Below are positions 1 through 64,000 of a stretch of 64,000 bases of DNA, piece by piece; within the stretch, counting starts at the first letter, position 1, and each line of letters starts with the position of its first letter. The stretch is from Phosphitispora fastidiosa (GTDB taxonomy: Bacteria > Bacillota > Thermincolia > Thermincolales > UBA2595): assembly GCF_019008365.1 (NCBI RefSeq), contig NZ_JAHHUL010000005.1:1-64000 (forward strand). Reading direction: 5' to 3'. Position numbers and translations under genes: made by a program. The notes below the pieces were generated by a model. The model saw only the letters and a program-made list of their open reading frames with translations, was not told where the DNA came from and did no database searches.

Positions 1-103
1 TCATCTAGGTAAATATTGGAAATTAATGGAGAAATGACTCCCCCCTGAGGGCTTCCAAGGTCTGTTTCCTCCCACACGGTGCACATGCCGGACGAACAAA
101 CAA

Positions 104-131
104 TCCGGGGCTGAAATTATCAGCCCCGGAG
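104..131 (-). terminator. Hairpin terminator after the small membrane protein gene
   Basis: An 11-bp GC-rich stem (arm TCCGGGGCTGA) with a 5-nt AT loop overlaps the stop codon of the gene to its right. In the minus direction it is followed by TTGTTTG, a modest U tract. It probably ends the two-gene transcript that begins at the exchanger gene. Confidence 0.6.
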
Positions 132-533
132 ATATCTTCTTCTGATCCTTCGCCTCCTCAGAGGCCTTAGATTAATTCCAGTCACTCCTCCAAATGCCCC
201 GGCAAATAATATTCCCGCCGATAAAACCAGAGCAGACGCTCCAAACTCAGCAGTTGGAAACATAACTGCCTTCAGGACCGTGATGACAGCCAGGTAAAAT
301 GCAGCTACAACCGCTCCGTGAAGCCAGCCGAGGGTACCGCCTGCCATCCCCCCGCTCAGACCGCCGAGAAAAATACTTATCAATGCCACTGTAATCAGCC
401 AGGGCCACAGGTAAACCACCTCTGACCCTGCCAAGGCAACATAAACAATAAGAGCTGCAAGCCCCAGGATAGTGCCGATAAACACCGTTTTCCCCCCAGC
501 GCTCAGGGCCTCCAGAAATGACCTCAGGTTCAC
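120..533 (-). CDS. Small glycine-rich membrane protein, function unknown
   Basis: 137 residues. A GTG start at 533 follows the ribosome binding site GGGGGT. About four hydrophobic helices are visible (roughly residues 15-35, 40-58, 63-82 and 97-118), with a GGLSGGMAGG glycine cluster between the second and third. The C-terminus is a short, very basic tail (RRRRIRRR) that should lie in the cytoplasm. The gene starts 15 nt after the stop of the exchanger gene, so the two are probably cotranscribed. I do not recognise the family and assign no function. Confidence 0.6.
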   Translation of the reverse strand: MNLRSFLEALSAGGKTVFIGTILGLAALIVYVALAGSEVVYLWPWLITVALISIFLGGLSGGMAGGTLGWLHGAVVAAFYLAVITVLKAVMFPTAEFGASALVLSAGILFAGAFGGVTGINLRPLRRRRIRRRYLRG

Positions 534-548
534 AAACTTACCCCCATC

Positions 549-1547
549 CTAAATTTTATGTCCTATGATAAGGAACAGAAACAGGCTGTAGAACACCCCT
601 CCTGATAAAAGAGTATATGCCCTCAGGTAACCCTTAAGAGACAGGAACACATAAATCATCGCCGCAGATGACAGGGCTACTAAGGCACAGGTGAATGCGG
701 CAGTATTTAGCACCCATGGTGTCATTACAATCCCGATTGCCGGAATAATGGAGCTCTGAAAAACCATAGCCCCTGTTATATTCCCCAGAGCCAGGGTATC
801 TTTTCCCCTGCTGACCCAGATTATACTGTTAAACTTTTCGGGCAGTTCTGTGGCTATAGGAGTTATGACAACTGAAAGAATAAAAGGAGCTATATCCATT
901 ACAACTGCCAGTTTTTCCATTGCGTGCACAAATAATTCTGCTCCTCCTATAATTCCGCCGACAGCTAATAGTACCTGCAGCAGGATAAAGCGGAATCGGG
1001 GCACAACCGATGTCCGATTCAGCAGCAAAGGCTTCAATTCTTCACCGGCCACGCATTCCCCACTTGTAATGGTCTTATAGGCGTATACACCATATGCGGC
1101 TACCAGCCCGGCTGCCAGAATCAGTTTATAGGAATGATTACTTAACAAGGCCGCAAGTATGGCAGTTGAATAAATAATTAAAAAGAATTTCAGGTCCCGT
1201 TTCATCACTCTGTTGTCAATCATCATAGTGGCCCTTCTCCTGCCAAGAAGAGCCAGAATCAGAGCCGCAGTTCCGGTCACAAAGAGGGCCAGGGTTCCCA
1301 GCATAAAAGGGGCCCCCAGAATAGCGCCAACACCTATTTCTGTCGCTGCCTGACTGGCTCCCATTCCGATAGCAATCACCGGAACCAGTGTTTCAGGGAG
1401 CGCTGTGCCTACTGCTGCCAGTATACTGCCTACAGCCCCTTCTGAAAGCTTCATTCGGCGTCCCAGCCATTCTATCCCATTGGTAAAAAGCTCAGCACTC
1501 ACCAGAATTATTCCCAGCCCCATCAACAGTGTCCCGATATTAGCCAT
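549..1547 (-). CDS. Sodium/calcium exchanger family membrane protein
   Basis: Predicted Ca2+(or other cation)/Na+ antiporter in the cytoplasmic membrane. The protein has the two inverted halves of the family: an N-terminal repeat with GSILAAVGTALPET and a C-terminal repeat with SVVITPIATELPEKF. The conserved acidic residues of these alpha repeats bind the cation. About ten hydrophobic segments are visible. I chose the ATG at 1547 because GAGGTGG lies just upstream and the family motif begins shortly after; the open frame extends to 1751, but that stretch falls in a palindromic repeat and looks non-coding. The ion carried cannot be told from sequence. Confidence 0.85.
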   Translation of the reverse strand: MANIGTLLMGLGIILVSAELFTNGIEWLGRRMKLSEGAVGSILAAVGTALPETLVPVIAIGMGASQAATEIGVGAILGAPFMLGTLALFVTGTAALILALLGRRRATMMIDNRVMKRDLKFFLIIYSTAILAALLSNHSYKLILAAGLVAAYGVYAYKTITSGECVAGEELKPLLLNRTSVVPRFRFILLQVLLAVGGIIGGAELFVHAMEKLAVVMDIAPFILSVVITPIATELPEKFNSIIWVSRGKDTLALGNITGAMVFQSSIIPAIGIVMTPWVLNTAAFTCALVALSSAAMIYVFLSLKGYLRAYTLLSGGVFYSLFLFLIIGHKI

Positions 1548-1612
1548 CACACCACCTCTTTCCGCATACATTAAAATATGCAGAAGATGGCGGTTTAATG
1601 CCCTGAAAAAGA

Positions 1613-1743
1613 GGCCATATGGTGACGCGTTGCACCGATTTTCCGCACTGCCGCCTGCGAGTCTAAGCTGCCACCCCTCCGGCAACAAGACTCGTAACGG
1701 CGGCAGTGCCAGGAAAATCTTGTACAACACCTCACCATATGCC
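1613..1743. repeat. Long imperfect palindrome upstream of the exchanger gene
   Basis: Two arms of about 50 nt are imperfectly complementary: the left begins GGCCATATGGTGA and reaches CTGCCGCC, the right runs from GGCGGCAG to TCACCATATGGC read on the other strand. They flank a loop of about 25 nt. The motif CCTCACCATAT at its right end, with the following GTCATTTCCGGAG, recurs in inverted form in the hairpin at 39022-39072, so this is probably a second repeat family rather than a gene-specific hairpin. Confidence 0.65.
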
Positions 1744-1789
1744 ACAGTCATTTCCGGAGCCTATACATTTTAAAATTAGCTGCATGTTT

Positions 1790-1986
1790 TCGAGCCTTAA
1801 AGATATTATTAAGATAGGGGTAGATGTATTCCTGAAGGCGGTGTCTGTCGTCAACCGGTCCAAAGCCGCTTTCAGCGGGTTTGGACCGGTTGAGACGTCT
1901 GGGGGTCCCCCCGATCCGTCGAAGCCCCGGCCTTTCTGAAAGGTCGGGGTTCGGTAACGGATTGGGGGGACCGCCGGAGGAATACC
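1790..1986. repeat. Palindromic element, copy A, with a nested hairpin insertion
   Basis: This stretch matches the 199-bp elements at 8202-8400 and 56359-56557: it shares GGGGTAGATGTATTCC, GTCTGTCGTCAACCGGTCC, TTGAGACGT and CCGCCGGAGGAAT. Its far right arm is lost after GGAATAC and its left end is diverged before about 1790. A second self-complementary block at 1904-1972 (arms GGTCCCCCC and GGGGGGACC) sits in the right half where the other copies have a few bases. No coding potential is seen. Confidence 0.75.
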
Positions 1987-2051
1987 CAAAATTCACAGGC
2001 AATATGAACTCGCACGCTTAAAGAGAGCTATTCTGCTGTACTATAAAACAG

Positions 2052-2171
2052 GAGAGTGGCAGATACATTCCTCCAGGATGGTAACAACTCGACCGGCTAG
2101 CCACTCGCGCAAAGCGCTCGTGGGCCGGTCGGCGTCAGACTCATCCTTCCGGAACATATCTGCCACTCTCT
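2052..2171. repeat. Palindromic element, copy B, variant outer arms
   Basis: Outer arms GAGAGTGGCAGATA and TATCTGCCACTCTC are complementary, with ATTCC/GGAA inside them and an internal hairpin around ACTCGCGCAAAGCGCTCGT. Read on the minus strand, the core TGTTCCGGAAGG, GAGTCTGACG, CCGACCGGCC is closely similar to the copy at 56359-56557, although the outer arms differ. It sits between copy A and the end of ysxC and may also help end transcription. Confidence 0.7.
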
Positions 2172-2198
2172 CAATCTAAGGTAAAATGTCTCCCTTGT

Positions 2199-2783
2199 TC
2201 AGATCATTTTTTCACCGATTAATTTCCACAACTCATCCTTGCCCTGGCCGGTTTCTGCAGAAAAGGCAATTACCGGCGTAGCGGGATACGGTATAAGGGT
2301 TTCCTTAATCACACGGATGTGCTTCGGCCAATTTCCCCGCGCTATTTTATCTGCTTTTGTGGTTACCAGGATTGTGGGAATGCCGAAATGTTTCAGCCAT
2401 TCGTACATCTGGACATCCTCCCTGCTGGGGGCATGCCTGATATCAATCAATTGAATAACTACCCTGAGGTTGTCCCTGTTGAGGAGATATTCCTCAATCA
2501 TTTTACCCCACGCAGCCTTTTCCACCCTGGAGACTTTAGCAAACCCATAACCCGGCAGGTCCACAAAATAAAAACTGTCATTTATGTGATAGAAATTCAG
2601 GAGCCTGGTCTTACCGGGACTGCCGCTGGTCCTGGCCAGCGCCTTCCGGTTAACCAGCCTGTTGATCAGGGATGATTTACCCACATTTGACCGTCCGGCA
2701 AAGGCTATTTCGGGCTGTCCGCCCTCCGGGTACTGTTTAGGCCCAACAGCGCTGATTACATATTCGGCAGAAACTATGCGCAT
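2199..2783 (-). CDS. ysxC: Ribosome biogenesis GTP-binding protein YsxC/EngB
   Basis: 194 residues, the normal length of this essential GTPase, which acts in assembly of the large ribosomal subunit in the cytoplasm. All G motifs are visible: P-loop GRSNVGKS near residue 30, DLPGYG near residue 75, and TKADK near residue 142. The ATG start lies 1 nt after the lon stop, and its ribosome binding site (GAGGAAGG) is inside the end of lon, so translation is likely coupled. The lon-ysxC order is conserved in Bacillus and relatives. The palindromic repeat just downstream is the only terminator-like structure seen. Confidence 0.96.
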
Positions 2784-2784
2784 C

Positions 2785-5178
2785 CTAAACCTTCCTCAGG
2801 GCCCGTGCCAAAACCTGATCCATATGATCCACCAGGACAAATTCCAGCTTGTTTTTAACCTTGTGTGGAATCTCTTCAAGGTCCTTACGGTTTTCTGCAG
2901 GCAGGATAACAGTCTTAACCCCTGCCCGGTGGGCTGCCAGTACCTTTTCCTTAATCCCGCCGATAGGGAGTACCCGCCCGCGCAGCGTAATTTCACCGGT
3001 CATGGCTATATCACTGACTGTCTTTCTATTGGTCAGCGCCGAAGCAATGGCCGTGGCCATGGTAATCCCGGCTGAAGGCCCATCTTTGGGTATGGCCCCT
3101 TCAGGAACATGGATGTGAATATCGTATTTTTCATAAAACTCCTGAGGGATTCCCAGTTCTTCTGCCTTGGAACGGATATAACTGAAACCGGCCTGTGCCG
3201 ATTCTTTCATGACATCACCGAGTTTCCCCGTAAGAGTTAGCTTACCGGTCCCCTTCAGGGCGGTTACCTCTATGGCCAGTACATCGCCGCCGGTTTCTGT
3301 CCAGGCCAGGCCTGTAGCTATACCTACCTCATCCTCTTTTTCGGCCACACCATACCTGAAACGCGATATCCCCAGGAACTGGTTGAGGTTCTGGATAGTT
3401 GCCTTAATGCTTTTCGTTTTACCCTGGACAATATCCCGGGCCGCTTTCCTGCATATAGTTGCTATAGTGCGTTCCAGGTTACGTACTCCGGCTTCCCTGG
3501 TATATTCCCTGATGATCTTGCGAACTGTGTTTTCGGAAATCGAGAGCATTTTGTTTTTCAGCCCGTGTTCCTTGAGCTGTTTGGGAATCAGGTATCTGGA
3601 AGCAATATGAACCTTCTCTTCCTCAGTGTAACCTGAAAGATAAATAACCTCCATCCGGTCCAGCAGAGGACGCGGAATCGGATGCATGGTGTTGGCAGTC
3701 GTGATAAACATTACATTCGATAGATCAAATGATGCCTCTATATAATGGTCACTGAAGGTGTTGTTCTGCTCAGGATCAAGGACCTCCAGCAGGGCAGCCG
3801 ATGGATCACCTCTAAAATCCATACTCATCTTGTCTATTTCATCCAGCAGAAATACAGGATTATTAGACCCCGCCTGCCTGATACCCTGAATAATCCTGCC
3901 AGGCAATGCACCCACATAAGTGCGGCGATGCCCCCTGATTTCCGCTTCGTCGCGAACACCCCCCAGGGACATGCGGACAAATTTACGTTCCAGGGCCCGG
4001 GCAATAGATTTGGCCAGAGAAGTTTTACCTACCCCGGGCGGTCCCACGAAACATAGGATGGGCCCTTTCATCTTTTTGGCCAGTTTCCTGATGGCAAGAT
4101 ACTCCAGGATTCTGTCTTTAACTTTATCCAATCCATAGTGATCTTCGTTGAGAATAACTTCAGCCTTGTTAATATCAAGGCTGTCTTTGGTTTTCTTATT
4201 CCAAGGCAGCACCAGAAGCCAGTCAAGGTAAGTCCTGATAACACCGGATTCTGCGGCCATCGGAGGCATTTTCTCCAGACGCTCTACTTCTTTGAGGGCT
4301 TTTTCCTCAACTTCCTTCGGCAGCTTGGCCTTGGCTATTTTATCCCGGTATTCTTCACTTTCAGCCACTTTTTCATCTTTTTCACCAAGCTCTTTTTGAA
4401 TGGCCTTTAGCTGTTCCCTCAGGTAATATTCTTTCTGAGTCTTCTCCATCTGTTTCCTGACCCTGAGGTTGATTTTCCGTTCCAGTTCCAAAATCTCAAG
4501 CTCTTTTGTGACAATTTCACAAAGAATCTCTAGCCTCACGGCAATGTCCACAGCCTCCAAAACCCGCTGCTTGTCTTCGATTTTCAGGGCCAGATGTGAT
4601 GCGATGATGTCGGCAAGCCTCCCCGGTTCTTCCAGGTTAACAACTGTTACTACCGTTTCCGGAGGGATCCTCTTGCTCATCTTGACATAGTGCTCAAACT
4701 GGTTTACCAGGCTCCGCATCAAAGCCTCAATCTCTGCCGTGACGTTCCCGGTTTCAGGGTATTCGGTAACCTCCACCTTAAAATAAGGTTCATGATCAAC
4801 ATAATTTTCAATTTTAGCCCTTGACAGTCCTTCCACCAGAACCCTTATGGTTCCTCCCGGCAGCTTCAGCAGCTGCTTTATTTCGGCCACAGTTCCAATT
4901 TCATAGATGTCCGCTTCAGCAGGTTCATCAGTTTGGGCCTCTTTCTGGGTCGCTAAAAAAATGATTCTGTCCCGAATCATTGTTTCTTCAATTGCCTTGA
5001 CTGATTTCTCCCGTCCTACATCCAGATGTATAATCATATACGGGAAAACCAGTATGCCTCGTAAAGGAAGCAGAGGAAGCTGACGTTTGATTTCTGTTAG
5101 CTCTTCCTGCTTTTTTGCCCTTACTTTTCTAGCTTCCGTTACCTCACCGGTTTCTTTGGACTTACTCTGTTCCGCCAA
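2785..5178 (-). CDS. lon: ATP-dependent Lon protease (LonA type)
   Basis: 797 residues, full length. Cytoplasmic homo-hexamer that unfolds and degrades damaged or regulatory proteins. Visible parts in order: an N-terminal substrate-binding region from LPLLPLRG, a coiled central segment, the AAA+ domain with Walker A GPPGVGKT and Walker B FLLDEIDK, and the C-terminal protease domain with catalytic Ser in DGPSAG and catalytic Lys in [10 protein letters not shown]. The start is TTG at 5178 behind GGAGGTGA. A candidate promoter lies at 5234-5263. It precedes ysxC in an apparent two-gene operon. Confidence 0.97.
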
Positions 5179-5233
5179 TTTTCAGGTCACCTCCGAATCA
5201 GGTCAGTTTTGACCGCAATAAGATACATTATTT

Positions 5234-5263
5234 ATTATATACCTTTTTTTAGTTCACCTGCAA
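5234..5263 (-). promoter_or_regulatory. Candidate sigma-A promoter of lon-ysxC
   Basis: On the minus strand, TTGCAG (5258-5263) is separated by 18 nt from a perfect TATAAT (5234-5239), about 55 nt upstream of the lon start. A palindrome GGTCAGTTTTGACC at 5201-5214 lies between promoter and start; it resembles half of a heat-shock CtsR site but is inverted rather than direct, so no regulator is assigned. Confidence 0.6.
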
Positions 5264-5281
5264 GCCAATGACATTAATTTA

Positions 5282-5309
5282 AAAGCCCCAGCAAATTTCG
5301 GGGCTTGTA
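5282..5309 (-). terminator. Rho-independent terminator after lonB
   Basis: On the minus strand the stem AAGCCCC/GGGGCTT with a 10-nt loop (GAAATTTGCT) is followed by TTTTAAATT. It lies directly after the lonB stop and separates lonB from the lon promoter. Confidence 0.8.
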
Positions 5310-5312
5310 AAA

Positions 5313-6998
5313 TCAACATAATGGCGCTGCACTCAACGTATCTGCCTGGAAATAACCGTCGACCAAAACCTCATCAGGTGTTATCACGTGTTTCACCACA
5401 TCTTCCATGGTGTCTACACAGATAACTTCTATACCCTCCATATTTTTGAACATGGATTGGTAGTTCTCTCGCGGAACAAAGACACGCTTAACCCCTGCCT
5501 GTTTAGCTGCCTCCACCTTGGCGACAACACCCCCGATTGGCTTGACCGTACCTCTGATAGATAATTCACCTGTCATGGCGACCTTATTGTCCACCGGAAC
5601 ATTTTTTATGGCCGAAAAGATGGCAATTGCTATCCCGATTCCGGCAGACGGCCCATCAATGGGAACCCCACCCGGAAAATTAACATGAATATCATAATCA
5701 CGGGTCTCTATCTTAAAACTCTGACGCAGAGTTGTCAGGACATTTTCCACAGAACCCCGCGCCATACTCTTACGCTTCATTACTCTTCCGGGGCCGCCGA
5801 TTTCCTCCTCGTCAACCACCCCGGTAACCGTGAGCCGGCCTTTGCCTTTGGCGGTCTTAGCCACAGTAGCCTCAATTTCCACAAGAGTACCCATGTTAGG
5901 ACCGTAAACAGCCAACCCGTTAACAAATCCAACCTGAGGCGCCGGAGGAATTTTTTTCTCCGGCCGCGGGGAATACTGACCGCTATTAACAACCCACTCA
6001 ATATCATTAACCTTGATTTCTCTCCGTTTTTCTGTCAGGGCTATGCCTGCAGCTATCTGAATCATATTCACAGCCTCCCTGCCATTGGAGGCGTATTTTT
6101 CAAGCACCTCAAGGACGCCCTCTTCAAGGCTGAAATCAATTTTCCGGGCGGCATTTCCGGCAATTTGCTGTATTTCCAGCGGCATCAGAGGCCGGAAGTA
6201 AACCTCCAGACATCTGGATCTGATGGCTGGGGGAATATCCTGGGGCATCCGTGTGGTTGCCCCCACGAGCCGAAAATCTGCCGGCAGCCCGTTTCCGAAC
6301 ATATCATGAATATGGGTAGGTATATTGGTATCCTCAGAACTGTAATAGGCACTTTCCAGGAAGACCTTCCGGTCTTCAAGCACCTTTAGCAGCTTGTTCA
6401 TCTGCATAGAATGCAGTTCACCGATTTCGTCAATAAAAAGAACGCCTCCATGTGCCTTGGTAACAGCGCCTGGTTTAGGCTGAGGGATACCGGCCTGTCC
6501 AAGCGGCCCCGCGCCCTGGTAAATGGGGTCGTGAACTGAACCAATCAGAGGGTCTGCGATTCCCCGCTCGTCAAATCTTGCCGTTGTGGCATCAAGTTCC
6601 ACAAATTTGGACTTCTCTCCAAAGGGAGAATCCGGATTAGTCCTGGCTTCTTGAAGAATAAGCCGTGCCGCCGCAGTTTTCCCCACACCGGGAGGTCCGT
6701 ATATAAGCACATGCTGGGGATTGGGTCCGCACAGCGCTGCTCTCAGGCCTTTTAACCCTTCCTCCTGCCCTATTATTTCTTCAAACCTGGCCGGCCTCGT
6801 CTTTTCGGCCAGAGGTTCAGTCAGGCTCAATTGGCGCAGCTGCTGCAGTTTATCCATTTCTTTGCGAGACTCCCGTTCCACAGCAACCTTATTCCCCTTC
6901 TGCGCTTTCAGCAGATTTAAGAAATATAGTCCGATGACAATGGCAAAAAATAACTGGACAAAACTCAGAAAGCCTCCAATACCACTCAAATAATTCAC
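5313..6998 (-). CDS. lonB: ATP-dependent protease LonB
   Basis: 561 residues. Membrane-anchored Lon-like protease found in spore-forming Firmicutes. After a short N-terminal membrane segment (GFLSFVQLFFAIVIGLYF) come the AAA+ domain (Walker A GPPGVGKT, Walker B LFIDEIGEL) and the Lon protease domain (Ser in DGPSAG, Lys in GGVVAKVEAA). Start chosen at GTG 6998 because a perfect AAGGAGG lies 8 nt upstream and the B. subtilis protein begins at the same place; an upstream TTG at 7079 has no such site. In B. subtilis LonB is a forespore protein; a sporulation role here is inference. Confidence 0.95.
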   Translation of the reverse strand: MNYLSGIGGFLSFVQLFFAIVIGLYFLNLLKAQKGNKVAVERESRKEMDKLQQLRQLSLTEPLAEKTRPARFEEIIGQEEGLKGLRAALCGPNPQHVLIYGPPGVGKTAAARLILQEARTNPDSPFGEKSKFVELDATTARFDERGIADPLIGSVHDPIYQGAGPLGQAGIPQPKPGAVTKAHGGVLFIDEIGELHSMQMNKLLKVLEDRKVFLESAYYSSEDTNIPTHIHDMFGNGLPADFRLVGATTRMPQDIPPAIRSRCLEVYFRPLMPLEIQQIAGNAARKIDFSLEEGVLEVLEKYASNGREAVNMIQIAAGIALTEKRREIKVNDIEWVVNSGQYSPRPEKKIPPAPQVGFVNGLAVYGPNMGTLVEIEATVAKTAKGKGRLTVTGVVDEEEIGGPGRVMKRKSMARGSVENVLTTLRQSFKIETRDYDIHVNFPGGVPIDGPSAGIGIAIAIFSAIKNVPVDNKVAMTGELSIRGTVKPIGGVVAKVEAAKQAGVKRVFVPRENYQSMFKNMEGIEVICVDTMEDVVKHVITPDEVLVDGYFQADTLSAAPLC

Positions 6999-7071
6999 GG
7001 TATACCCTCCTTGGTCGGTATGCAACTCAGTACCTGTGTACCAGGGATAGTATTGCCTGACTAAGGAGGTT

Positions 7072-8049
7072 TTATCCAATCAGCGCCTTCCCGGAGGCCT
7101 GTTGTTGTGGTTCCTCATAGCCGATTATAGCTCTGTACATAAAGTAAGTCATCGGTATAAACGCCAGGCGCGTTATGTAGAAGACAAGCTGTCCGAAGCC
7201 GCCCATCAATTCAATTTCGCCGACCGGATATCGCTGCATAATTCCAAAGGAACCCATGGAATATGTAAATATGAGGCCTGCCAACAACAAATTGATACCA
7301 TAGTAAATATTCAGGTAATCAAAGAACCTCGTCCTATAACGCTGGTGATATTCCTTGACAACCCAAAAAATCAAGACCGCAATCCCAACCTGTGCCGCCT
7401 GGCTCAGTCCCAGTGACCAGGCATATATGCCCCGGCTGGTGATAATACCGGAAAGGTTTACCGGTATAGCTGTCAGCCAGTGAAATACAATAAGTCCCAG
7501 GATGATCCGGGTTGTCGTTACCGGGGGCTTGGCAGCAGGTATTTGGTTTGCAGGAATATTCCCGGAACTGCTCCTTCCCACCGGAGTATACCTGGTGAGG
7601 CCATATATAAGCAGAAGTACTGCAGTCGACGTTAAGGTGAGTTCAATGATCCCTCTTATAGCAGCCAGCATCATATAAGTCTGCCCCAAACCGACAACCA
7701 GACCGCTCTTAAGTGGAATGAGATTATTTTTTTGGATTATCCTCAGAACCATGACCGAAAAGTCACTGATCATCAGGATAGCAAAATACCACTTTAAGGT
7801 ATCCAGAAACGGGTTGGGATAAGACTCAAATTTCCTGATGGCTGTAATTGCTAAAATAAAATTCAGGATGAGCATTGCTATCATATACTGTATTGGGTCA
7901 ATGTACATGCGCAGCACATGCGAAACATCCCTCAAAAGTCCCGATTGTGTTTCTGCAATCTGACCCGCCAGTACTGCAAAACCCAGCAAAATCACAATTA
8001 TGCCGGTAAGTCTTTCTTTTTGTGATTCAGATAACCGCTTTATTTTCAT
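7072..8049 (-). CDS. Integral membrane protein, function unknown
   Basis: 325 residues from the ATG at 8049, which has AGGGAG upstream. Roughly eight hydrophobic segments are spread over the whole length, with short charged loops, for example KFESYPNPFLDTLKW and KEYHQRYRTRFFDYLN. No catalytic or binding motif is recognisable. The gene lies 73 nt upstream of lonB on the same strand and may be cotranscribed with it; it interrupts the otherwise typical lonB-clpX order. I do not recognise the family. Confidence 0.75.
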   Translation of the reverse strand: MKIKRLSESQKERLTGIIVILLGFAVLAGQIAETQSGLLRDVSHVLRMYIDPIQYMIAMLILNFILAITAIRKFESYPNPFLDTLKWYFAILMISDFSVMVLRIIQKNNLIPLKSGLVVGLGQTYMMLAAIRGIIELTLTSTAVLLLIYGLTRYTPVGRSSSGNIPANQIPAAKPPVTTTRIILGLIVFHWLTAIPVNLSGIITSRGIYAWSLGLSQAAQVGIAVLIFWVVKEYHQRYRTRFFDYLNIYYGINLLLAGLIFTYSMGSFGIMQRYPVGEIELMGGFGQLVFYITRLAFIPMTYFMYRAIIGYEEPQQQASGKALIG

Positions 8050-8173
8050 TGATGTTCTCCCTGACAACTTTTTACAATGTATACGCACAAACCAACATTA
8101 TTCACCATAATACATTTAAATATTCAACTACAATAGTGATTATTCCTGCTGAAAGCATCACTATTGCCGTAAA

Positions 8174-8194
8174 AGAACTGCCTGGCTGCAGTTC
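8174..8194 (-). terminator. Hairpin resembling the clpX terminator
   Basis: Stem GAACTGC/GCAGTTC with a 6-nt loop, followed on the minus strand by TTTTAC. Its arms closely match those of the clpX terminator at 8401-8430 on the other side of the palindromic element, so one may be a duplicate of the other. Confidence 0.5.
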
Positions 8195-8201
8195 AGATTG
8201 T

Positions 8202-8400
8202 TGACAAAGTCAGTAATTCTGAGCTTTAAAAACTGTCAATATTACAGGGGTAGATGTATTCCGGAAGGCGGAGTCTGTCGTCAACCGGTCCAAAGCCGCT
8301 ATTCAGCGGGTTTGGGTAACCGGTTGAGACGTAGCCCGCCGGAGGAATGCATCTACCCCTGTCCGTATTACAGTTTAATGCCTAAAAAACGAATTTGTCA
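8202..8400. repeat. 199-bp palindromic element, copy C (MITE-like)
   Basis: Begins TGACAAA and ends TTTGTCA, exactly 199 bp. Inside lie ACAGGGGTAGATG and CATCTACCCCTGT arms (8244-8362) and a core with CAACCGGTCC and GGTTGAGACG. It has the same length, ends and core as the copy at 56359-56557. No open reading frame of note. Similar hairpins (arms AGAACTG/CAGTTC) flank it on both sides. It behaves like a non-autonomous inserted element placed between clpX and its downstream neighbour. Confidence 0.8.
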
Positions 8401-8430
8401 AAAAAAGAACTGCCAGATGGCAGTTCTTTA
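8401..8430 (-). terminator. Rho-independent terminator of clpX
   Basis: Stem AAGAACTGCC/GGCAGTTCTT with loop ATCT, followed on the minus strand by a run of T. It begins at the clpX stop codon. Confidence 0.9.
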
Positions 8431-9687
8431 AGCGCTTTCTTCTTTTTTCTTCTTACGATCGACGGTAAGCAAAATAGGCTGTTCCTTTTTGTCAACCACT
8501 TCTCTCGTAATAGTACACCTTGTGATATCATCACGGGATGGCAGCTCATACATAACTTCAAGCATGATATCTTCAATTATCGCCCTCAAGCCCCTGGCCC
8601 CGGTATTCCGTTTCATTGCTTCACTGGCGATGGTCTGCAGAGCATCTTCCTTGAATTCAAGATTAATTCCATCCATTTCAAAGAACTTCTGAAACTGCTT
8701 GATAAGAGCGTTTTTCGGCTGGGTAAGTATTTGAACCAAGGCACCCTCATCAAGAGCTGTCAGAGTAACAATTACCGGCAAACGTCCTACAAACTCTGGA
8801 ATCAGACCATACTTTAACAGGTCCTCCGGCAGAATGTGCTTAAGTAATTCACTGGGGTCCTTTTCCTTTTTGGAATGAACTTCGGCCCCAAAACCCATAC
8901 TCTTTTTACCGATTCGATGCTGAATTAATTTATCTATGCCGTCAAAAGCGCCGCCGCAGATAAACAGGATATTGGTGGTATCAAGCTGAATAAACTCCTG
9001 ATGCGGGTGTTTGCGTCCTCCCTGTGGGGGAACACTGGCAACTGTCCCTTCAAGTATTTTCAGAAGAGCCTGCTGCACACCTTCCCCGGAAACATCCCTG
9101 GTAATGGACGGGTTTTCGGACTTGCGCGCAATTTTGTCAATCTCATCAATGTATACGATACCTTTTTCTGCTTTTTCCACATCATAGTCAGCAGCCTGAA
9201 TCAATTTTAACAGAATGTTTTCAACATCCTCACCGACATAACCAGCCTCAGTAAGTGACGTGGCGTCAGCAATGGCAAAGGGAACATTCAGCAGTCTGGC
9301 CAGCGTTTGGGCCAATAATGTCTTTCCGCTGCCTGTTGGCCCGAGCATCACTATGTTGCTCTTTTGGAGCTCAACATCATCTATCTTGCTTCCCATATTA
9401 ATTCTCTTGTAATGATTATATACTGCAACTGACAGTGTTTTTTTTGCAGATTCCTGTCCGATTACATATTGGTCAAGAATTGACTTAATCTCTTTGGGTT
9501 TGGGCAGGTCACCTATCTCCAAACCAATGTCTTCACTAAGTTCTTCTTCAATAATCTCATTGCACAGCTCTATACACTCGTCGCAAATATACACACCCGG
9601 CCCGGCAACCAATTTTTTAACCTGGTCTTGAAGTTTCCCACAAAACGAACACTTCAGCTGGCCTTTTTCATCACTGAATTTGTACAT
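8428..9687 (-). CDS. clpX: ATP-dependent Clp protease ATP-binding subunit ClpX
   Basis: 419 residues. AAA+ unfoldase that feeds substrates to ClpP. The N-terminal zinc-binding domain has CSFCGK and CDECIELC (residues about 14-42). Walker A GPTGSGKT, Walker [13 protein letters not shown], and the ClpP-docking loop IGKKSMGFG are all present. The ATG at 9687 is preceded by GAGGTGAT. It follows clpP by 20 nt on the same strand, so the pair is an operon, and a clear terminator follows. Confidence 0.98.
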
Positions 9688-9707
9688 ATCACAATCACCT
9701 CTGTCCT

Positions 9708-10292
9708 TTACTTCCGAACAGTAAACACCTCATCAACGACACCGTAATCCTTAGCTTCCTGTGCCGACATGAAGAAATCCCGTTCGGTATCCTGGGCCAC
9801 TCTTTCCAGCGGCTGGCCGGTATGATTTGCAAGCAGTTTATTAAGTGTTTCTCTCATCCTCAGAATTTCCTTGGCATGAATCTCAATCTCAGTTGCCTGC
9901 CCCTGCACCCCGCCCATTGGCTGGTGAATCATGATACGTGCATATGGCAGGGCATAACGCTTTCCTTTTGCTCCTGCTGCCAGCAGGAATGCACCCATAC
10001 TCGCCGCCTGTCCCAGACAAATCGTCGAGACATCAGGCTTAATGTACTGCATGGTATCATAAATAGCCATACCCGCAGTAACTACACCGCCTGGCGAATT
10101 AAGATAAAGATGGATGTCTTTGTCAGGGTCTTCAGCTTCCAAAAACAACATCTGAGCTATTATAAGATTTGCAATCATGTCATCTATGGGGCCGCCAATA
10201 AAAATTATGCGGTCTTTTAACAGGCGTGAATAAATATCATAGGCCCTTTCCCCTCTGTTTGTCTGTTCTACTACTATAGGAACCAGATTCAA
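9708..10292 (-). CDS. clpP: ATP-dependent Clp protease proteolytic subunit
   Basis: 194 residues. Serine peptidase forming the tetradecameric chamber that works with ClpX. Catalytic Ser is in GQAASMGA, His in RIMIHQP, Asp in ERDFF. I placed the start at TTG 10292 because the protein then begins [10 protein letters not shown], the usual first residues of Firmicute ClpP, with AAGGTG six nt upstream. A GTG at 10301 behind GAGGAG is a close alternative; a TTG at 10349 is also open but lacks a ribosome site. It lies between tig and clpX. Confidence 0.96.
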
Positions 10293-10347
10293 GATTTTCA
10301 CCTTCTCCTCTTTATCAATTATACACAAAACTCTCTTATTGGTAAAC

Positions 10348-10369
10348 AAGGCGGTTTTAAAATCCGCCT
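10348..10369 (-). terminator. Weak hairpin between tig and clpP
   Basis: Minus-strand stem AGGCGG/CCGCCT around ATTTTAAAA, followed by TGTTT. It could partly terminate tig transcripts or protect the 3' end; the short U tract suggests readthrough into clpP. Confidence 0.4.
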
Positions 10370-10388
10370 GGTATTTATTGATAATATT

Positions 10389-11678
10389 CTATTTAACTAC
10401 AGCTTTTTCCTCTAATAATTCGACAGTTTTGTCTATGACAATACTCTTCTTAAGCGGTTCCAGATTCCCTCCGCTCTCCAGCCACTGTTTGAATACCTCA
10501 GGCTCAGAGTTATAATTTTTGGCCATTTCTGCAACCTTGGCATCAACCTCTTCCTCGGTAACCTCTATATTTTCCTTGACCGCAACAGCTTCCAGGATCA
10601 AGTCTGTCCTGACGGCTTTTTCCGCTGAGGAGCGGTATTCGGATCTAACCGTATCCATGTCGTTATTGGTATGCTTTAGATAGTCTTCCAGTGACAGGCC
10701 TTGCATTCCCAGCCTTTGTGAAAAACTCTGCAGCATATTGTCCACCTTCTGGTCTACCATTATGTCGGGAACCTCAACTGATGAATTCTCCACAACCTTT
10801 TCAACCAGGTCATCCTTAAGACGTGCAGCTGCCTGCTTGTCGGCTGCCTCTTTTAGTCTATTCATAATATCATTTTTTAATTCCTCAAGGGTCTCGAATT
10901 CACTTACATCCTTGGCAAATTCGTCATCCAGGTCAGCCAGTTCTTTCCTCTTAATGCCTTTTACGGTAACCTTGAATACCGCATCCTTACCCGCCAGTTC
11001 GGAAGAGTGGTAGTCCTCAGGAAATTTAACGTTTACATCTCTGGCTTCGCCAACCTTAGCTCCTACCAACTGCTCTTCAAATCCCGGAATAAAAGAGCCC
11101 GAGCCCAGTTCAAGGGAATAATCAGTACCGGTACCGCCCTGGAAGGCCACATCATCAACAAAGCCCTCAAAATCGATAATAGCCGTGTCTTTTTCTTCGG
11201 CGGCCCCTTCTTCGATATTCACCAATTGAGCATGACGGTTCCTGAGCCTTTCCAGCTCTGCATCCACTTCAGCATCAGTTATCTCATCTTCTTTGCGTTC
11301 TACCTCAATGCCTATGTACTGACCCAGTTCAACCTCAGGCTTAATTTCAACAGTTGCTTTGAATATAAAGGGCTTCCCATCTTCTAACTGCACCATGTCA
11401 ACTTTGGGTTTATCAATTGGTTCGATGCCGGTCTCTTTAATCGCATCAAAGTATGCCTCCGGAACAATAAAGTCCAGGGCTTCTTCATTGATGTAATCCT
11501 TACCAACATGATTTTCCACCAGCACCCGGGGGGCTTTCCCTTTCCTGAATCCGGGAATGGACACCTTCTTAACAATCTTCTTGTAGGCTTTTTCCATAGC
11601 CTCTTCCAGCTTAGACTGTTCGACTTCAATTTCCAGCGCCACAATATTCTTCTCTATCTTTTCCATGTTTACTTTCAT
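10389..11678 (-). CDS. tig: Trigger factor
   Basis: 429 residues. Ribosome-bound chaperone and peptidyl-prolyl isomerase for new polypeptides. The ribosome-docking signature GFRKGKAPR is near residue 43; the FKBP-like isomerase domain (about 150-245) includes FIPGFEEQLVGA; the C-terminal chaperone arms follow. ATG at 11678 behind AGGAGGAG. Promoter candidate at 11703-11731. The tig-clpP-clpX order is the common one in Firmicutes and proteobacteria. Confidence 0.97.
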   Translation of the reverse strand: MKVNMEKIEKNIVALEIEVEQSKLEEAMEKAYKKIVKKVSIPGFRKGKAPRVLVENHVGKDYINEEALDFIVPEAYFDAIKETGIEPIDKPKVDMVQLEDGKPFIFKATVEIKPEVELGQYIGIEVERKEDEITDAEVDAELERLRNRHAQLVNIEEGAAEEKDTAIIDFEGFVDDVAFQGGTGTDYSLELGSGSFIPGFEEQLVGAKVGEARDVNVKFPEDYHSSELAGKDAVFKVTVKGIKRKELADLDDEFAKDVSEFETLEELKNDIMNRLKEAADKQAAARLKDDLVEKVVENSSVEVPDIMVDQKVDNMLQSFSQRLGMQGLSLEDYLKHTNNDMDTVRSEYRSSAEKAVRTDLILEAVAVKENIEVTEEEVDAKVAEMAKNYNSEPEVFKQWLESGGNLEPLKKSIVIDKTVELLEEKAVVK

Positions 11679-11702
11679 TTATGCTCCTCCTGTATCTCTG
11701 TA

Positions 11703-11731
11703 ATTATATGAAAACAGACAAAATTTGTGCA
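11703..11731 (-). promoter_or_regulatory. Candidate promoter of tig (clpP, clpX)
   Basis: On the minus strand TGCACA (11726-11731), 17 nt spacer, perfect TATAAT (11703-11708), followed about 25 nt later by the tig start. The -35 box matches consensus at four of six positions. Confidence 0.55.
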
Positions 11732-11773
11732 GCCTGTAACATGATTTCTGGGGATTCCCCAGAAATTTTTCAT

Positions 11774-11816
11774 AAAACAACACCCCGGTAGGTGAATCTC
11801 TATCACTACCGAGGTC
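11774..11816 (-). terminator. Terminator after tRNA-Gly
   Basis: Minus-strand stem GACCTCGGTAGTGA paired with TCACCTACCGGGGT (small mismatches), then TGTTTTA. It lies about 65 nt beyond the tRNA-Gly 3' end. Confidence 0.7.
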
Positions 11817-11879
11817 ATGATGGAACCATCCTTAAATTCGATGAGACCATTTAAATTCGATGAAACCAGTGTTATGTAA

Positions 11880-11954
11880 TGGAGCGGAAGACGGGATTCG
11901 AACCCGCGACCCTCGCCTTGGCAAGGCGATGCTCTACCACTGAGCTACTTCCGC
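11880..11954 (-). tRNA. tRNA-Gly (GCC)
   Basis: 75 nt including an encoded CCA. Acceptor stem GCGGAAG/CTTCCGC, D arm GTAGCTCAGTGGTAGAGC, anticodon loop TTGCCAA giving anticodon GCC, and T arm GGGTTCGAATCCC. It has its own downstream terminator. Confidence 0.97.
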
Positions 11955-12001
11955 TTATAACCCAGACTTTGACAAATCCAGTCGATGTTACAATGTATAT
12001 T

Positions 12002-13252
12002 TTAACTACTTAAGTAATCAGTGTCAAGTATTTTTCCAGCAATTTTGACAATTAGTGTAGCTGTCATTATCGCCATTAACGGGGTCATCGGATACATGTA
12101 CCTTGTTATCGGTATAAATACTAAGTGAAGCACTGTGGTAAACAAGATCAGCAAAGCCGGCCAGCGCATTTTCCTGTCAAAAATATTGATAAGGGTTGCC
12201 GGCCACCCGAGGACAATAAATATCCAGAAGTGCATGGTAACAGCCCATCCGGATAAGTACCCCCAGGGTTTCCCCCACATGTATGAGAGTTTCCCTACAG
12301 TAAACCACTGCAGCCACAGGCCCGGTTCTTCTTTAAAACCCAGCTTGATCCTTTCCACAGCCACCCGGGTCATTTCCGACTCCGGAATACCTTCTATAAT
12401 GGAAGGACCCTCCCTGTCGTAAGGATCATATGGGTCAGTTCCCCTAAGCAGAGGGTTCCCGGACTGGGTGGCAAAAACTATAAACTTGTCAAAGACCATC
12501 AAGTTACGGACCCACCAGGGAGTCATGATAACTGAAAAAGATAGCAGTGTGATTAAGAAACCAACAATCACCCGGCGGCCCTCCGTCGAAACCCGGAATC
12601 TGTGCCGGTAAAACCAGGTGATGATGTAAGGAACAACCATAAATGGCGCCACAGAAGGCCTTACCAGTACGGCAAGAGCCATCAGAACCCCGGACAGGGC
12701 ATGCCATCTGAGATTGCTTTTTTCAAAGGCATTAATAACCGTATAAACATACCCCAGGAGCATAAACACATACAGTACCTCGGTAAGTATCCGGTTATTG
12801 GCCATGAAGGCGGGCAGGTAAACAGCCGCTAAGATGGCAGCCAGAGTGCCTGCCGGGATACCCCCGGATTTTCGGGCTATCAGGTATACCAGGAAAACCG
12901 AACCCACACTTATTATTGCCTGGATTATCCTTACTGCAGTCAGCGGATCTGTATTAACTGCACCGGCAGCCAGATATACTGCGGCCAAAAACAAAGGATA
13001 ACCGGGTGTCACAAATGCACTGGGCCGATCAGAATAATAGCCCAGAAAACCTTTGTCCAGAAACTGCAGTGTCATTTCATGGTATCCAATTTCATCATGT
13101 GACAGCTGCAAGTCAGGCGATGTATATACATAATATAACCTCGCAGCCAGTGTTATAAGCAGTATTGCCAAAATTAACATTCGTTCTTTCCCTGATATCC
13201 GTGTTTCGGTTAGCGAAACCGGCTGATTCAGGGGCAGGTTCCATCTGTTCAT
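12002..13252 (-). CDS. GT39-like membrane glycosyltransferase
   Basis: 416 residues with about ten transmembrane segments. The first extracytoplasmic loop holds the acidic motif LSHDEIGYH, which fits the Asp/Glu catalytic motif of the ArnT/PMT-type (GT39/GT83) enzymes that transfer sugars from polyprenyl carriers to proteins or lipids. A second feature of this group, RPSAFVTPGYPLF, follows. The acceptor is unknown. ATG at 13252; the ribosome site is weak. It is followed at close distance by tRNA-Gly and preceded by another membrane gene on the same strand with a 76-nt gap. Confidence 0.75.
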   Translation of the reverse strand: MNRWNLPLNQPVSLTETRISGKERMLILAILLITLAARLYYVYTSPDLQLSHDEIGYHEMTLQFLDKGFLGYYSDRPSAFVTPGYPLFLAAVYLAAGAVNTDPLTAVRIIQAIISVGSVFLVYLIARKSGGIPAGTLAAILAAVYLPAFMANNRILTEVLYVFMLLGYVYTVINAFEKSNLRWHALSGVLMALAVLVRPSVAPFMVVPYIITWFYRHRFRVSTEGRRVIVGFLITLLSFSVIMTPWWVRNLMVFDKFIVFATQSGNPLLRGTDPYDPYDREGPSIIEGIPESEMTRVAVERIKLGFKEEPGLWLQWFTVGKLSYMWGKPWGYLSGWAVTMHFWIFIVLGWPATLINIFDRKMRWPALLILFTTVLHLVFIPITRYMYPMTPLMAIMTATLIVKIAGKILDTDYLSS

Positions 13253-13328
13253 CTATTATACCCCACTATTACCTATTAATATAGACCCCAATGCAGCGCC
13301 TGATAGAATACCTTCCATAATCCCAGTT

Positions 13329-15599
13329 TTAACCAGGTTTGGCCTCTGCCTTGACAACCATCAAAACCAGTGGAACAACAAGATAGTTCAGCATTATGGC
13401 TGCCGCAATAACCCCGGAATCATTAAAGACAAATGCCCCCAGAGCGCCCGAAAATATCCCTGCCATACCGCAGACCATAAACCTGTCACGTTCTGCAAGC
13501 GCAGCCAGTGCAGCCTGTTTCCTGGCAGCTATCGCCAACCCTAGCAAAAGCTGCAGAACAAGGATTACATTGAAGGGTGAATTTCTCAACAGGTAAAAAT
13601 TAGCCACCAGCTTTCTCTGTACCGTGTACCAGACAGCTGTAAGGTCCCCCTGCAAAGCATTATCAATAGCGCGGCCGATATGGGACGAAGACTCTGATAT
13701 TATGAAGTAATTCACCAGCACCAGTATTCCAACACCGGTTATCACCGCGCCCAGAAGCAGAATTACCGACCTGATTGTCACCTTCCGGCCTGAGAAAAGG
13801 TACATGCTCACTGCAAAACCAACCACTGCAGCCAGAGCCCCCCCGGCATTAGTACCCACCCCAGGGGCGGCAAAAAACACCACCAAGCCGGCAAAGGCCA
13901 ACCCAATAAGGGGCCAGACCCACCTGCGGGTATCGGAATACAACTGCAGCAAAACAGCCGCACCCAAAATGGAGGCGCCAATGACAACACCCATGTACTC
14001 ATTGCCTATTCCGTAAAAACGTCCCCCGGCAACGAGGTCATAACCCAGTGCCGCCGTTTTCATCAGCCTGGCCCCAGTAAGCACATCAATTACACAGGGC
14101 ACTACAGAAGCAGCGGCTAAGGCAAGAAACATCTTCAGGTTGTGCCTTATGTGAGTCAGTACATATGTAATTAAAATAAGCATCAGGATAGAAAAGAAAA
14201 TAGTCAGCCATTTATTTGCGGCCCCAATTAGCGGAACCAGCAAAATCGCCAATGGGTACAACAATATCGAGGTAAGTAAAAATCTCGCCGGGCGTCGGCA
14301 GCCCGTAAATCCTGTGATAACCTGAACAAGGGCCAGGATATAAACTATCCAGTGATACCTGACAAAATAATATAATACGCCGGGGCGCTGCGTCCAGTTA
14401 GCCACAAGCCTCGACTGCACCTGAGCCACGGTTTCCGTTTGCCTCCCGCTGATAATTCCAGTTATCGGCAGTCCAATCATCCCGCCGGAATTTGCCACCC
14501 CCAGATGCCTGGCTGCCGTTGCGGCAACATCAAAATTTGCCACCAACGCTTCCTGTCTGGTGCTGGGTGAAACCAATATACTTCCCGGTTCCACCGCCCC
14601 ACCTGCAATTACCAGGGGACTGAGCCGAATACCGTCACGAATGGCCTGTGCGTAAGGGAGCGGGGTCACAATCATTATCATGGTGTTTTTATCAGCTTTG
14701 GGAAGCAGTTCTCCGATAAAACGGTCAGCATTTTTCACAGCTTCATGCCGGTGAGTGTCGATCATGCTCTTCATTTCCTGGAGGTTACTGTCATTACTCC
14801 TTAAAGTATCGCCCGTTTCTACAACAATTAAGTCACTCTCATCCCAGACTCTTTCCAGCTCTGCTTTCAGTTTGTCATAATCTGTTCTCCAACCATACGG
14901 TGCATAGCGATCACGAACCAGCAGCTCTGTGGTCACATTTCCGTAATCCACACGCCCCAGCTCATCCATGGCAACCAGGGCAGCAGGCCTGTTGGCGGGA
15001 CCGCCGGGATCAGTATCACTGTTCCCGATTACAGCTGTCTGCAGCCCGGATTGCTGCAGTATTTGCCCCAATTGACCGGGAACCGAGGCAATGTTTTTAT
15101 TCTGGTTGACCTTGAGTAAAGCCGGAAGACTGATAGCCAGGATTTCACTGCTGCCTGGGTCATTCCCCGTATTTCTCACATATACGTCGACTGCCCTGGA
15201 GCCATCAGGCAGGACCTCTTCTCTGTGATAATTTTCCCCCGCCGGCTGCGTCCCGGCAAACCTGTTGCCGCTGCCGATGGAGAGATAAGCCCCGGCATCA
15301 TTGTAATCTCCGCCGGTATTTATGGTCATTAAACCCAGCCCGCCCTGAGAGATGACTTTACTGATATTTTGATAACGGTTATCCAACAAGTCCTCAAGTG
15401 TAATCCGGTTCAAGAGCACCATTATTACCTTCGGCTTGGGACTCCCTTGAACTGCTGCAGCCTGGGCCGGTCGACCGGCTGCGACTGCAGTAAAAAATAA
15501 TGACAGCAAAAATGCCGCCAGAATTGCCATGGCCAGGGAACTTCTCAGCCGGAACAGTTTTCTTCTTTTTATATAACAGCCCAGAGAAAGAATTTTCAT
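13329..15599 (-). CDS. Membrane protein with secreted alkaline-phosphatase-like domain
   Basis: 756 residues. An N-terminal signal or anchor segment (residues about 20-45) precedes an extracytoplasmic domain (about 55-400) whose start VIMVLLNRITLEDLL and middle LIVVETGDT resemble the alkaline phosphatase/sulfatase fold, although I cannot identify a full metal-binding set. The second half carries roughly ten membrane helices. Start ATG 15599 with AAGGAG upstream. This domain order is known from hypothetical proteins of related Firmicutes; substrate and role are unknown. Together with the adjacent glycosyltransferase it may act in envelope polymer modification, which is inference. Confidence 0.7.
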   Translation of the reverse strand: MKILSLGCYIKRRKLFRLRSSLAMAILAAFLLSLFFTAVAAGRPAQAAAVQGSPKPKVIMVLLNRITLEDLLDNRYQNISKVISQGGLGLMTINTGGDYNDAGAYLSIGSGNRFAGTQPAGENYHREEVLPDGSRAVDVYVRNTGNDPGSSEILAISLPALLKVNQNKNIASVPGQLGQILQQSGLQTAVIGNSDTDPGGPANRPAALVAMDELGRVDYGNVTTELLVRDRYAPYGWRTDYDKLKAELERVWDESDLIVVETGDTLRSNDSNLQEMKSMIDTHRHEAVKNADRFIGELLPKADKNTMIMIVTPLPYAQAIRDGIRLSPLVIAGGAVEPGSILVSPSTRQEALVANFDVAATAARHLGVANSGGMIGLPITGIISGRQTETVAQVQSRLVANWTQRPGVLYYFVRYHWIVYILALVQVITGFTGCRRPARFLLTSILLYPLAILLVPLIGAANKWLTIFFSILMLILITYVLTHIRHNLKMFLALAAASVVPCVIDVLTGARLMKTAALGYDLVAGGRFYGIGNEYMGVVIGASILGAAVLLQLYSDTRRWVWPLIGLAFAGLVVFFAAPGVGTNAGGALAAVVGFAVSMYLFSGRKVTIRSVILLLGAVITGVGILVLVNYFIISESSSHIGRAIDNALQGDLTAVWYTVQRKLVANFYLLRNSPFNVILVLQLLLGLAIAARKQAALAALAERDRFMVCGMAGIFSGALGAFVFNDSGVIAAAIMLNYLVVPLVLMVVKAEAKPG

Positions 15600-15773
15600 A
15601 TAATCCTTTTGTTCTCCTTGTTAGCACAGATATGGCATATTATAACATTCTACAGGAAAAGTTTCAAATGTAAACAAAAAAAAGTATATGGCTTCGTTGC
15701 CCCTGATTACAACATCAATTATATTAGAATTTATCCATCTATAATATTTATTTTTATTTTCTCAATAAAATAC

Positions 15774-15809
15774 TTGACTTAACCTATAAGTTAAGCTTAA
15801 TATATAGGT
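15774..15809 (+). promoter_or_regulatory. Promoter with overlapping palindromic operator
   Basis: TTGACT (15774-15779), 18-nt spacer and TAATAT (15798-15803) form a promoter for the two genes downstream. A near-perfect 28-bp palindrome, half-sites ACCTATAAGTTAAG and CTTAATATATAGGT (12 of 14 positions match), covers spacer and -10 box at 15782-15809. Such a site fits autorepression by the XRE protein of the same operon. Confidence 0.7.
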
Positions 15810-15849
15810 ATAGGAATCTGTTTATACTGGAATAATAGAGGTGAAAGCA

Positions 15850-16392
15850 GTGCTGGCATTTAACAATAAAGGTCTGTTACCCCCAGAAGATTACTCAATG
15901 ACTTTTAAAGAACTAAAAAGTTCACTTCTTGTAGTCGGCCCTCCTAATAAGCAACTTATTAATTGGGACGTAAATTGGAGATTACATTTGGTTAGCCAAT
16001 TAGAAATATTAACTAAACAGTTATGGGAGGTGGGAATAAATGAAATCTTCATAGACGGTTCATTTGTAGAAATGAAGCCCCACCCGAACGATATTGATGG
16101 ATATTTTGAATGCGATCTTATGTATTTAGCAAGCGGAAGACTGGAGCAAGAGCTTAATAAGTTAGATCCTAATAAAATATGGACTTGGAATCCCAACAGC
16201 AGAAAGCCTTACAGGGGATACGCAAAAAAACAGTTACCAATGTGGCACAAATACCGGGTCGAGTTGTACCCACATGTCGGCTTACCTTCCGGCATCAAAG
16301 ATCAGCATGGTAACAACCTTCAATTTCCAGCAGCTTTCAGAATTGCAAGATACTCCAATGAACCAAAAGGAGTAATTAAACTTGTAAGGTAA
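15850..16392 (+). CDS. Nucleotidyltransferase-like protein (DUF6932 type), putative toxin
   Basis: About 180 residues. The segment EIFIDGSFVEMKPHPNDIDG has the GS...DxD pattern of nucleotidyltransferase-fold proteins, and the surroundings match the DUF6932 type often paired with XRE regulators. I prefer GTG 15850 to GTG 15841 because GAGGTG then sits six nt upstream. It is 17 nt ahead of an XRE gene, on the strand opposite to most of the window, and AT-rich. The likely role is the toxin, or a modified-substrate enzyme, of a toxin-antitoxin pair; this is inferred from context. Confidence 0.7.
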   Translation: MLAFNNKGLLPPEDYSMTFKELKSSLLVVGPPNKQLINWDVNWRLHLVSQLEILTKQLWEVGINEIFIDGSFVEMKPHPNDIDGYFECDLMYLASGRLEQELNKLDPNKIWTWNPNSRKPYRGYAKKQLPMWHKYRVELYPHVGLPSGIKDQHGNNLQFPAAFRIARYSNEPKGVIKLVR

Positions 16393-16408
16393 ACAAAGGA
16401 GAGTTTTT

Positions 16409-16849
16409 ATGATTAGAAATGAAAAAGAATATCAAGAAATGATAAAACGTCTTGAACAAGACTTGGAGTTTATCAAACAACAAAAAGAACTTTTTCAAGA
16501 AATGGGATTATCAAGTGAGGAAATGGAGCGAGCAATGGCTCCTACTCTTTCCTTTCATGAACAACTCAAAGAGGAAGTTGAATATTACGAACGTATAAAA
16601 CGAGGAGAGTTCGAAGCAATTAAGAATTTGGTTGGACTTGGTAGAACCTTAATTGGGATTCGTATTGCACTTGGTATTTCTCAACGTGAATTAGCTAAAC
16701 GTTTGAATGTCAGCGAGGCACAAATATCAAAAGATGAAAGAAATGAATACCATGGAATCACACTAGAAAAAGCACAAAAGATTTTGGACGCACTTGGAGC
16801 AACTCTTACAAGCAAGGTAGAAGAACTGCCCGAGAGAGTTGCAGTTTGA
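16409..16849 (+). CDS. XRE-family HTH regulator, putative antitoxin
   Basis: 146 residues. An N-terminal coiled, acidic-basic half (about 1-75) is followed by a helix-turn-helix of the XRE/Cro type (IGIRIALGISQRELAKRLNVSEAQISKDE in two parts, about 85-115). A ribosome site AAAGGAG precedes ATG 16409. It is cotranscribed with the nucleotidyltransferase-like gene and ends at a terminator. Likely antitoxin and repressor of the palindrome at 15782-15809. Confidence 0.75.
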   Translation: MIRNEKEYQEMIKRLEQDLEFIKQQKELFQEMGLSSEEMERAMAPTLSFHEQLKEEVEYYERIKRGEFEAIKNLVGLGRTLIGIRIALGISQRELAKRLNVSEAQISKDERNEYHGITLEKAQKILDALGATLTSKVEELPERVAV

Positions 16850-16934
16850 CAATTATAAATGAATATACTCAATAAAAATTCTTAAATATTCTAAATAAAT
16901 GTAATTCCTAGTCTCATTAATATGAAATGTTATG

Positions 16935-16966
16935 ACACCTCCAAATAAGGAGGTGTTTTATTTTTT
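16935..16966 (+). terminator. Terminator of the toxin-antitoxin candidate operon
   Basis: Stem ACACCTCC/GGAGGTGT with loop AAATAA followed by TTTATTTTTT. Confidence 0.9.
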
Positions 16967-17086
16967 CATCAATGAGACCAATTAAATAATGCCGACTAAA
17001 AAATCGAATCTGGTGTGTCTAAATGTTTCGCATCAAAAAAGGCCTGCATCTGGAAATCTCCAAATCTGCAAACCTGTAAGTTTCGC

Positions 17087-17171
17087 TGGTGCGGATGAAG
17101 GGACTTGAACCCCCACGGTGTTACCCGCCAGATCCTAAGTCTGGTGCGTCTGCCAATTCCGCCACATCCGC
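17087..17171 (-). tRNA. tRNA-Leu (TAG)
   Basis: 85 nt with a long variable arm typical of class II tRNA and an encoded CCA. Acceptor GCGGATG/CATCCGC, anticodon loop CTTAGGA giving TAG, T arm GGGGTTCAAGTCCC. Confidence 0.97.
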
Positions 17172-17305
17172 TTATATAATTGTTACTCAGTGCATAAATG
17201 ATTCTAACATAGGCTCCTCCAGATTGTCAAGCCGCTGTATACTTCCGACGATTACCACGATTCCGCTGCCGAAAGAATTATTTGAAAAAATTTACTTAGG
17301 AAGTG

Positions 17306-17339
17306 TTGACAAACCATTCCTGATATGTTATTTTATAAT
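17306..17339 (+). promoter_or_regulatory. Candidate promoter for the atpI-like gene
   Basis: Perfect TTGACA (17306-17311) followed after 17 nt by TATTTT (17329-17334); a better-looking TATAAT at 17334-17339 is too far (22 nt) for a standard promoter. Either implies a leader of about 200 nt before the ribosome site. Confidence 0.5.
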
Positions 17340-17550
17340 TGTACTAGTACATTAGGACAATGCAAGATACCCAAGATGCTTTACCGGTATCACACTGTTC
17401 CAACTGTTCCGGTGGCCCGGGTACAAATGCCCGTATATCCCACTAGGCCTCCGAGCCCTCGATGTGAGATACGGAGCTGCTGGGACATCTGCAGCCAAAA
17501 GAAGAACAAAAGCACATAGCCAAATACCGAATCTAAAAGGAGGAGGTCAT
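17340..17550 (+). other. Long untranslated leader of the atpI-like gene
   Basis: About 200 nt with no gene. It contains GC-rich self-complementary pieces, for example GGCCCGGGT with ATGCCCG, and CTCCG with CGGAG, and ends at a strong AAAGGAGGAGG. A structured leader or small RNA is possible. I could not match it to a known riboswitch or RNA family by eye. Confidence 0.3.
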
Positions 17551-17579
17551 ATGGGGCAGCAGATGTAAGTTCTTCAAAG

Positions 17580-18146
17580 GTGCAAAGGAAAATTGCCCTT
17601 TGCAGCTTGGTTCCCGTCCTTGCAGCAAGCCTGATATCATATCTGGGATATACAACAGACCTTGCTCTGGGAGTAATATTCGGTTACAGCCTAATAGTAC
17701 TCAATTACCAGATCCTGTCTAAGCTGCTTTACTTAATGTTTCGGTTCACAACCACGGATTTTGCCAGGGTATTCGGCTTCGTACTGTACCATATGCGGTT
17801 CTGGGTAGTTGTAGCCATATTATTCATAGTGATTCCTAAATCCGAACTGGATTTTGTAATCGGAACATTTGCCGGAATTTTAATTCCCAAGATGGTCATG
17901 GGATACTTTGTGGCAGCCAACCAGGAACAGGAATGGTGGCTAAAAAAGACTCCAACTGAACAAAGACCGCTGAATATTACACAAAAAAGACAACTGAATA
18001 TGGATGAAAAACCAAAACTGAATAACGCCCGCCTGCAAAAACTTAATAGCGCCGGCCCGGCAACCCGAGACATTGCCGGTCAGGCAGAACCCCATTGCAT
18101 TTATTTCAGGGCATACCAACAGTCTGAACCTGAAATTAAACACTAA
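17580..18146 (+). CDS. ATP synthase subunit I (AtpI)-like membrane protein
   Basis: 188 residues. Four hydrophobic segments in the first 120 residues (LVPVLAASLISYLGY, LALGVIFGYSLIVLNY, FWVVVAILFIVI, FVIGTFAGILIPKMVM) match the AtpI fold, a small protein that helps assemble the c-ring or imports Mg2+ near F-type ATPases. A polar C-terminal tail follows. No ATP synthase gene is adjacent. The frame can start at GTG 17580, but the strong ribosome site at 17537-17547 instead feeds ATG 17551, which stops after five codons (MGQQM). A single-base shift would join the two frames. Confidence 0.6.
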   Translation: MQRKIALCSLVPVLAASLISYLGYTTDLALGVIFGYSLIVLNYQILSKLLYLMFRFTTTDFARVFGFVLYHMRFWVVVAILFIVIPKSELDFVIGTFAGILIPKMVMGYFVAANQEQEWWLKKTPTEQRPLNITQKRQLNMDEKPKLNNARLQKLNSAGPATRDIAGQAEPHCIYFRAYQQSEPEIKH

Positions 18147-18168
18147 ACCAAATGAATGATAAATACTA

Positions 18169-18207
18169 AGGACGCAGTCACAACGGTGAATGCGTCCTCT
18201 TGTTTTA
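18169..18207 (+). terminator. Terminator after the atpI-like gene
   Basis: Stem AGGACGCA/TGCGTCCT with a 14-nt loop followed by CTTGTTTTA. Confidence 0.8.
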
Positions 18208-18210
18208 TGT

Positions 18211-19188
18211 TTAAATAGACTTTAGAAATTCCGCCAAGTCATTCTTTTCCTGATTTGTTAAATTCAGCCCAAAATGCTCGTTATAATGGTTGATTACTTC
18301 GCTTAGATTGGCAAAACGCCCGTCATGGTAGAACCCGCCTTTTTGATGAGTCCAAAGACCCCGCAAAGGTGCCGTCCTGTATCTGTTAGTCGGAGAACGC
18401 AGTGCCTGAAAATCATCAATACCCATTTCTTTTGGTGTATGCGCTGCCCACCCAGGCTCACTGTAAAGAGGTGGGACATGACACCTGGCGCACTTGGCCT
18501 TCCCATTGAACAGTACTTCACCGCGTTTTGCTGCCACGTGATTGTAGCTGTTCAGCGGAGGTTTGGGAGCGACTAAAGCTAACTGGTATACATGAAGAGC
18601 TGCTAGCTTTGAAGTTAGTAAATCAGGCTTGCGTCTAATGTTATAATCTCCAAATTTAACGGCTAAGGGATATTTTTGGGGATTATACAACCGCGGATCA
18701 TAAAATGTCCCTTTAGCATGCATCTGGGTAGTTGCCACATATGCGTTCCAGTAGGTTACCGAACCCCAGCCCGTCCATGTATGCAGGTTAATGCCCGAGA
18801 GTGCGAAAGCTGGCGGAAAAAGTGTTGCTGCCGGTTTACCGTCAGGACGAAAAGCCTTTCCATCCTCTAGCAGCTGTGCGTCGTATTTCCCGGGGCCCCA
18901 GCTTGCCAATACCTTCTCAACCGTTGGCACATCCACACCTAAACGTTCAGCAATTACTTTAAGATCCCGGACCCACTCCGCCAAGATTCTGGCCCAAAAT
19001 GGCCCGGTGTAGTTGTAACATCCCCCCCCAAAAGTCTTCATCGCCAAATGTATCATACCGGAAGGTATGCTGGCCTTCTTCAAGGGTCTTCAGCATACCT
19101 TCCCTGAGATGCGGTTCCAACTTGGAATTTCCGTCGGTAAATACTGAAAGCCACGAGACCGGAATACCACGGGAGTAAATCTTTTCAT
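18211..19188 (-). pseudogene. Frameshifted di-heme cytochrome c peroxidase-like gene
   Basis: The intact 3' part (290 codons, 18211-19083) has a C-type heme site CARCH with downstream HTPKEMGIDD and GLWTHQKGGFYHDGRF, typical of MauG/cytochrome c peroxidase-like proteins of the cell exterior. The 5' part is broken. After a good ribosome site (GGAGATG) and ATG 19188 the frame stops at about 33 codons. Another frame carries family-like sequence (FRYDTFGDEDFWGG, then MLQLHRAILGQNLGGVGPG) and also stops, with a G8 run at the shift. No signal peptide is linked to the heme part. At least two frameshifts plus the neighbouring insertion sequence argue for decay. Confidence 0.7.
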
Positions 19189-19254
19189 ATAATCATCTCC
19201 AAATTAATTCTTGCTTTTCAAAAAATATCATTTGCATATCCCGCAATAAATATG

Positions 19255-19800
19255 TTTGTATAAAGTTACTAATATAATACTATCGTTAATAGGTGTTTTT
19301 TGATATACTGTTCTATCGCCTTCTTATTCCGACCAACTGTATCCACATAATACCCCCGACACCAAAAATGCCTGTTGCCGTATTTGTATTTCAGGTTAGC
19401 GTGCCTATCGAATATCATCAACGAACTCTTGCCTTTCAAATATCCCATGAAGCTTGATACACTTAGTTTTGGTGGTATCGATACAAGCATGTGTATGTGG
19501 TCTGGGCAAGCGTTCGCCTCAAGTATTTCTACCTTCTTGTAGTTACACAATGTCCTTAATATTTTTCCGATATCGCTCTTGATTTTGTCGTATATCTCCC
19601 GTCTTCTATATTTCGGAGCAAATACTATGTGATATTTGCAATTCCATTGGGTGTGTGCTAGACTTTCAGTATCCATTTGGATATCTACCTCCTTTGCTAC
19701 AGTGCGGTTGGCGAACCTGCACCATTCTATCAAACGGAGGTAGATTTTTCTACTCATAGCTAAAGCTTTTTGGAACCACCTGCAAAGCAGGTGGTTTTCG
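19255..19800 (-). mobile_element. IS200/IS605-type insertion sequence (IS200 group)
   Basis: Contains a single Y1 transposase gene and, just upstream of it at 19774-19796, the hairpin AACCACCTGC-AAA-GCAGGTGGTT that such elements use as the subterminal recognition structure. IS200 elements have no terminal inverted repeats, so the exact ends are approximate. It sits beside the decayed cytochrome gene. Confidence 0.75.
19269..19676 (-). CDS. tnpA: IS200-family transposase TnpA
   Basis: 135 residues. Single-strand HUH/Y1 transposase. The HUH pair is in DHIHMLV and the catalytic tyrosine in GYYVDTVGRN; the block LSVSSFMGYLKGKSSLMIFD is nearly invariant in this group. Start at ATG 19676 with AAGGAGGT upstream; the frame remains open to 19757 but that part is the element end. 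The C-terminus (IKKHLLTIVLY) is a little shorter than usual, so activity is uncertain. Confidence 0.9.
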   Translation of the reverse strand: MDTESLAHTQWNCKYHIVFAPKYRRREIYDKIKSDIGKILRTLCNYKKVEILEANACPDHIHMLVSIPPKLSVSSFMGYLKGKSSLMIFDRHANLKYKYGNRHFWCRGYYVDTVGRNKKAIEQYIKKHLLTIVLY

Positions 19801-19811
19801 TTTATACAAAA

Positions 19812-19853
19812 ATAATCCTACAATTCAAATATATATTTGAATTGTAGGATTAT
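19812..19853 (-). terminator. Perfect 42-bp palindrome, terminator of the restriction operon
   Basis: Left half ATAATCCTACAATTCAAATAT is followed immediately by its exact reverse complement, 21 bp per arm with no loop. On the minus strand it continues as TTTTTGT, so it can work as a terminator 67 nt after the res stop. Confidence 0.75.
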
Positions 19854-19919
19854 CACAACACTATTTAAAGAGGTAAAGTGTTTGAGGTGGTTTAAGCATA
19901 TGCGTCAAATATTGCCGCA

Positions 19920-22900
19920 TTATCGCATCACTTTATTCATAAGTGCCTCATAACTGTCAACCACATCATACTTCACATTATCTGTGCTGATAGCTTTGAA
20001 GTGTTCTCTTGCACAACTGATTTTTGCTTCCTCAATCATTCTGAGCTGCATAGAAGACATGGACCCTTTGGTTTCAGCCACGAAATAGATATGCTTCACT
20101 TTCCCTTCGTTGAAAGCTATCGCCCAATCGGGATTATATTTGCCAACCGGAGTAGTGATATAAAAGCCATTCGGCAGCTTTACATACACAGCAACTTCTT
20201 CACTTGTATCAAGATTTTCGGCAAAGTCCCTTTCGTTGGCAGAGTCATAGAGGATATGGTCATACAGGTGTTTCTTTGCAGCCATAGCGTTGATTCCGAG
20301 ACAACCTTTCATCGTGGGTTCTGTAAAGATGGACGTGTCATATACGGCATCCATCTTGTCATATGTGATGTGCTGAATAATCACTGTTGCCTTTTGTTCA
20401 TTGATTAGATTGGAAGCCTTGATGATAAATTCCTCGGGATTGTTTTTGAACTGCTCAAACACAGATTTTTCAATCCCTTTTAAAACACGTACAACGGCAG
20501 CACGGGTGAGTCCAGTTTCTGCGACAACCTTCCCAATGAGATCATATTTCACGCTGCTGTTAGATGATAGCTGTGCAGCTGCCAATTCTCCCGTTTCCTT
20601 AACAAACGCCACTCCATTCTGCAAGTCCGCTTTTGATTTAATATCAATCAAAGTGCCATACTGAACCTTAAAAAAAATCTTTGAAACACGCAAGTCCTTG
20701 TTCAGCGCAGCGATAGATTTCTTAATCAATTCATCGGTATCAAAAGCAACCACATAAGCAGACCTTATGTTGATTTGTTCCCACAGCTTTTTAAATGCAG
20801 CCATTTCAAGTTTCTTTTTGTCAATCCGCAGTTCGATATTTTTGTCACGGGCGTTTTCCGGCAGCATTGCACGGCTGTCATAGATAGAGTCAAGAATAGC
20901 TACAATAGACTCTGTGCAGTCCTGTACTTCCTCTGCAATCTCAATCTTCCCGTTTTTCTTATCCTCGTAGTATTTGTCGGTTAGTATGCCTTTCTTTATG
21001 TAGCCATTTGATATCAATCCCTCATAGATCAACTGTGCCATATCCATGTCAACAACCTGTTCTGCTCCGGCTTTATCTTTGATGACCTTGTTCTTAAACA
21101 GGTCAATCGTGACCATACGAGGTCTGTCAGCCACCGCTTCGGCAAGTTCTGTCTGCAATCCTTTTGCGAAGCTGTCATAGCTTTCGTTAGCAATGACGGT
21201 TAGCACATTGATATTATGAACGTCCTCACCCAATAAATTGGTATCCATACGCTCCCCGCTTTGGTTAACGGATAAGCGAAGTCCACGTCCCACTTCCTGA
21301 CGTTTTCTCACATCAGAGCCGCTTTGTTTCAGTGTACAGATTTGGAATACATTCGGGTTATCCCAGCCTTCACGAAGCGCCGAATGAGAAAAGATGAACC
21401 GTACAGGTTCTTTGCGGTCAAGCAAACGTTCCTTGTTCTTCATAATGAGATCGTAGGCGTTGCTGTCTGATGATTCGGTAGAGCCGCGCTCAAGCTTGCT
21501 GTCAACGAAGCGTTCTTGTCCGGTTTTCTTATTCTTATCGATAGAGAAATACCCTTGATGAGTGGCAGCGGCAGGAATGGAAATGAGATACTTCATGTAG
21601 TCCTCATCCCCGATTTCTCTTTGCATGGAGTCAATGATTGCTAGGTATTCTTCCTCAAACATTTCTCCATAAATACCATTCATCGGATTACCGGAAGCGT
21701 CATATTGTTTGTACTTTGCAACCTCATCAATGAAAAACAGAGAAAGTACCTTAATCCCCTTATAGAAAAGCTGGCGTTCCCGCTCAAAATGCGAAAGGAT
21801 AGTTTCCCGGATTTGGATACGGCGCAGCTGTTCTTCGCTGACAGCCCCAATGACATCTCCGGCAAATATTTTTATTCCATTGATGAAGCTCACCGAATTA
21901 TCACGCCCATCGATGGCCTTTACCGTATACCCGTTCTTATACTCTTCCAACTCCCCGGAGTTTGCAAACAAATTGTAGCCTTCTGTTATTCTGCGTGTGA
22001 CCTTGCGGACTCCCGTTGCCCCTTTAACGTCGAATTCCAAGGCCGCCGTTGGAGCCTTGTCGCCTGACAGGTATAAACACGCCAAATACAGATAACCTTC
22101 TGTTGCCGTACTGCCGGTGACAGAAATGCCCTTAGCTGCAATCTTTTTGACCAGCTTTTTGTTGTATGCTTCCATAGCATCCAGACGATAAACCATGTTA
22201 TAAAGGTTGTCCTTTTTGTGCGTAGCCGAGTAGCGGAGCGTGATGAAAGGGTTAAACTCTTTCAAACGCTCTTTGGTCTGCTTGCCTTCCACGGACTGCG
22301 GTTCGTCGATGATAAGGATAGGGTTCGTCTTGGCAATTATATCAATGGGACGGCGGCTTCTGAACTCATCCAGTTTCATGTAGATGCGTCGCGCATCCTT
22401 GCCTTTGGCGTTGAATGCCTGGGAGTTGATAATCATGACATTGATGGCACTATCGCTTGCGAACCTGTCGATCTCTGTCAGTTGAGCCGAATTATAAATA
22501 AAAAAGCGTATCTTTTTCCCATAATCCCCGGCAAAATGGTCCTGCGTGATTTGGAAGGACTTGAACACGCCTTCACGGATGGCAACGCTGGGGACAATGA
22601 CTATAAACTTGCTCCAGCCATATCGCTTGTTCAACTCATACATCGTTTTAATATAAGTATAAGTTTTGCCTACACCTGTTTCCATTTCAATAGTCAGATT
22701 GTATCGCCCTTCCAACTGTTTGGACGGCTCAATTTGATTGCTTCTTTGAACCTTATTAAGATTCTCCAGTATAATGTTTTCATTCAGTTCCGGCACTAAA
22801 CGCTGATTGCCCCAGCCGATAAAGTTCTTTTCAAAGGTCATACTCATTTGTGGAGCATTATCAATGCCTTTATCCACCATATAAGTCGGAGTAAGATACG

Positions 22901-22976
22901 GCTGTCCGGCAAATACATCACAAACAGCCTTGGCAGCGTCCGCCTGGAACTTCTGATGTTTGAATTGAAGTTTCAT
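19920..22976 (-). CDS. Type III restriction enzyme, Res subunit
   Basis: 1018 residues. Helicase/endonuclease subunit that cuts DNA after ATP-driven communication between unmodified sites. The SF2 helicase has Walker A METGVGKT (98-105), motif II DEPQ (224-227) and a late motif QEVGRGLRLSVN. The C-terminal nuclease has the PD...ExK pattern PDWAIAF...VAETKG near 949-971. The ATG overlaps the rhuM stop by 4 nt. It needs the Mod subunit encoded upstream for activity. No truncation is seen. Confidence 0.93.
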   Translation of the reverse strand: MKLQFKHQKFQADAAKAVCDVFAGQPYLTPTYMVDKGIDNAPQMSMTFEKNFIGWGNQRLVPELNENIILENLNKVQRSNQIEPSKQLEGRYNLTIEMETGVGKTYTYIKTMYELNKRYGWSKFIVIVPSVAIREGVFKSFQITQDHFAGDYGKKIRFFIYNSAQLTEIDRFASDSAINVMIINSQAFNAKGKDARRIYMKLDEFRSRRPIDIIAKTNPILIIDEPQSVEGKQTKERLKEFNPFITLRYSATHKKDNLYNMVYRLDAMEAYNKKLVKKIAAKGISVTGSTATEGYLYLACLYLSGDKAPTAALEFDVKGATGVRKVTRRITEGYNLFANSGELEEYKNGYTVKAIDGRDNSVSFINGIKIFAGDVIGAVSEEQLRRIQIRETILSHFERERQLFYKGIKVLSLFFIDEVAKYKQYDASGNPMNGIYGEMFEEEYLAIIDSMQREIGDEDYMKYLISIPAAATHQGYFSIDKNKKTGQERFVDSKLERGSTESSDSNAYDLIMKNKERLLDRKEPVRFIFSHSALREGWDNPNVFQICTLKQSGSDVRKRQEVGRGLRLSVNQSGERMDTNLLGEDVHNINVLTVIANESYDSFAKGLQTELAEAVADRPRMVTIDLFKNKVIKDKAGAEQVVDMDMAQLIYEGLISNGYIKKGILTDKYYEDKKNGKIEIAEEVQDCTESIVAILDSIYDSRAMLPENARDKNIELRIDKKKLEMAAFKKLWEQINIRSAYVVAFDTDELIKKSIAALNKDLRVSKIFFKVQYGTLIDIKSKADLQNGVAFVKETGELAAAQLSSNSSVKYDLIGKVVAETGLTRAAVVRVLKGIEKSVFEQFKNNPEEFIIKASNLINEQKATVIIQHITYDKMDAVYDTSIFTEPTMKGCLGINAMAAKKHLYDHILYDSANERDFAENLDTSEEVAVYVKLPNGFYITTPVGKYNPDWAIAFNEGKVKHIYFVAETKGSMSSMQLRMIEEAKISCAREHFKAISTDNVKYDVVDSYEALMNKVMR

Positions 22977-24010
22977 TTTTTGTCATGCACCTCCTGCTCC
23001 AATGCAAGAAATACGTCAAAATCACTTTTGAAAAGCCTGTCCTGTATGATGCGATATTTTTCAAACTCGCTTTCCGCAAAGGCTTTGGCAATCTCTGCCG
23101 TAACCTTTCCGGCATTATGAAGAATATCGTATTGAGTAAACTGCAAAAATGCGTCCAGCCGCTTTTTCCAGTCCTCCATCGTCATCGGGATTTTTCTTGT
23201 AGCTTGTAATTCTGCATAGTCAAGATACATAGTAACAATTCGCTCCAAAGCATCAAGCTCCTCAGCATCTAAATAATTCTTTGCCACTGAAACGTCAAAC
23301 TTCTGTATTTTACCGTCAGGTGCGGCTTCCCATGTTTTTAGCCCCATATGTTCTTTTTGATGGCTTGCCCGTTCTACTATAAGTTCTGCCGCCGTATGAC
23401 CGTGGATTGCCCAATGCAGCTTGTTTTGCACGGCAGCAAAAAATTCCCGGGTAGTTTTTGCGTTTTTGTCGTAGTCCATTGCCGTTGAATAAATATCGGT
23501 GATTTTTTGATAAAATTTCCGCTCGCTCATTCTGATTTCTCTGATAATAGCGAGCTGTTTCTCAAAATATTCTTCTGTCAAAATCGAACCGCCGTTTTTA
23601 AGACGGTCAACATCCATCACCCAGCCTTGAACGGCATAATCCTTAATAATTTTGTTCGCCCATTTGCGAAATTGGACTGCTCGTGAAGAATTAACTTTGT
23701 TTCCTACAGCGATAATTGCTTCGAGTGAATAATGCTTGGTATCGTATTCCTTCCCATCCGAGGCAGTTATTCGAAAATTTCGAATAACTGATTCCTCCTG
23801 TAATTCGGCATCACGAAAAATTTTCCTTAAATGATAGTTCACGGTATTGACTTCCACACCGTAAAGTGTCGCAAGCATTTTTTGAGTAAGCCATACATTT
23901 TCATCCGCATATATAACCTCAACACCACTTTGACCTGTTGCCGCAATAAATGTCAAATACTCAGCAGCGGAACTGCGTATCGTTATTTCGTTCGATCTTT
24001 TGTTTTTCAT
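22973..24010 (-). CDS. RhuM family protein
   Basis: 345 residues. Matches the RhuM (virulence protein RhuM) family: an N-terminal VWLTQKMLATLYGVEVNTVNYHLRKIF helix-turn-helix-like region read in parts, the conserved EAIIAVGNKVNSSRA and FRKWA blocks, and a helical C-terminal half with HTAAELIVERA. Biochemical function is not established; members are frequent in restriction and defence islands. The gene is between mod and res and overlaps res by 4 nt, so it is cotranslated with the restriction genes. ATG 24010 with GGAGGA 11 nt upstream. Confidence 0.85.
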   Translation of the reverse strand: MKNKRSNEITIRSSAAEYLTFIAATGQSGVEVIYADENVWLTQKMLATLYGVEVNTVNYHLRKIFRDAELQEESVIRNFRITASDGKEYDTKHYSLEAIIAVGNKVNSSRAVQFRKWANKIIKDYAVQGWVMDVDRLKNGGSILTEEYFEKQLAIIREIRMSERKFYQKITDIYSTAMDYDKNAKTTREFFAAVQNKLHWAIHGHTAAELIVERASHQKEHMGLKTWEAAPDGKIQKFDVSVAKNYLDAEELDALERIVTMYLDYAELQATRKIPMTMEDWKKRLDAFLQFTQYDILHNAGKVTAEIAKAFAESEFEKYRIIQDRLFKSDFDVFLALEQEVHDKK

Positions 24011-24041
24011 ACTTGCAATGTCCTCCGCTCCAGCTAATTTC

Positions 24042-24060
24042 TCTCACCAGTGGTGAGAGT
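24042..24060. other. Perfect small hairpin between mod and rhuM
   Basis: CTCTCACCA-G-TGGTGAGAG, followed by TTTTTC only on the plus strand. In the operon direction it could slow transcription or set relative expression of mod against rhuM-res. Confidence 0.45.
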
Positions 24061-24097
24061 TTTTCACTCTCAGAATCTCATTAAAATGAACTGTTTC

Positions 24098-24163
24098 TTA
24101 CGGCATCCGTCGGCGTATGATAGGGTTGTCATCAAGAATAATGACTTTGTCTTCCTGCTTCAT
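24098..24163 (-). CDS. Tiny ORF in the restriction operon, unknown
   Basis: 21 codons, MKQEDKVIILDDNPIIRRRM plus Pro. It starts 1 nt after the mod stop and has AAGGTG eight nt upstream, so translation is plausible. No function known; it could also be the remnant of a longer gene lost between mod and rhuM. Confidence 0.3.
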   Translation of the reverse strand: MKQEDKVIILDDNPIIRRRMP

Positions 24164-24164
24164 A

Positions 24165-26039
24165 TCATATCACCTTCACACTTGTTTTCGGTGCTAGCAA
24201 TTTAAAGATTTCCTCCACATTGATTTTTTCAGGGGAACTGGCAAAGCTGCTGTCACGGAACAAAGCACGGAGGGGCTGGCGTTTGGCAATTTCTTTAATG
24301 ACCGCTTCGCTGATATTATCTGCAAAGCAGGCAATCAAGTCTCCGTCATTGATAGTATGCACCGTCACACCGCCAATTTCCTCGCTAGTGTGTGGCAAAG
24401 AAAGGGGCAGACCCCATTCGAGCAAACAGCTATACAGCAAGTCCAAATCGGTACGATCGTCTTTAATATTGCTTGTGAGGTCATCAAGCAAGCTCTGTGA
24501 ATACTCGGCAGCTCCGTAGTACACGTCTTTCATATTGGTGCTGTCGAGCTTCAAGACACGGAAGCCTATGTCAAGATCTTGGGCTGTGAGGCCAGCTTCT
24601 TCCTTGATTTTTTCCCCAGCACGGCGGATACGTTCTTTGCCGATTTCACAAATATTTTTGTAACCCGCTTTGGCAGCTTCGCTTTTTTCATCACAGGGTT
24701 CGGGCAATTGAACCATGATGAATTTACGCTTGCCGCCGTCTTCAGCGTTAAGTTGCATGACTGCATGGGCAGTGGTGGCAGAGCCGGAAAAGAAGTCGAG
24801 AATAAGAGAGTCAGGGGTAGATGCTATCTGGACACTTCTTCTCAGCAACCGTAAGGGTTTTGGGTAATTAAAAATACCAGAAGCGCCGAGTACCGAAGCG
24901 GTCTCTTTTGTAGCTTCTTGTGTATGACCTACTTCTGAATGCGTCCACCACGTCCATAGATTTTTCCCAGACGTTGCAGATAAGTAGGTTTTCTTTCGAG
25001 GCACTCCCATTCCATCTATGCCAAACCATATCCGTCCAGCTTCAACTTCTTCGTCCATTTTTTTCTTTGTGTAGCGCCAACACAATCCCGGCTGTAACTC
25101 AATAATTCTACCTTTCGGTGTTGTATATGTGTAGAACTGATCCTTTGTTCCATGCCCAGCTTGAGCAGTGCAGTCAGTAGAGATCCAAGGACCGCGAGGG
25201 TCATTATCTGGATTTTTATATCTTTGAATATCTTTTTCGTCAAATTGAAGCTGATTTAATGCGTCGGTTTCAAGAGCTTCATTTTTTGTGTAAACGATAA
25301 TATAGTCGTGTCCTGCACTGATGCGCTTTCGCATATCAGGCGCGGTTCTTTTTTGCCAAACAATTGAAGCCACGAAATTCTGTGAACCGAATACTTCATC
25401 ACAAACCTTCCTCAATTGTGCGACTTCACCATCATCAATGGAGATAAAAATAACTCCATCAGATGCAAGCAGATTCCGCACAAGCACAAGGCGTGGATAA
25501 ATCATGCTGCACCAGTCGGAGTGGAAGCGTCCGTTTGTTTCGGTGTTTTTAAAAAGGCGATAGCCGTCCTCGTCGTATACGCCCGCCTCCTCGTCGTACT
25601 CCTCCCGGCTTTGCGCGAAGTCGTCACGGTAAATGAAGTCGCTCCCCGTATTGTAGGGCGGGTCGATATACACCATTTTAACCTTACCGAGGTAGCTCTC
25701 CTGCAAAAGTTTCAGCACATCGAGGTTGTCACCCTCGATGTAGATGTTCTCTGTAGTATCCCAATCTTTGCTTTCTTCCTTACAGGGGCGAAGCGTTTTG
25801 CGTGTGGGCTTTCCGGCTTCGACAATAGAAACCTTTTTGCCGACCCAGGTAAATTCATAAGCTTCATCACCGTCCAGCACGTCGTCAGACAGCATTTGTT
25901 TCAATAACTCAAAGTTAATTGATTTTTTCAATTTGCCGTTTTCGTCCTTTGCTTCGGTTATCACATTCGGGAACAATGCCCCTATTTTATCAACATTCTG
26001 CTCGGTCATGTCTACCGACTCCATCCGCATCTTATCCAT
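24165..26039 (-). CDS. Type III DNA methyltransferase, Mod subunit
   Basis: 624 residues. Adenine N6 methyltransferase and target-recognition subunit. Motif IV DPPYNTGSDF is at 126-135 and the AdoMet motif LDFFSGSATTAHA comes later (about 420), the beta-class order of type III enzymes; the region between them is the target-recognition domain. ATG 26039 overlaps the previous stop (TAATG). It protects host DNA and supplies specificity to Res. Recognition sequence cannot be predicted here. Confidence 0.95.
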   Translation of the reverse strand: MDKMRMESVDMTEQNVDKIGALFPNVITEAKDENGKLKKSINFELLKQMLSDDVLDGDEAYEFTWVGKKVSIVEAGKPTRKTLRPCKEESKDWDTTENIYIEGDNLDVLKLLQESYLGKVKMVYIDPPYNTGSDFIYRDDFAQSREEYDEEAGVYDEDGYRLFKNTETNGRFHSDWCSMIYPRLVLVRNLLASDGVIFISIDDGEVAQLRKVCDEVFGSQNFVASIVWQKRTAPDMRKRISAGHDYIIVYTKNEALETDALNQLQFDEKDIQRYKNPDNDPRGPWISTDCTAQAGHGTKDQFYTYTTPKGRIIELQPGLCWRYTKKKMDEEVEAGRIWFGIDGMGVPRKKTYLSATSGKNLWTWWTHSEVGHTQEATKETASVLGASGIFNYPKPLRLLRRSVQIASTPDSLILDFFSGSATTAHAVMQLNAEDGGKRKFIMVQLPEPCDEKSEAAKAGYKNICEIGKERIRRAGEKIKEEAGLTAQDLDIGFRVLKLDSTNMKDVYYGAAEYSQSLLDDLTSNIKDDRTDLDLLYSCLLEWGLPLSLPHTSEEIGGVTVHTINDGDLIACFADNISEAVIKEIAKRQPLRALFRDSSFASSPEKINVEEIFKLLAPKTSVKVI

Positions 26040-26482
26040 TAGCTTTGTCCTCCTCTTTTATCATAAGGGGCAATCCCTGTTAAATGTATTGTCGGGTAAT
26101 TGTTATTCACTTTTATATTTCCAAAAAGGTCTACTCGCATGGATTTTATTAACTTTGTTAATAAAATATCGTGTTCGCTTCCAGTCAGTGGCGGACTAGA
26201 TGGTTTGACTGCATTATGAAAAGCCATCAGATTTTCAACGACATCTGAGCTACCTATCAGAAGCAATTTGTTTTGAGCATCGCTAATACTATCACTAGCT
26301 TTATTAAAATCTGTGGATAGAACATTTTCACTTAAAGCTTTAATATAATTTGTGTAGTATTCTTCCTTGAGTTTTCTTTCGTCCAATTTCAATTGGTTCC
26401 TTTTAGTAAAGTAATTCGTTATGATTAAGGTCATAATCGTCGTAAAGGCACTTAAAATAGCAACGATAATTTCTGTTTTCAA
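26039..26482 (-). CDS. Small membrane-anchored protein in the restriction operon
   Basis: 147 residues from a TTG start overlapping the DUF4391 stop (TTGA). One N-terminal transmembrane helix (IIVAILSAFTTIMTLIITNYF), then a charged, likely coiled stretch (KRNQLKLDERKLKEEYY) and a soluble helical domain. I do not recognise a named family. Overlap on both sides ties it to the restriction genes; a membrane-tethered accessory role is only inference. Confidence 0.65.
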   Translation of the reverse strand: MKTEIIVAILSAFTTIMTLIITNYFTKRNQLKLDERKLKEEYYTNYIKALSENVLSTDFNKASDSISDAQNKLLLIGSSDVVENLMAFHNAVKPSSPPLTGSEHDILLTKLIKSMRVDLFGNIKVNNNYPTIHLTGIAPYDKRGGQS

Positions 26483-27150
26483 GTCAATCTCTCCATTTCC
26501 TTTTTCAGCAGTTTCAGCTCTTCATTAAGCTTCACCTGTTTATTAAACTGTTTTTCTGAGTTGACTTTGTTTTCTACGGCTGCAATCTGCTTTAGCAGCT
26601 TTTGCCGCTTTTCATCACGCTCGACAGCATCTCTTAAGCTTGCTTTCGCTCCGGACACGGATTCTCCTACAGAAGTCAGCCGTGATCCGGCTATCTGTCG
26701 TATGAAATTATCGTAAATTGAGTCAATGTTCAGTCCATCCAGCCGGAGAGGAAGTTTATCAAAGGGCAGCCACTCGGTATGATAATAGGTGTTGACCTTG
26801 AATGTATCCGCTTTAGCAGGGCTGGGTTCCTTATACCCAATCCATGCCTGATATTCACCGCCATATTCCATCAGATAGAGAATGTGGTACGGTATCTCTT
26901 TGTCAATCAACTGTAAAACTCGTATATCAAGGCTTGGCTGATTCAGCTTTATCTCAAAGACTTCCAGCTCAGTCACATTTTCGCCTGGTCCTACATTTAA
27001 TGTGCCGGTCGCCAGCTTGTTTTTCCAATAGATAGCGGAAATTTGCTCGACAAATGCCCGATTCAGTTCCGGCGTGACAGAAAGGTTATCATAAAATTTC
27101 TGCTTCGGTATTCGCTTGTTATATTCAGTCGATTGTGGCAATGATAGCAT
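26479..27150 (-). CDS. DUF4391 domain protein
   Basis: 223 residues from ATG 27150, which has GGAG seven nt upstream; the frame is open to a TTG at 27168. N-terminal LSLPQSTEYNKRIPKQKFY and the central LDIRVLQLIDKEIPYHILY and YHTEWLP blocks fit DUF4391. The last 40 residues form a lysine-rich coiled coil. Function unknown. Members tend to lie beside helicases of restriction loci. It starts 20 nt after the helicase stop. Confidence 0.75.
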   Translation of the reverse strand: MLSLPQSTEYNKRIPKQKFYDNLSVTPELNRAFVEQISAIYWKNKLATGTLNVGPGENVTELEVFEIKLNQPSLDIRVLQLIDKEIPYHILYLMEYGGEYQAWIGYKEPSPAKADTFKVNTYYHTEWLPFDKLPLRLDGLNIDSIYDNFIRQIAGSRLTSVGESVSGAKASLRDAVERDEKRQKLLKQIAAVENKVNSEKQFNKQVKLNEELKLLKKEMERLT

Positions 27151-27169
27151 TTGCCTGCTCCTTTCCAAA

Positions 27170-30100
27170 TTATTTTACAACCAGGAAACAAATCAGCTCA
27201 AAATCATCCAAGCCAGTCACTTCTGACAACAAAGCCGAAGTGCCGCCGCTGCGGAACAAGCTGTCAATGTCGCCTGCTTCTTTTACGTCAATAATGGACT
27301 TGACAGCGTCACCTAAGAGTTCGGAATACTTATGCATATCCTTTCCGTCTTTGGTTTCTTTGTTGAAGTCTTTGCAGAGTTCATCGTCCGGCTCCACCTT
27401 GCTCTTGCAGAGAAATCGCATTTTATCCAGCAATTCCTTCGGTGAAAGGTGATCATAGATAACATCGCCTTCATTTGATATGTAAACCATATAAAACGGG
27501 TGCAATCTGTTCTGGTTGTCGATGTTCACACCGCCGTTGATGTTTTTTAACACATAGATTACTCCGGCAGGAGCGTCTTCCGCTGCCGGAACGATAGCGT
27601 GCATACCAAATGGGGTCTTGTCCAAATCAGGATTGTTTTTAATGTAGTCCAGCAAATCCAGTCTGAATTCATTGAGTCCCAAATCCATAATGGAAATACT
27701 GCTGGACATATCCTCAATGTCAACAACTTCTTCCTGCAAGCGTTTGAGCTGCTGTTTGCGGTATTCCAAATCTCCCTGTTCCTCGGCATTGAGAGGGTCA
27801 TCATCCCCTGTGGAGGTCATCACCGAGATTTTCATCCGAATTTCCACTCGGCTTTTTAGGTTTATGTATTCGTCAAGCGACAAGTCAGGCCAGAAGTTTA
27901 CAAGCTGGATATAGTTGTTACGGCTTCCGATGCGGTCGATACGTCCGAAGCGCTGTATGATACGCACAGGGTTCCAATGAATGTCATAGTTTATCAAATA
28001 GTCGCAGTCCTGCAAATTCTGACCTTCGGAGATGCAATCGGTAGCAATTAGAATATCAATGCTGTCATTCGAATCCGGCATGAGCAACGCCTTATCCTTT
28101 GAGACAGGTGAAAAACAGGTCAAGACATTATTCAGAGTGACCCTAAACTTTGGAATGGTGGTTTTGCCATCCACAGAACCGGTTATCATTGCGGTGTCCA
28201 GCCCGAAGTCGCTTTTAATGAACTTGCTCACATTGCTGTACAAGTATTCGGCGGTGTCCGAAAATGCGGTGAATATCAAAACTTTCTTGTTGTTGTCATT
28301 AATGGGCTGCTCCAGTTTCTTTGCAAGGATTTCAAACAGGGTCTGGAGCTTTGTATCATGTTCCGGTGTAATGTCGTCAATCATCAAAGTCAATAGTTCC
28401 AAGGTATCAGCGTCCTGTACCAACTCATCCCGCCAGCTCTTATAGTCCATATCTACAAGATCGATTTTTACCTTTTTGCCAACTGAGAAAAAGTCGGTGT
28501 TCTGGTCATCTAGATCCAAGTCTGTGCTCTCGGTGATGTCAACCATATCAAGCAAAGTCGTGCCGTTATTTTCGAATTCATCAATGCTTTCAATGGTTTT
28601 TTCAATGAATTGTTTCATGCGCGAAAGAGTAAGACTGAATGAGTAAACCGAACTTTCCAGACGCTTCAGGAGATTTATGCTCATCAATCGTCTAATACCT
28701 TGTTCACGCCCGACTTGCGTAAGGCCTGCACCTTTATTGCGGGTCATATCCATATACTTGTCCATCTTACTGGGGAAGATATAGTTTGATGGAATATATA
28801 CTGCCAGGTTGAGCTGCATCAGACACTCATATATTTGATTATAGTTAATGGCAGAGCCTAAATCCGTTAAACAAGGATAAAGGGAAATGGGTTTGAGTCT
28901 TTCAGGGAACTTGCCAATTTCCTCTGTATTATAGTATTTTTCAATATGCTTTCTTGAACGGGCTATAGTTACGTTGTCCAGTACCTCAAAAAAATCAAAG
29001 TCCAGCATTTTTAGCAGTTTAGCTGTCTTTTGATCAGCCAGGTCAAGTTTGCTCCACATATTGAAGACTTTTTGTGCGTTTCTGAATATTTCATCGATAG
29101 GCTTAGCTGTGTTCAGTTTATCATTTATGAGCTTTGCGTTGCCCTCGTAAGCAAGAGCCAGCTGATTTTTGAGGTCATTGAACCTGTTATTTACGGGAGT
29201 TGCAGAAAGCATAAGCACCTTTGTCTTCACTCCGGCACGAACCACTTTATTGAGCAGTTTCAAGTAACGATTTTCTTTTTCGCCATCTTCACCTGAAAAT
29301 TGACCGCCATTACGGAAATTATGTGATTCGTCAATAACAACCAGATCATAATTTCCCCAATTCAAACGGTCTAAATCCAAGGCGTTTGATTTTCCATAAC
29401 TGCGCGAGAGATCCGTATGATAGAGCACATCATAATTAAGCCTGTCAGATGCAATAGGGTTATTCACATAATTCTCCTTATATGTATCCCAGTTGTCACC
29501 CAATTTCTTGGGGCATAGGACAAGGGCTGACTTATTTCTGTTTTCATAATATTTAATTACGGCAATAGAGGTAAATGTCTTACCCAGTCCAACACTGTCA
29601 GCAAGGATGCAGCCATGGTACTTCTCAAGTTTATTGATAATGGCAAGAGCAGCGTCTTTTTGGAAATCATATAGGAGATTCCAAATCTTGCTTTCCTTGA
29701 AGCCAGTCGCTTCATTGGGCAATACATCCTCGGAAATATCATCAAGAAACTCATTGAAGATGTTATACAAGGTCACAAAATATATGAAATTAGCGGAATT
29801 TTCATTGTAAGCAACAGTGATATTTTCAATTACCTCATCCGTGACTTCCTGCAATTTATCGATATCACTCCAAAGATTATCAAACAGACGGATAAATTCC
29901 TGACTTAAAGGGGACTCCAGTTTTGTTACCATGTTATAGCTGTTGTTTCCACGCTCGCAGCCTATATCAACTGTCGTAAAGCCGCCCAGCGGCATATAGG
30001 TTATCGCACTGCCGCTTGAAGTGATGTTAAGAAAACCGCCCATGTTCTCATTAGTAACATTAGACTTAAATATTGCCTTTTTACGTATCCATTCTGCACA

Positions 30101-30409
30101 TTCCCTGGCAACGGCTTTTTGTGTCAGTTCGTTTCGAAGCTTGACTTCAAATTCTGTTCCGTAAAGGCTTCTTTCACGGGATAAACGTGGTATGTAAAAT
30201 TCACGCTTTTCTTTCTTGGCTTTCTCCGTTGTGAACGTAGGGGATGTGAAGATGAAGCGAAGCTCGTCAAGCCCTTCCAGTTGTTCTTTGAGCTCCTGAA
30301 AAGCATAGATAGAAAAACAAGCCGCGGCAATAGATAAGCAGCTATTCTTTTTGAGTTCCACTTCCAAATCATCTTTTACGATTTTCGAGATATTATCAAA
30401 AACTTGCAT
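27170..30409 (-). CDS. SF2/SNF2-type helicase of the restriction island
   Basis: 1079 residues. An N-terminal region of about 230 residues, similar in layout to the PLD-like domain found in such helicases (I see no clear HKD motif), precedes a full SF2 core: Walker A ADSVGLGKT (about 270-278), motif II DESH (360-363), motif III LSATP, and C-terminal motifs SEGQNLQ and QRFGRIDRIGS. ATG 30409 behind AGGAGTG. First gene of the operon. Likely moves along DNA or remodels it in the defence reaction. Confidence 0.85.
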   Translation of the reverse strand: MQVFDNISKIVKDDLEVELKKNSCLSIAAACFSIYAFQELKEQLEGLDELRFIFTSPTFTTEKAKKEKREFYIPRLSRERSLYGTEFEVKLRNELTQKAVARECAEWIRKKAIFKSNVTNENMGGFLNITSSGSAITYMPLGGFTTVDIGCERGNNSYNMVTKLESPLSQEFIRLFDNLWSDIDKLQEVTDEVIENITVAYNENSANFIYFVTLYNIFNEFLDDISEDVLPNEATGFKESKIWNLLYDFQKDAALAIINKLEKYHGCILADSVGLGKTFTSIAVIKYYENRNKSALVLCPKKLGDNWDTYKENYVNNPIASDRLNYDVLYHTDLSRSYGKSNALDLDRLNWGNYDLVVIDESHNFRNGGQFSGEDGEKENRYLKLLNKVVRAGVKTKVLMLSATPVNNRFNDLKNQLALAYEGNAKLINDKLNTAKPIDEIFRNAQKVFNMWSKLDLADQKTAKLLKMLDFDFFEVLDNVTIARSRKHIEKYYNTEEIGKFPERLKPISLYPCLTDLGSAINYNQIYECLMQLNLAVYIPSNYIFPSKMDKYMDMTRNKGAGLTQVGREQGIRRLMSINLLKRLESSVYSFSLTLSRMKQFIEKTIESIDEFENNGTTLLDMVDITESTDLDLDDQNTDFFSVGKKVKIDLVDMDYKSWRDELVQDADTLELLTLMIDDITPEHDTKLQTLFEILAKKLEQPINDNNKKVLIFTAFSDTAEYLYSNVSKFIKSDFGLDTAMITGSVDGKTTIPKFRVTLNNVLTCFSPVSKDKALLMPDSNDSIDILIATDCISEGQNLQDCDYLINYDIHWNPVRIIQRFGRIDRIGSRNNYIQLVNFWPDLSLDEYINLKSRVEIRMKISVMTSTGDDDPLNAEEQGDLEYRKQQLKRLQEEVVDIEDMSSSISIMDLGLNEFRLDLLDYIKNNPDLDKTPFGMHAIVPAAEDAPAGVIYVLKNINGGVNIDNQNRLHPFYMVYISNEGDVIYDHLSPKELLDKMRFLCKSKVEPDDELCKDFNKETKDGKDMHKYSELLGDAVKSIIDVKEAGDIDSLFRSGGTSALLSEVTGLDDFELICFLVVK

Positions 30410-30675
30410 TATGGTTACACTCCTGATCTAAGTGTAAATTTACTTTGTTTCTTATAAACGTTTAACTTGCACTTTATTCATCTTTCGACATTCTTTTTTA
30501 TTTTCCCTGTAACCTTTGTCTGTAATTGCTCGCAATGTTTCGATATTATTCGTATTTGCTTAAGGGCTCTCTCCTTCAATATGAAAAACAGGTTCGGCAA
30601 CAGCGTGCCAAACCCTTAAAATAATTCTGTTTGTGTGGCATCTTACAAAAATCATGGTGTCTGGTTTTGCAAATG
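30410..30675. other. AT-rich intergenic region upstream of the restriction operon
   Basis: 266 nt with no gene. It must hold the promoter of the helicase-led operon; TATAAG (30451-30456, minus strand) is the best -10 candidate but has no good -35. A small palindrome GTAAATTTAC (30433-30442) could be an operator. No attachment site or tRNA fragment was seen. Confidence 0.35.
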
Positions 30676-30709
30676 CAAAAAAGCCCGTCACTCTATAAAT
30701 GACGGGCGC
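30676..30709 (-). terminator. Terminator of the tRNA operon
   Basis: Minus-strand stem GCCCGTCA/TGACGGGC with a short AT loop followed by TTTTTT, 13 nt after tRNA-Lys. Confidence 0.9.
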
Positions 30710-30721
30710 TAATCAACAATA

Positions 30722-30797
30722 TGGTGAGCCATGCTGGGCTCGAACCAGCGACACCCTGATTAAAAGTCAGGTGCTCTACCAACTGAGCTAATGGCTC
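30722..30797 (-). tRNA. tRNA-Lys (TTT)
   Basis: 76 nt with encoded CCA. Acceptor GAGCCAT/ATGGCTC, anticodon loop CTTTTAA giving TTT, T arm GCTGGTTCGAGCCCAGC. Last tRNA of the six-gene operon. Confidence 0.97.
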
Positions 30798-30801
30798 AAA
30801 A

Positions 30802-30877
30802 TGGCTGGGGCGGCAGGACTCGAACCTACGAATGGCGGAGTCAAAGTCCGCTGCCTTACCAGCTTGGCTACGCCCCA
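30802..30877 (-). tRNA. tRNA-Gln (TTG)
   Basis: 76 nt with encoded CCA. Acceptor TGGGGCG/CGCCCCA, anticodon loop CTTTGAC giving TTG, T loop TTCGAGT. Confidence 0.97.
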
Positions 30878-30905
30878 ATACACATTATGATGAATGTTGG
30901 ATTTA

Positions 30906-30982
30906 TGGGGTGGCTGATGGGATTCGAACCCACGAGTGCAGGAGCCACAATCCTGTGTCTTAACCTCTTGACTACAGCCACC
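30906..30982 (-). tRNA. tRNA-His (GTG)
   Basis: 77 nt including the extra 5' G typical of tRNA-His and an encoded CCA. Acceptor GTGGCTG/CAGCCAC, anticodon loop TTGTGGC giving GTG, discriminator C. Confidence 0.97.
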
Positions 30983-31017
30983 ATGAAAATAAATATTAGC
31001 ATTTATCCAATAACTAA

Positions 31018-31093
31018 TGGCGCGCCTAGGAGGACTCGAACCTCCGGCACACGGATTAGAAGTCCGTTGCTCTATCCACTGAGCTATAGGCGC
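31018..31093 (-). tRNA. tRNA-Arg (TCT)
   Basis: 76 nt with encoded CCA. Acceptor GCGCCTA/TAGGCGC, anticodon loop CTTCTAA giving TCT, T arm GGAGGTTCGAGTCCTCC. Confidence 0.97.
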
Positions 31094-31102
31094 TCAAATA
31101 AG

Positions 31103-31176
31103 TGGAGCGGGTGATGGGAATCGAACCCACACGACTAGCTTGGAAGGCTAGGGCTCTACCATTGAGCTACACCCGC
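31103..31176 (-). tRNA. tRNA-Gly (TCC)
   Basis: 74 nt with encoded CCA. Acceptor GCGGGTG/CACCCGC, anticodon loop CTTCCAA giving TCC. Complements the GCC isoacceptor at 11880. Confidence 0.97.
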
Positions 31177-31242
31177 ATGTAATATGTCTACCATTAAACA
31201 TATTATCCCTCTCCGGACCCTGCCTATTACTCAGGAAATTAA

Positions 31243-31319
31243 TGGTCGGGATGGAGGGATTTGAACCCCCGACCCCTTGCTCCCAAGGCAAGTGCGCTAC
31301 CAAACTGCGCTACATCCCG
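31243..31319 (-). tRNA. tRNA-Pro (TGG)
   Basis: 77 nt with encoded CCA. Acceptor CGGGATG/CATCCCG, anticodon loop CTTGGGA giving TGG. First tRNA after the promoter. Confidence 0.97.
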
Positions 31320-31336
31320 TTAAACTGACAATGAAT

Positions 31337-31365
31337 AGTATAACTCAAAAAAGCATCATCGTCAA
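31337..31365 (-). promoter_or_regulatory. Promoter of the six-tRNA operon
   Basis: Minus strand TTGACG (31360-31365), exactly 17 nt, TATACT (31337-31342), 18 nt before tRNA-Pro. Near-consensus sigma-A promoter. Confidence 0.85.
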
Positions 31366-31573
31366 TACCTTTTTACATGCCTAATTTTACTGCAAATTTC
31401 ATTAATTTACATTAGGCTCTGACAGCTAAACCGGGTATTATTACAGTTTTTTTACTCAGGCAGTACCCTGACGGACATGTCCATTAGTACTGCTGCATTT
31501 AGCTGCCAAGCGGCGCAGGTCAGGTATTAGCATAACATAGTATACCACAAATCACTTACTAACTCAACAATCT

Positions 31574-32059
31574 TTATAATTGCCGCTTTAGTTCATAAAT
31601 ATACGGTGAGATTCCTTTTTTATCAATCGTAACTATAGCATAGGAATGGCTGCTGCCTCTCCGCGGAGCTGAGACACTGCCGGGATTTAAGAGACAGCCG
31701 TCGGGCAGGTGCGTTATTTCCGGGCAATGGGAATGGCCGTAAATGATGAGGTCGTATTTACCTTCCCTGAGCTTCTGGACCAGTTTTGTATTATCAATTT
31801 TGACTCCATACCTGTGGCCATGAGTCACCAGTATCTTATAACCCATGATATCCAGTTCCTCTTCGGCCGGGCCGGTAGCATGCCAGTCACAATTACCGGT
31901 AACCGCAACCACCTCGATTCCTGTTTCCCTGCTCATACTAACAGCATCACTGAAATGGTCCCCCGCATGAATTAACAGGTCCACTGCACCCATTTGTCTG
32001 ACAGCCTCGCGGAAAAAATCAGGCTTCCCATGAGTATCACTTACTACCCCAATCCGCAT
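31574..32059 (-). CDS. YfcE/MJ0936-type metallophosphoesterase
   Basis: 161 residues. Calcineurin-like phosphodiesterase of the small YfcE group, acting on phosphodiesters in the cytoplasm; the natural substrate is not established. Metal ligands are in VVSDTHGK (residues 5-12), HAGDHFSD, TGNCDWH, VTHGHRYG and YGHSHCP; NPGSVSAPR closes the active site. It overlaps the 3' end of the RdgB gene by 16 nt, the same arrangement as ysnB-ysnA in B. subtilis. Confidence 0.92.
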   Translation of the reverse strand: MRIGVVSDTHGKPDFFREAVRQMGAVDLLIHAGDHFSDAVSMSRETGIEVVAVTGNCDWHATGPAEEELDIMGYKILVTHGHRYGVKIDNTKLVQKLREGKYDLIIYGHSHCPEITHLPDGCLLNPGSVSAPRRGSSHSYAIVTIDKKGISPYIYELKRQL

Positions 32060-32670
32060 TGTTCCATCTCAACCCTTTCAATCACTCCGGCAAGAACGCT
32101 CTCCGCCTTGGCCAGGGCTTTCCCCCGGTGGCTGATGCGGTTCTTTATGTCCGGTTCCAGTTGGGCAAAGGTTTTCTCATACTCAGGAAGAAAAAACAGG
32201 GGATCATAGCCAAAACCCTGGTCACCCCTCATCTCCCATGCCACCACACCTTCACAGATACCTTCGGCAGTATATGTCTCGCCACAGGGTGTGGCCACAG
32301 CAATGACACACCTGAACCTGGCAATACGCTGTTGGTCAGGGACATCCTTCATCAGGGACAATAACTTCAGGTTATTATCAAGGTCATTTTTCCCTTCTCC
32401 GGCAAACCGTGCTGAGTATATGCCGGGAGCGCCTTCAAGAAAATCCACTTCCAGGCCGGAATCATCAGCAACTGCTATGAGTCCGGTAGCCTCGGCAACT
32501 GTTTTGGCTTTTTTCAGGGCATTTTCCGCAAATGTAACGCCATCCTCGACAATCTCCCCGATATCCGGGAAATCCCTAAGGGAAAGGACTTGAATATCCT
32601 GACTGCCAAGTATCTCTTTTAACTCCCTGACCTTACCCTGGTTACCGGTGGCCAGTATTATTCTTTTCAT
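32044..32670 (-). CDS. rdgB: XTP/dITP diphosphatase (RdgB/HAM1 family)
   Basis: 208 residues. Removes non-canonical purine triphosphates (XTP, ITP, dITP) from the nucleotide pool. Family signatures visible: [15 protein letters not shown] at the start, [21 protein letters not shown] in two parts (about 70-90), [16 protein letters not shown] and SHRGKA. It overlaps RNase PH by 29 nt and the phosphodiesterase by 16 nt, giving a tightly coupled rph-rdgB-yfcE operon. Confidence 0.96.
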
Positions 32671-33430
32671 ATTCTTGCTCCTTCTTCCGCTCTGTTAACA
32701 ACATTTCTCCCAGGTCCCCCAGAGCCTGTTTTTGGATACTCACCAATTCCGCGATGCCTTTACGGGCGGCCTCCATGAGTGCTTCAAATTCAGCCGTTGT
32801 GAAGGGAGCCCCCTCAGCGGTTCCCTGAACCTCAACAAATTTACCTGTATCAGTCATAACTACATTCATATCCACCTGGGCTTTACTGTCTTCACTATAT
32901 GCCAGGTCCAGCAGTATCCCGTCCTGTACCTTGCCCACACTGACTGCAGCCAAATATTCCCTCACAGGAAACCTCCCAATGCTCTTCTGACCAACCAGCT
33001 TGCCCAAAGCATCAACAAGGGCCACAAAGGCTCCGGTTATAGAAGCCGTCCTGGTCCCCCCATCTGCCTGGATAACATCACAGTCAATAAACACGGTTCT
33101 TTCCCCCAGAGCCTCAAGGTCCACCACAGACCTCAGGGCACGTCCCACCAGACGCTGGATCTCATGAGTGCGCCCACTGACCTTCCCTTTGGAGGACTCC
33201 CTGATAATGCGGACCGGAGCCGACCTGGGCAGCATAGAATACTCTGCAGTCACCCATCCCCTGCCCTCGCCTTTCATAAAAGGCGGTACTTTTTCCTCTA
33301 CTGTGGCAGTACAGATCACCTTTGTCTCGCCAACCTCAATCAATACCGAGCCTTCAGCATATTTCGTGAAATTCCTGGTTATCTTTACCGGCCGCATCTC
33401 ATCTGCGGACCTGCCATCTATTCTGGTCAT
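32642..33430 (-). CDS. rph: Ribonuclease PH
   Basis: 262 residues. Phosphorolytic 3'-5' exoribonuclease that trims tRNA 3' ends. Recognisable blocks: [52 protein letters not shown] (in parts) and [13 protein letters not shown]. First gene of the rph-rdgB-phosphodiesterase operon; 34 nt separate it from the upstream hydrolase gene. Confidence 0.97.
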
Positions 33431-33464
33431 TTTCAGGCCTCCTGATCATTTAATTTGTAATTAT

Positions 33465-34274
33465 TTATACCTTCTTACAGCCTGGGGCATGCAGTAAAGC
33501 AAAAGGTTCAACCTGTATCTGCAGACCTTCAACGGCAGCTGTCACTGCTCCCCCAAAACCATTTTCAGCCTCTTTAATAATTGTATCCAGACTGTATTCC
33601 GGCCAGAAGTGGGTAATCACCAACTGTCCGGCCCCGGCCTCACGTGCCAGTTCCCCCGCCTGTTTTGCAGTTAAATGCCCGACAGAGGTATACTCCCTGT
33701 CCTTCTCAATAACGCTGGCCTCACAGAGAGCGAGGTCCACTCCTGCTGCTGCACCGGGCAGATGCGCACACCATTTGGTATCTGCGGAATAGAATAGCCT
33801 GCCCTCACCCGAAATAACCATGGCAAAGGTCTTCAGAGGGTGATCGGCTTGGATGAAGCTGATACTGACTTCACCGATAACCGCCTGAAAAACCTCCAGG
33901 CTATTATGCCGTACCTGCGGCAGAGCTTCCACAGGTCTAATGTCAAAGGCGTCTGTAAAGCGGCTGATTTCCCCAAAAGCCTTTTCCGGTTCCCCCGGCA
34001 GGTACAGGGGCAGGGGACCCATAGAGGAGTCAGTCCTCCTGGCTCCGCTAACAGCATGCCTCAGGCAAAATAAATCCATGTAATGGTCGGGATGGAGGTG
34101 GGAAACCACTACTGCATCAAGAGAGCGGAAATCAATATATTTCTGGAGATTACTCATTACTCCGTTGCCACACTCGATGAGAATATTTTGGCTGCCGGCC
34201 TGAACCAGGTAGCCGGAACAAGCCCCCCCGGCCCTGGGATATGGAGCCCAGCATCCAAGTACCGTTAGTTTCAT
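33465..34274 (-). CDS. MBL-fold metallohydrolase (RNase Z-like)
   Basis: 269 residues. Metallo-beta-lactamase fold of the YhfI/RNase Z-like group. Zinc ligands: HLHPDHYMD (about 60-68), the Asp in FYSADTKW and the His in TAKQAGELAREAG-VITHFWP. It lacks the long exosite arm of true RNase Z. ATG 34274 has AAGGAG six nt upstream. Substrate unknown. It may be cotranscribed with rph downstream and the activase upstream. Confidence 0.85.
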   Translation of the reverse strand: MKLTVLGCWAPYPRAGGACSGYLVQAGSQNILIECGNGVMSNLQKYIDFRSLDAVVVSHLHPDHYMDLFCLRHAVSGARRTDSSMGPLPLYLPGEPEKAFGEISRFTDAFDIRPVEALPQVRHNSLEVFQAVIGEVSISFIQADHPLKTFAMVISGEGRLFYSADTKWCAHLPGAAAGVDLALCEASVIEKDREYTSVGHLTAKQAGELAREAGAGQLVITHFWPEYSLDTIIKEAENGFGGAVTAAVEGLQIQVEPFALLHAPGCKKV

Positions 34275-34322
34275 CACAAACTCCTTTTCAGGTAAACTTT
34301 CTTGGTAACATTCGGTAATCTG

Positions 34323-35111
34323 TTAGTGTTCCGCAAGCAGTCCGGCATGCACACAGCAGCCGATAGCGCCATTGTGCTGAGGGTATTCCGGGACAATAAC
34401 TTCAAGCCCCAGCTCCTCACTCAGAATTTCTTTCAATGCCTTATTATATGCAACCCCTCCGGTAAATACCAGTACCGGGCTGGCCAGCTGCAGAAGCATG
34501 GGTTTTATCCTTTTATATATAGCATAGTTTACACCGGCGCCCAGCTCTTCAATCGGGTAGCCCTCAATTATTTTCCCCACCAGTTCCGATTCCCCGAAAA
34601 TGGCACAGGTCGCTGCCAGGTCAACGGGGTTTTCCCTGAAGGCGCTTAATTCCCCAAGGCTTATTCCCAGGACTGCAGCCATGTTTTCCAGGTATCTTCC
34701 TGAACCGGCGGCACATTTATCGTTTGTCTGAAAATCAGCTAATTTCCCATTACGCACCATCACTACCTTTGTATCCTGCCCGCCAAGGTCAAGCAGGGTA
34801 AAGTTCTCCAGCCCTGTCTGCCATGCGGCTCCAAGAGCATGTGCCTTTATTTCGGGAATCTCCTCCCCACCCCTTATCATAATGGTGTTCCGGCCATAAC
34901 CGGTAGTAACCAGCCTGTCTCCGCCTCCGCTCTCCAGGTCCGGGACAGGCAGCCCCAAGGCGGAAAAGTCTACCACCAGCCGGTTTCCTTCTTTATGACC
35001 GTACTTTTTGTAAAACTCCACTGTATCAAATTCATACTTATCGAAAGTTTTCCCGTTGCGGAAAAAAACTATTTTAACCTGCCTGCTGCCAAGGTCAATT
35101 CCACAATACAT
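34323..35111 (-). CDS. 2-hydroxyacyl-CoA dehydratase activator ATPase
   Basis: 262 residues. Activator (archerase) of the HgdC/FldI/BadF-type: a homodimer with a shared [4Fe-4S] cluster that pumps an electron into a dehydratase using ATP. ASKHA phosphate motifs YCGIDLGSRQVK and LLDLGGQDTK are clear. The cluster cysteines are in DKCAAGSGR and ATCAIFGES. ATG 35111 with GGAG nine nt upstream. A dehydratase-like subunit is encoded about 4 kb upstream at 39071. Oxygen-sensitive by family. Confidence 0.88.
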   Translation of the reverse strand: MYCGIDLGSRQVKIVFFRNGKTFDKYEFDTVEFYKKYGHKEGNRLVVDFSALGLPVPDLESGGGDRLVTTGYGRNTIMIRGGEEIPEIKAHALGAAWQTGLENFTLLDLGGQDTKVVMVRNGKLADFQTNDKCAAGSGRYLENMAAVLGISLGELSAFRENPVDLAATCAIFGESELVGKIIEGYPIEELGAGVNYAIYKRIKPMLLQLASPVLVFTGGVAYNKALKEILSEELGLEVIVPEYPQHNGAIGCCVHAGLLAEH

Positions 35112-35143
35112 CAGATCAGCTCCGTTAGAAATCTCCACATATC

Positions 35144-35170
35144 AAAAAAGAGACCATCGCGGTCTCTTTT
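35144..35170 (-). terminator. Terminator of the ABC transporter operon
   Basis: AAAAGAGACC/GGTCTCTTTT around GCGAT, followed by T on either strand; placed after the permease gene and before the activase. Confidence 0.85.
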
Positions 35171-35239
35171 GGCGATGCCACTATTTTCAATTTTAGCACT
35201 GTTATGGAAATAGTTCAAGTTCCGGCAGATATGGAACCG

Positions 35240-35905
35240 TTAGAAATCTTTGGTTTCATATATCTTCAGGGAGATTAAGGCCGAAACAACCGTTAGCAGC
35301 ATTACCGCAGCCAATGCCGAGATCCCCGGAGCCCATGCAGGAAAATCCTGCAGGCGGGCAGCCAGCTGTTGTGCTGTGCCGTAATCCATGTTCTGCCTGT
35401 AATAACCCACCAGCGCACTCGGACCAAAAAACAGCGCCAGAAATAAAACCATATTGATCATCCTGGACAGAGCGTAACCAAACCGGAAATATAATGGATA
35501 GTAAAGGGATGCCAAAAGGGCAACCAATGATAACGCAAAAACAGTGTCATATAGGTTAAGATACCTGACGGAAAGCGGAATCCCGGCAGTGATAATGACT
35601 GCCCCCACTGTGCCGGCAATAATCAAGCCAAGAACAACAAAAACCGCTGCTGCCAGATATTTTGAGAGAACCACTGATCTCCTTTTAACAGGCAGGCTGT
35701 TGATTATTATTTCACTTTTATATTTATCATCATAGGCATTGGAAGTAACCACCATAATGTAAGCTATGGCAACAGTCCCCATAATATATACGGCCTCCCT
35801 GAAGACCTCATTGCTAAAAATCACAAAGAGAAACACACTGTACACCAGGGCAATCAGAAAACTCTTCTTCTGAATCAGGATGTCTTTCAGCACCAGATTA
35901 AGCAT
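35240..35905 (-). CDS. ABC-2 type transporter permease
   Basis: 221 residues with six membrane helices, the usual size of ABC-2 permeases of the YtrC/YtrD or bacitracin-export kind. ATG 35905 has GGGGGAG upstream and overlaps the ATPase gene by 8 nt. Forms the channel for the ATPase encoded just upstream. Substrate unknown; GntR-linked systems of this type often respond to cell-wall antibiotics. Confidence 0.85.
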   Translation of the reverse strand: MLNLVLKDILIQKKSFLIALVYSVFLFVIFSNEVFREAVYIMGTVAIAYIMVVTSNAYDDKYKSEIIINSLPVKRRSVVLSKYLAAAVFVVLGLIIAGTVGAVIITAGIPLSVRYLNLYDTVFALSLVALLASLYYPLYFRFGYALSRMINMVLFLALFFGPSALVGYYRQNMDYGTAQQLAARLQDFPAWAPGISALAAVMLLTVVSALISLKIYETKDF

Positions 35906-36764
35906 TTGCACTCCCCCTCACAGTATATAACATAATATCCTCCAGGGACGGCCTCTCGATGATAACACTGCCGCCAAACAGCTTGCGTACCCTTTCCACA
36001 TTGCCGGTAAGGGCCTCAAAGCCAAAACCGGTTTCCCTCATTCCCAGAAACTCCTTTCTCGTATCCCTGTCGAGGAGTTCCTGGCCGCCCTTGACCACCC
36101 CGTATTTTTCAATAATAGACTCCTTTGAGCCGGTCAAGACCAACTCCCCGTTATGAATAAAGGTGATATAATCAGCGGCTTTATCCAGGTCTGTAGTTAT
36201 ATGTGTTGAAAAAAGCACTCCTTTATTCTCATCCTGCAGCAGATCTCTCAGGATATCAAGTATTTCGTTGCGAAATATGGGGTCCAGCCCGGAGGTGGGT
36301 TCATCCATAATAATCAGTTCCGCATTGTGAGAGATCGCTGCGGCAAGGGAGAACTTCATTTTCATCCCCTTGGAAAGGTTTTTAATTTTTTTGTCCGGCT
36401 GCAGGCCAAATTCCCTGAGATACTTGTTAAAAATGCTATCATCCCACTGCTTGTAAAACCGGGCGATAATTCGTTTCATTTCATTTATTGTCAGTTCTTC
36501 ATAATAATGACTTTCATCATAAACAAATCCAATCCGTTCCTTAACAGTCAGCTCATGTTCCCGGTTATCCAGGCCAAAAACTTCAATCTCGCCGGCATCT
36601 CTCCTTATGAGGTTCATAATCAGCTTAATCGTCGTACTCTTCCCGGCCCCGTTTGGGCCAATAAAGCCCATTATATAACCTTTTTCCAGGCTGAAGGAAA
36701 TGTCCTTCAGAGCAAAATCACCGAAATCCTTTTTCAAATTCCTTATCTCCAGAATATTATCCAT
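35898..36764 (-). CDS. ABC transporter ATP-binding protein
   Basis: 288 residues. Walker A GPNGAGKST (about 36-44), signature LSKGMKMKFSLA, Walker B ELIIMDEPTSGLDP and switch His in LFSTHITTD. It overlaps the GntR gene by 1 nt and the permease gene by 8 nt. Energises export by the adjacent permease. Confidence 0.95.
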   Translation of the reverse strand: MDNILEIRNLKKDFGDFALKDISFSLEKGYIMGFIGPNGAGKSTTIKLIMNLIRRDAGEIEVFGLDNREHELTVKERIGFVYDESHYYEELTINEMKRIIARFYKQWDDSIFNKYLREFGLQPDKKIKNLSKGMKMKFSLAAAISHNAELIIMDEPTSGLDPIFRNEILDILRDLLQDENKGVLFSTHITTDLDKAADYITFIHNGELVLTGSKESIIEKYGVVKGGQELLDRDTRKEFLGMRETGFGFEALTGNVERVRKLFGGSVIIERPSLEDIMLYTVRGSANA

Positions 36765-37141
36765 TACTCCCCCTCCTCATATAGCAATTGAAGCATGTCC
36801 TGCAGTTGAGACAGGCTGATATCCAGCACCTTACCCTCCATTACAGCTTCAGCCAGTTTTTCCTCAATCGCCTTAAGCCTTATCTCCTTTAGCAATTCCT
36901 TATTCTGCCCGGATACGAAGGAGCCTTTACCGCCTACAGTTTCTATAAAACCTTCCTTTTCCAATTCCTCATAAGCCCTCTTTGTGGTGATGACACTTAT
37001 CTGCAGCTGTTTTGCCAGGTTTCTGATTGATGGCAGAGCCTCCCCCGGGGAAAGCTCCCCTCTGATAATGCTGTCTTTGAATTGTTTGGTAATCTGCTCA
37101 TATATAGGTTCCTGAGAGCTGTTAGAAATGATTATTTTCAC
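36764..37141 (-). CDS. GntR-family regulator (YtrA subfamily)
   Basis: 125 residues. Winged helix typical of the family (EQITKQFKDSIIRGELSPGE, LPSIRNLAKQLQIS, KGSFVSG) with only a short C-terminal dimerisation tail, as in YtrA. Start at GTG 37141 behind GGAGG rather than the TTG at 37159. It heads the ABC operon and most likely represses it through the palindrome at 37184-37210. Confidence 0.9.
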   Translation of the reverse strand: MKIIISNSSQEPIYEQITKQFKDSIIRGELSPGEALPSIRNLAKQLQISVITTKRAYEELEKEGFIETVGGKGSFVSGQNKELLKEIRLKAIEEKLAEAVMEGKVLDISLSQLQDMLQLLYEEGE

Positions 37142-37183
37142 AGGCACCTCCCCCTTCAATATGCACTGTACATATACACCATA

Positions 37184-37226
37184 TACTGTATATATACACT
37201 ATATACAGTAATAACAATTTTGTCAA
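37184..37226 (-). promoter_or_regulatory. Promoter and palindromic operator of the GntR-ABC operon
   Basis: Minus strand TTGACA (37221-37226), exactly 17 nt, TATAGT (37198-37203). A perfect palindrome TACTGTATATA-n5-TATATACAGTA (37184-37210) covers the -10 box, which fits binding by the YtrA-type repressor encoded next. Confidence 0.85.
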
Positions 37227-37236
37227 CTATTCACGG

Positions 37237-37279
37237 AAAAAAAAGAGCGTCTCAAATAAGTCTTTAGACTGAGACACTC
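37237..37279 (-). terminator. Terminator of the serine dehydratase operon
   Basis: Minus-strand stem GAGTGTCTCA/TGAGACGCTC followed by eight T. Confidence 0.9.
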
Positions 37280-37300
37280 CCGCTAACACTCCAATTAATC

Positions 37301-38182
37301 CTATTCTGTTCCAAAAATCTTTCGTTCAATTGCCCTTGCTGTTGGCGTATTGGCCAGCCCTGCCTGAGCAGTTTCCCTGAGAGAACCTGGCATCAAATCC
37401 CCAATTTCTTTCATGGCCCCAATCACCTCATCAATAGGTATCCGGCTTTCGATTCCCGCCATGGCCATATCGGCAGCCAGCAGGGCATTGGCAGCCCCCA
37501 TGGCATTCCGTTTGATACAGGGGATTTCTACCATACCGGCTACCGGGTCACAAACTAAACCCAGAATACTTTTTAGTGCAATTGCGCCGGCGTGTGCCGC
37601 CTGGCCCGGAGTACCGCCGGCAATCTCCACTGCTGCAGCTGCCGCCATACACGCTGCCGCTCCGCACTCGGCCTGGCAGCCGCCGCTGGCGCCCGATGTC
37701 GAGGCAATATCGTCAATAATCCGGCCAATTCCGGCGGCGGTAAACAGACCCCCGATTATCCGGTCTTCACCTGCGCCGGTTTGTTCGGCTGCTGTCAGCA
37801 GCACAGCCGGCAAGATCCCACTGGAACCTGCTGTAGGGGCAGCCACTATTTTACCCATGGAAACACTGACAGTACCCACTCCCATGGCCCTTGCCGCTGC
37901 CATGGCGGTAGTTGATCCCCCCAGGGCGCGTCCCGATTCCGCATACCTTCTTAGCTGATATGCCTCCTCACCGACAAGCCCGCTCAGAGACCTGTTCCCA
38001 GCCTTAATGCCTTCCTCCACAGCCTGAGACATTGTCCGCCAGTAGTCTGTCATCTTATTCCATAATTCCCGCCGCGGCACCGCTTGTTCCTTCTCTTCCC
38101 TTTCCATGACAATTTCCCACAACGGACAGCCTCGTTTTTCAGCCTCTTCAACCAGTTCAGCAAAATCATGCCTCAGTATCAT
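37301..38182 (-). CDS. sdaAA: L-serine dehydratase, iron-sulfur type, alpha subunit
   Basis: 293 residues. With the beta subunit converts L-serine to pyruvate and ammonia using an oxygen-labile [4Fe-4S] cluster. Substrate loop GSSGILPAVLL and cluster cysteines in GCQAECGAAACMAA and CDPVAGMVEIPCIKRNA are visible. The gene lies 28 nt after sdaAB. The two-polypeptide form is the Firmicute type. Confidence 0.95.
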   Translation of the reverse strand: MILRHDFAELVEEAEKRGCPLWEIVMEREEKEQAVPRRELWNKMTDYWRTMSQAVEEGIKAGNRSLSGLVGEEAYQLRRYAESGRALGGSTTAMAAARAMGVGTVSVSMGKIVAAPTAGSSGILPAVLLTAAEQTGAGEDRIIGGLFTAAGIGRIIDDIASTSGASGGCQAECGAAACMAAAAAVEIAGGTPGQAAHAGAIALKSILGLVCDPVAGMVEIPCIKRNAMGAANALLAADMAMAGIESRIPIDEVIGAMKEIGDLMPGSLRETAQAGLANTPTARAIERKIFGTE

Positions 38183-38210
38183 TATCCTTCAACCCCCATG
38201 TAAACGGCAT

Positions 38211-38879
38211 TTAAAATGAGTTCATCGCAATTATTTTAATAACTTCAGGCGCCGCTGCCACCTGTTTTTGTATCTCTTCAGTTACCGGTTCATCAATCTC
38301 AATAACCATCAGATTATCTGCCCCCTTTTGTTTCCTGACAACATTCATGGAAGCAATATTTATTCCACTCTGGCCTAAAATGGTTGTCACCCTGCCAATA
38401 ACTCCGGGCCTGTCCCTGTGTTCCACCAGCAGGGTGGGGTAGACACCTCTGATATTGACAATAAACTGGTTAACCCGGCTGATTACTATATTTCCGCCTC
38501 CCACTGAGCTGCCCTCCACCGTAACATTCCTGCCGGAAACACCGGTCAGAATTATGGCTGCAGTGTTAGGATGGACAGCGCCCGAAAGCTCGATTTTAAA
38601 CACAATATCCAGTCCCTCCCGGGAGGCTGCTGCCAGGGCGTCTTTTATCCGGTCATCATCTGTATTCATTCCCAGCAGACCTGCAGCCAGGGCCCGATCG
38701 GTGCCATGCCCACGGTAGGTCTTGGCAAAAGATCCGTATAAGACGATTTCCGCAGTGGCAGGTTTTTCTCCCAGAACCAATCTGGCCGCCCGGCCTATTC
38801 TCAGCGCTCCGGCTGTATGGGAACTGGATGGCCCAATCATTGCCGGCCCGATTATTTCAAAAACACTCTTACCGGTCAT
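38211..38879 (-). CDS. sdaAB: L-serine dehydratase, iron-sulfur type, beta subunit
   Basis: 222 residues. N-terminal domain with GPSSSHTAGALRIGRAAR and GHGTDRALAAGLLG, then a C-terminal ACT domain (about 148-220, TLLVEHRDRPGVIGRV), which usually binds serine as regulator. First gene of the sdaAB-sdaAA operon. Confidence 0.95.
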   Translation of the reverse strand: MTGKSVFEIIGPAMIGPSSSHTAGALRIGRAARLVLGEKPATAEIVLYGSFAKTYRGHGTDRALAAGLLGMNTDDDRIKDALAAASREGLDIVFKIELSGAVHPNTAAIILTGVSGRNVTVEGSSVGGGNIVISRVNQFIVNIRGVYPTLLVEHRDRPGVIGRVTTILGQSGINIASMNVVRKQKGADNLMVIEIDEPVTEEIQKQVAAAPEVIKIIAMNSF

Positions 38880-39021
38880 CAGCTTCCCTCACCCCAGAAA
38901 AAAACGGCTTATCCAAAAACCTGCGGATACTTCGCCTTGATTTTAGAGCTTCAATTAACTCCAATATAAGCAACCCCTTTCAGTTAGTATATCTCCCTGA
39001 TGCTTAGTTTATTGGCTCCAG

Positions 39022-39072
39022 ATTAACTCCCGGAATGACCATGGAATATGGTGAGGTCATTTTCGGGAGCTT
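39022..39072 (-). terminator. Hairpin after the dehydratase-like gene, repeat-related
   Basis: Arms CTCCCGGAATGACC and GGTCATTTTCGGGAG pair around ATGGAATATGGTGA. It begins at the stop codon of the gene on its right. The sequence GACCTCACCATAT on the minus strand matches the palindrome at 1613-1743, so this hairpin belongs to a dispersed family. Confidence 0.6.
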
Positions 39073-40048
39073 ACCTGAGCATTTCCACAAATGCATCAAT
39101 CCTCATTTTGGTGCGCGCATCCAGGTGTGGCGGCCTGTCTCCCTCAACTGTGAGAACAGGTATGTCAAGCTTGCGCCGTATAATCAGGTCCTGAATCTGT
39201 CGGTAGCAGAAGCTCTGAGCATAATGTATCACCCCGTGGATATTCCGCTTCTCAATTTCCCGGGTTATATCCTCCAGCCTGCTAAAGATATCGTAGGGAT
39301 AGGTGTAACAGGCATATTGTTCCACAATATCGCGGGTATCAAACGGCATAGTGAACTGTCTTTGAATCTCGTTAAACACCACCCGCGCTCCTCTTGACTC
39401 AAGGTAGTCATATAAATCAGTCATTATAGGCGGCACCCCAATATATGCCAGCCTGACCGGGGCCTCAATTTCCGGGGCCCTTTCCAGGTGATTCAAGTAC
39501 TGCTTCACCTCTCCGGCGAAGACTCCAGGGTCTCCATTGAAGTCACTGCAGGACACCTGCCACAAGTGATTTTCGAATCCCCGGACCCTGTTTCCCTGCC
39601 AGGTATGTTCATCTATCTGCCAGACCAACTGCCTCACCCGGTCCAGGTTTTCCTTAGTCCGCCCGACCTCTTGCCAATCCACCCCAAAAACAGTCATCAA
39701 CTTTTCAATCTGCAGCCGCAGCATGTCCCTATCCCGGTCAAAGGGATAGGCGAAGGGAATTATTTTAACTCCTTCCAGTGACAGGGTCTCCATAAGGGCA
39801 TGAGTATTACTGCAGTCTCCCTGTGTCACCGCAATCAGCGTATCAATTTCTCTATTCCGGATGACTGTAGAATATATCCCCTTAATCCAGGCACATATGT
39901 TTCTGGGGTATCCGGCGAGTTCTGCCTCCTCCACCATATCCTGAGTACAGCCGGAAGTAATAAATATATTATTTAAATCAACCGGAATACATCCTCCGGC
40001 AATAACTACCTCAACAGGTATTGTTGTCGTAATCCCGACTCTTTGCAT
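39071..40048 (-). CDS. 2-hydroxyacyl-CoA dehydratase D-component-like protein
   Basis: 325 residues. Resembles HgdB/FldC-type subunits (COG1775), which hold a [4Fe-4S] cluster and take an electron from the ATPase activator. Cysteines in GGCIPVDL, SGCTQDM, NICAWIKG, QGDCSNTHALME and QSFCYRQIQD fit cluster binding. Only one such subunit is present here, whereas true dehydratases need two, so it may be a single-subunit relative. ATG 40048 or TTG 40051. The GntR gene lies 28 nt upstream in the same direction. Confidence 0.75.
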   Translation of the reverse strand: MQRVGITTTIPVEVVIAGGCIPVDLNNIFITSGCTQDMVEEAELAGYPRNICAWIKGIYSTVIRNREIDTLIAVTQGDCSNTHALMETLSLEGVKIIPFAYPFDRDRDMLRLQIEKLMTVFGVDWQEVGRTKENLDRVRQLVWQIDEHTWQGNRVRGFENHLWQVSCSDFNGDPGVFAGEVKQYLNHLERAPEIEAPVRLAYIGVPPIMTDLYDYLESRGARVVFNEIQRQFTMPFDTRDIVEQYACYTYPYDIFSRLEDITREIEKRNIHGVIHYAQSFCYRQIQDLIIRRKLDIPVLTVEGDRPPHLDARTKMRIDAFVEMLR

Positions 40049-40076
40049 CAACTGGTTTTCCTCCCGCTTCTCTTTT

Positions 40077-41042
40077 TCAGCTTCGTTTCAGTTCCAGCAG
40101 GGCTGTTTTAACTGTATTAACCGAACCCGCATCAGGATGATAGCGGAATTCGACGACCTCTTTCCCCTGGGTGTTTTGGGCAGTTACCTCTTTAAGTCTG
40201 TGAGGGGAGACCACCAGTGCATCAACATTATCAATAAATACCTTTAAGGCTTCGGGTTCATTACTGGTAGTTGCCAGCATCTCCAGATGATCAATACCGG
40301 CTCTGTTAAGAGAACCGCGAATCTTGGCCGCAAAGGTATCAGAAAGGCATACTATCCCCAGTTTTGTTCCCTGTGCCAGCCGGGCAATCCTGACAATGGT
40401 TTCCATTTGCGGCTCCAGGGCAATACCGATGATTTCCGTTTCGGGAAGCTGCAGCATTTCCTTGACTTCCTGAAGGTGGAACAATGTAGTCAAAACCAGG
40501 TCTGTACCGGCAATCAGCTCATTAATCTGACCGGTTCTTTCTCTAAGGTCCTGAAGCAGCACCGGAACAATCGATACCCCGTGTTCCAGATAAAGACGTC
40601 TGGAAAACTGGTCCAACTGCTCTCTGTTGCACTCAACGAAGGCCACTTTGACTTTGCTCAGCATTTCCTTTTTGGCCATTACCCGCTGTGTTGCTATTAC
40701 CAGAAATTCATCAATATTGAACCCCAGTTCTGCGGCATCCTCAATTGACATATCAATTATTTTCACAAGGCGCTCCTTGAGAGACTCTCTCTTAATAACG
40801 GCATCACTGTCAGTAACAAAGGTGCCCCTGCCCCTGGTAGATATCAGAATGCCTTCCGCCTCCAGTTCCTTGTAGGCAGCGCTGACAGTATTCCTGCTTA
40901 TATTAAGCCTCTCTGCCAGTTCGCGCTCAGTAGGCACCTGGGTCCCTGCTTCCCATTCGCCGTTTTGAATCAGTTTTTTTATCTCACTGATTAACTGCAG
41001 GTACTTGGGAACACCCTTTGTACGGTCAAATTCAATAGCCAT
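40077..41042 (-). CDS. GntR-family regulator with a large unknown effector domain
   Basis: 321 residues. N-terminal winged helix (GVPKYLQLISEIKKLIQNGE, TERELAERLNISRNTVS, RGRGTFVTD; residues about 9-75) is followed by a 240-residue alpha/beta domain that is not FadR-, UTRA- or aminotransferase-like by eye. Start ATG 41042 (preceded by GGTGGTG) rather than GTG 41060. Likely regulator of the dehydratase-like gene directly downstream. Confidence 0.8.
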   Translation of the reverse strand: MAIEFDRTKGVPKYLQLISEIKKLIQNGEWEAGTQVPTERELAERLNISRNTVSAAYKELEAEGILISTRGRGTFVTDSDAVIKRESLKERLVKIIDMSIEDAAELGFNIDEFLVIATQRVMAKKEMLSKVKVAFVECNREQLDQFSRRLYLEHGVSIVPVLLQDLRERTGQINELIAGTDLVLTTLFHLQEVKEMLQLPETEIIGIALEPQMETIVRIARLAQGTKLGIVCLSDTFAAKIRGSLNRAGIDHLEMLATTSNEPEALKVFIDNVDALVVSPHRLKEVTAQNTQGKEVVEFRYHPDAGSVNTVKTALLELKRS

Positions 41043-41084
41043 ATAGAAACACCACCACACCTTGCATTATATAACTTAATTGTA

Positions 41085-41117
41085 GCAAAAAAGAGGGGTA
41101 AACCATACCCCTCCCGA
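41085..41117 (-). terminator. Terminator after the amidase gene
   Basis: Minus-strand stem GAGGGGTA/TACCCCTC followed by TTTTTTGC, 44 nt past the amidase stop. Confidence 0.85.
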
Positions 41118-41160
41118 AAAAATAATCTTCATTCTAATTTCCCTTTAAAATAATTTCCCT

Positions 41161-42735
41161 TTAAACACCACTGGCAAAATAGGCTGTCAGCCCTTCAGCT
41201 ATTCCCTGGGCTACCTTTTCACGGAACTGCCGGTCTTTTAATCGCCTTTCATCCTCGGCGTTAGAGAGAAATGCTGATTCCACCAGTATTGAAGGCATTT
41301 TCGTATTCCGCAGCACAGATAGGTTACCCTGCAAAATGCCGATATCCCTGGTTCCCAGCAGAGCAGCAAGCCGTTTCTGAACACTATCGGCCAACTGCCT
41401 TCTTTCAGTATACTGGGCATAGAGGCCAGAATCAGATGAAGGTGCATAATAATAAGTAGATGTCCCATTAGTGGTTGACCGTTCAGAGGCATTTGCATGA
41501 ATACTCACAAACACATCGGCATAAACCTTGTTAGCTACTGCCGCACGACCGGTCAGGCTGATAAAAGTGTCTTCATCCCTGGTAAGAATAACTTCAGCCC
41601 CAAGGGCTTCCAGCTTGTCCCGAAGAATCAATGCGGTCTCCAGGTTAAACCCCTTTTCTTGCAGTCCGGTAATCCCTATTGCACCCGGGTCGTATCCCCC
41701 ATGTCCTGCATCAACAACAATCACCTTGTCCTTGATAGAGGGTTCGGTTAGAGTAACCTGAAGTGTGCTGCCCTCATCATCCAAAACTGCCTTGTACGCC
41801 GAAGGCCTGTTGAGGTCAACGACAACCCGCACCGCCATAGGTGTCAGGCTGAATTGCGCGGCCCTTATTTTATTAACAAATTGGCCGGCTGGCTCCAGAC
41901 CATTAATGTCATTAAGATCACTGTTATCGATGTCAATAACCAGTCTTTCCGGATTTTTTAAGGTGAACATCCGGTATTTTATCTCGCCTTCACTCTTGAT
42001 AACTACGGTTTCCTCCTCAGTACCCCCAACAAAATCGATGTCTCTCAGGAGTTGGGCAATAGTACCTGTGCCGGTTTCTGAGTCTCCGGGACTTTCCTGT
42101 TCTCCCGTTCCGGGATTATCCTCCCCGGGATTATCTTGCCCGGTATCGTCTTCTTCCGGCTGAGGACTTGGTTGATTGGGCGGGTCAGTGCCGTCTCTTG
42201 ACGGAGCATCAAGGGTATGGACCTCTGCCAGCCATCCGGCAATCCAGCCCGAGCTGCCTCCTGATAGAATTACCTGATACCACTGGCCTTCCTGGGATAT
42301 AACAGGGAACTGCTCTCCAAACCTTGTTTTGCTGACAATATCATAACCTGTTCCCGGTCCTGAGCGGATATTGACCACACTCTCTTTTACTACCAGATAC
42401 TTTGACACATTACCTGTTCCCTGGCCTGCGGCCTTAACATTTATCAGCCACCCGGCAATCCAGCCGCTTTTGGCGCTGTCCAGGCTAACCTGATACCAGC
42501 CGCCTGACTTTTTTATAATAGGAAATTCCCGTCCCTTACTAACCCGGTCTATTGGACTGTATCCCATCCCCGGACCGCTTCTGATGTTCAGGTAAGCCGA
42601 CCTGACAGCAGCAATTTCCCCGTTCGGTGCAGTGCCTGCAGCTTCAGCATAATCAGGAAGTGTGCAGATACCCAGGAAAAACAGGGTAAATATAATACCT
42701 GTCAAGAGTAAAGCCTTGCACTTTTTTCCCGACAA
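41161..42735 (-). CDS. N-acetylmuramoyl-L-alanine amidase with SH3b and AMIN domains
   Basis: 524 residues, secreted. Signal peptide (to about residue 32), two bacterial SH3 domains (about 40-105 and 110-175, each with NIRSGPG), a Pro/Glu/Gly-rich linker, an AMIN domain (about 225-330), then Amidase_3. Zinc ligands are in VDAGHGGYDPG, the Glu of LQEKGFNLE and SIHANAS; the catalytic Glu is in VESAFLSN. The start is TTG 42735 behind AAGGGGGTGA; an ATG 4 nt upstream is out of frame. Cuts the peptide from glycan strands in the wall. Confidence 0.94.
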   Translation of the reverse strand: MSGKKCKALLLTGIIFTLFFLGICTLPDYAEAAGTAPNGEIAAVRSAYLNIRSGPGMGYSPIDRVSKGREFPIIKKSGGWYQVSLDSAKSGWIAGWLINVKAAGQGTGNVSKYLVVKESVVNIRSGPGTGYDIVSKTRFGEQFPVISQEGQWYQVILSGGSSGWIAGWLAEVHTLDAPSRDGTDPPNQPSPQPEEDDTGQDNPGEDNPGTGEQESPGDSETGTGTIAQLLRDIDFVGGTEEETVVIKSEGEIKYRMFTLKNPERLVIDIDNSDLNDINGLEPAGQFVNKIRAAQFSLTPMAVRVVVDLNRPSAYKAVLDDEGSTLQVTLTEPSIKDKVIVVDAGHGGYDPGAIGITGLQEKGFNLETALILRDKLEALGAEVILTRDEDTFISLTGRAAVANKVYADVFVSIHANASERSTTNGTSTYYYAPSSDSGLYAQYTERRQLADSVQKRLAALLGTRDIGILQGNLSVLRNTKMPSILVESAFLSNAEDERRLKDRQFREKVAQGIAEGLTAYFASGV

Positions 42736-42877
42736 TCATGTCACCCCCTTTCCGACAATCTGGGCATTCCTCTCTTGCTAAAAATTAGAAATGTCCCCTG
42801 TCTCTAGGGTTCGACATGATTGTCGAAATTCCTGCAGAAATGACGGAAAAGAACCCTTTTATTGCCAGGAAAGCATA

Positions 42878-42916
42878 GGAATGGCAGACATGTCCTGGAA
42901 TATGTCTGCCATTCCT
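42878..42916. repeat. Short palindrome related to the dispersed elements
   Basis: Arms AGGAATGGCAGACAT and ATGTCTGCCATTCCT are fully complementary around a 9-nt centre. The arm resembles the outer arm of copy B (GTGGCAGATA then TTCC), with the core missing. No U tract follows. It lies 37 nt after the stop of the GerM-domain gene. Confidence 0.65.
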
Positions 42917-42953
42917 TAGTACTAGTTGGTGAAAGTTTTCTGTCACGGCAATT

Positions 42954-43640
42954 CTATTGGTTGTTATTAATTATCTGGGTGTTGCGTCCGACAGGTACAG
43001 ATAAGTCCATGTGACCTGCCAGGGTATCTATCTTTTGGCCCTCAATAAGTATTTCTACTTGTTCAACAGTAGAAAACTGGGTCAGGGTATTCACCACTGA
43101 GTATACCGTCAGGATTTCGCCACTGGAGCCGCCCCAGTGATTCTCTCTGAACTCACTGCTCAGGTCAAGGGTGCAGAGGCCGTCAGCAATATTGATATCC
43201 AAAAGCCTGGTGCCTTCCGGAATGGTTGCCGACAATCCGTCTTCCTGAGGGCCGTTAATCAGTTCCTGGACCACAGCCCTTGCCAAGCCGGGCACCATCA
43301 CAATTTCCCTGGTTTCGGTTTTCAGATAATCACCGTTTTGATCTGCGAAGCAAAGCGCCACGGTAACCTTTTTACTTTCCCGGGCCGCCTCTCCTGCAGA
43401 TGTTTCCACGGCTTCGGGCTCTTCCTGCTTGCCGGCCTGGCTTTCATCAACGGCTTGTCCCTTATCAGCAACCTTTTCTGCACTTGGTAGCTGCTTCCCG
43501 GTTATCATACGGTAATGTGTTTCCTTAAGCCTGTCCAACGAATACTTCTCAGCTTCTCTACAGCCGGCTGTCAGCCCGAGCATTAGTAAGACCCCGATCC
43601 CAGCCAACAATTTTTTCACGTTCATCTTTGTTAAAATCAC
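42954..43640 (-). CDS. GerMN-domain lipoprotein
   Basis: 228 residues from GTG 43640 behind GGGAGGG. Lipoprotein signal with lipobox LTAGC, a polar Lys/Glu linker (about 45-100), and a C-terminal GerMN domain (VPGLARAVVQELINGP, STIPEGTRLLDINI-like block, NTLTQFSTVEQVEILIEG). Related proteins act in spore germination or envelope assembly on the outer face of the membrane. An inverted repeat (43640-43710) covers its ribosome site. Confidence 0.8.
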   Translation of the reverse strand: MILTKMNVKKLLAGIGVLLMLGLTAGCREAEKYSLDRLKETHYRMITGKQLPSAEKVADKGQAVDESQAGKQEEPEAVETSAGEAARESKKVTVALCFADQNGDYLKTETREIVMVPGLARAVVQELINGPQEDGLSATIPEGTRLLDINIADGLCTLDLSSEFRENHWGGSSGEILTVYSVVNTLTQFSTVEQVEILIEGQKIDTLAGHMDLSVPVGRNTQIINNNQ

Positions 43641-43710
43641 AACTTGTCCCTCCCTAATTTTTTTTGTACGGTTGTCCCTTTTCACTACACTATATTAGGG
43701 AGGACAAGTT
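43640..43710 (-). promoter_or_regulatory. Inverted repeat enclosing the GerM-domain gene ribosome site
   Basis: AACTTGTCCTCCCTAAT at 43694-43710 (minus strand) pairs with ATTAGGGAGGGACAAGTT ending at the GTG start, 17 bp with a single bulge and a 36-nt loop. The arm next to the gene contains the Shine-Dalgarno GGGAGG, so a transcript entering from upstream would hide it. Confidence 0.6.
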
Positions 43711-43759
43711 TATATGCCACTTTTTAAAATTTTTTTCAATGAACATTCCGGAATGCCGG

Positions 43760-44461
43760 CTAATACAGCCGGACCAGAACCAGAAAATACAGGCCCAGGA
43801 CGATCAGCACCACCCCACTGCCCATGGTAATGTAGCGGGAATACTTGTGAAACCTGGGCAGCCGGCTGATAACACCTGTAAAAGTGCCTGCAATAAGCAG
43901 TGGCATACCATGGCCCAGACCATAGGCAAATAACAGACCTGCTCCATAATAAAAGCTTCCGGTAGAAGCAACATAAGTGATAATTACTGCCAAAACGGGA
44001 GTTGCACACGGTGAAGCCACCAGTCCAAACGTAAGCCCAATCGCAAATGCCGGGAGCAGCCCGCCTTTTTTGAGAGGCATTTTATTCAAAGTGGGAAACC
44101 TGATGTTGATAACTCCCAAAAGGCTTAATCCCATAACTATGGCAATTACTGCAAGTACGTAGTACCATATGTCACCCGCCTGCCCGACAACCCTGCCCAG
44201 AAGTACGGCGGCAACGCCAAAAGCGGAAAACGTCACCGACATCCCCAGAACAAAGGCTGCAGACATGGCAAAGCCTCGAATGCGGGATTTGCCCTCCGCA
44301 CCGCCATAACCCCCGATATATCCGACAATAACAGGTATCATAGTCAGGATACAGGGGCTTATACTGGTAATAATCCCACCAAAAAATACAATTAAAAAAG
44401 ATAGGGGCGAAATAGCGCCCACAGCCTGAGGAACCACCTTGTCAAAAAAGTCCTGAAACAT
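43760..44461 (-). CDS. ccdA: CcdA-type thiol electron transporter
   Basis: 233 residues, six membrane helices. CcdA/DsbD-beta family: carries electrons from cytoplasmic thioredoxin across the membrane. The redox cysteines are in SISPCILTMIP and VASPCATPVL. ATG 44461 with AAAGGG upstream. It directly follows the thioredoxin-like selenoprotein gene (20 nt), its probable electron acceptor outside the membrane. Confidence 0.93.
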   Translation of the reverse strand: MFQDFFDKVVPQAVGAISPLSFLIVFFGGIITSISPCILTMIPVIVGYIGGYGGAEGKSRIRGFAMSAAFVLGMSVTFSAFGVAAVLLGRVVGQAGDIWYYVLAVIAIVMGLSLLGVINIRFPTLNKMPLKKGGLLPAFAIGLTFGLVASPCATPVLAVIITYVASTGSFYYGAGLLFAYGLGHGMPLLIAGTFTGVISRLPRFHKYSRYITMGSGVVLIVLGLYFLVLVRLY

Positions 44462-44481
44462 ATCCAATCCCTTTCCGCATC

Positions 44482-44931
44482 TTATTCCTTGGCAGCAGTT
44501 TGGACAGCCTTATTTAGATGGCCCTCCAGGAAATCCTGGGTCTGGGTACCCGCATCAGAAAAAAGAATATTTCCCTGACCATCCATAATGACAATATGCG
44601 GAATATAATAGACATTGAACTGCCCTGCCAAAGGCGCAGTCCCGGCATCGTTAGTATTGGCAATAATAAACTCTACGTCATTCCCATATTTCTCTTCCAG
44701 GGCCAGCACCACTGGCTCCATGTCCCGGCAGGCCGGTCAGGTTACTCCATAGAATTCCAGAAATATTGGTTTTCCGGCCTCGGCAGCGCCGGCAAACTTC
44801 CCTGCAGGGTCAGGGGTAGTGGCAAACTGGCCTTCACCTTCCTGTGCGGGGTTAAGGTACGGAATTACAAAAATAACTCCTACCGCAAGTACAACCAATA
44901 CCAGAATAATTATCCTGATATTAACCTTCAT
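44482..44931 (-). CDS. Thioredoxin-like selenoprotein (UPAC active site), in-frame TGA
   Basis: 149 residues if TGA at 44737-44739 is read as selenocysteine. ATG 44931 has AAGGA upstream. An N-terminal membrane anchor (IRIIILVLVVLAVGVIFVIPYL) leads to a thioredoxin fold: FLEFYGVT-U-PAC-RDMEPVVLALEEKYG, the cis-Pro region YYIPHIVIMD and a C-terminal helix. The TGA stands exactly where the first Cys of CxxC belongs, and reading frame and similarity continue unbroken on both sides. A SECIS-like hairpin lies at the right distance. Cotranscribed with ccdA. A nonsense mutation is the alternative but less likely. Confidence 0.82.
44702..44739 (-). promoter_or_regulatory. Candidate bacterial SECIS element
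   Basis: After the UGA (44737-44739) come 25 nt and then an apical loop UGGUG closed by a perfect 5-bp stem GCCAG/CUGGC (44702-44716). Bacterial SECIS hairpins lie within the coding sequence just 3' of the UGA, with a G among the first two loop bases, which is what is seen. Confidence 0.65.
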
Positions 44932-45002
44932 CGGCAATCGTCCTTTCATCAATAAAATTAGTTATTCCGCAAATATTAAGTAAATTATATCATTAATTTC
45001 AG

Positions 45003-45701
45003 CTAATCGAAATACCACAATTCAGTATCTTTTCTGGCGTCTTCCATTGTTTTTACCAACTCGCTTAAAAAGTCACGCTTGGCCGTGTCCTCTTCTCCAC
45101 GTACCAGTTGTCTGACACAAATCTGCAGTGATTCAATCTGCTGTTCATCGATAATACTGATTATCTGTTCCAGGCGGAGCTTTTTGTCATTTATCCTGAA
45201 AAGGTGCACCCTGTCTCCATTGTTCAAACCTGCCGCATTTGCTTCATCAAAGTCAAGGTGTATTTCCGTGTGGTCATTTAGTTCGGAAACCCGTACCAGG
45301 ACATGGTCAAACACCAGACTTCTTTCCCCCTTGACAACAACCATAGCCGAGTCTTTAAAACTGAACCCCAGCTTAGCGGCATCATTAGGGCTCATATGGA
45401 TATGCCTATTGGGAACAATGACTGATTCCGGTATATAATATTCCCTGCCTCCATGGACAAGGGTTACTCCGGGAGTGCCGCTAAGTTCACCTGACAGGCG
45501 TACCGGGGGGTTAATCCCCAAAAAATGTCCGTCGGTTTTAGAGATTTCCACCTGTGTCCTTTCCCGCAGGCTGCTGACCAGGGCAACATTGGGAATCTCC
45601 CCTTTGGGTCCCTTTAAGGTCAGGCGCTCCCTGGCGATAAAGACCCCCGCAAGGGAAAGGTCCTTATCCCTGGCAAGTGTATACCCAGGGCCAAAAATCA
45701 T
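45003..45701 (-). CDS. PduL-like phosphate acyltransferase, start unclear
   Basis: 232 residues from ATG 45701. PduL-type phosphotransacylases move acyl groups between CoA and phosphate using zinc. The second half of the family is clear (VPNRHIHMSPNDAAKLGF), then a longer C-terminal tail. The first zinc motif, SGRHVHLSPADLE, is encoded in the same frame just upstream (45702-45740), so the real protein begins earlier, near 45761-45767. That region has a good ribosome site GGGGAGGG but no ATG, GTG or TTG; only ATA, ATT or GTT codons are available. Either an unusual start is used or the gene has lost its start. Confidence 0.75.
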   Translation of the reverse strand: MIFGPGYTLARDKDLSLAGVFIARERLTLKGPKGEIPNVALVSSLRERTQVEISKTDGHFLGINPPVRLSGELSGTPGVTLVHGGREYYIPESVIVPNRHIHMSPNDAAKLGFSFKDSAMVVVKGERSLVFDHVLVRVSELNDHTEIHLDFDEANAAGLNNGDRVHLFRINDKKLRLEQIISIIDEQQIESLQICVRQLVRGEEDTAKRDFLSELVKTMEDARKDTELWYFD

Positions 45702-45868
45702 TTCCAGGTCAGCGGGCGACAGGTGGACATGCCTTCCTGAAACACCAACACTAATAAGTATAACAATCCCTCCCCTAATGAACGAAAACTTCCGTCACAA
45801 ATCTTTATATATAGTATTGTACCAAATTAGCTTATGATATCATTAGAATTGTCAACTTTACAACAGAT

Positions 45869-45902
45869 AAAAAAAAAGACCTCCGGATTAACAAAGGTCC
45901 TA
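45869..45902 (-). terminator. Terminator after metF
   Basis: Minus strand GGACCT...AGGTC stem followed by nine T, at the metF stop. Confidence 0.75.
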
Positions 45903-45911
45903 GATGAATCG

Positions 45912-46769
45912 CTACCCGATCAGGTTTAAGGTATGCTCAATAATTTCATTGGAAGCCTTAACATCTCCCAGTGCCATAATATGTATTCCGTCTATGTGTT
46001 TAAATACCTTGGTAACAAAATCACAGGCCACTGCAGCTCCGGTCACACCTTCCCGTATCTGCGCCAAAACTTCTCCCGGAATTTCTATGCCGTCAACACT
46101 GTCATTCATATATTCCGCCATTTTGATACTCTTGAGCGGCATCAGGCCGATAATGACAGGTTTACCCAATTGCTTCATTTCCTCCACAAAGGCTATGGTT
46201 TTCTCAGCATCATAACACGGCTGGGTCTGGAAGAAATCGGTACCTGCCTCCACCTTGCGCTTCGCTCTGCTGTACACCGCATCCATGTTGGCTGCAGCAG
46301 TACTGGTAGTGCCGCTTACCATAAAATTTGTCGGTCCCTTAAATTCTTTTCCATTGGCATCCAGGCCCTTATTCATTTCTTTAATAAGGCCTATAAGCGA
46401 AAGAGTATTCAGGTCGTAAACAGCCGACGACTGGTACGGTCCATGCTGTGGCGGGTCACCGGTTGTTGGCAGCAGCAGCCTGATTCCCAGGGCATCTGCT
46501 CCCAAAAGGTCTGCCTGTGTCCCCAGAAGACTGCGGTCACGGCAGGTAAAATGCGGAATTGTGTCAATACCAAGTTCTGACTGTACTATATGTGCCAGGG
46601 CAATAGAGTTAATTCTCATTCTGGCCATTGGACAGTCGTGAATATTAATTGCATCAAGCTTAATATATGACCTGGCCTTCTCCAGGGTAGCCCGGACATC
46701 GGTCCCATCGGTAGGTCCGAGTTCTGTGGTAATGACGAACTGCTTTCCCAGTTTTTCCTTTAAACCCAT
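45912..46769 (-). CDS. metF: Methylenetetrahydrofolate reductase-family protein
   Basis: 285 residues. TIM-barrel FAD enzyme of the MetF family, reducing methylene- to methyl-tetrahydrofolate for methionine synthesis or the Wood-Ljungdahl methyl branch. Visible: FVITTELGPTDG, IPHFTCRDRS (folate/flavin binding), TGDPPQHG, FFQTQPCYDAEK and PVIIGLMPLKS. ATG 46769 with AAGGGGG upstream; the frame also has ATG 46796. No MetV or other folate gene is adjacent, so the pathway is left open. Confidence 0.9.
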   Translation of the reverse strand: MGLKEKLGKQFVITTELGPTDGTDVRATLEKARSYIKLDAINIHDCPMARMRINSIALAHIVQSELGIDTIPHFTCRDRSLLGTQADLLGADALGIRLLLPTTGDPPQHGPYQSSAVYDLNTLSLIGLIKEMNKGLDANGKEFKGPTNFMVSGTTSTAAANMDAVYSRAKRKVEAGTDFFQTQPCYDAEKTIAFVEEMKQLGKPVIIGLMPLKSIKMAEYMNDSVDGIEIPGEVLAQIREGVTGAAVACDFVTKVFKHIDGIHIMALGDVKASNEIIEHTLNLIG

Positions 46770-46925
46770 CCTCTGTTCCCCCTTAAATTCATACATTTCT
46801 GAATTATTTTATTCTACCTTCTTTAAGGTATTCCTCCTATATTTTTGTATAATTAGCAGGCTGCAGAGCCTGGTATCCCACTAAAAACCGCACTTTAGAC
46901 CCCATAACGTATGGAAGGTAACAAA

Positions 46926-46956
46926 AAGCAGGGAGTATGTCTCCCCGCTTCGTCTT
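46926..46956 (-). terminator. Terminator after the RelE/AbrB pair
   Basis: Minus-strand stem AGCGGGGAG/CTCCCTGCT with loop ACATA followed by TTTTG. Confidence 0.7.
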
Positions 46957-47024
46957 GCCGTTTACATGCTTCTATTTCCGCTGTTAATTGCTGTACGAAT
47001 TCAAACAATGGAAACTAACTTTTA

Positions 47025-47288
47025 CTACGGATTTTTTAATGCCTTGTCATGTTTATCAATATTGCGCAGCAATATTCCATCTTCCGTATACTCCCATGTC
47101 ATTCTTATACCCATAGTGATACTTACCTCAAAAATACCTTCATGTCCCTTAATTTTTTTGGCGCGAAGCGAAGGATGCCTAGGGTTTTCAATCATAAGGG
47201 AAAGCTTATTCTTAAGCGCCTTTTTTATCTCAGGTGATAATTCGCTGACCTTTTCAATAAAGTATTCCGTATAGTGGACATTAATCAT
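47025..47288 (-). CDS. RelE/YafQ-type toxin
   Basis: 87 residues, RelE/ParE-fold mRNA interferase. Family pattern: FIEKVSELSPEIKKALKNKL, basic HPSLRAKKIKGHEGIFEVSI, then RMTWEYTEDGILLRNIDKHD. The C-terminal His-Asp fits RelE-like ribosome-dependent nucleases. The ATG overlaps the antitoxin stop by 4 nt. Confidence 0.88.
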   Translation of the reverse strand: MINVHYTEYFIEKVSELSPEIKKALKNKLSLMIENPRHPSLRAKKIKGHEGIFEVSITMGIRMTWEYTEDGILLRNIDKHDKALKNP

Positions 47289-47560
47289 TCATCCAGCCCC
47301 AAATCCTTAAACAGTTCTGCTTTAGAAGAGGCGGTTCTGACCTTTCCTTCCTTTATGTCTTCATTCACTCGCACTTCACCCTGCTGCCATTCTTTTGAAT
47401 AAAACCACACCTGGTCTCTGTGGATTATAACGACCGGAGTGATAATAAGACGACCGTCCTGCTCAATAACTTCCAACTTATCCCCGGGCCGAAGGTTCAT
47501 TTTTTTTACCAGCTCACTGGGGATGGTTACTTGTGATTTTTGTTTTAATTCAACAAGCAT
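47285..47560 (-). CDS. AbrB/SpoVT-type antitoxin
   Basis: 91 residues from ATG 47560 (GGAG nine nt upstream; the TTG at 47569 is less likely). N-terminal SpoVT-AbrB swapped-hairpin DNA-binding domain (VELKQKSQVTIPSELVKKMNLRPGDKLEV in two parts), with a C-terminal extension ending KAELFKDLGLDE that should wrap the toxin. Transcribed first and overlapping relE. Confidence 0.88.
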   Translation of the reverse strand: MLVELKQKSQVTIPSELVKKMNLRPGDKLEVIEQDGRLIITPVVIIHRDQVWFYSKEWQQGEVRVNEDIKEGKVRTASSKAELFKDLGLDE

Positions 47561-47687
47561 TTTAATCAACTCCAGTAATAAAGTTTAACTTTCTAACTTT
47601 ATTATATTGTTTGTTGATAAAATTATCAACTTTTTTCCTTACAGTATTTTCTGCTTTTACATCAAATAGTTCAGATGCATATCATAA

Positions 47688-48641
47688 TCAAAAACCTTCC
47701 GGCAGACGGATTTTGCGGTTCTTGTTATAAGGCTGAAAAACCGCATCTATTATTGTCTGTGTCTCATCAAAAATCACTGTGGCGCTGTGAAGAAAGTCTT
47801 CGCGAATAAAATACCTGAGGTCACAAAATCTGACAATGTGTTTCCCGTCCTCGAGACAGTGCGAGATGTGAAAATATGGCGTGAAACTCTGAAATAACTG
47901 TCCCATCCTGCTTTTGAGAGCCTTTCCAATCAACGGGCTTAGCGGGACTTTTTCAAGTATTTTTTTAATCCCCGGCTTTGGGGAAAAACATCGTATTTCA
48001 CCTATTATATAGCTATCCCGGGTTTCAATGAGAAAAGACCAGTTCCACAGGCTGACCATAGCAGGCATGACAACAATCCTAAAGATTGCATCCCCGGCAA
48101 ACTGGCGCTCCAGCATATGATGCACCCTCTGTCTCAGATAAAATCTACTTCCCAGATACATCACAGCCAGCCAAAAGGCAGCCTCTGCAATCAATCCCGA
48201 CATACCCGGCCAGAATATAACCACGGCAAAAATCACGATTATTACCGGATCAGCAAGAACCAGCAGATTCAGTGTATACCTCTTCCGGGAAAAGGGCCAA
48301 AGGATTTTGGCGCCATAGGAATTAAAGATGTCCAAGGCAATATGCGATAATGCCCCCAAAAAGGTCCATATAAAGATAAGGCCGGGATTTACGCCGCCCA
48401 TCAGCAGCCATAAGCCTGCCGTAATAATGCCCGATATAACCAGCACTCCGGGGATTGAATGAGACGACCCCCTGTGATGAGTCAGATACGGCACATCACC
48501 AAAGAGCTGAAGAACAATATCCAGGTCCGGCGCCAGCGCTCCCAGCATTGCCCCCAGGTGCATCGGATTACTTAAAGCAAACTTATCACCCGAAAGTGCA
48601 GCAACACCCATTCCTACTAATGCGTGTGTCAATGGATCCAT
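47688..48641 (-). CDS. YdjM/DUF457-type membrane-bound metal-dependent hydrolase
   Basis: 317 residues. N-terminal DUF457 domain with MDPLTHALVG, LAPDLDIVLQLFG, HHRGSSHSIPG and GALSHIALDIFNSYG, the His/Asp ligands of this inner-membrane family. Five or so helices, then a 120-residue soluble C-terminal domain. Substrate unknown. Confidence 0.85.
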   Translation of the reverse strand: MDPLTHALVGMGVAALSGDKFALSNPMHLGAMLGALAPDLDIVLQLFGDVPYLTHHRGSSHSIPGVLVISGIITAGLWLLMGGVNPGLIFIWTFLGALSHIALDIFNSYGAKILWPFSRKRYTLNLLVLADPVIIVIFAVVIFWPGMSGLIAEAAFWLAVMYLGSRFYLRQRVHHMLERQFAGDAIFRIVVMPAMVSLWNWSFLIETRDSYIIGEIRCFSPKPGIKKILEKVPLSPLIGKALKSRMGQLFQSFTPYFHISHCLEDGKHIVRFCDLRYFIREDFLHSATVIFDETQTIIDAVFQPYNKNRKIRLPEGF

Positions 48642-48736
48642 ATATATCCCCTCCCCGGACGGTATCCAGCCCTAAAATTATACCACAACCGGCTCAGGTA
48701 TTTCTAAAGGAATTTAATGGCACTACCGCGGCCCAA

Positions 48737-49105
48737 TCAGCAGCAGCGTTCTCTTCGGCCGGATGCCACGGTATTGCTCAGCAGCGAAACTGCCAGCCAC
48801 ACTATAAGAGAAATGCCCAGTCCCAATGGCCAGGAATTAAGGGCCCTGATAAAAAACAGGGCTGAAAGGACACAGGCAGCACATCCGATCATACCTGCCA
48901 CCGCTCCCCGGGCTACAGCTGCCGCCACCCTGTTCCCCTCACGCATTCCGGCCATAGAAACTGCTGCCACCATAACTACAGGAAAGGCGGCAAACACTCC
49001 GCTGATAAACTTAACCGGTGCATAAGCCGAAACAAGCCAGCAGACTACAACTGCCAGTCCGCCCAATAAAAAGCGCATCCCTAACTCAATTACGTCATTT
49101 TTCAT
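48737..49105 (-). CDS. DUF3147-like membrane protein (copy 1)
   Basis: 122 residues, four hydrophobic helices. ATG 49105 overlaps the stop of the upstream gene by 4 nt. It is a paralogue of that gene: both share RFLLGG-x2-VV, FAAFPVV/FAAFPAV and a Gly-Ala-rich third helix. Probably functions as a pair. Unknown role. Confidence 0.65.
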   Translation of the reverse strand: MKNDVIELGMRFLLGGLAVVVCWLVSAYAPVKFISGVFAAFPVVMVAAVSMAGMREGNRVAAAVARGAVAGMIGCAACVLSALFFIRALNSWPLGLGISLIVWLAVSLLSNTVASGRRERCC

Positions 49106-49491
49106 CCCAACCACCCCAGAACCCCGGTCTTATTAACTACAATGTAAAAAACTGAAACAAAAACCAACCAGACCATCAAAGCCCGGAATAATCCCTTCTG
49201 CCAGCCATACCTGACGATAAATACCGATGCTGCCACAGCACACATAATATTCCCCAGCATTCCGATCAGGGCGCCTTTGGAGACCTCCAGAACCAAAGGC
49301 AGTCCCTCACCTGAAGGAAGTCCGGCAGAAACTGTAATAATCGCTGCCAGATATACTGCCGGAAAAGCTGCAAATATGCCTCCCCACCGGCCTCCAATGC
49401 GTTTTGCCAAAATATAAGCAGCCGCAACGGCTCCCCCGCCCAAAACGAAGCGGATAAGGAGACCTGCGGCTGTTAAACCGTCAGTGTCCAT
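49102..49491 (-). CDS. DUF3147-like membrane protein (copy 2)
   Basis: 129 residues from ATG 49491, which has GGAG upstream (the frame is open to 49545). Four helices, RFVLGGGAVAAAYIL, GGIFAAFPAVYLAAI. Tandem paralogue of the next gene, suggesting a hetero-oligomeric small transporter; inference only. Confidence 0.65.
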   Translation of the reverse strand: MDTDGLTAAGLLIRFVLGGGAVAAAYILAKRIGGRWGGIFAAFPAVYLAAIITVSAGLPSGEGLPLVLEVSKGALIGMLGNIMCAVAASVFIVRYGWQKGLFRALMVWLVFVSVFYIVVNKTGVLGWLG

Positions 49492-49636
49492 TTCTCTCTC
49501 CCCCTGCTTAATAACTATCATACGCCTCTTGCCTGCCAAGTGCAATACTTTTCACAAATAGCGTGCAATATTTTTCACAAACAGATTCCAGCGTTTTAAT
49601 CAGAAGAAAGAGGAGAGGTCGCCATACCCCGTCGGA

Positions 49637-51232
49637 TTAGCGGGAAAACATTTTTTCTTTTGACCAGTTAATTGATTTATTGACAATATACTTGGCCAGA
49701 CTCACGGTAAACATCCTTAATAATGTGAGCCTGCCAATTTCTTTTCCGGGAAGGTCAGGACTCAGGCCAAATAACCGGGGCCCGATATCTTCCATCAGCA
49801 GGGGAACTGAATTATCAAACAGTTGCTGAATTATTTTCCGGTTAATTTTTACGGGAACCCTCTCCTCACGGCAGATAACCAGCCTGTCGAGTTCCCTTTC
49901 CTTGTTCAACCAGCGTCTGGCATAAGTGCGCCCTACATTATAGTCGTGCTGCATAAACCCGGAACCAAGAAACCCGCCAAAATTACCAAAAATCACTCCG
50001 GCAAGTTCCCTTTCGGCATCCCTGGGAGCTATCATCTCTACTATAATATCCTGCTTGTTGCGCAGGTCGGCCACCTGTTCCAGAAGGTAACAATACTTGG
50101 CAAACATCTCCCTGTCCTGTACCTGCCTGATTTCATTTCTATAAGCATTTCTGATGCGTTCCGTCTCCGCCTTCAGGTAATCCCGCGGGTCGATGCCCAG
50201 AATTTTCTCTCCCTTAAACCTGGCCACTTCACTGCATAATCCGTCCAGCACACCTGCTTTTTCCTGTGGAATTCTCTGAGCCTTCCAAATATCTGCCATG
50301 GCAGCTACAAATGAGTTCTTCCAGTGGATCCGCCGGTTTACTTTTTCCAGTAACAGCAGGTCCTTGTAAAGAGTCTGGTTGCGGGGTATTGTCCAGACAG
50401 CCCTTGCAGCAACGTCAAAGACGCCTTTTTTGCCATCCCACTGCGCTTCTCCGGGCGGGGCCGGGTCAACAACCAGGAAAACCCGCTCATAATCTTCGCC
50501 AGGACTGGTGTCCTGCAGTTCACTGACCATCTCAATGGCCCTGTTTAGCGGCTGATTGTTGACTATTCCCCCATCAGAATAATGATATGGCATTTCTCTT
50601 AAATCACGGGTAAAGTTATACTTGGAAATCCTGGGAAAATCCCTTTCTGACCTTATTATGGTTTTGGGCTCAAAGGCAACCGGAAAAGCGCTTGAGGCAC
50701 GGACCGCGTCACGCAGTTCCTGCCACTCCGAAAATTCGCCGGAAATCCTGAATTTTAACGCATCTTCATAGCTGACGGCGCCAATGGAAAATTCATCAGT
50801 CCTTGCCGTATGAATCCGGTATTTGATTCCTTCCAGATTGGTAGCCACAGCAACAAAACTGACAGAGTCATATTTCCCTGGATATTTTATGCTGACGGCA
50901 GCCGGCGGCCGGATATACTTTTGGATCAGGCTCTCGACTTTATTCCCCGAAAGCAGCGATCTTTCCCCATGGCTTAAAATCAGGAGTTCTTCCAGCTTAA
51001 CCGCCATCCAGGCCTCTCCGATGATAGCAGGGTCAATGCCATATACTACTGCTAATGCCGTCAGGGCCCCTGTTAAGGCCCCTGCTGACGCTCCCGCAAT
51101 CACATCAATTTCCAATCTGGGGGCAGCGTTCTCCAAGATATGCTTTACAATTTCGCAGGCAACCCCAGCCTCAAAACTACCCAGGGACACACCCCCGGTA
51201 AAAACCAGAGCGATTTTTCTTTTTCGGCTCAT
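49637..51232 (-). CDS. Patatin-like phospholipase
   Basis: 531 residues. Ser-Asp dyad hydrolase: oxyanion loop GGVSLGSFEAG (residues 14-24), nucleophile GASAGALTG (about 46-54), and Asp in SDGGIVNNQP (about 216-225). A long C-terminal half of 250 residues beyond the patatin domain has no motif I recognise. Probably a cytoplasmic lipid acyl hydrolase. Confidence 0.9.
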   Translation of the reverse strand: MSRKRKIALVFTGGVSLGSFEAGVACEIVKHILENAAPRLEIDVIAGASAGALTGALTALAVVYGIDPAIIGEAWMAVKLEELLILSHGERSLLSGNKVESLIQKYIRPPAAVSIKYPGKYDSVSFVAVATNLEGIKYRIHTARTDEFSIGAVSYEDALKFRISGEFSEWQELRDAVRASSAFPVAFEPKTIIRSERDFPRISKYNFTRDLREMPYHYSDGGIVNNQPLNRAIEMVSELQDTSPGEDYERVFLVVDPAPPGEAQWDGKKGVFDVAARAVWTIPRNQTLYKDLLLLEKVNRRIHWKNSFVAAMADIWKAQRIPQEKAGVLDGLCSEVARFKGEKILGIDPRDYLKAETERIRNAYRNEIRQVQDREMFAKYCYLLEQVADLRNKQDIIVEMIAPRDAERELAGVIFGNFGGFLGSGFMQHDYNVGRTYARRWLNKERELDRLVICREERVPVKINRKIIQQLFDNSVPLLMEDIGPRLFGLSPDLPGKEIGRLTLLRMFTVSLAKYIVNKSINWSKEKMFSR

Positions 51233-51418
51233 AACCCACTGCAGCCTCCCTTTTTAAATATATTATGCAAAAGCGCCCGGCTCCGTCTTACAAAGGTATA
51301 TTTTTTAGCATTTACAAAGTGTTTACAGTTTTGGACAGGATTTGACAGTATTTTTGTCGAAGTTAAACCCACAGAAATTAGTTAAATTAAACGTATATAA
51401 AAGTAACGAGGTGTTAAA

Positions 51419-52150
51419 ATGGCCCCAGCAAGTAACGGCATGGATGTTTTGCAGGTAATTAGCAGAATTCAGGCTGGCGACCAGAATGCCCGGGAAGAAT
51501 TCCTCAGTGAATATAAACCTTTTGTGGCCAAAACCGCCATGAGTCTCTGTAAACGCGCCCTGCAATGGGAGGACAGTGACGAACTGAGTATAGCCCTGAT
51601 TGCATTTAATACAGCAGTTGATAGATACAATATCCAAAAGCAGGTACCATTCATTCCCTATGCAAGGGTTGTCATTAACAACAGACTTAAAGACTATTTC
51701 CGCAAAGAATCGCGCCTCCATGTAGAATTTTCCCTTGAAATCGAAACCACCGAAGGCAAATTTCTCAGCCCTGCTGATATCCAAGCTGCCTGGGAAGACT
51801 TCAGAAACAGGACCATTGAGGATGAGCGGCGGGAAGAATTGGAAGATTACGAAATAATGCTGAACAAATTCGGTATAGATTTTGAGGCTCTGGTAGAGGC
51901 TTCTCCAAAACACAGGGACTCACGTGAGACTCTGTTCAAGGTTGCCGGCTTTATTGTCGGGCATGAACAAATGATGAAGCAACTACTGGCAAAAAGACAG
52001 CTTCCCATCAGTGAACTAATTCTAAAAACAGGTGTAAACCGCAAGACCCTCGAAAGAGGCCGCAAATTTATTATAGCCACCTCTCTGATCCTCTATTATC
52101 CGATGCAGTTTCCATATCTGCATTCCTATATTAAGCAGAGAGCTGACTGA
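51419..52150 (+). CDS. sigI: RNA polymerase sigma factor SigI
   Basis: 243 residues. Sigma-70-like factor of the SigI group. Region 2 core: FLSEYKPFVAKTAMSLCKRAL and ELSIALIAFNTAVDRYN with FIPYARVVINNRLKDYFRKE; C-terminal HTH-like ISELILKTGVNRKTLERGRKFI. ATG 51419 with GAGGTG upstream. It is followed after 13 nt by its membrane anti-sigma factor gene, the standard arrangement, and is the first plus-strand gene of this part of the window. Confidence 0.95.
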   Translation: MAPASNGMDVLQVISRIQAGDQNAREEFLSEYKPFVAKTAMSLCKRALQWEDSDELSIALIAFNTAVDRYNIQKQVPFIPYARVVINNRLKDYFRKESRLHVEFSLEIETTEGKFLSPADIQAAWEDFRNRTIEDERREELEDYEIMLNKFGIDFEALVEASPKHRDSRETLFKVAGFIVGHEQMMKQLLAKRQLPISELILKTGVNRKTLERGRKFIIATSLILYYPMQFPYLHSYIKQRAD

Positions 52151-52163
52151 AAGGGTGTTACCT

Positions 52164-53435
52164 ATGAAAATCCGGGGACTTGTTGTTAAAGTAAAAAATC
52201 CATATTACCTCATCCTCGCGGCTGACGGCACATATCACAAAGTACCCCTTTCAGGCAATCCATCGGTAAATGTCGGGGCTCAGGCAGAATTCTCAACTGC
52301 CAACCGGTCCTTCTCCCATTTCCGGTACCTGAAACAAGCAGCGCTGGCAGCTTCTCTGCTGTTGGTTGTTCTGGCCTTCGGCTTCTATACCATGTTTACA
52401 GGAGCTGAGGCTGCAGCCTATATTTCACTTGACATAAATCCCAGCATAGAACTTGAAATAGATGATGACCTTAAGGTCACCGGAGTCAATTTATTGAACC
52501 CTGATGCCGCGAAACTCATGGCGAAAATTTCCCTGAAGGGGTCCAGCCTTTCCACAGCCGTTGAGCTGATGCTGTCCAGGGCGCTGCAGGACGGCTACCT
52601 GAAATCAGGTGAAAAAAACCTTATATTGTCTACGATTACCCTAAACGGTAATTCGAAGGGAAACATTGACCTTGACAGCCTGGCAGTATACCTTGAAAAA
52701 CCGGTAGCTAATGAAGCTGTAGATATAGAAATTGTGATTACCTCCACCGATAAGGCTCTCAGGGATGAGGCCGCTAAAGAAGGCTTATCCACCGGTAAGC
52801 TGCTGGTATACAAAGATGCGCTCCAATCAAGCGGAAAACTTACCATAGACCAGGTGAAGCAAACCAGTATAACTCAACTGGAAAATGAGCTGAAGATCAA
52901 GATTCTGGGAAATTATAAACAGCGAATCGTCCGCAAATATCATATCGCCGACAGGTTCACCGGAAACGAACCCGATGACGACAACGGCCCGCATAATTCC
53001 GTTGGTGATAAAAAACAAAATAATGGCAATGGAAACAATGCAAATAGCGGGCAAAGCAAACCAAATCAAAATTCATCCGGCAAAGCCGTAAAAGGGAACT
53101 CCTCACAAGTAAAGGGAAATAACTCAGGGAAGTCACAACCGGAGCAAAATGAGTGGCAGGAACAAAATGAGCAACAGGAACAAAACCTGGAACCTAATCA
53201 GGAGCAAAACCAACTGTCAGAGCAAAACCAGGAACCCAATCAGGAGCAAAACCCTCAACAGGAAGAACAGGGGCAGGCAGAGGAACAACGAGAGCAAACT
53301 AATGGAGAGACCTCTTCCGGAGAAGACGGGCAGAGCGGAAAAACAGAAAGCAATACCTCGGACAGCGGAAAAAAGCAGAACTCTGACACCGGTACATCGG
53401 GCAGTTCTTCGGATAGCCGCAGTGGGAAGAGTTAA
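52164..53435 (+). CDS. rsgI: Anti-sigma-I factor RsgI with low-complexity tail
   Basis: 423 residues from ATG 52164 (AAGGGTG upstream). N-terminal RsgI domain (MKIRGLVVKVKNPYYLILAADG) that binds SigI, one membrane helix (about 65-83), the conserved SLDINPSIELEID block outside the membrane, then a long tail (from about 275) almost entirely of Gln, Asn, Glu, Ser, Gly and Lys with repeated EQNxxQ. Clostridial RsgI proteins often carry a sensory carbohydrate domain there; here there is none. Confidence 0.93.
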   Translation: MKIRGLVVKVKNPYYLILAADGTYHKVPLSGNPSVNVGAQAEFSTANRSFSHFRYLKQAALAASLLLVVLAFGFYTMFTGAEAAAYISLDINPSIELEIDDDLKVTGVNLLNPDAAKLMAKISLKGSSLSTAVELMLSRALQDGYLKSGEKNLILSTITLNGNSKGNIDLDSLAVYLEKPVANEAVDIEIVITSTDKALRDEAAKEGLSTGKLLVYKDALQSSGKLTIDQVKQTSITQLENELKIKILGNYKQRIVRKYHIADRFTGNEPDDDNGPHNSVGDKKQNNGNGNNANSGQSKPNQNSSGKAVKGNSSQVKGNNSGKSQPEQNEWQEQNEQQEQNLEPNQEQNQLSEQNQEPNQEQNPQQEEQGQAEEQREQTNGETSSGEDGQSGKTESNTSDSGKKQNSDTGTSGSSSDSRSGKS

Positions 53436-53452
53436 TACCGGGAATAATTAAT

Positions 53453-53482
53453 GGGCAGCCCATTTTGCTGAATGGGCTGCCC
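53453..53482. terminator. Bidirectional terminator between rsgI and the chemotaxis gene
   Basis: Stem GGGCAGCCCATT/AATGGGCTGCCC with loop TTGCTG between convergent genes. The U tracts are weak but the stem is perfect. Confidence 0.8.
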
Positions 53483-53489
53483 ACTTCAT

Positions 53490-55130
53490 TCACGACTTTA
53501 CCTTAAACCGATCAACCAGTTTCTCCATTTCGGCTGCCGCCTCCGACAGGGCAGTTGCGGTCCCCGTAAGGCATTCACTGGCTGCTGCCTGTTCCTGAAT
53601 AGCTGAAGAAATTGCTTCCGCTGACCTGGAGGTTTCTACTGCCACATCACTGCAGATATCAAGGTCTTTAACAAGTAAGACGCTGCGTTCGTTGATGTCA
53701 GATGCCATGCCAAAAGTATCCTTTAGCTGCACTGAAAGCAGTTCAACAGCCTCAATCAAACCATTAATGGAAGCCCTGGTGTCATTAAGGACCCTAGTCC
53801 CCTTTTTGACTTCCCCGACGCCTGTTCTCATCACCAACACCGCTTCTGAGGTTTTCTTCATATTGTTGGTAATAATATCCTTAATCTCCTTGGCAAAAAC
53901 CGCGGTGGATTCTGCGAGAGTCCTTACTTCCTCGGCAACTACCGCAAAACCAACCCCATGTTCCCCTGCCCTGGCAGCCTCTATGGCTGCGTTCAGGGCC
54001 AGCAGATTTGTTTGCTGAGCCACCTCTGTGATTGTATTGATAATTGCCTCTATTTGGTTAGACTGAGCAGCCAAATCTTCGATTACCTGAGCTGTGTGCT
54101 CAAACGAGAAGTGAATACTCTGCATCTGCTTTTCTGAAGCTCCCAGGTTCTGCATACCCTCGGCCGCTTTTGCCAGAGAAGTCTCTGATTGTTTTAAGCC
54201 GTCCTGTGAAAAGTGTAGCATGTGTTTAACCGCAGAAGTAACTTCCACCCCGAACTTCCTTACTGAAATCAGACTGTCCAATTGACTTCTCGCCCCTGCA
54301 GCAAGTTCCTGGGAAGTGGTGGAAATCTGTGTTGAGGCTTTATTAAGTTGTAAGGTTGAAGCGCTCTGTTCATCACTTGACACACTTATCTGCTGGGCAA
54401 ACTCCTGCATCGTTTTAATAATGGAACCCAACCCGATACCAATTTTGTTGATTTCGAATATAATCTGACCAATTTCATCTCTGGAATAGGGTTCCAAAAT
54501 CTTGGTCAGGTCGCCCTCAGATATTGCCCGGGTACCCTTAACGGCAATTCCGGAGATTGCCGAAATCTGGTTCTTGACAAAAACTGCAATTGCAATACTC
54601 AATACCAGCCCTGTTCCAAAAGTAATGACCGGGTTGGACTGCAGTACATACATAACTGCTGTGGCTAAAACCGGCAAAACTGTAGCTGCAGAAAGCTTAG
54701 CTCCCAGGCGACACCCCTCAATAACACTGCCAACCCTGACAGAGTAACGTTTTATACCATTAACATAAACCGGGCAGGATGCATCCAAAAGCACTTCCCC
54801 GGTATTCCGGTAATACACCTGAAGCAATGGTTCCACAGTTTGGGCCGCTTGGATTCCCGCCTCATCATTGAAAACAGTTCCTTCCCTAAGGCGGTTCGTA
54901 TGTACCAGCGCTGTCCCCAGTTCATCCACAATGAGTATATACTCAAAGTCTCCGAGTTCCTTGTCAAACAAAACCCGCAGCCGTTTTTCAACATCATTTA
55001 ACGCACTATTTTCTTCTAACAGACAACCACATTCTCCTGCCAGCTCTCTAGCTTTCTGCAACAGCCTGAAGCCTTTTCTGCTCCTCAGCAGCCGCTGCTC
55101 ATTAAATGTGCCGCTTTCTGCTTCACTCAT
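53490..55130 (-). CDS. Methyl-accepting chemotaxis protein
   Basis: 546 residues. Start ATG 55130 behind GGGGG; the frame runs to 55169. An N-terminal sensor of about 150 residues resembling a Cache-type domain ([19 protein letters not shown]) appears on the cytoplasmic or outer side before two helices (about 170-205), a HAMP linker, and the signalling hairpin with [13 protein letters not shown] and [17 protein letters not shown]. The unusual feature is that the sensor precedes both helices and lacks a signal peptide. Confidence 0.92.
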
Positions 55131-55222
55131 GCCAAATCCCCCAGTCAGATGCCAAAGAATTCGAACCATAATTTGCTAGTTATATTTTTTTTCGACAGGA
55201 TTTGAAAAATACCTCTTTTTTT

Positions 55223-55870
55223 CTATGTTATTCTGTTCCATAACCGGGGTGTACAAACATCTTTAAGCCTTAACTCCTCATATGAAGAAGCTCCCGCAAA
55301 AGCGGTCCGGCGATAATCCCTGATATCAGGCGCCGCCAAAACACCCTCATGTATAATAAGGTTATTGTTTTTTGTTTTAAATTCAAACCATTTTCTAACC
55401 AGTTCGTCCTCTCCGGCATTAATGATTTCTTCTCTCAGTTTATTAGCATTACGTGTTACAGGACAGCAAATAAAAGTCTGGCAGACCAGCGGCCGCTTCC
55501 CATAATTCCCGCAAATACCTCTGGAACTATCTAAATAGCGACACCTCCCTGATTCATCCAAGCCCATGGTTATGTCCACAACCCTTCCCTCAACATAGAC
55601 ATGAAGCATTTGGCCGACAAACTTCGCAAGATCGCCTTCCGCCAGGTTTAATACATCTATCAGGGTAACCGGAATACGCTCCTGACAGCATAAATCACAG
55701 CCGAAACAGGAATCTGTCTCCGGCTTTCGGGTGCGGCAGCATTTAGCTGTCTCAATAAAGTTATTGACAGCATCCAGATAATCCTGAACCGTCGCCTGGG
55801 GATCTGTTACTCTAATGTCATATCCTTCCTGTCCATTTACCAGTACCGGTATTGCTTCAACCCTGTCCAA
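55223..55870 (-). CDS. YkgJ-family cysteine cluster protein
   Basis: 215 residues from TTG 55870 behind AAGGTGA. Cysteine set of the UPF0153/YkgJ (CxxCxxxCC) type: DSCFGCDLCCQERIPV, then CRYLDSSRGICGNYGKRPLVC and FICCPVT. Likely binds iron-sulfur or zinc. Function unknown. It lies between the YlbF gene and the chemotaxis gene. Confidence 0.8.
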   Translation of the reverse strand: MDRVEAIPVLVNGQEGYDIRVTDPQATVQDYLDAVNNFIETAKCCRTRKPETDSCFGCDLCCQERIPVTLIDVLNLAEGDLAKFVGQMLHVYVEGRVVDITMGLDESGRCRYLDSSRGICGNYGKRPLVCQTFICCPVTRNANKLREEIINAGEDELVRKWFEFKTKNNNLIIHEGVLAAPDIRDYRRTAFAGASSYEELRLKDVCTPRLWNRIT

Positions 55871-55888
55871 TAATAATCACCTTCACTG

Positions 55889-56224
55889 TTATTTCTGTTC
55901 CAGTCCAAGTCCATCCACTAATATCTTATGTATATCAGCCATCATCGCGGCAAAACGGTGTTCTGCTTCCATAAAATCCTTGGTTATCTGGTTCGCGACA
56001 ACTATTTCATGCATCTTCTTTAATTCCTTTACCTTGTCCTCCGGAACCTGCCGGCCTGACATATGCATTTGCTGCAGCTCAAACTGCTGCTTCCGGTAGC
56101 CAGTAAACATGTTTTTAAGCTGCCCGTCAGCCTCTATCAGATCTTTATTCCTTTGGAGTATTTTATACTCCGCTGATTCCCGGATTCCTTTGGCGAGCAC
56201 ATTAGCCTGATCATAAACATTCAC
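55889..56224 (-). CDS. YlbF-family protein
   Basis: 111 residues, all helical. YlbF/YmcA type: MNVYDQANVLAKGIRESAEY, followed by a long charged helix with KNMFTGYRKQQFELQ and a C-terminal EAEHRFAAMMADIHKIL. In B. subtilis related proteins (RicA/RicF/RicT) aid RNase Y and competence or sporulation; whether that holds here is unknown. Confidence 0.85.
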   Translation of the reverse strand: MNVYDQANVLAKGIRESAEYKILQRNKDLIEADGQLKNMFTGYRKQQFELQQMHMSGRQVPEDKVKELKKMHEIVVANQITKDFMEAEHRFAAMMADIHKILVDGLGLEQK

Positions 56225-56332
56225 TTCATATGCCTCCTTCTAACATACACCTTATTAATTATACGCCATCATACAGTCCTTTGACACCCCAAAGTTAACT
56301 ATCATGATATAATGCTTAGCAATAATTAATTC

Positions 56333-56350
56333 GTAAGGCCTAGCCCTTAC
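56333..56350. other. Small hairpin flanking the 199-bp element (left)
   Basis: GTAAGGCCTAGCCCTTAC forms a short hairpin, 8 nt outside the element. A near copy is at 56565-56584 on the other side. Confidence 0.5.
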
Positions 56351-56358
56351 CAGACCGC

Positions 56359-56557
56359 TGACAAATTCAATAATATTGAACTCTAAAAATGTTATAAGAC
56401 AGGGGTAGATGTGTTCCGGAGGGCGGAGTCTGTCGTCCGACCGGCCAGCGATCCGCGAAGCGGGAGCTGCTGCCGGCGGAGATGTAGCCCGCCCGAGGAA
56501 TTCATCTACCCCTGTCCCTTGTTACATTTTAATAATCAAAAAATATGGGGTTTGTCA
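56359..56557. repeat. 199-bp palindromic element, copy D (MITE-like)
   Basis: Starts TGACAAA, ends TTTGTCA, exactly 199 bp, the same as the copy at 8202-8400. Inner arms ACAGGGGTAGATG and CATCTACCCCTGT (56399-56515), core GAGTCTGTCGTC, CCGACCGGCC and a further hairpin GATCCGCGAAGCGGGA. Lies after the end of the S-layer glycosidase gene. No gene inside. Confidence 0.8.
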
Positions 56558-56564
56558 ATAAGTT

Positions 56565-56584
56565 GGTAAGGCCTAAGCCTTACC
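56565..56584 (-). terminator. Hairpin at the end of the S-layer glycosidase gene
   Basis: GGTAAGGCCTAAGCCTTACC overlaps the stop codon. It has no U tract of its own and resembles the hairpin at 56333. Confidence 0.4.
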
Positions 56585-59500
56585 TCTGTATGTAATATCC
56601 CAGTATTCGCGACATAACCGCTGCCGCCTCAGCCCTGTTGGCCGTATCATTGGGTCGGAACAAGCCTTCATTTCCCTCCATAATCCCTGTATCTTTGGTA
56701 TCCCTGATAGCCTGTATAGCCCAAGACTGAATATCTCTCCAATCCGTATAATTAGATGGCTGGCTGCTGTCAGGAAGGTCCAGCGCCTTATCCATGATTA
56801 CTGCCATTTCAGCTCTGCTGATATTTTTATCCGGCCGGAAGGTCCCATCAGGATAACCCTGGACGATGCCGCGGTTAAATGCTGCGCCAATACTTCCTGC
56901 AGCCCAGTCGGGAATGTCATCCCGAAAACCTGTTCCCGGAGCTTGCTGAGCCCAACCCAGGGTCTTGGTCAGCAAGGTAACAAATTCAGCCCTGGAAACG
57001 CCCTTTTCGGGGAGGAACCGCCCATCAGGGTAACCGTTAACAATCCTGGCTGCCGACATCCGGTTAATCAGGTCCTTGGCCCAACTGCCGCTGATATCGG
57101 AAAACTGCGGGACAGGCCGTACATCTGCCATCAGCCCTATAATGCCGAATTCATCTGTTTTGGCAGTAATTGTTCTGGTTGCACTGTCGGCGGCAGCAGG
57201 CAGTCGTTTCCATACCGACTTGTCATTATCCCATAGCATGACCTGAATCCTGTTTAAATCTGTGGTTCCTCCCGCCTTTAACCTGACTTTCATAGCAGCC
57301 GGGAGTTTTCCGGCAACACCACCGTTGGCTGCCCCGCTGACTCTGTAAAGAGGTATCAGCGGAACGAAGCCGGGAGTCGCGATATTTGTACTCAATACCT
57401 CTTCGGCTGTTACCTCATATACTGTAGAACCGCCCGGATTACTGAAAATGAGCTCCAGGCCGTCACCAAGTTTCAGAGAAGCAGTAGCGCCCGGGATAAC
57501 CGCCTTGGCCACAGAAACCGGCTGCCTCTCAACCGTTCCTGTTCCTGAGGAATCAGGAACGCCAATCAGAGAAATTTCATCCAGGAAAATAACACCTTTA
57601 TCCCTGCTCCCGCCCTCAGTTTCTACCAGGTAGATGTCTGTTAGCCTGAGGGGCATTTTTAACCCGGCAGGAATATCAGCAGTCACGTGTTTCCATCCCT
57701 TCCAGTCGACACGGGTAAAATCAAGAAGTTTCTCAGTTCCTGCAGAATCAGTGACCCGGGCTCTTAACCAGTGTCCGTTACCAACGTCTCCCTTTACCCA
57801 TACACCCATACCGAAGGGCTGTCCGGGTAGTTCCAGACCACCGTCAAAACTGCCATATGCTGCCCTAGTCTTGTCTGAAGAGGTAAAATCATAATCCAGC
57901 CTGGCGGCCCCGGCGCCCCGGAAAATATCTGAATCCGCACCGGTCAGCCGGAAACTGCCCCGGACCCCTTCGGGATAACCACGAAAACTGATTTTTTTGG
58001 CCGCTTCAAAGCCATAAAACTGTTTTTCCGCCCTGCCCACATTTACCCTGACATTTGTTGTGGTGGAATCGACCTTGATTACCAATTCGCCTGATGACAT
58101 TTTGTCAACTGCGGTGAACTTTGACCCGCTTACAGTCCCGACATCCCCTTTTACCTGGACTTCATATTCACCCGGCTGAAGCGTAAATGACTGACCTTGT
58201 CTGGTAATTACTTTAACACCCAGGTCGACACTCTCTCCGGGAGCTGCGGCAATCGCAGCCGGAGTGACCTCAACTTTGGAAATATCAGCGCTACCCAATA
58301 TCTGAACCGGGAAATCCTGGGTTATATTCAGATAAGAAGCCGTTACAGTAGCCTTACCACTTTGGGCTGCTGTCAGTTCGTTATTATTAAAAGTCCCCAA
58401 ACCGGGGGATATTGTCCACTGAATTTCCTCCGGGGCTACAGCATACGGATTAATATGCACATCATAACCCTTTGCGGTAAATGTCTTCTTGGTTCCCACC
58501 AAGATATGGGAAGGTCCGGTTACCCGCATACCGCCAAAAGCTCCGGCAGGTGCTGTTGAAAATATTCCAATTGCCGTAGGCAGAGACCTTTCAGAACCAT
58601 AGACAGGCTTATTCACCAGTGATGCCGCCTCATCACCCGGTATCCTGGCGGCCATTGTAGAAGACCCCCCGCCATCCAGGTTCACGGCTGTCCAGGCCCC
58701 TATGGAGATCATAAAATCAGCAAGTTCCTCTTGGGTCATGCCCCGGCTGGAATTTTCGGCATCAACAACAACCAGGTATAAAGTGCTGCCATCTTCAGAA
58801 GCGCCAATTGATGTTCGGGCCCTTTTGCCGGTAATGTTCTGGGAAAACCAATGCCTTTTCCCATCCTGGACTAGGAGGGCCTGTCCCCCTACCGCAGCAT
58901 AAAGGTTGTCCGGAAGGGCCTTATAAGCCACCTGAACAGAGTCTCCGGCTTTAAAATTTGCAGTCAGGAACTGCCCGGCTGTACCGTGTCCTGCCAGCAC
59001 ATATCCCCCAGGGGGAATCGGCGTTTTAGGCTGGTCAATTCTGATATCCTTAACCGTATTATTTTCCACAACCATTTCTACCATGCCGGTCAACCCGGAA
59101 ACCGGTCCCCGGCTCTGATACGACCATTTAGGGGTATACATATTCAGCCTGTTGAGGTCACTGCTCTTACCTTCCAGGGCCAGGTATGCAGGCTTATTTA
59201 TACCAAATAACTCGTGCTGCAAACCGGTGGGAGCAGTAACCGTCCCGTTGAAGCCAAATATATCAAATACCGGAACCTTGTCATTGGTTATCCCAAACCC
59301 ATACATATCATTTCTCCGTGCAGGTGAAGCAACCAAATCTCCGCCTTGCACCGCTATGCCAATTGGGGCCTTTTCCGCCATCTGGAAGAAATCGCCGTTG
59401 ATAGCGGCAACTGCGCCTGCTTCCCGGGCCAGGTTTGTTGTGCTTTTATTTGAAGTAATTACCCCCTGGCTCCCGGCAATGGTATCTACTTTTACGTACT

Positions 59501-59723
59501 CATTGGTCAGGTCAACTGTCATCACATAGACTCTCAGAGCGCCGTCAGTTGTCTGGATATTCAGCCTCTCAATCTTGACCCCCTCGGCGACAGGTTCACT
59601 TGCTGAAGTCCTGGATACCTCGGTATAACCCCAGGCAAAGCCTGAAGGGAGCAGCACTGTCATTACCATTGCCAGAAAAGTTGTCCATGCTGTCATTCTT
59701 CTGAATAATCTCTTGCTTCTCAA
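56580..59723 (-). CDS. S-layer phosphodiester glycosidase (NAGPA-SLH) protein
   Basis: 1047 residues from TTG 59723, chosen because GGGGGAGAGGA precedes it and a signal peptide follows (frame open to 59768). A NAGPA-type phosphodiester glycosidase domain (about 60-390; VAAINGDFF, GWTAVNLDGGGSST-like block) comes first, then Ig-like or beta-sandwich segments (about 395-560), a carbohydrate-binding-like domain (about 570-730), and three SLH repeats at the C-terminus (e.g. VSRAEFVTLLTKTLG, ISRAEMAVIMDKAL) that anchor it to wall polymers. Probably trims sugar phosphodiesters on the cell surface. Confidence 0.9.
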   Translation of the reverse strand: MRSKRLFRRMTAWTTFLAMVMTVLLPSGFAWGYTEVSRTSASEPVAEGVKIERLNIQTTDGALRVYVMTVDLTNEYVKVDTIAGSQGVITSNKSTTNLAREAGAVAAINGDFFQMAEKAPIGIAVQGGDLVASPARRNDMYGFGITNDKVPVFDIFGFNGTVTAPTGLQHELFGINKPAYLALEGKSSDLNRLNMYTPKWSYQSRGPVSGLTGMVEMVVENNTVKDIRIDQPKTPIPPGGYVLAGHGTAGQFLTANFKAGDSVQVAYKALPDNLYAAVGGQALLVQDGKRHWFSQNITGKRARTSIGASEDGSTLYLVVVDAENSSRGMTQEELADFMISIGAWTAVNLDGGGSSTMAARIPGDEAASLVNKPVYGSERSLPTAIGIFSTAPAGAFGGMRVTGPSHILVGTKKTFTAKGYDVHINPYAVAPEEIQWTISPGLGTFNNNELTAAQSGKATVTASYLNITQDFPVQILGSADISKVEVTPAAIAAAPGESVDLGVKVITRQGQSFTLQPGEYEVQVKGDVGTVSGSKFTAVDKMSSGELVIKVDSTTTNVRVNVGRAEKQFYGFEAAKKISFRGYPEGVRGSFRLTGADSDIFRGAGAARLDYDFTSSDKTRAAYGSFDGGLELPGQPFGMGVWVKGDVGNGHWLRARVTDSAGTEKLLDFTRVDWKGWKHVTADIPAGLKMPLRLTDIYLVETEGGSRDKGVIFLDEISLIGVPDSSGTGTVERQPVSVAKAVIPGATASLKLGDGLELIFSNPGGSTVYEVTAEEVLSTNIATPGFVPLIPLYRVSGAANGGVAGKLPAAMKVRLKAGGTTDLNRIQVMLWDNDKSVWKRLPAAADSATRTITAKTDEFGIIGLMADVRPVPQFSDISGSWAKDLINRMSAARIVNGYPDGRFLPEKGVSRAEFVTLLTKTLGWAQQAPGTGFRDDIPDWAAGSIGAAFNRGIVQGYPDGTFRPDKNISRAEMAVIMDKALDLPDSSQPSNYTDWRDIQSWAIQAIRDTKDTGIMEGNEGLFRPNDTANRAEAAAVMSRILGYYIQR

Positions 59724-59788
59724 ACTGAATCCTCTCCCCCAATAAAAATTATTTGGACCACTCCACAAACCTAATATTATTTAGACTC

Positions 59789-60670
59789 TCAGGATACTGT
59801 CCGGGTTCCCCCTGCATCCCGAGTTTTTTTCACTTCTTTCATTTTAGCTAAAAGATTATAGCCAACTGCCAATCCCCCCAATCCCCTGCCTAGTTTTATC
59901 TCCGGTTTATTGGCACCGTGAAAGTCGCTCCCCCCTGTAACCAACAGACCATTTGTTTTTGCAAGAGCGCAGAAATAGGCGGTTTCTGTTGCCGAATGAG
60001 TGCTGTAATAGGCCTCTATGCCCATGAGCCCGCTTCCACAGAGTGCTCTGAGAAGTTCTTCAAACTCCTCCCTGCCGCCTGCCCGCAGGTAATGCGGATG
60101 TGCCAGGACCGGAATTCCTCCGGCACCTGTGATCATTTCTATTCCCTGCGCCGGGCTGATCTTGTCCTTCTTCACATATGCAGGCCTGCCGGCTCCCAGG
60201 TATCGGTCAAAGGCTTCCTCAACACTGTTGATATACCCCTTCTTTTTTAAAACAGCGGCAAAATGGGGCCGTCCCACTACAGTTCCTCCCGCAGCCCTGG
60301 CCACCTCATCCATCGTAATGTCAAAACCAAGTTCCCGCAGTTTGGCGGCCATCCGGGGATTTCTGCGGTCTCTGCTTTCCCGCAGCTGGGCCAGATCCCT
60401 GGATAACCGGCTGCTCCGATGGTCCATATAATAACCCAGGATGTGCATCTCACCGGGATAATCGACACCTATTTCCACCCCGGGAACCACTTCTATTCCG
60501 GCTTTTTCCCCTGCCTGCAGGGCTTCCGCCAGTCCCTCCACCGTATCATGATCGGTAATGGCAACCGCCTTTAACCCGCACCGGGCAGCAAGAAAAACAA
60601 TTCTCTCAGGTGTCATTGTCCCATCTGAAGCCGTTGTATGTACATGCAAATCAATGAAATCGGAATCCAT
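59789..60670 (-). CDS. PHP-domain phosphoesterase (YciV/TrpH-like)
   Basis: 293 residues. PHP metal motifs: DLHVHTTASDGT, AITDHDTVEG, VPGVEIGVD, LAHPHYLRAG and GGSDFHG. Fits 3',5'-nucleotide phosphatase/5'-3' exoribonuclease (RNase AM) relatives. Normal length. Stands alone between the glycosidase gene and the YkuS-type gene. Confidence 0.92.
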   Translation of the reverse strand: MDSDFIDLHVHTTASDGTMTPERIVFLAARCGLKAVAITDHDTVEGLAEALQAGEKAGIEVVPGVEIGVDYPGEMHILGYYMDHRSSRLSRDLAQLRESRDRRNPRMAAKLRELGFDITMDEVARAAGGTVVGRPHFAAVLKKKGYINSVEEAFDRYLGAGRPAYVKKDKISPAQGIEMITGAGGIPVLAHPHYLRAGGREEFEELLRALCGSGLMGIEAYYSTHSATETAYFCALAKTNGLLVTGGSDFHGANKPEIKLGRGLGGLAVGYNLLAKMKEVKKTRDAGGTRTVS

Positions 60671-60825
60671 GTTAATCTCCTTTTTATTACATTATATCCT
60701 GATTCATAGTGGTTTAAAAAGCCGTTATTTTTCTCATCCACTTCCCGGGTGCAGCACATTTTGGGTGAAATAGCTGTTCTGCAGTATATTGCGGCATTAC
60801 TAATAAGCTGGTGTATTAAAACTAA

Positions 60826-60853
60826 CAAGCTGTGCCCTTTCGGCACAGCTTGT
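60826..60853 (-). terminator. Terminator after the YkuS-like gene
   Basis: Stem ACAAGCTGTGCC/GGCACAGCTTGT with loop GAAAG (minus strand), then TAGTTTT. Confidence 0.8.
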
Positions 60854-60858
60854 ATTCG

Positions 60859-61125
60859 TTATACCTGTTTCATTGTATTCTCCAATTGATTCAGTACTTC
60901 CTGCGGGCTCATGCCTTTGGCAGAAATTACCGGTGAACCTGTTTTGATTGTCGTCATCCCCATCATGTTATCATCCATCCCGGAAATAACAACAGCATCA
61001 CAGTTCTTCAGTTCAATTCCGGTCTGGGTATGGGGGTCCAGCTGAACAACCTCATAACCATTTTGGTCAAGCAGCTGTTTTACACTTCCCAGTGTATTCT
61101 CAATCGCCACCCGCTTTTTGGCCAT
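60859..61125 (-). CDS. UPF0180 (YkuS)-family small protein
   Basis: 88 residues from ATG 61125 (GGGAGGTG upstream). YkuS/UPF0180 pattern: AIENTLGSVKQLLDQNGYEVV, CDAVVISGMDDNMMG, AKGMSPQEVLNQL. Cytoplasmic, function unknown, common in spore formers. Confidence 0.85.
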   Translation of the reverse strand: MAKKRVAIENTLGSVKQLLDQNGYEVVQLDPHTQTGIELKNCDAVVISGMDDNMMGMTTIKTGSPVISAKGMSPQEVLNQLENTMKQV

Positions 61126-61318
61126 ATAAAACACCTCCCGTAATTTAATTGCCACAAATATTACCCAAATCCTATGGTATTTTTCACAGGTTATTATTAG
61201 TAAGTTCCACAGTCTTTATACAGGATTGGGATTGGAAGATCAGCAATATTTTCTTAAATTTTATGACAGGCATAATAGTTTCCCGTAGTGAGAAACTAAC
61301 ACAAAGGAGGGAATTTAG

Positions 61319-61639
61319 ATGCGGGAAGAACTCAAAAGAAATACTGACTACGCCAAAGAAGATGACCGGAGATGGGAAGCCAATACTTATGAAAACGATA
61401 AGGGAAGATGGAACGTTTATACCGGACTCTGCAAGGGATGCGGTTTATGTATTGAAAAATGTCCCGTGAAAGTCATAGAATGGTCTAAGGAACTGGGGTT
61501 TATGGGAACTCCTGCCGTTAAACCCCGGATTGAAGGCTGTATCGTCTGCGGTATCTGCCAGACAGTCTGTCCCGACGCCGCTATCCATATCGAAAAAAAG
61601 GGGAAAGGAGCGCCTCCGGAAGCAGTCCCTGTACAATAG
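61319..61639 (+). CDS. Two-cluster ferredoxin-type protein
   Basis: 106 residues. Two [4Fe-4S] motifs, CKGCGLCIEKCP (about 38-49) and CIVCGICQTVCP (about 74-85). ATG 61319 with AAGGAGGG. It resembles the delta subunit of 2-oxoacid:ferredoxin oxidoreductases but no such enzyme is adjacent. The charged N-terminal 30 residues are an extension. Probably cotranscribed with the flavoprotein 71 nt downstream. Confidence 0.92.
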   Translation: MREELKRNTDYAKEDDRRWEANTYENDKGRWNVYTGLCKGCGLCIEKCPVKVIEWSKELGFMGTPAVKPRIEGCIVCGICQTVCPDAAIHIEKKGKGAPPEAVPVQ

Positions 61640-61710
61640 CGCATTAAATTTTGCCGCAGTACTTTATTATAATGACTTCAAGCTATATAATTGTCCCAGA
61701 GGTGATAAAA

Positions 61711-62319
61711 ATGAACAGACCAATCAAATTTCTGGGACTGGCAGCAAGCCCCCGGCGTAACGGCAACAGCACTATTCTCCTGAAGGAGGCGCTGCGTGGC
61801 GCGGCTGATGCCGGAGCTGATACCGAGCTGCTGCTCCTTAACAGTTACAGGTTTTCCGGCTGTTTGGCCTGTGACGGGTGCTTTAAAGACGGAGAATGTG
61901 TCGTAAATGATGATATGCAGGTGATATATAAAAAGATACTGGAAGCAGACCGCTTGGCGCTGGCTGCCCCGATTTTCTCCATGGGTCTGTGTTCTCAGGC
62001 AAAAGCTATGATTGACAGGACACAGCGTTTCTGGTCCACCAGGTTCATCCTGAAAAGGGATGTGATTCCCGACAAGGACCGGCGCCCGCCAAGGAAGGGA
62101 ATCTTTATATCCGTTGCTGGTTCAGGACATAAAAAAGTATTTGACGGAGCTCTTCAGGTCGCCAAATACTTTTTTCTGATGCTTGAAGCTCAATTTGCAG
62201 GAGAATATTGTTACCATGAGATTGACAGAAAAGGAGATATTCTGAATCACCCTGCTATACTCAAGGAAGTTTACCAGGCAGGCTATAACCTGGCAGGTTC
62301 CACAGCTTCCCTTTCATGA
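61711..62319 (+). CDS. Iron-sulfur flavoprotein / NADPH-dependent FMN reductase family
   Basis: 202 residues from ATG 61711 (AGAGGTGAT). Flavodoxin-like fold: LAASPRRNGNSTILLKEAL binds FMN phosphate, and CLACDGCFKDGEC (C-x2-C-x2-C-x5-C) fits the [4Fe-4S] site of archaeal-type iron-sulfur flavoproteins. Likely accepts electrons from the ferredoxin encoded just upstream. Its 3' end overlaps the convergent oxidoreductase gene by 37 nt. Confidence 0.88.
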   Translation: MNRPIKFLGLAASPRRNGNSTILLKEALRGAADAGADTELLLLNSYRFSGCLACDGCFKDGECVVNDDMQVIYKKILEADRLALAAPIFSMGLCSQAKAMIDRTQRFWSTRFILKRDVIPDKDRRPPRKGIFISVAGSGHKKVFDGALQVAKYFFLMLEAQFAGEYCYHEIDRKGDILNHPAILKEVYQAGYNLAGSTASLS

Positions 62320-63371
62320 TGCTCATATGACGGTAAATATTCCGGAACATCATCCACTTTTACCGCCCGTCCTTCCCGGATGGACCTGATAATATCCAGC
62401 ACCATCTTGGTATCACCATATTCCATTTCCGGTGGGACCGAAATGGGTTCTTTGCCTACAGCCGCATTGTAGAAATTCAACAGTTCATTATAATAGCCCC
62501 GCTGAGGGCGGTAAGGGACCTGTTCCGACCTCCCATCGTCATAAGCCACATTTATAGTGCCACAGTCACGTTCCTCAAGAAATATCATTCCATTGGAGCA
62601 GAAAATCCTAAGCCCGGTTAACGGTCTCTGCATTTCCCTGCCTGCACAGTAAAAGGTAAACTGACCGGTAACCCCGCTCCGGAATTTTATATTGGAATTA
62701 ATCACAGCATAGGGAGCCCACTGGTCATCCTGGGGTACTCCATAGGCATGGACCTCATCGACAGCGCCGAAAAAATGCCTTAGTGCTGCAATATCATGAA
62801 CCGCAGTGTCTAAAATGATGCCCCCGGGAAATTCCGGATGCTGCCGCCACTCTTTGGCGGCAAATTTATTTTTCAGCATATCCCGGGGGAAATTCATCAC
62901 CCTGTTCTGAAGGAAATATACCGGACGACCTGCCTTCTCTGTCCTGACCATGTCCCTGATCAAATCAACCTCTTCATTATAGCGATAATTTTCTGCAATC
63001 ATAATGGGAACCCCATACTTTTTGGGCAGTTCGGCACACGCCCGGGCCTGTGCCATATTGGGCGCCAGGGGCTTTTCACATATAAGGGGCTTTCCTGCCC
63101 TGGCAGCTTCCTCTGTTACAACAAAGTTCTGCCCTATTGGCACCATGATATCAAACATATCTACATCAGCGTTTTTAATCATCTCATTGTAATCATTGAA
63201 AACCTCCTGCTCAGGGATATTGAGCCTCCTGGCCCATTGCGCCGCCTTGCCGCTGTCAGCATCACAGAGAGCCTTTATTTCATACCTGTCCTGCAATTCC
63301 ATAAATGCAGGGTAATGGAGCCTTTCAAAGGCCATCCCTGTGCCAATAATTCCAACCCGCAACTTTCGCAA
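62283..63371 (-). CDS. Gfo/Idh/MocA-family oxidoreductase
   Basis: 362 residues. N-terminal Rossmann fold (VGIIGTGMAFERLH), EKP catalytic motif (PLICEKPLAPNMAQA), and the C-terminal GFO/IDH/MocA beta-sheet domain with GGIILDTAVHDI. TTG 63371 behind AAGGAGG. NAD(P)-dependent sugar or polyol dehydrogenase; substrate unknown. Confidence 0.92.
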   Translation of the reverse strand: MRKLRVGIIGTGMAFERLHYPAFMELQDRYEIKALCDADSGKAAQWARRLNIPEQEVFNDYNEMIKNADVDMFDIMVPIGQNFVVTEEAARAGKPLICEKPLAPNMAQARACAELPKKYGVPIMIAENYRYNEEVDLIRDMVRTEKAGRPVYFLQNRVMNFPRDMLKNKFAAKEWRQHPEFPGGIILDTAVHDIAALRHFFGAVDEVHAYGVPQDDQWAPYAVINSNIKFRSGVTGQFTFYCAGREMQRPLTGLRIFCSNGMIFLEERDCGTINVAYDDGRSEQVPYRPQRGYYNELLNFYNAAVGKEPISVPPEMEYGDTKMVLDIIRSIREGRAVKVDDVPEYLPSYEHHEREAVEPARL

Positions 63372-63403
63372 AAAAATTCCTCCTTATTATCATTTCAGAA
63401 TTA

Positions 63404-64000
63404 TCATTGCAGAAGTTTTTTGGCAACCAACCTGAGCCCCCCCAGAGAAAAAAGGTACTTCCACTGGATAGCTTCCTTAAGCAGCCCCGCTACCCGTCCA
63501 GTTGTCCGGTATTCCCTGCCAATTTTCCCCACGGCCACTTTCCGTCCCAGGGAGACAACCCTGCCCATCTCTCTTGGATTAAATTCCCGCAGCCCTTCTC
63601 CCCTGATGTCTGCAAGAACATTCAAGGCAGCCAGACGCCCGCTTTGAATAGCAACTTGCGCTGTTGGTCCCATAACCTCACCTGTAGCCTGATTGACTAT
63701 AAAGGCATTGTCTCCCACCATAAAAACATTAGGATATTCCACCGACTGGAGATAGCTGTTTACTTTGGCCCTTCCCCTGGCGGCAGTGGTAAAGCCTGAC
63801 AGGGCAATCAGCCTGTTTGCCCTGATCCCGCCTGTCCAGATAAAATTGCGCGTTTTGATGACCTCACCACTACTGAGCTTTACTTCACTTTCACTAACGC
63901 CCTCTATGGCTGTTCCGGTAATAATCCGGATTCCCTTTTGCCGGAGTATTTCGTAAGCATTTTCAATCAGCTTCCTGTCATAACCCTTAAGAATTGTATC
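63404..64000 (-). CDS. NADH dehydrogenase-type FAD protein, C-terminal part (runs off the window)
   Basis: 199 codons continuing past the right edge. TRNFIWTGGIRANRLI, VFMVGDNA, GPTAQVAIQSGRLAALN and the C-terminal helix KYLFSLGGLRLVAKKLL fit type II NADH:quinone oxidoreductase (NDH-2). The C-terminal amphipathic end binds the membrane. The frame is open from 63404 to the edge without a stop; the short ORF beginning at GTG 63742 is only its tail. Confidence 0.88.
   Translation of the reverse strand, partial: DTILKGYDRKLIENAYEILRQKGIRIITGTAIEGVSESEVKLSSGEVIKTRNFIWTGGIRANRLIALSGFTTAARGRAKVNSYLQSVEYPNVFMVGDNAFIVNQATGEVMGPTAQVAIQSGRLAALNVLADIRGEGLREFNPREMGRVVSLGRKVAVGKIGREYRTTGRVAGLLKEAIQWKYLFSLGGLRLVAKKLLQ

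Follow-up and report, generated by a model that had tools for sequence, protein, structure and literature searches.

An apparent stop codon in a thioredoxin gene almost certainly encodes an active-site selenocysteine, as judged from sequence comparisons, and the gene is not broken. The gene, referred to here as trx, lies at positions 44482 to 44931 on the minus strand of the window (the whole stretch of 64,000 nucleotides that was analyzed) and is read as a membrane-anchored thioredoxin-fold selenoprotein of 149 codons plus stop, with one TGA read through. We put the probability that its UGA specifies selenocysteine, and that the predicted product is an extracytoplasmic selenothioredoxin served by CcdA, at about 0.96. 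The host is a relative of Thermincola, the nearest named record being Thermincola ferriacetica BL5_bin.1 (93% identical), and its assembly is approximately 99.96% complete.

The minus-strand frame from position 44952, with TGA written as U, reads LMKGRLP-MKVNIRIIILVLVVLAVGVIFVIPYLNP...FLEFYGVTUPACRDMEPVVLALEEKYGNDVEF...TAAKE. The TGA at 44739-44737 is the sole in-frame stop ahead of the TAA at 44484-44482, and the probable start is the ATG at 44931, with AAAGGA about 9 nucleotides upstream. Standard ORF calling breaks this frame into 44952-44737 and 44721-44482. The first-pass annotation had joined two ORFs over one TGA in the same frame, and the translation supports this, as does the match of the joined frame (C for U) to Pfam Thioredoxin (PF00085, 4.5e-9, above cut-off), which spans the TGA at residues 52-136. 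The coordinates given earlier were also correct; the strand, which had been left unstated, is minus. PF00085 is the best Pfam match of the product, and PF13098 also matches above its cut-off (1.1e-7). The TGA (44737 to 44739, minus strand) occupies the position of the first Cys in the thioredoxin CxxC motif, i.e., residue 1 of UPAC. This assignment, made earlier and in agreement with our alignments to Cys-containing homologs, relies on the translation, the codon across genomes and the alignments, in which the in-frame UGA is aligned with the homologs' Cys. A 145-amino-acid ORF runs antisense across nearly the entire gene (44518-44955, plus strand); it is probably a chance ORF and could mislead a gene caller.

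In the AlphaFold2 model (mean pLDDT 85), the product is predicted to adopt a thioredoxin fold with a single N-terminal helix at residues 12-33. The best PDB match of the model is 3gnj_A (Z 16.1, rmsd 1.9 over 109 residues), and the modeled domain compares with solved PDB thioredoxins at Z 14-16. As in the thioredoxin superfamily, the modeled active-site residue U/C72 is located immediately ahead of a helix (73-89), and an invariant Ile117-Pro118 puts its Pro at the position where thioredoxins have their conserved cis-Pro. The approximate region of the N-terminal membrane anchor, 44837 to 44931 on the minus strand, encodes MKVNIRIIILVLVVLAVGVIFVIPYL and contains the one modeled helix. Together with the PF00085 match, this model favors the earlier description of the protein as a membrane-anchored thioredoxin. 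Lys and Arg precede the anchor helix and acidic residues follow it; given the positively charged residues ahead of the helix, the thioredoxin domain probably faces outside according to the positive-inside rule.

A frame interrupted by a single stop could also arise when a chance nonsense mutation, or a sequencing error, cuts a Cys thioredoxin. The distribution of the TGA was examined among 398 genomes sampled from the phylum, in a scan that covers close relatives within Bacillota. Strong matches (E ≤ 1e-25) occur in 29 of these genomes, of which 25, from 22 genera, carry exactly one TGA within the match. The identical codon is thus TGA in 22 genera; TAA or TAG is found in none of the 29, and the TGA is retained in both congeners searched. 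In a second collection, Desulfosporosinus and Syntrophomonadaceae records carry the same TGA. The remaining 4 of the 29 genomes have matches free of stops, comprising three CPAC orthologs and one more distant CPAC protein, and the Cys orthologs use TGT for the active-site Cys. On a tree built with the active-site column masked, the Sec and Cys forms require 3 changes, compared with 8.4 under shuffled labels. Beyond the TGA, the host (G000) and G005 differ at 28 synonymous and 13 non-synonymous codons, with 7, 7 and 32 differences at the first, second and third codon positions, respectively; between the host and G006, there are 17 synonymous and 4 non-synonymous codon differences. Since the differences between congeners past the TGA are mostly at third positions, the sequence pattern indicates that the downstream half is translated and under purifying selection. 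A sporadic mutation or sequencing error, the outcome that the first-pass annotation had named as refuting its reading, is contradicted by the recurrent TGA, by purifying selection beyond it and by the fixed synonymous sites of the downstream hairpin described below, and we reject it as having practically no chance of being correct.

The candidate SECIS-like hairpin is located at 44698 to 44720 on the minus strand, corresponding to conserved columns 20-42 when counted from the T of TGA, and is recognized by its fold, its near-invariance in 28 distinct sequences and the fixation of synonymous codons. In the window it has a lower stem UGGAGCC/GGCCCUG, an inner stem GCCAGU/GCUGGC and a loop GGU. 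The stem begins 20 nucleotides past the TGA and the loop 25 nucleotides past; the GCCAG-UGGUG-CUGGC hairpin proposed earlier is therefore real, and the distance of 25 nucleotides assigned to it fits the loop, with the stem starting at 20. A hairpin soon after the UGA with a G in a small apical loop is what is expected of a SECIS element, and the GGU loop is of this kind. The lower stem in the window has an A-C mismatch, and the hairpin there depends on the inner stem. The consensus form of the element in this family is AUGGAGCC-nGUGRUnnn-GGCUCU (AUGGAGCCnGUGRUnnnGGCUCU).

Codon choice within the hairpin departs from that in the rest of these genes. For Glu, all 31 Sec genes have GAG (37% of Glu elsewhere), the Val codon is GTG in 31 of 31 (26% elsewhere), the Ala codon is GCT in 29 of 31 (31% elsewhere) and the Pro codon is CCC in 24 of 31 (23% elsewhere), although these counts come from sequences that share kinship and are not independent events. 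Stem cells are paired in 94.9% of cases in the 28 distinct sequences versus 28-58% when the partners are slid. Only a single sequence (L084) shows a compensatory change, from A-U to G-C, and 52 of 500 shuffles reach the observed covariation value, a test that is weak because the nearly invariant stem offers little covariation information. L084 is a divergent homolog that keeps the hairpin though the Glu of MEPV has become Arg. When the window peptide is recoded synonymously, 0.9% of codings are equally stable; fold stability in the window is by itself modest support, and conservation carries the case. Conservation of the peptide MEPV..AL could lie behind part of the hairpin conservation but leaves the fixed third positions unexplained. 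The Cys orthologs are without the hairpin, and their peptide has changed from MEPVV..AL to MKP...EL. An Rfam search of the window returned tRNAs only and no SECIS match. Six tRNA genes (Lys, Gln, His, Arg, Gly and Pro) are clustered at 30722-31319 on the minus strand of the window.

The host genome contains the genes for selenocysteine insertion whose search had been proposed as a check: selA (5.8e-193), selB (3.8e-109, above cut-off), a tRNA-Sec (75.5 bits) with anticodon tca (UCA), and two selD genes (L018 and L019; G000:C26 and C20). Because each selD has one in-frame TGA, both selenophosphate synthetases are probably selenoproteins themselves. Among the 29 genomes with the trx gene or its paralog, 28 have selA, the exception being a 75% complete MAG. 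Above the cut-off, selA is found in 256 of the 398 genomes of the phylum, and the genomes with the Cys form also carry it; by itself the presence of selA discriminates little. Elsewhere in the 64-kb window, a non-exhaustive scan yielded three weak TGA-interrupted frames, none a convincing second selenoprotein; its overlap filter also hid trx owing to the antisense ORF.

A UGA at the position of an active-site Cys might in principle be decoded as Cys, so that the codon might be translated without selenocysteine (as near-cognate Trp or Cys, or under a reassigned code), or a short product might be made as well. The presence of a canonical selenocysteine system that includes tRNA-Sec(UCA), the conserved SECIS-like hairpin, and the use of TGT without the hairpin in the Cys orthologs all speak against this alternative, which we consider highly improbable. 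The selenoprotein reading put forward earlier is thus supported, with the synonymous sites of the hairpin and the adjacency to ccdA both conserved at the level of sequence.

The neighboring gene, ccdA (43760 to 44467, minus strand; PF02683, 3.6e-32), encodes a DsbD_TM membrane thiol-electron transporter, the probable electron donor, and begins 14 bp past the trx stop, as expected from the adjacency first noted. Genetic linkage to CcdA extends to most homologous loci, where ccdA adjoins trx or is fused to it. Fusion in one frame is found at 12 loci (L037, L039-L046, L065, L070 and L077), and ccdA is undetectable within about 1.5 kb at eight loci (L066, L071-L073, L075, L076, L078 and L081). The fused frame holds the TGA in Desulfosporosinus and some other Bacillota (e.g., L037:3001-4116). 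The host genome also carries a second trx-ccdA pair (L031:508-3152, G000:C18), which has the Cys site CQPC and is flanked by a permease and by a small protein resembling thioredoxin. Two relatives from the same family (L030 and L035) have TGA in place of the first Cys of this paralog (UPSC and UQSC), so the same Sec/Cys exchange appears in a second family.

We infer that the UGA at 44739-44737 is decoded by SelB and Sec-tRNA(UCA), with selenocysteine inserted under the direction of the hairpin, the stem of which begins about 20 nucleotides downstream. The product would be a thioredoxin that a single N-terminal helix holds in the membrane, and the UPAC site would lie on the outer side. CcdA would move electrons from cytoplasmic thiols onto the Sec/Cys pair, which might then reduce disulfides or other oxidized substrates outside the cell. 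ResA and StoA of Bacillus are membrane-anchored extracytoplasmic thioredoxins served by CcdA. The window protein is predicted to be of the same anchored extracytoplasmic type and matches a ResA model (1.2e-7), whereas the active sites of ResA and StoA use Cys, and it scores 31.8 bits against 170 for the curated ResA subfamily (PRK03147).

A more specific possibility is that the selenoprotein serves mainly to reduce apocytochrome c, in the manner of ResA, for the multiheme c-type cytochromes that Thermincola produces (PMC7911101, PMC6703420). The linkage to CcdA is consistent with this role, as are the ResB-family matches found in each of the eight searched members of the order, the host genome having five such matches. 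However, a ResB match is absent from 12 of the 27 genomes searched, all with trx and three of them Cys forms; no cytochrome-maturation gene is among the immediate annotated neighbors of trx; and the host has the second, Cys-type trx-ccdA pair. As the main job of the protein this role is therefore doubtful. Cytochrome c maturation is plausible as a target in Thermincola and unlikely as the general function of the family, because 12 of the 27 genomes have no ResB.

Thioredoxins with Sec in a UxxC motif (Trx, PF00085) are listed in PMC9312934, PMC13188914 and PMC1794560, the last including one from Carboxydothermus hydrogenoformans. The window protein resembles these in its thioredoxin fold, in having Sec first in CxxC and in its occurrence in anaerobic Firmicutes, and differs from them in having a membrane anchor and in being genetically linked or fused to CcdA; it scores 33.8 bits against a cut-off of 96.8 for the thioredoxin TrxA equivalog (TIGR01068). 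A thiol:disulfide interchange selenoprotein (PF13098, UxxC) is also listed in PMC9312934. The window protein likewise matches PF13098, and thiol-disulfide exchange is presumed for both, but its best Pfam match is PF00085 and the likeness is one of family description. The rhodanese/DsbD fusion-like selenoprotein TsoB (NF045694) shares a DsbD-type membrane domain, a thioredoxin domain and Sec, and both window proteins match it partially (110 and 18.5 bits against a cut-off of 805). However, the TsoB motif is UxxxxU (PMC13188914), the architectures differ and the window proteins are without a rhodanese domain. Among NCBIfam models, no dedicated one is passed by the window protein or the CcdA-coupled subfamily, and searches of the openly available literature turned up no named CcdA-linked selenothioredoxin. 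Whether these proteins form a distinct, unnamed subfamily of anaerobic Bacillota, in which an ancestral Sec is fed straight by CcdA and the gene was fused to ccdA in several lineages, is to us an evenly balanced question.

Selenocysteine in thioredoxin-like proteins is not new, and trx is a well-supported further case of a known kind of selenoprotein. Gene callers of the standard type would split it in two, with loss of its active site. The family also illustrates how a SECIS element can fix codons and apparently residues (MEPV..AL), which are altered once Sec has given way to Cys. The trx-ccdA family thus provides a clear test case for selenocysteine in an extracytoplasmic reducing pathway.
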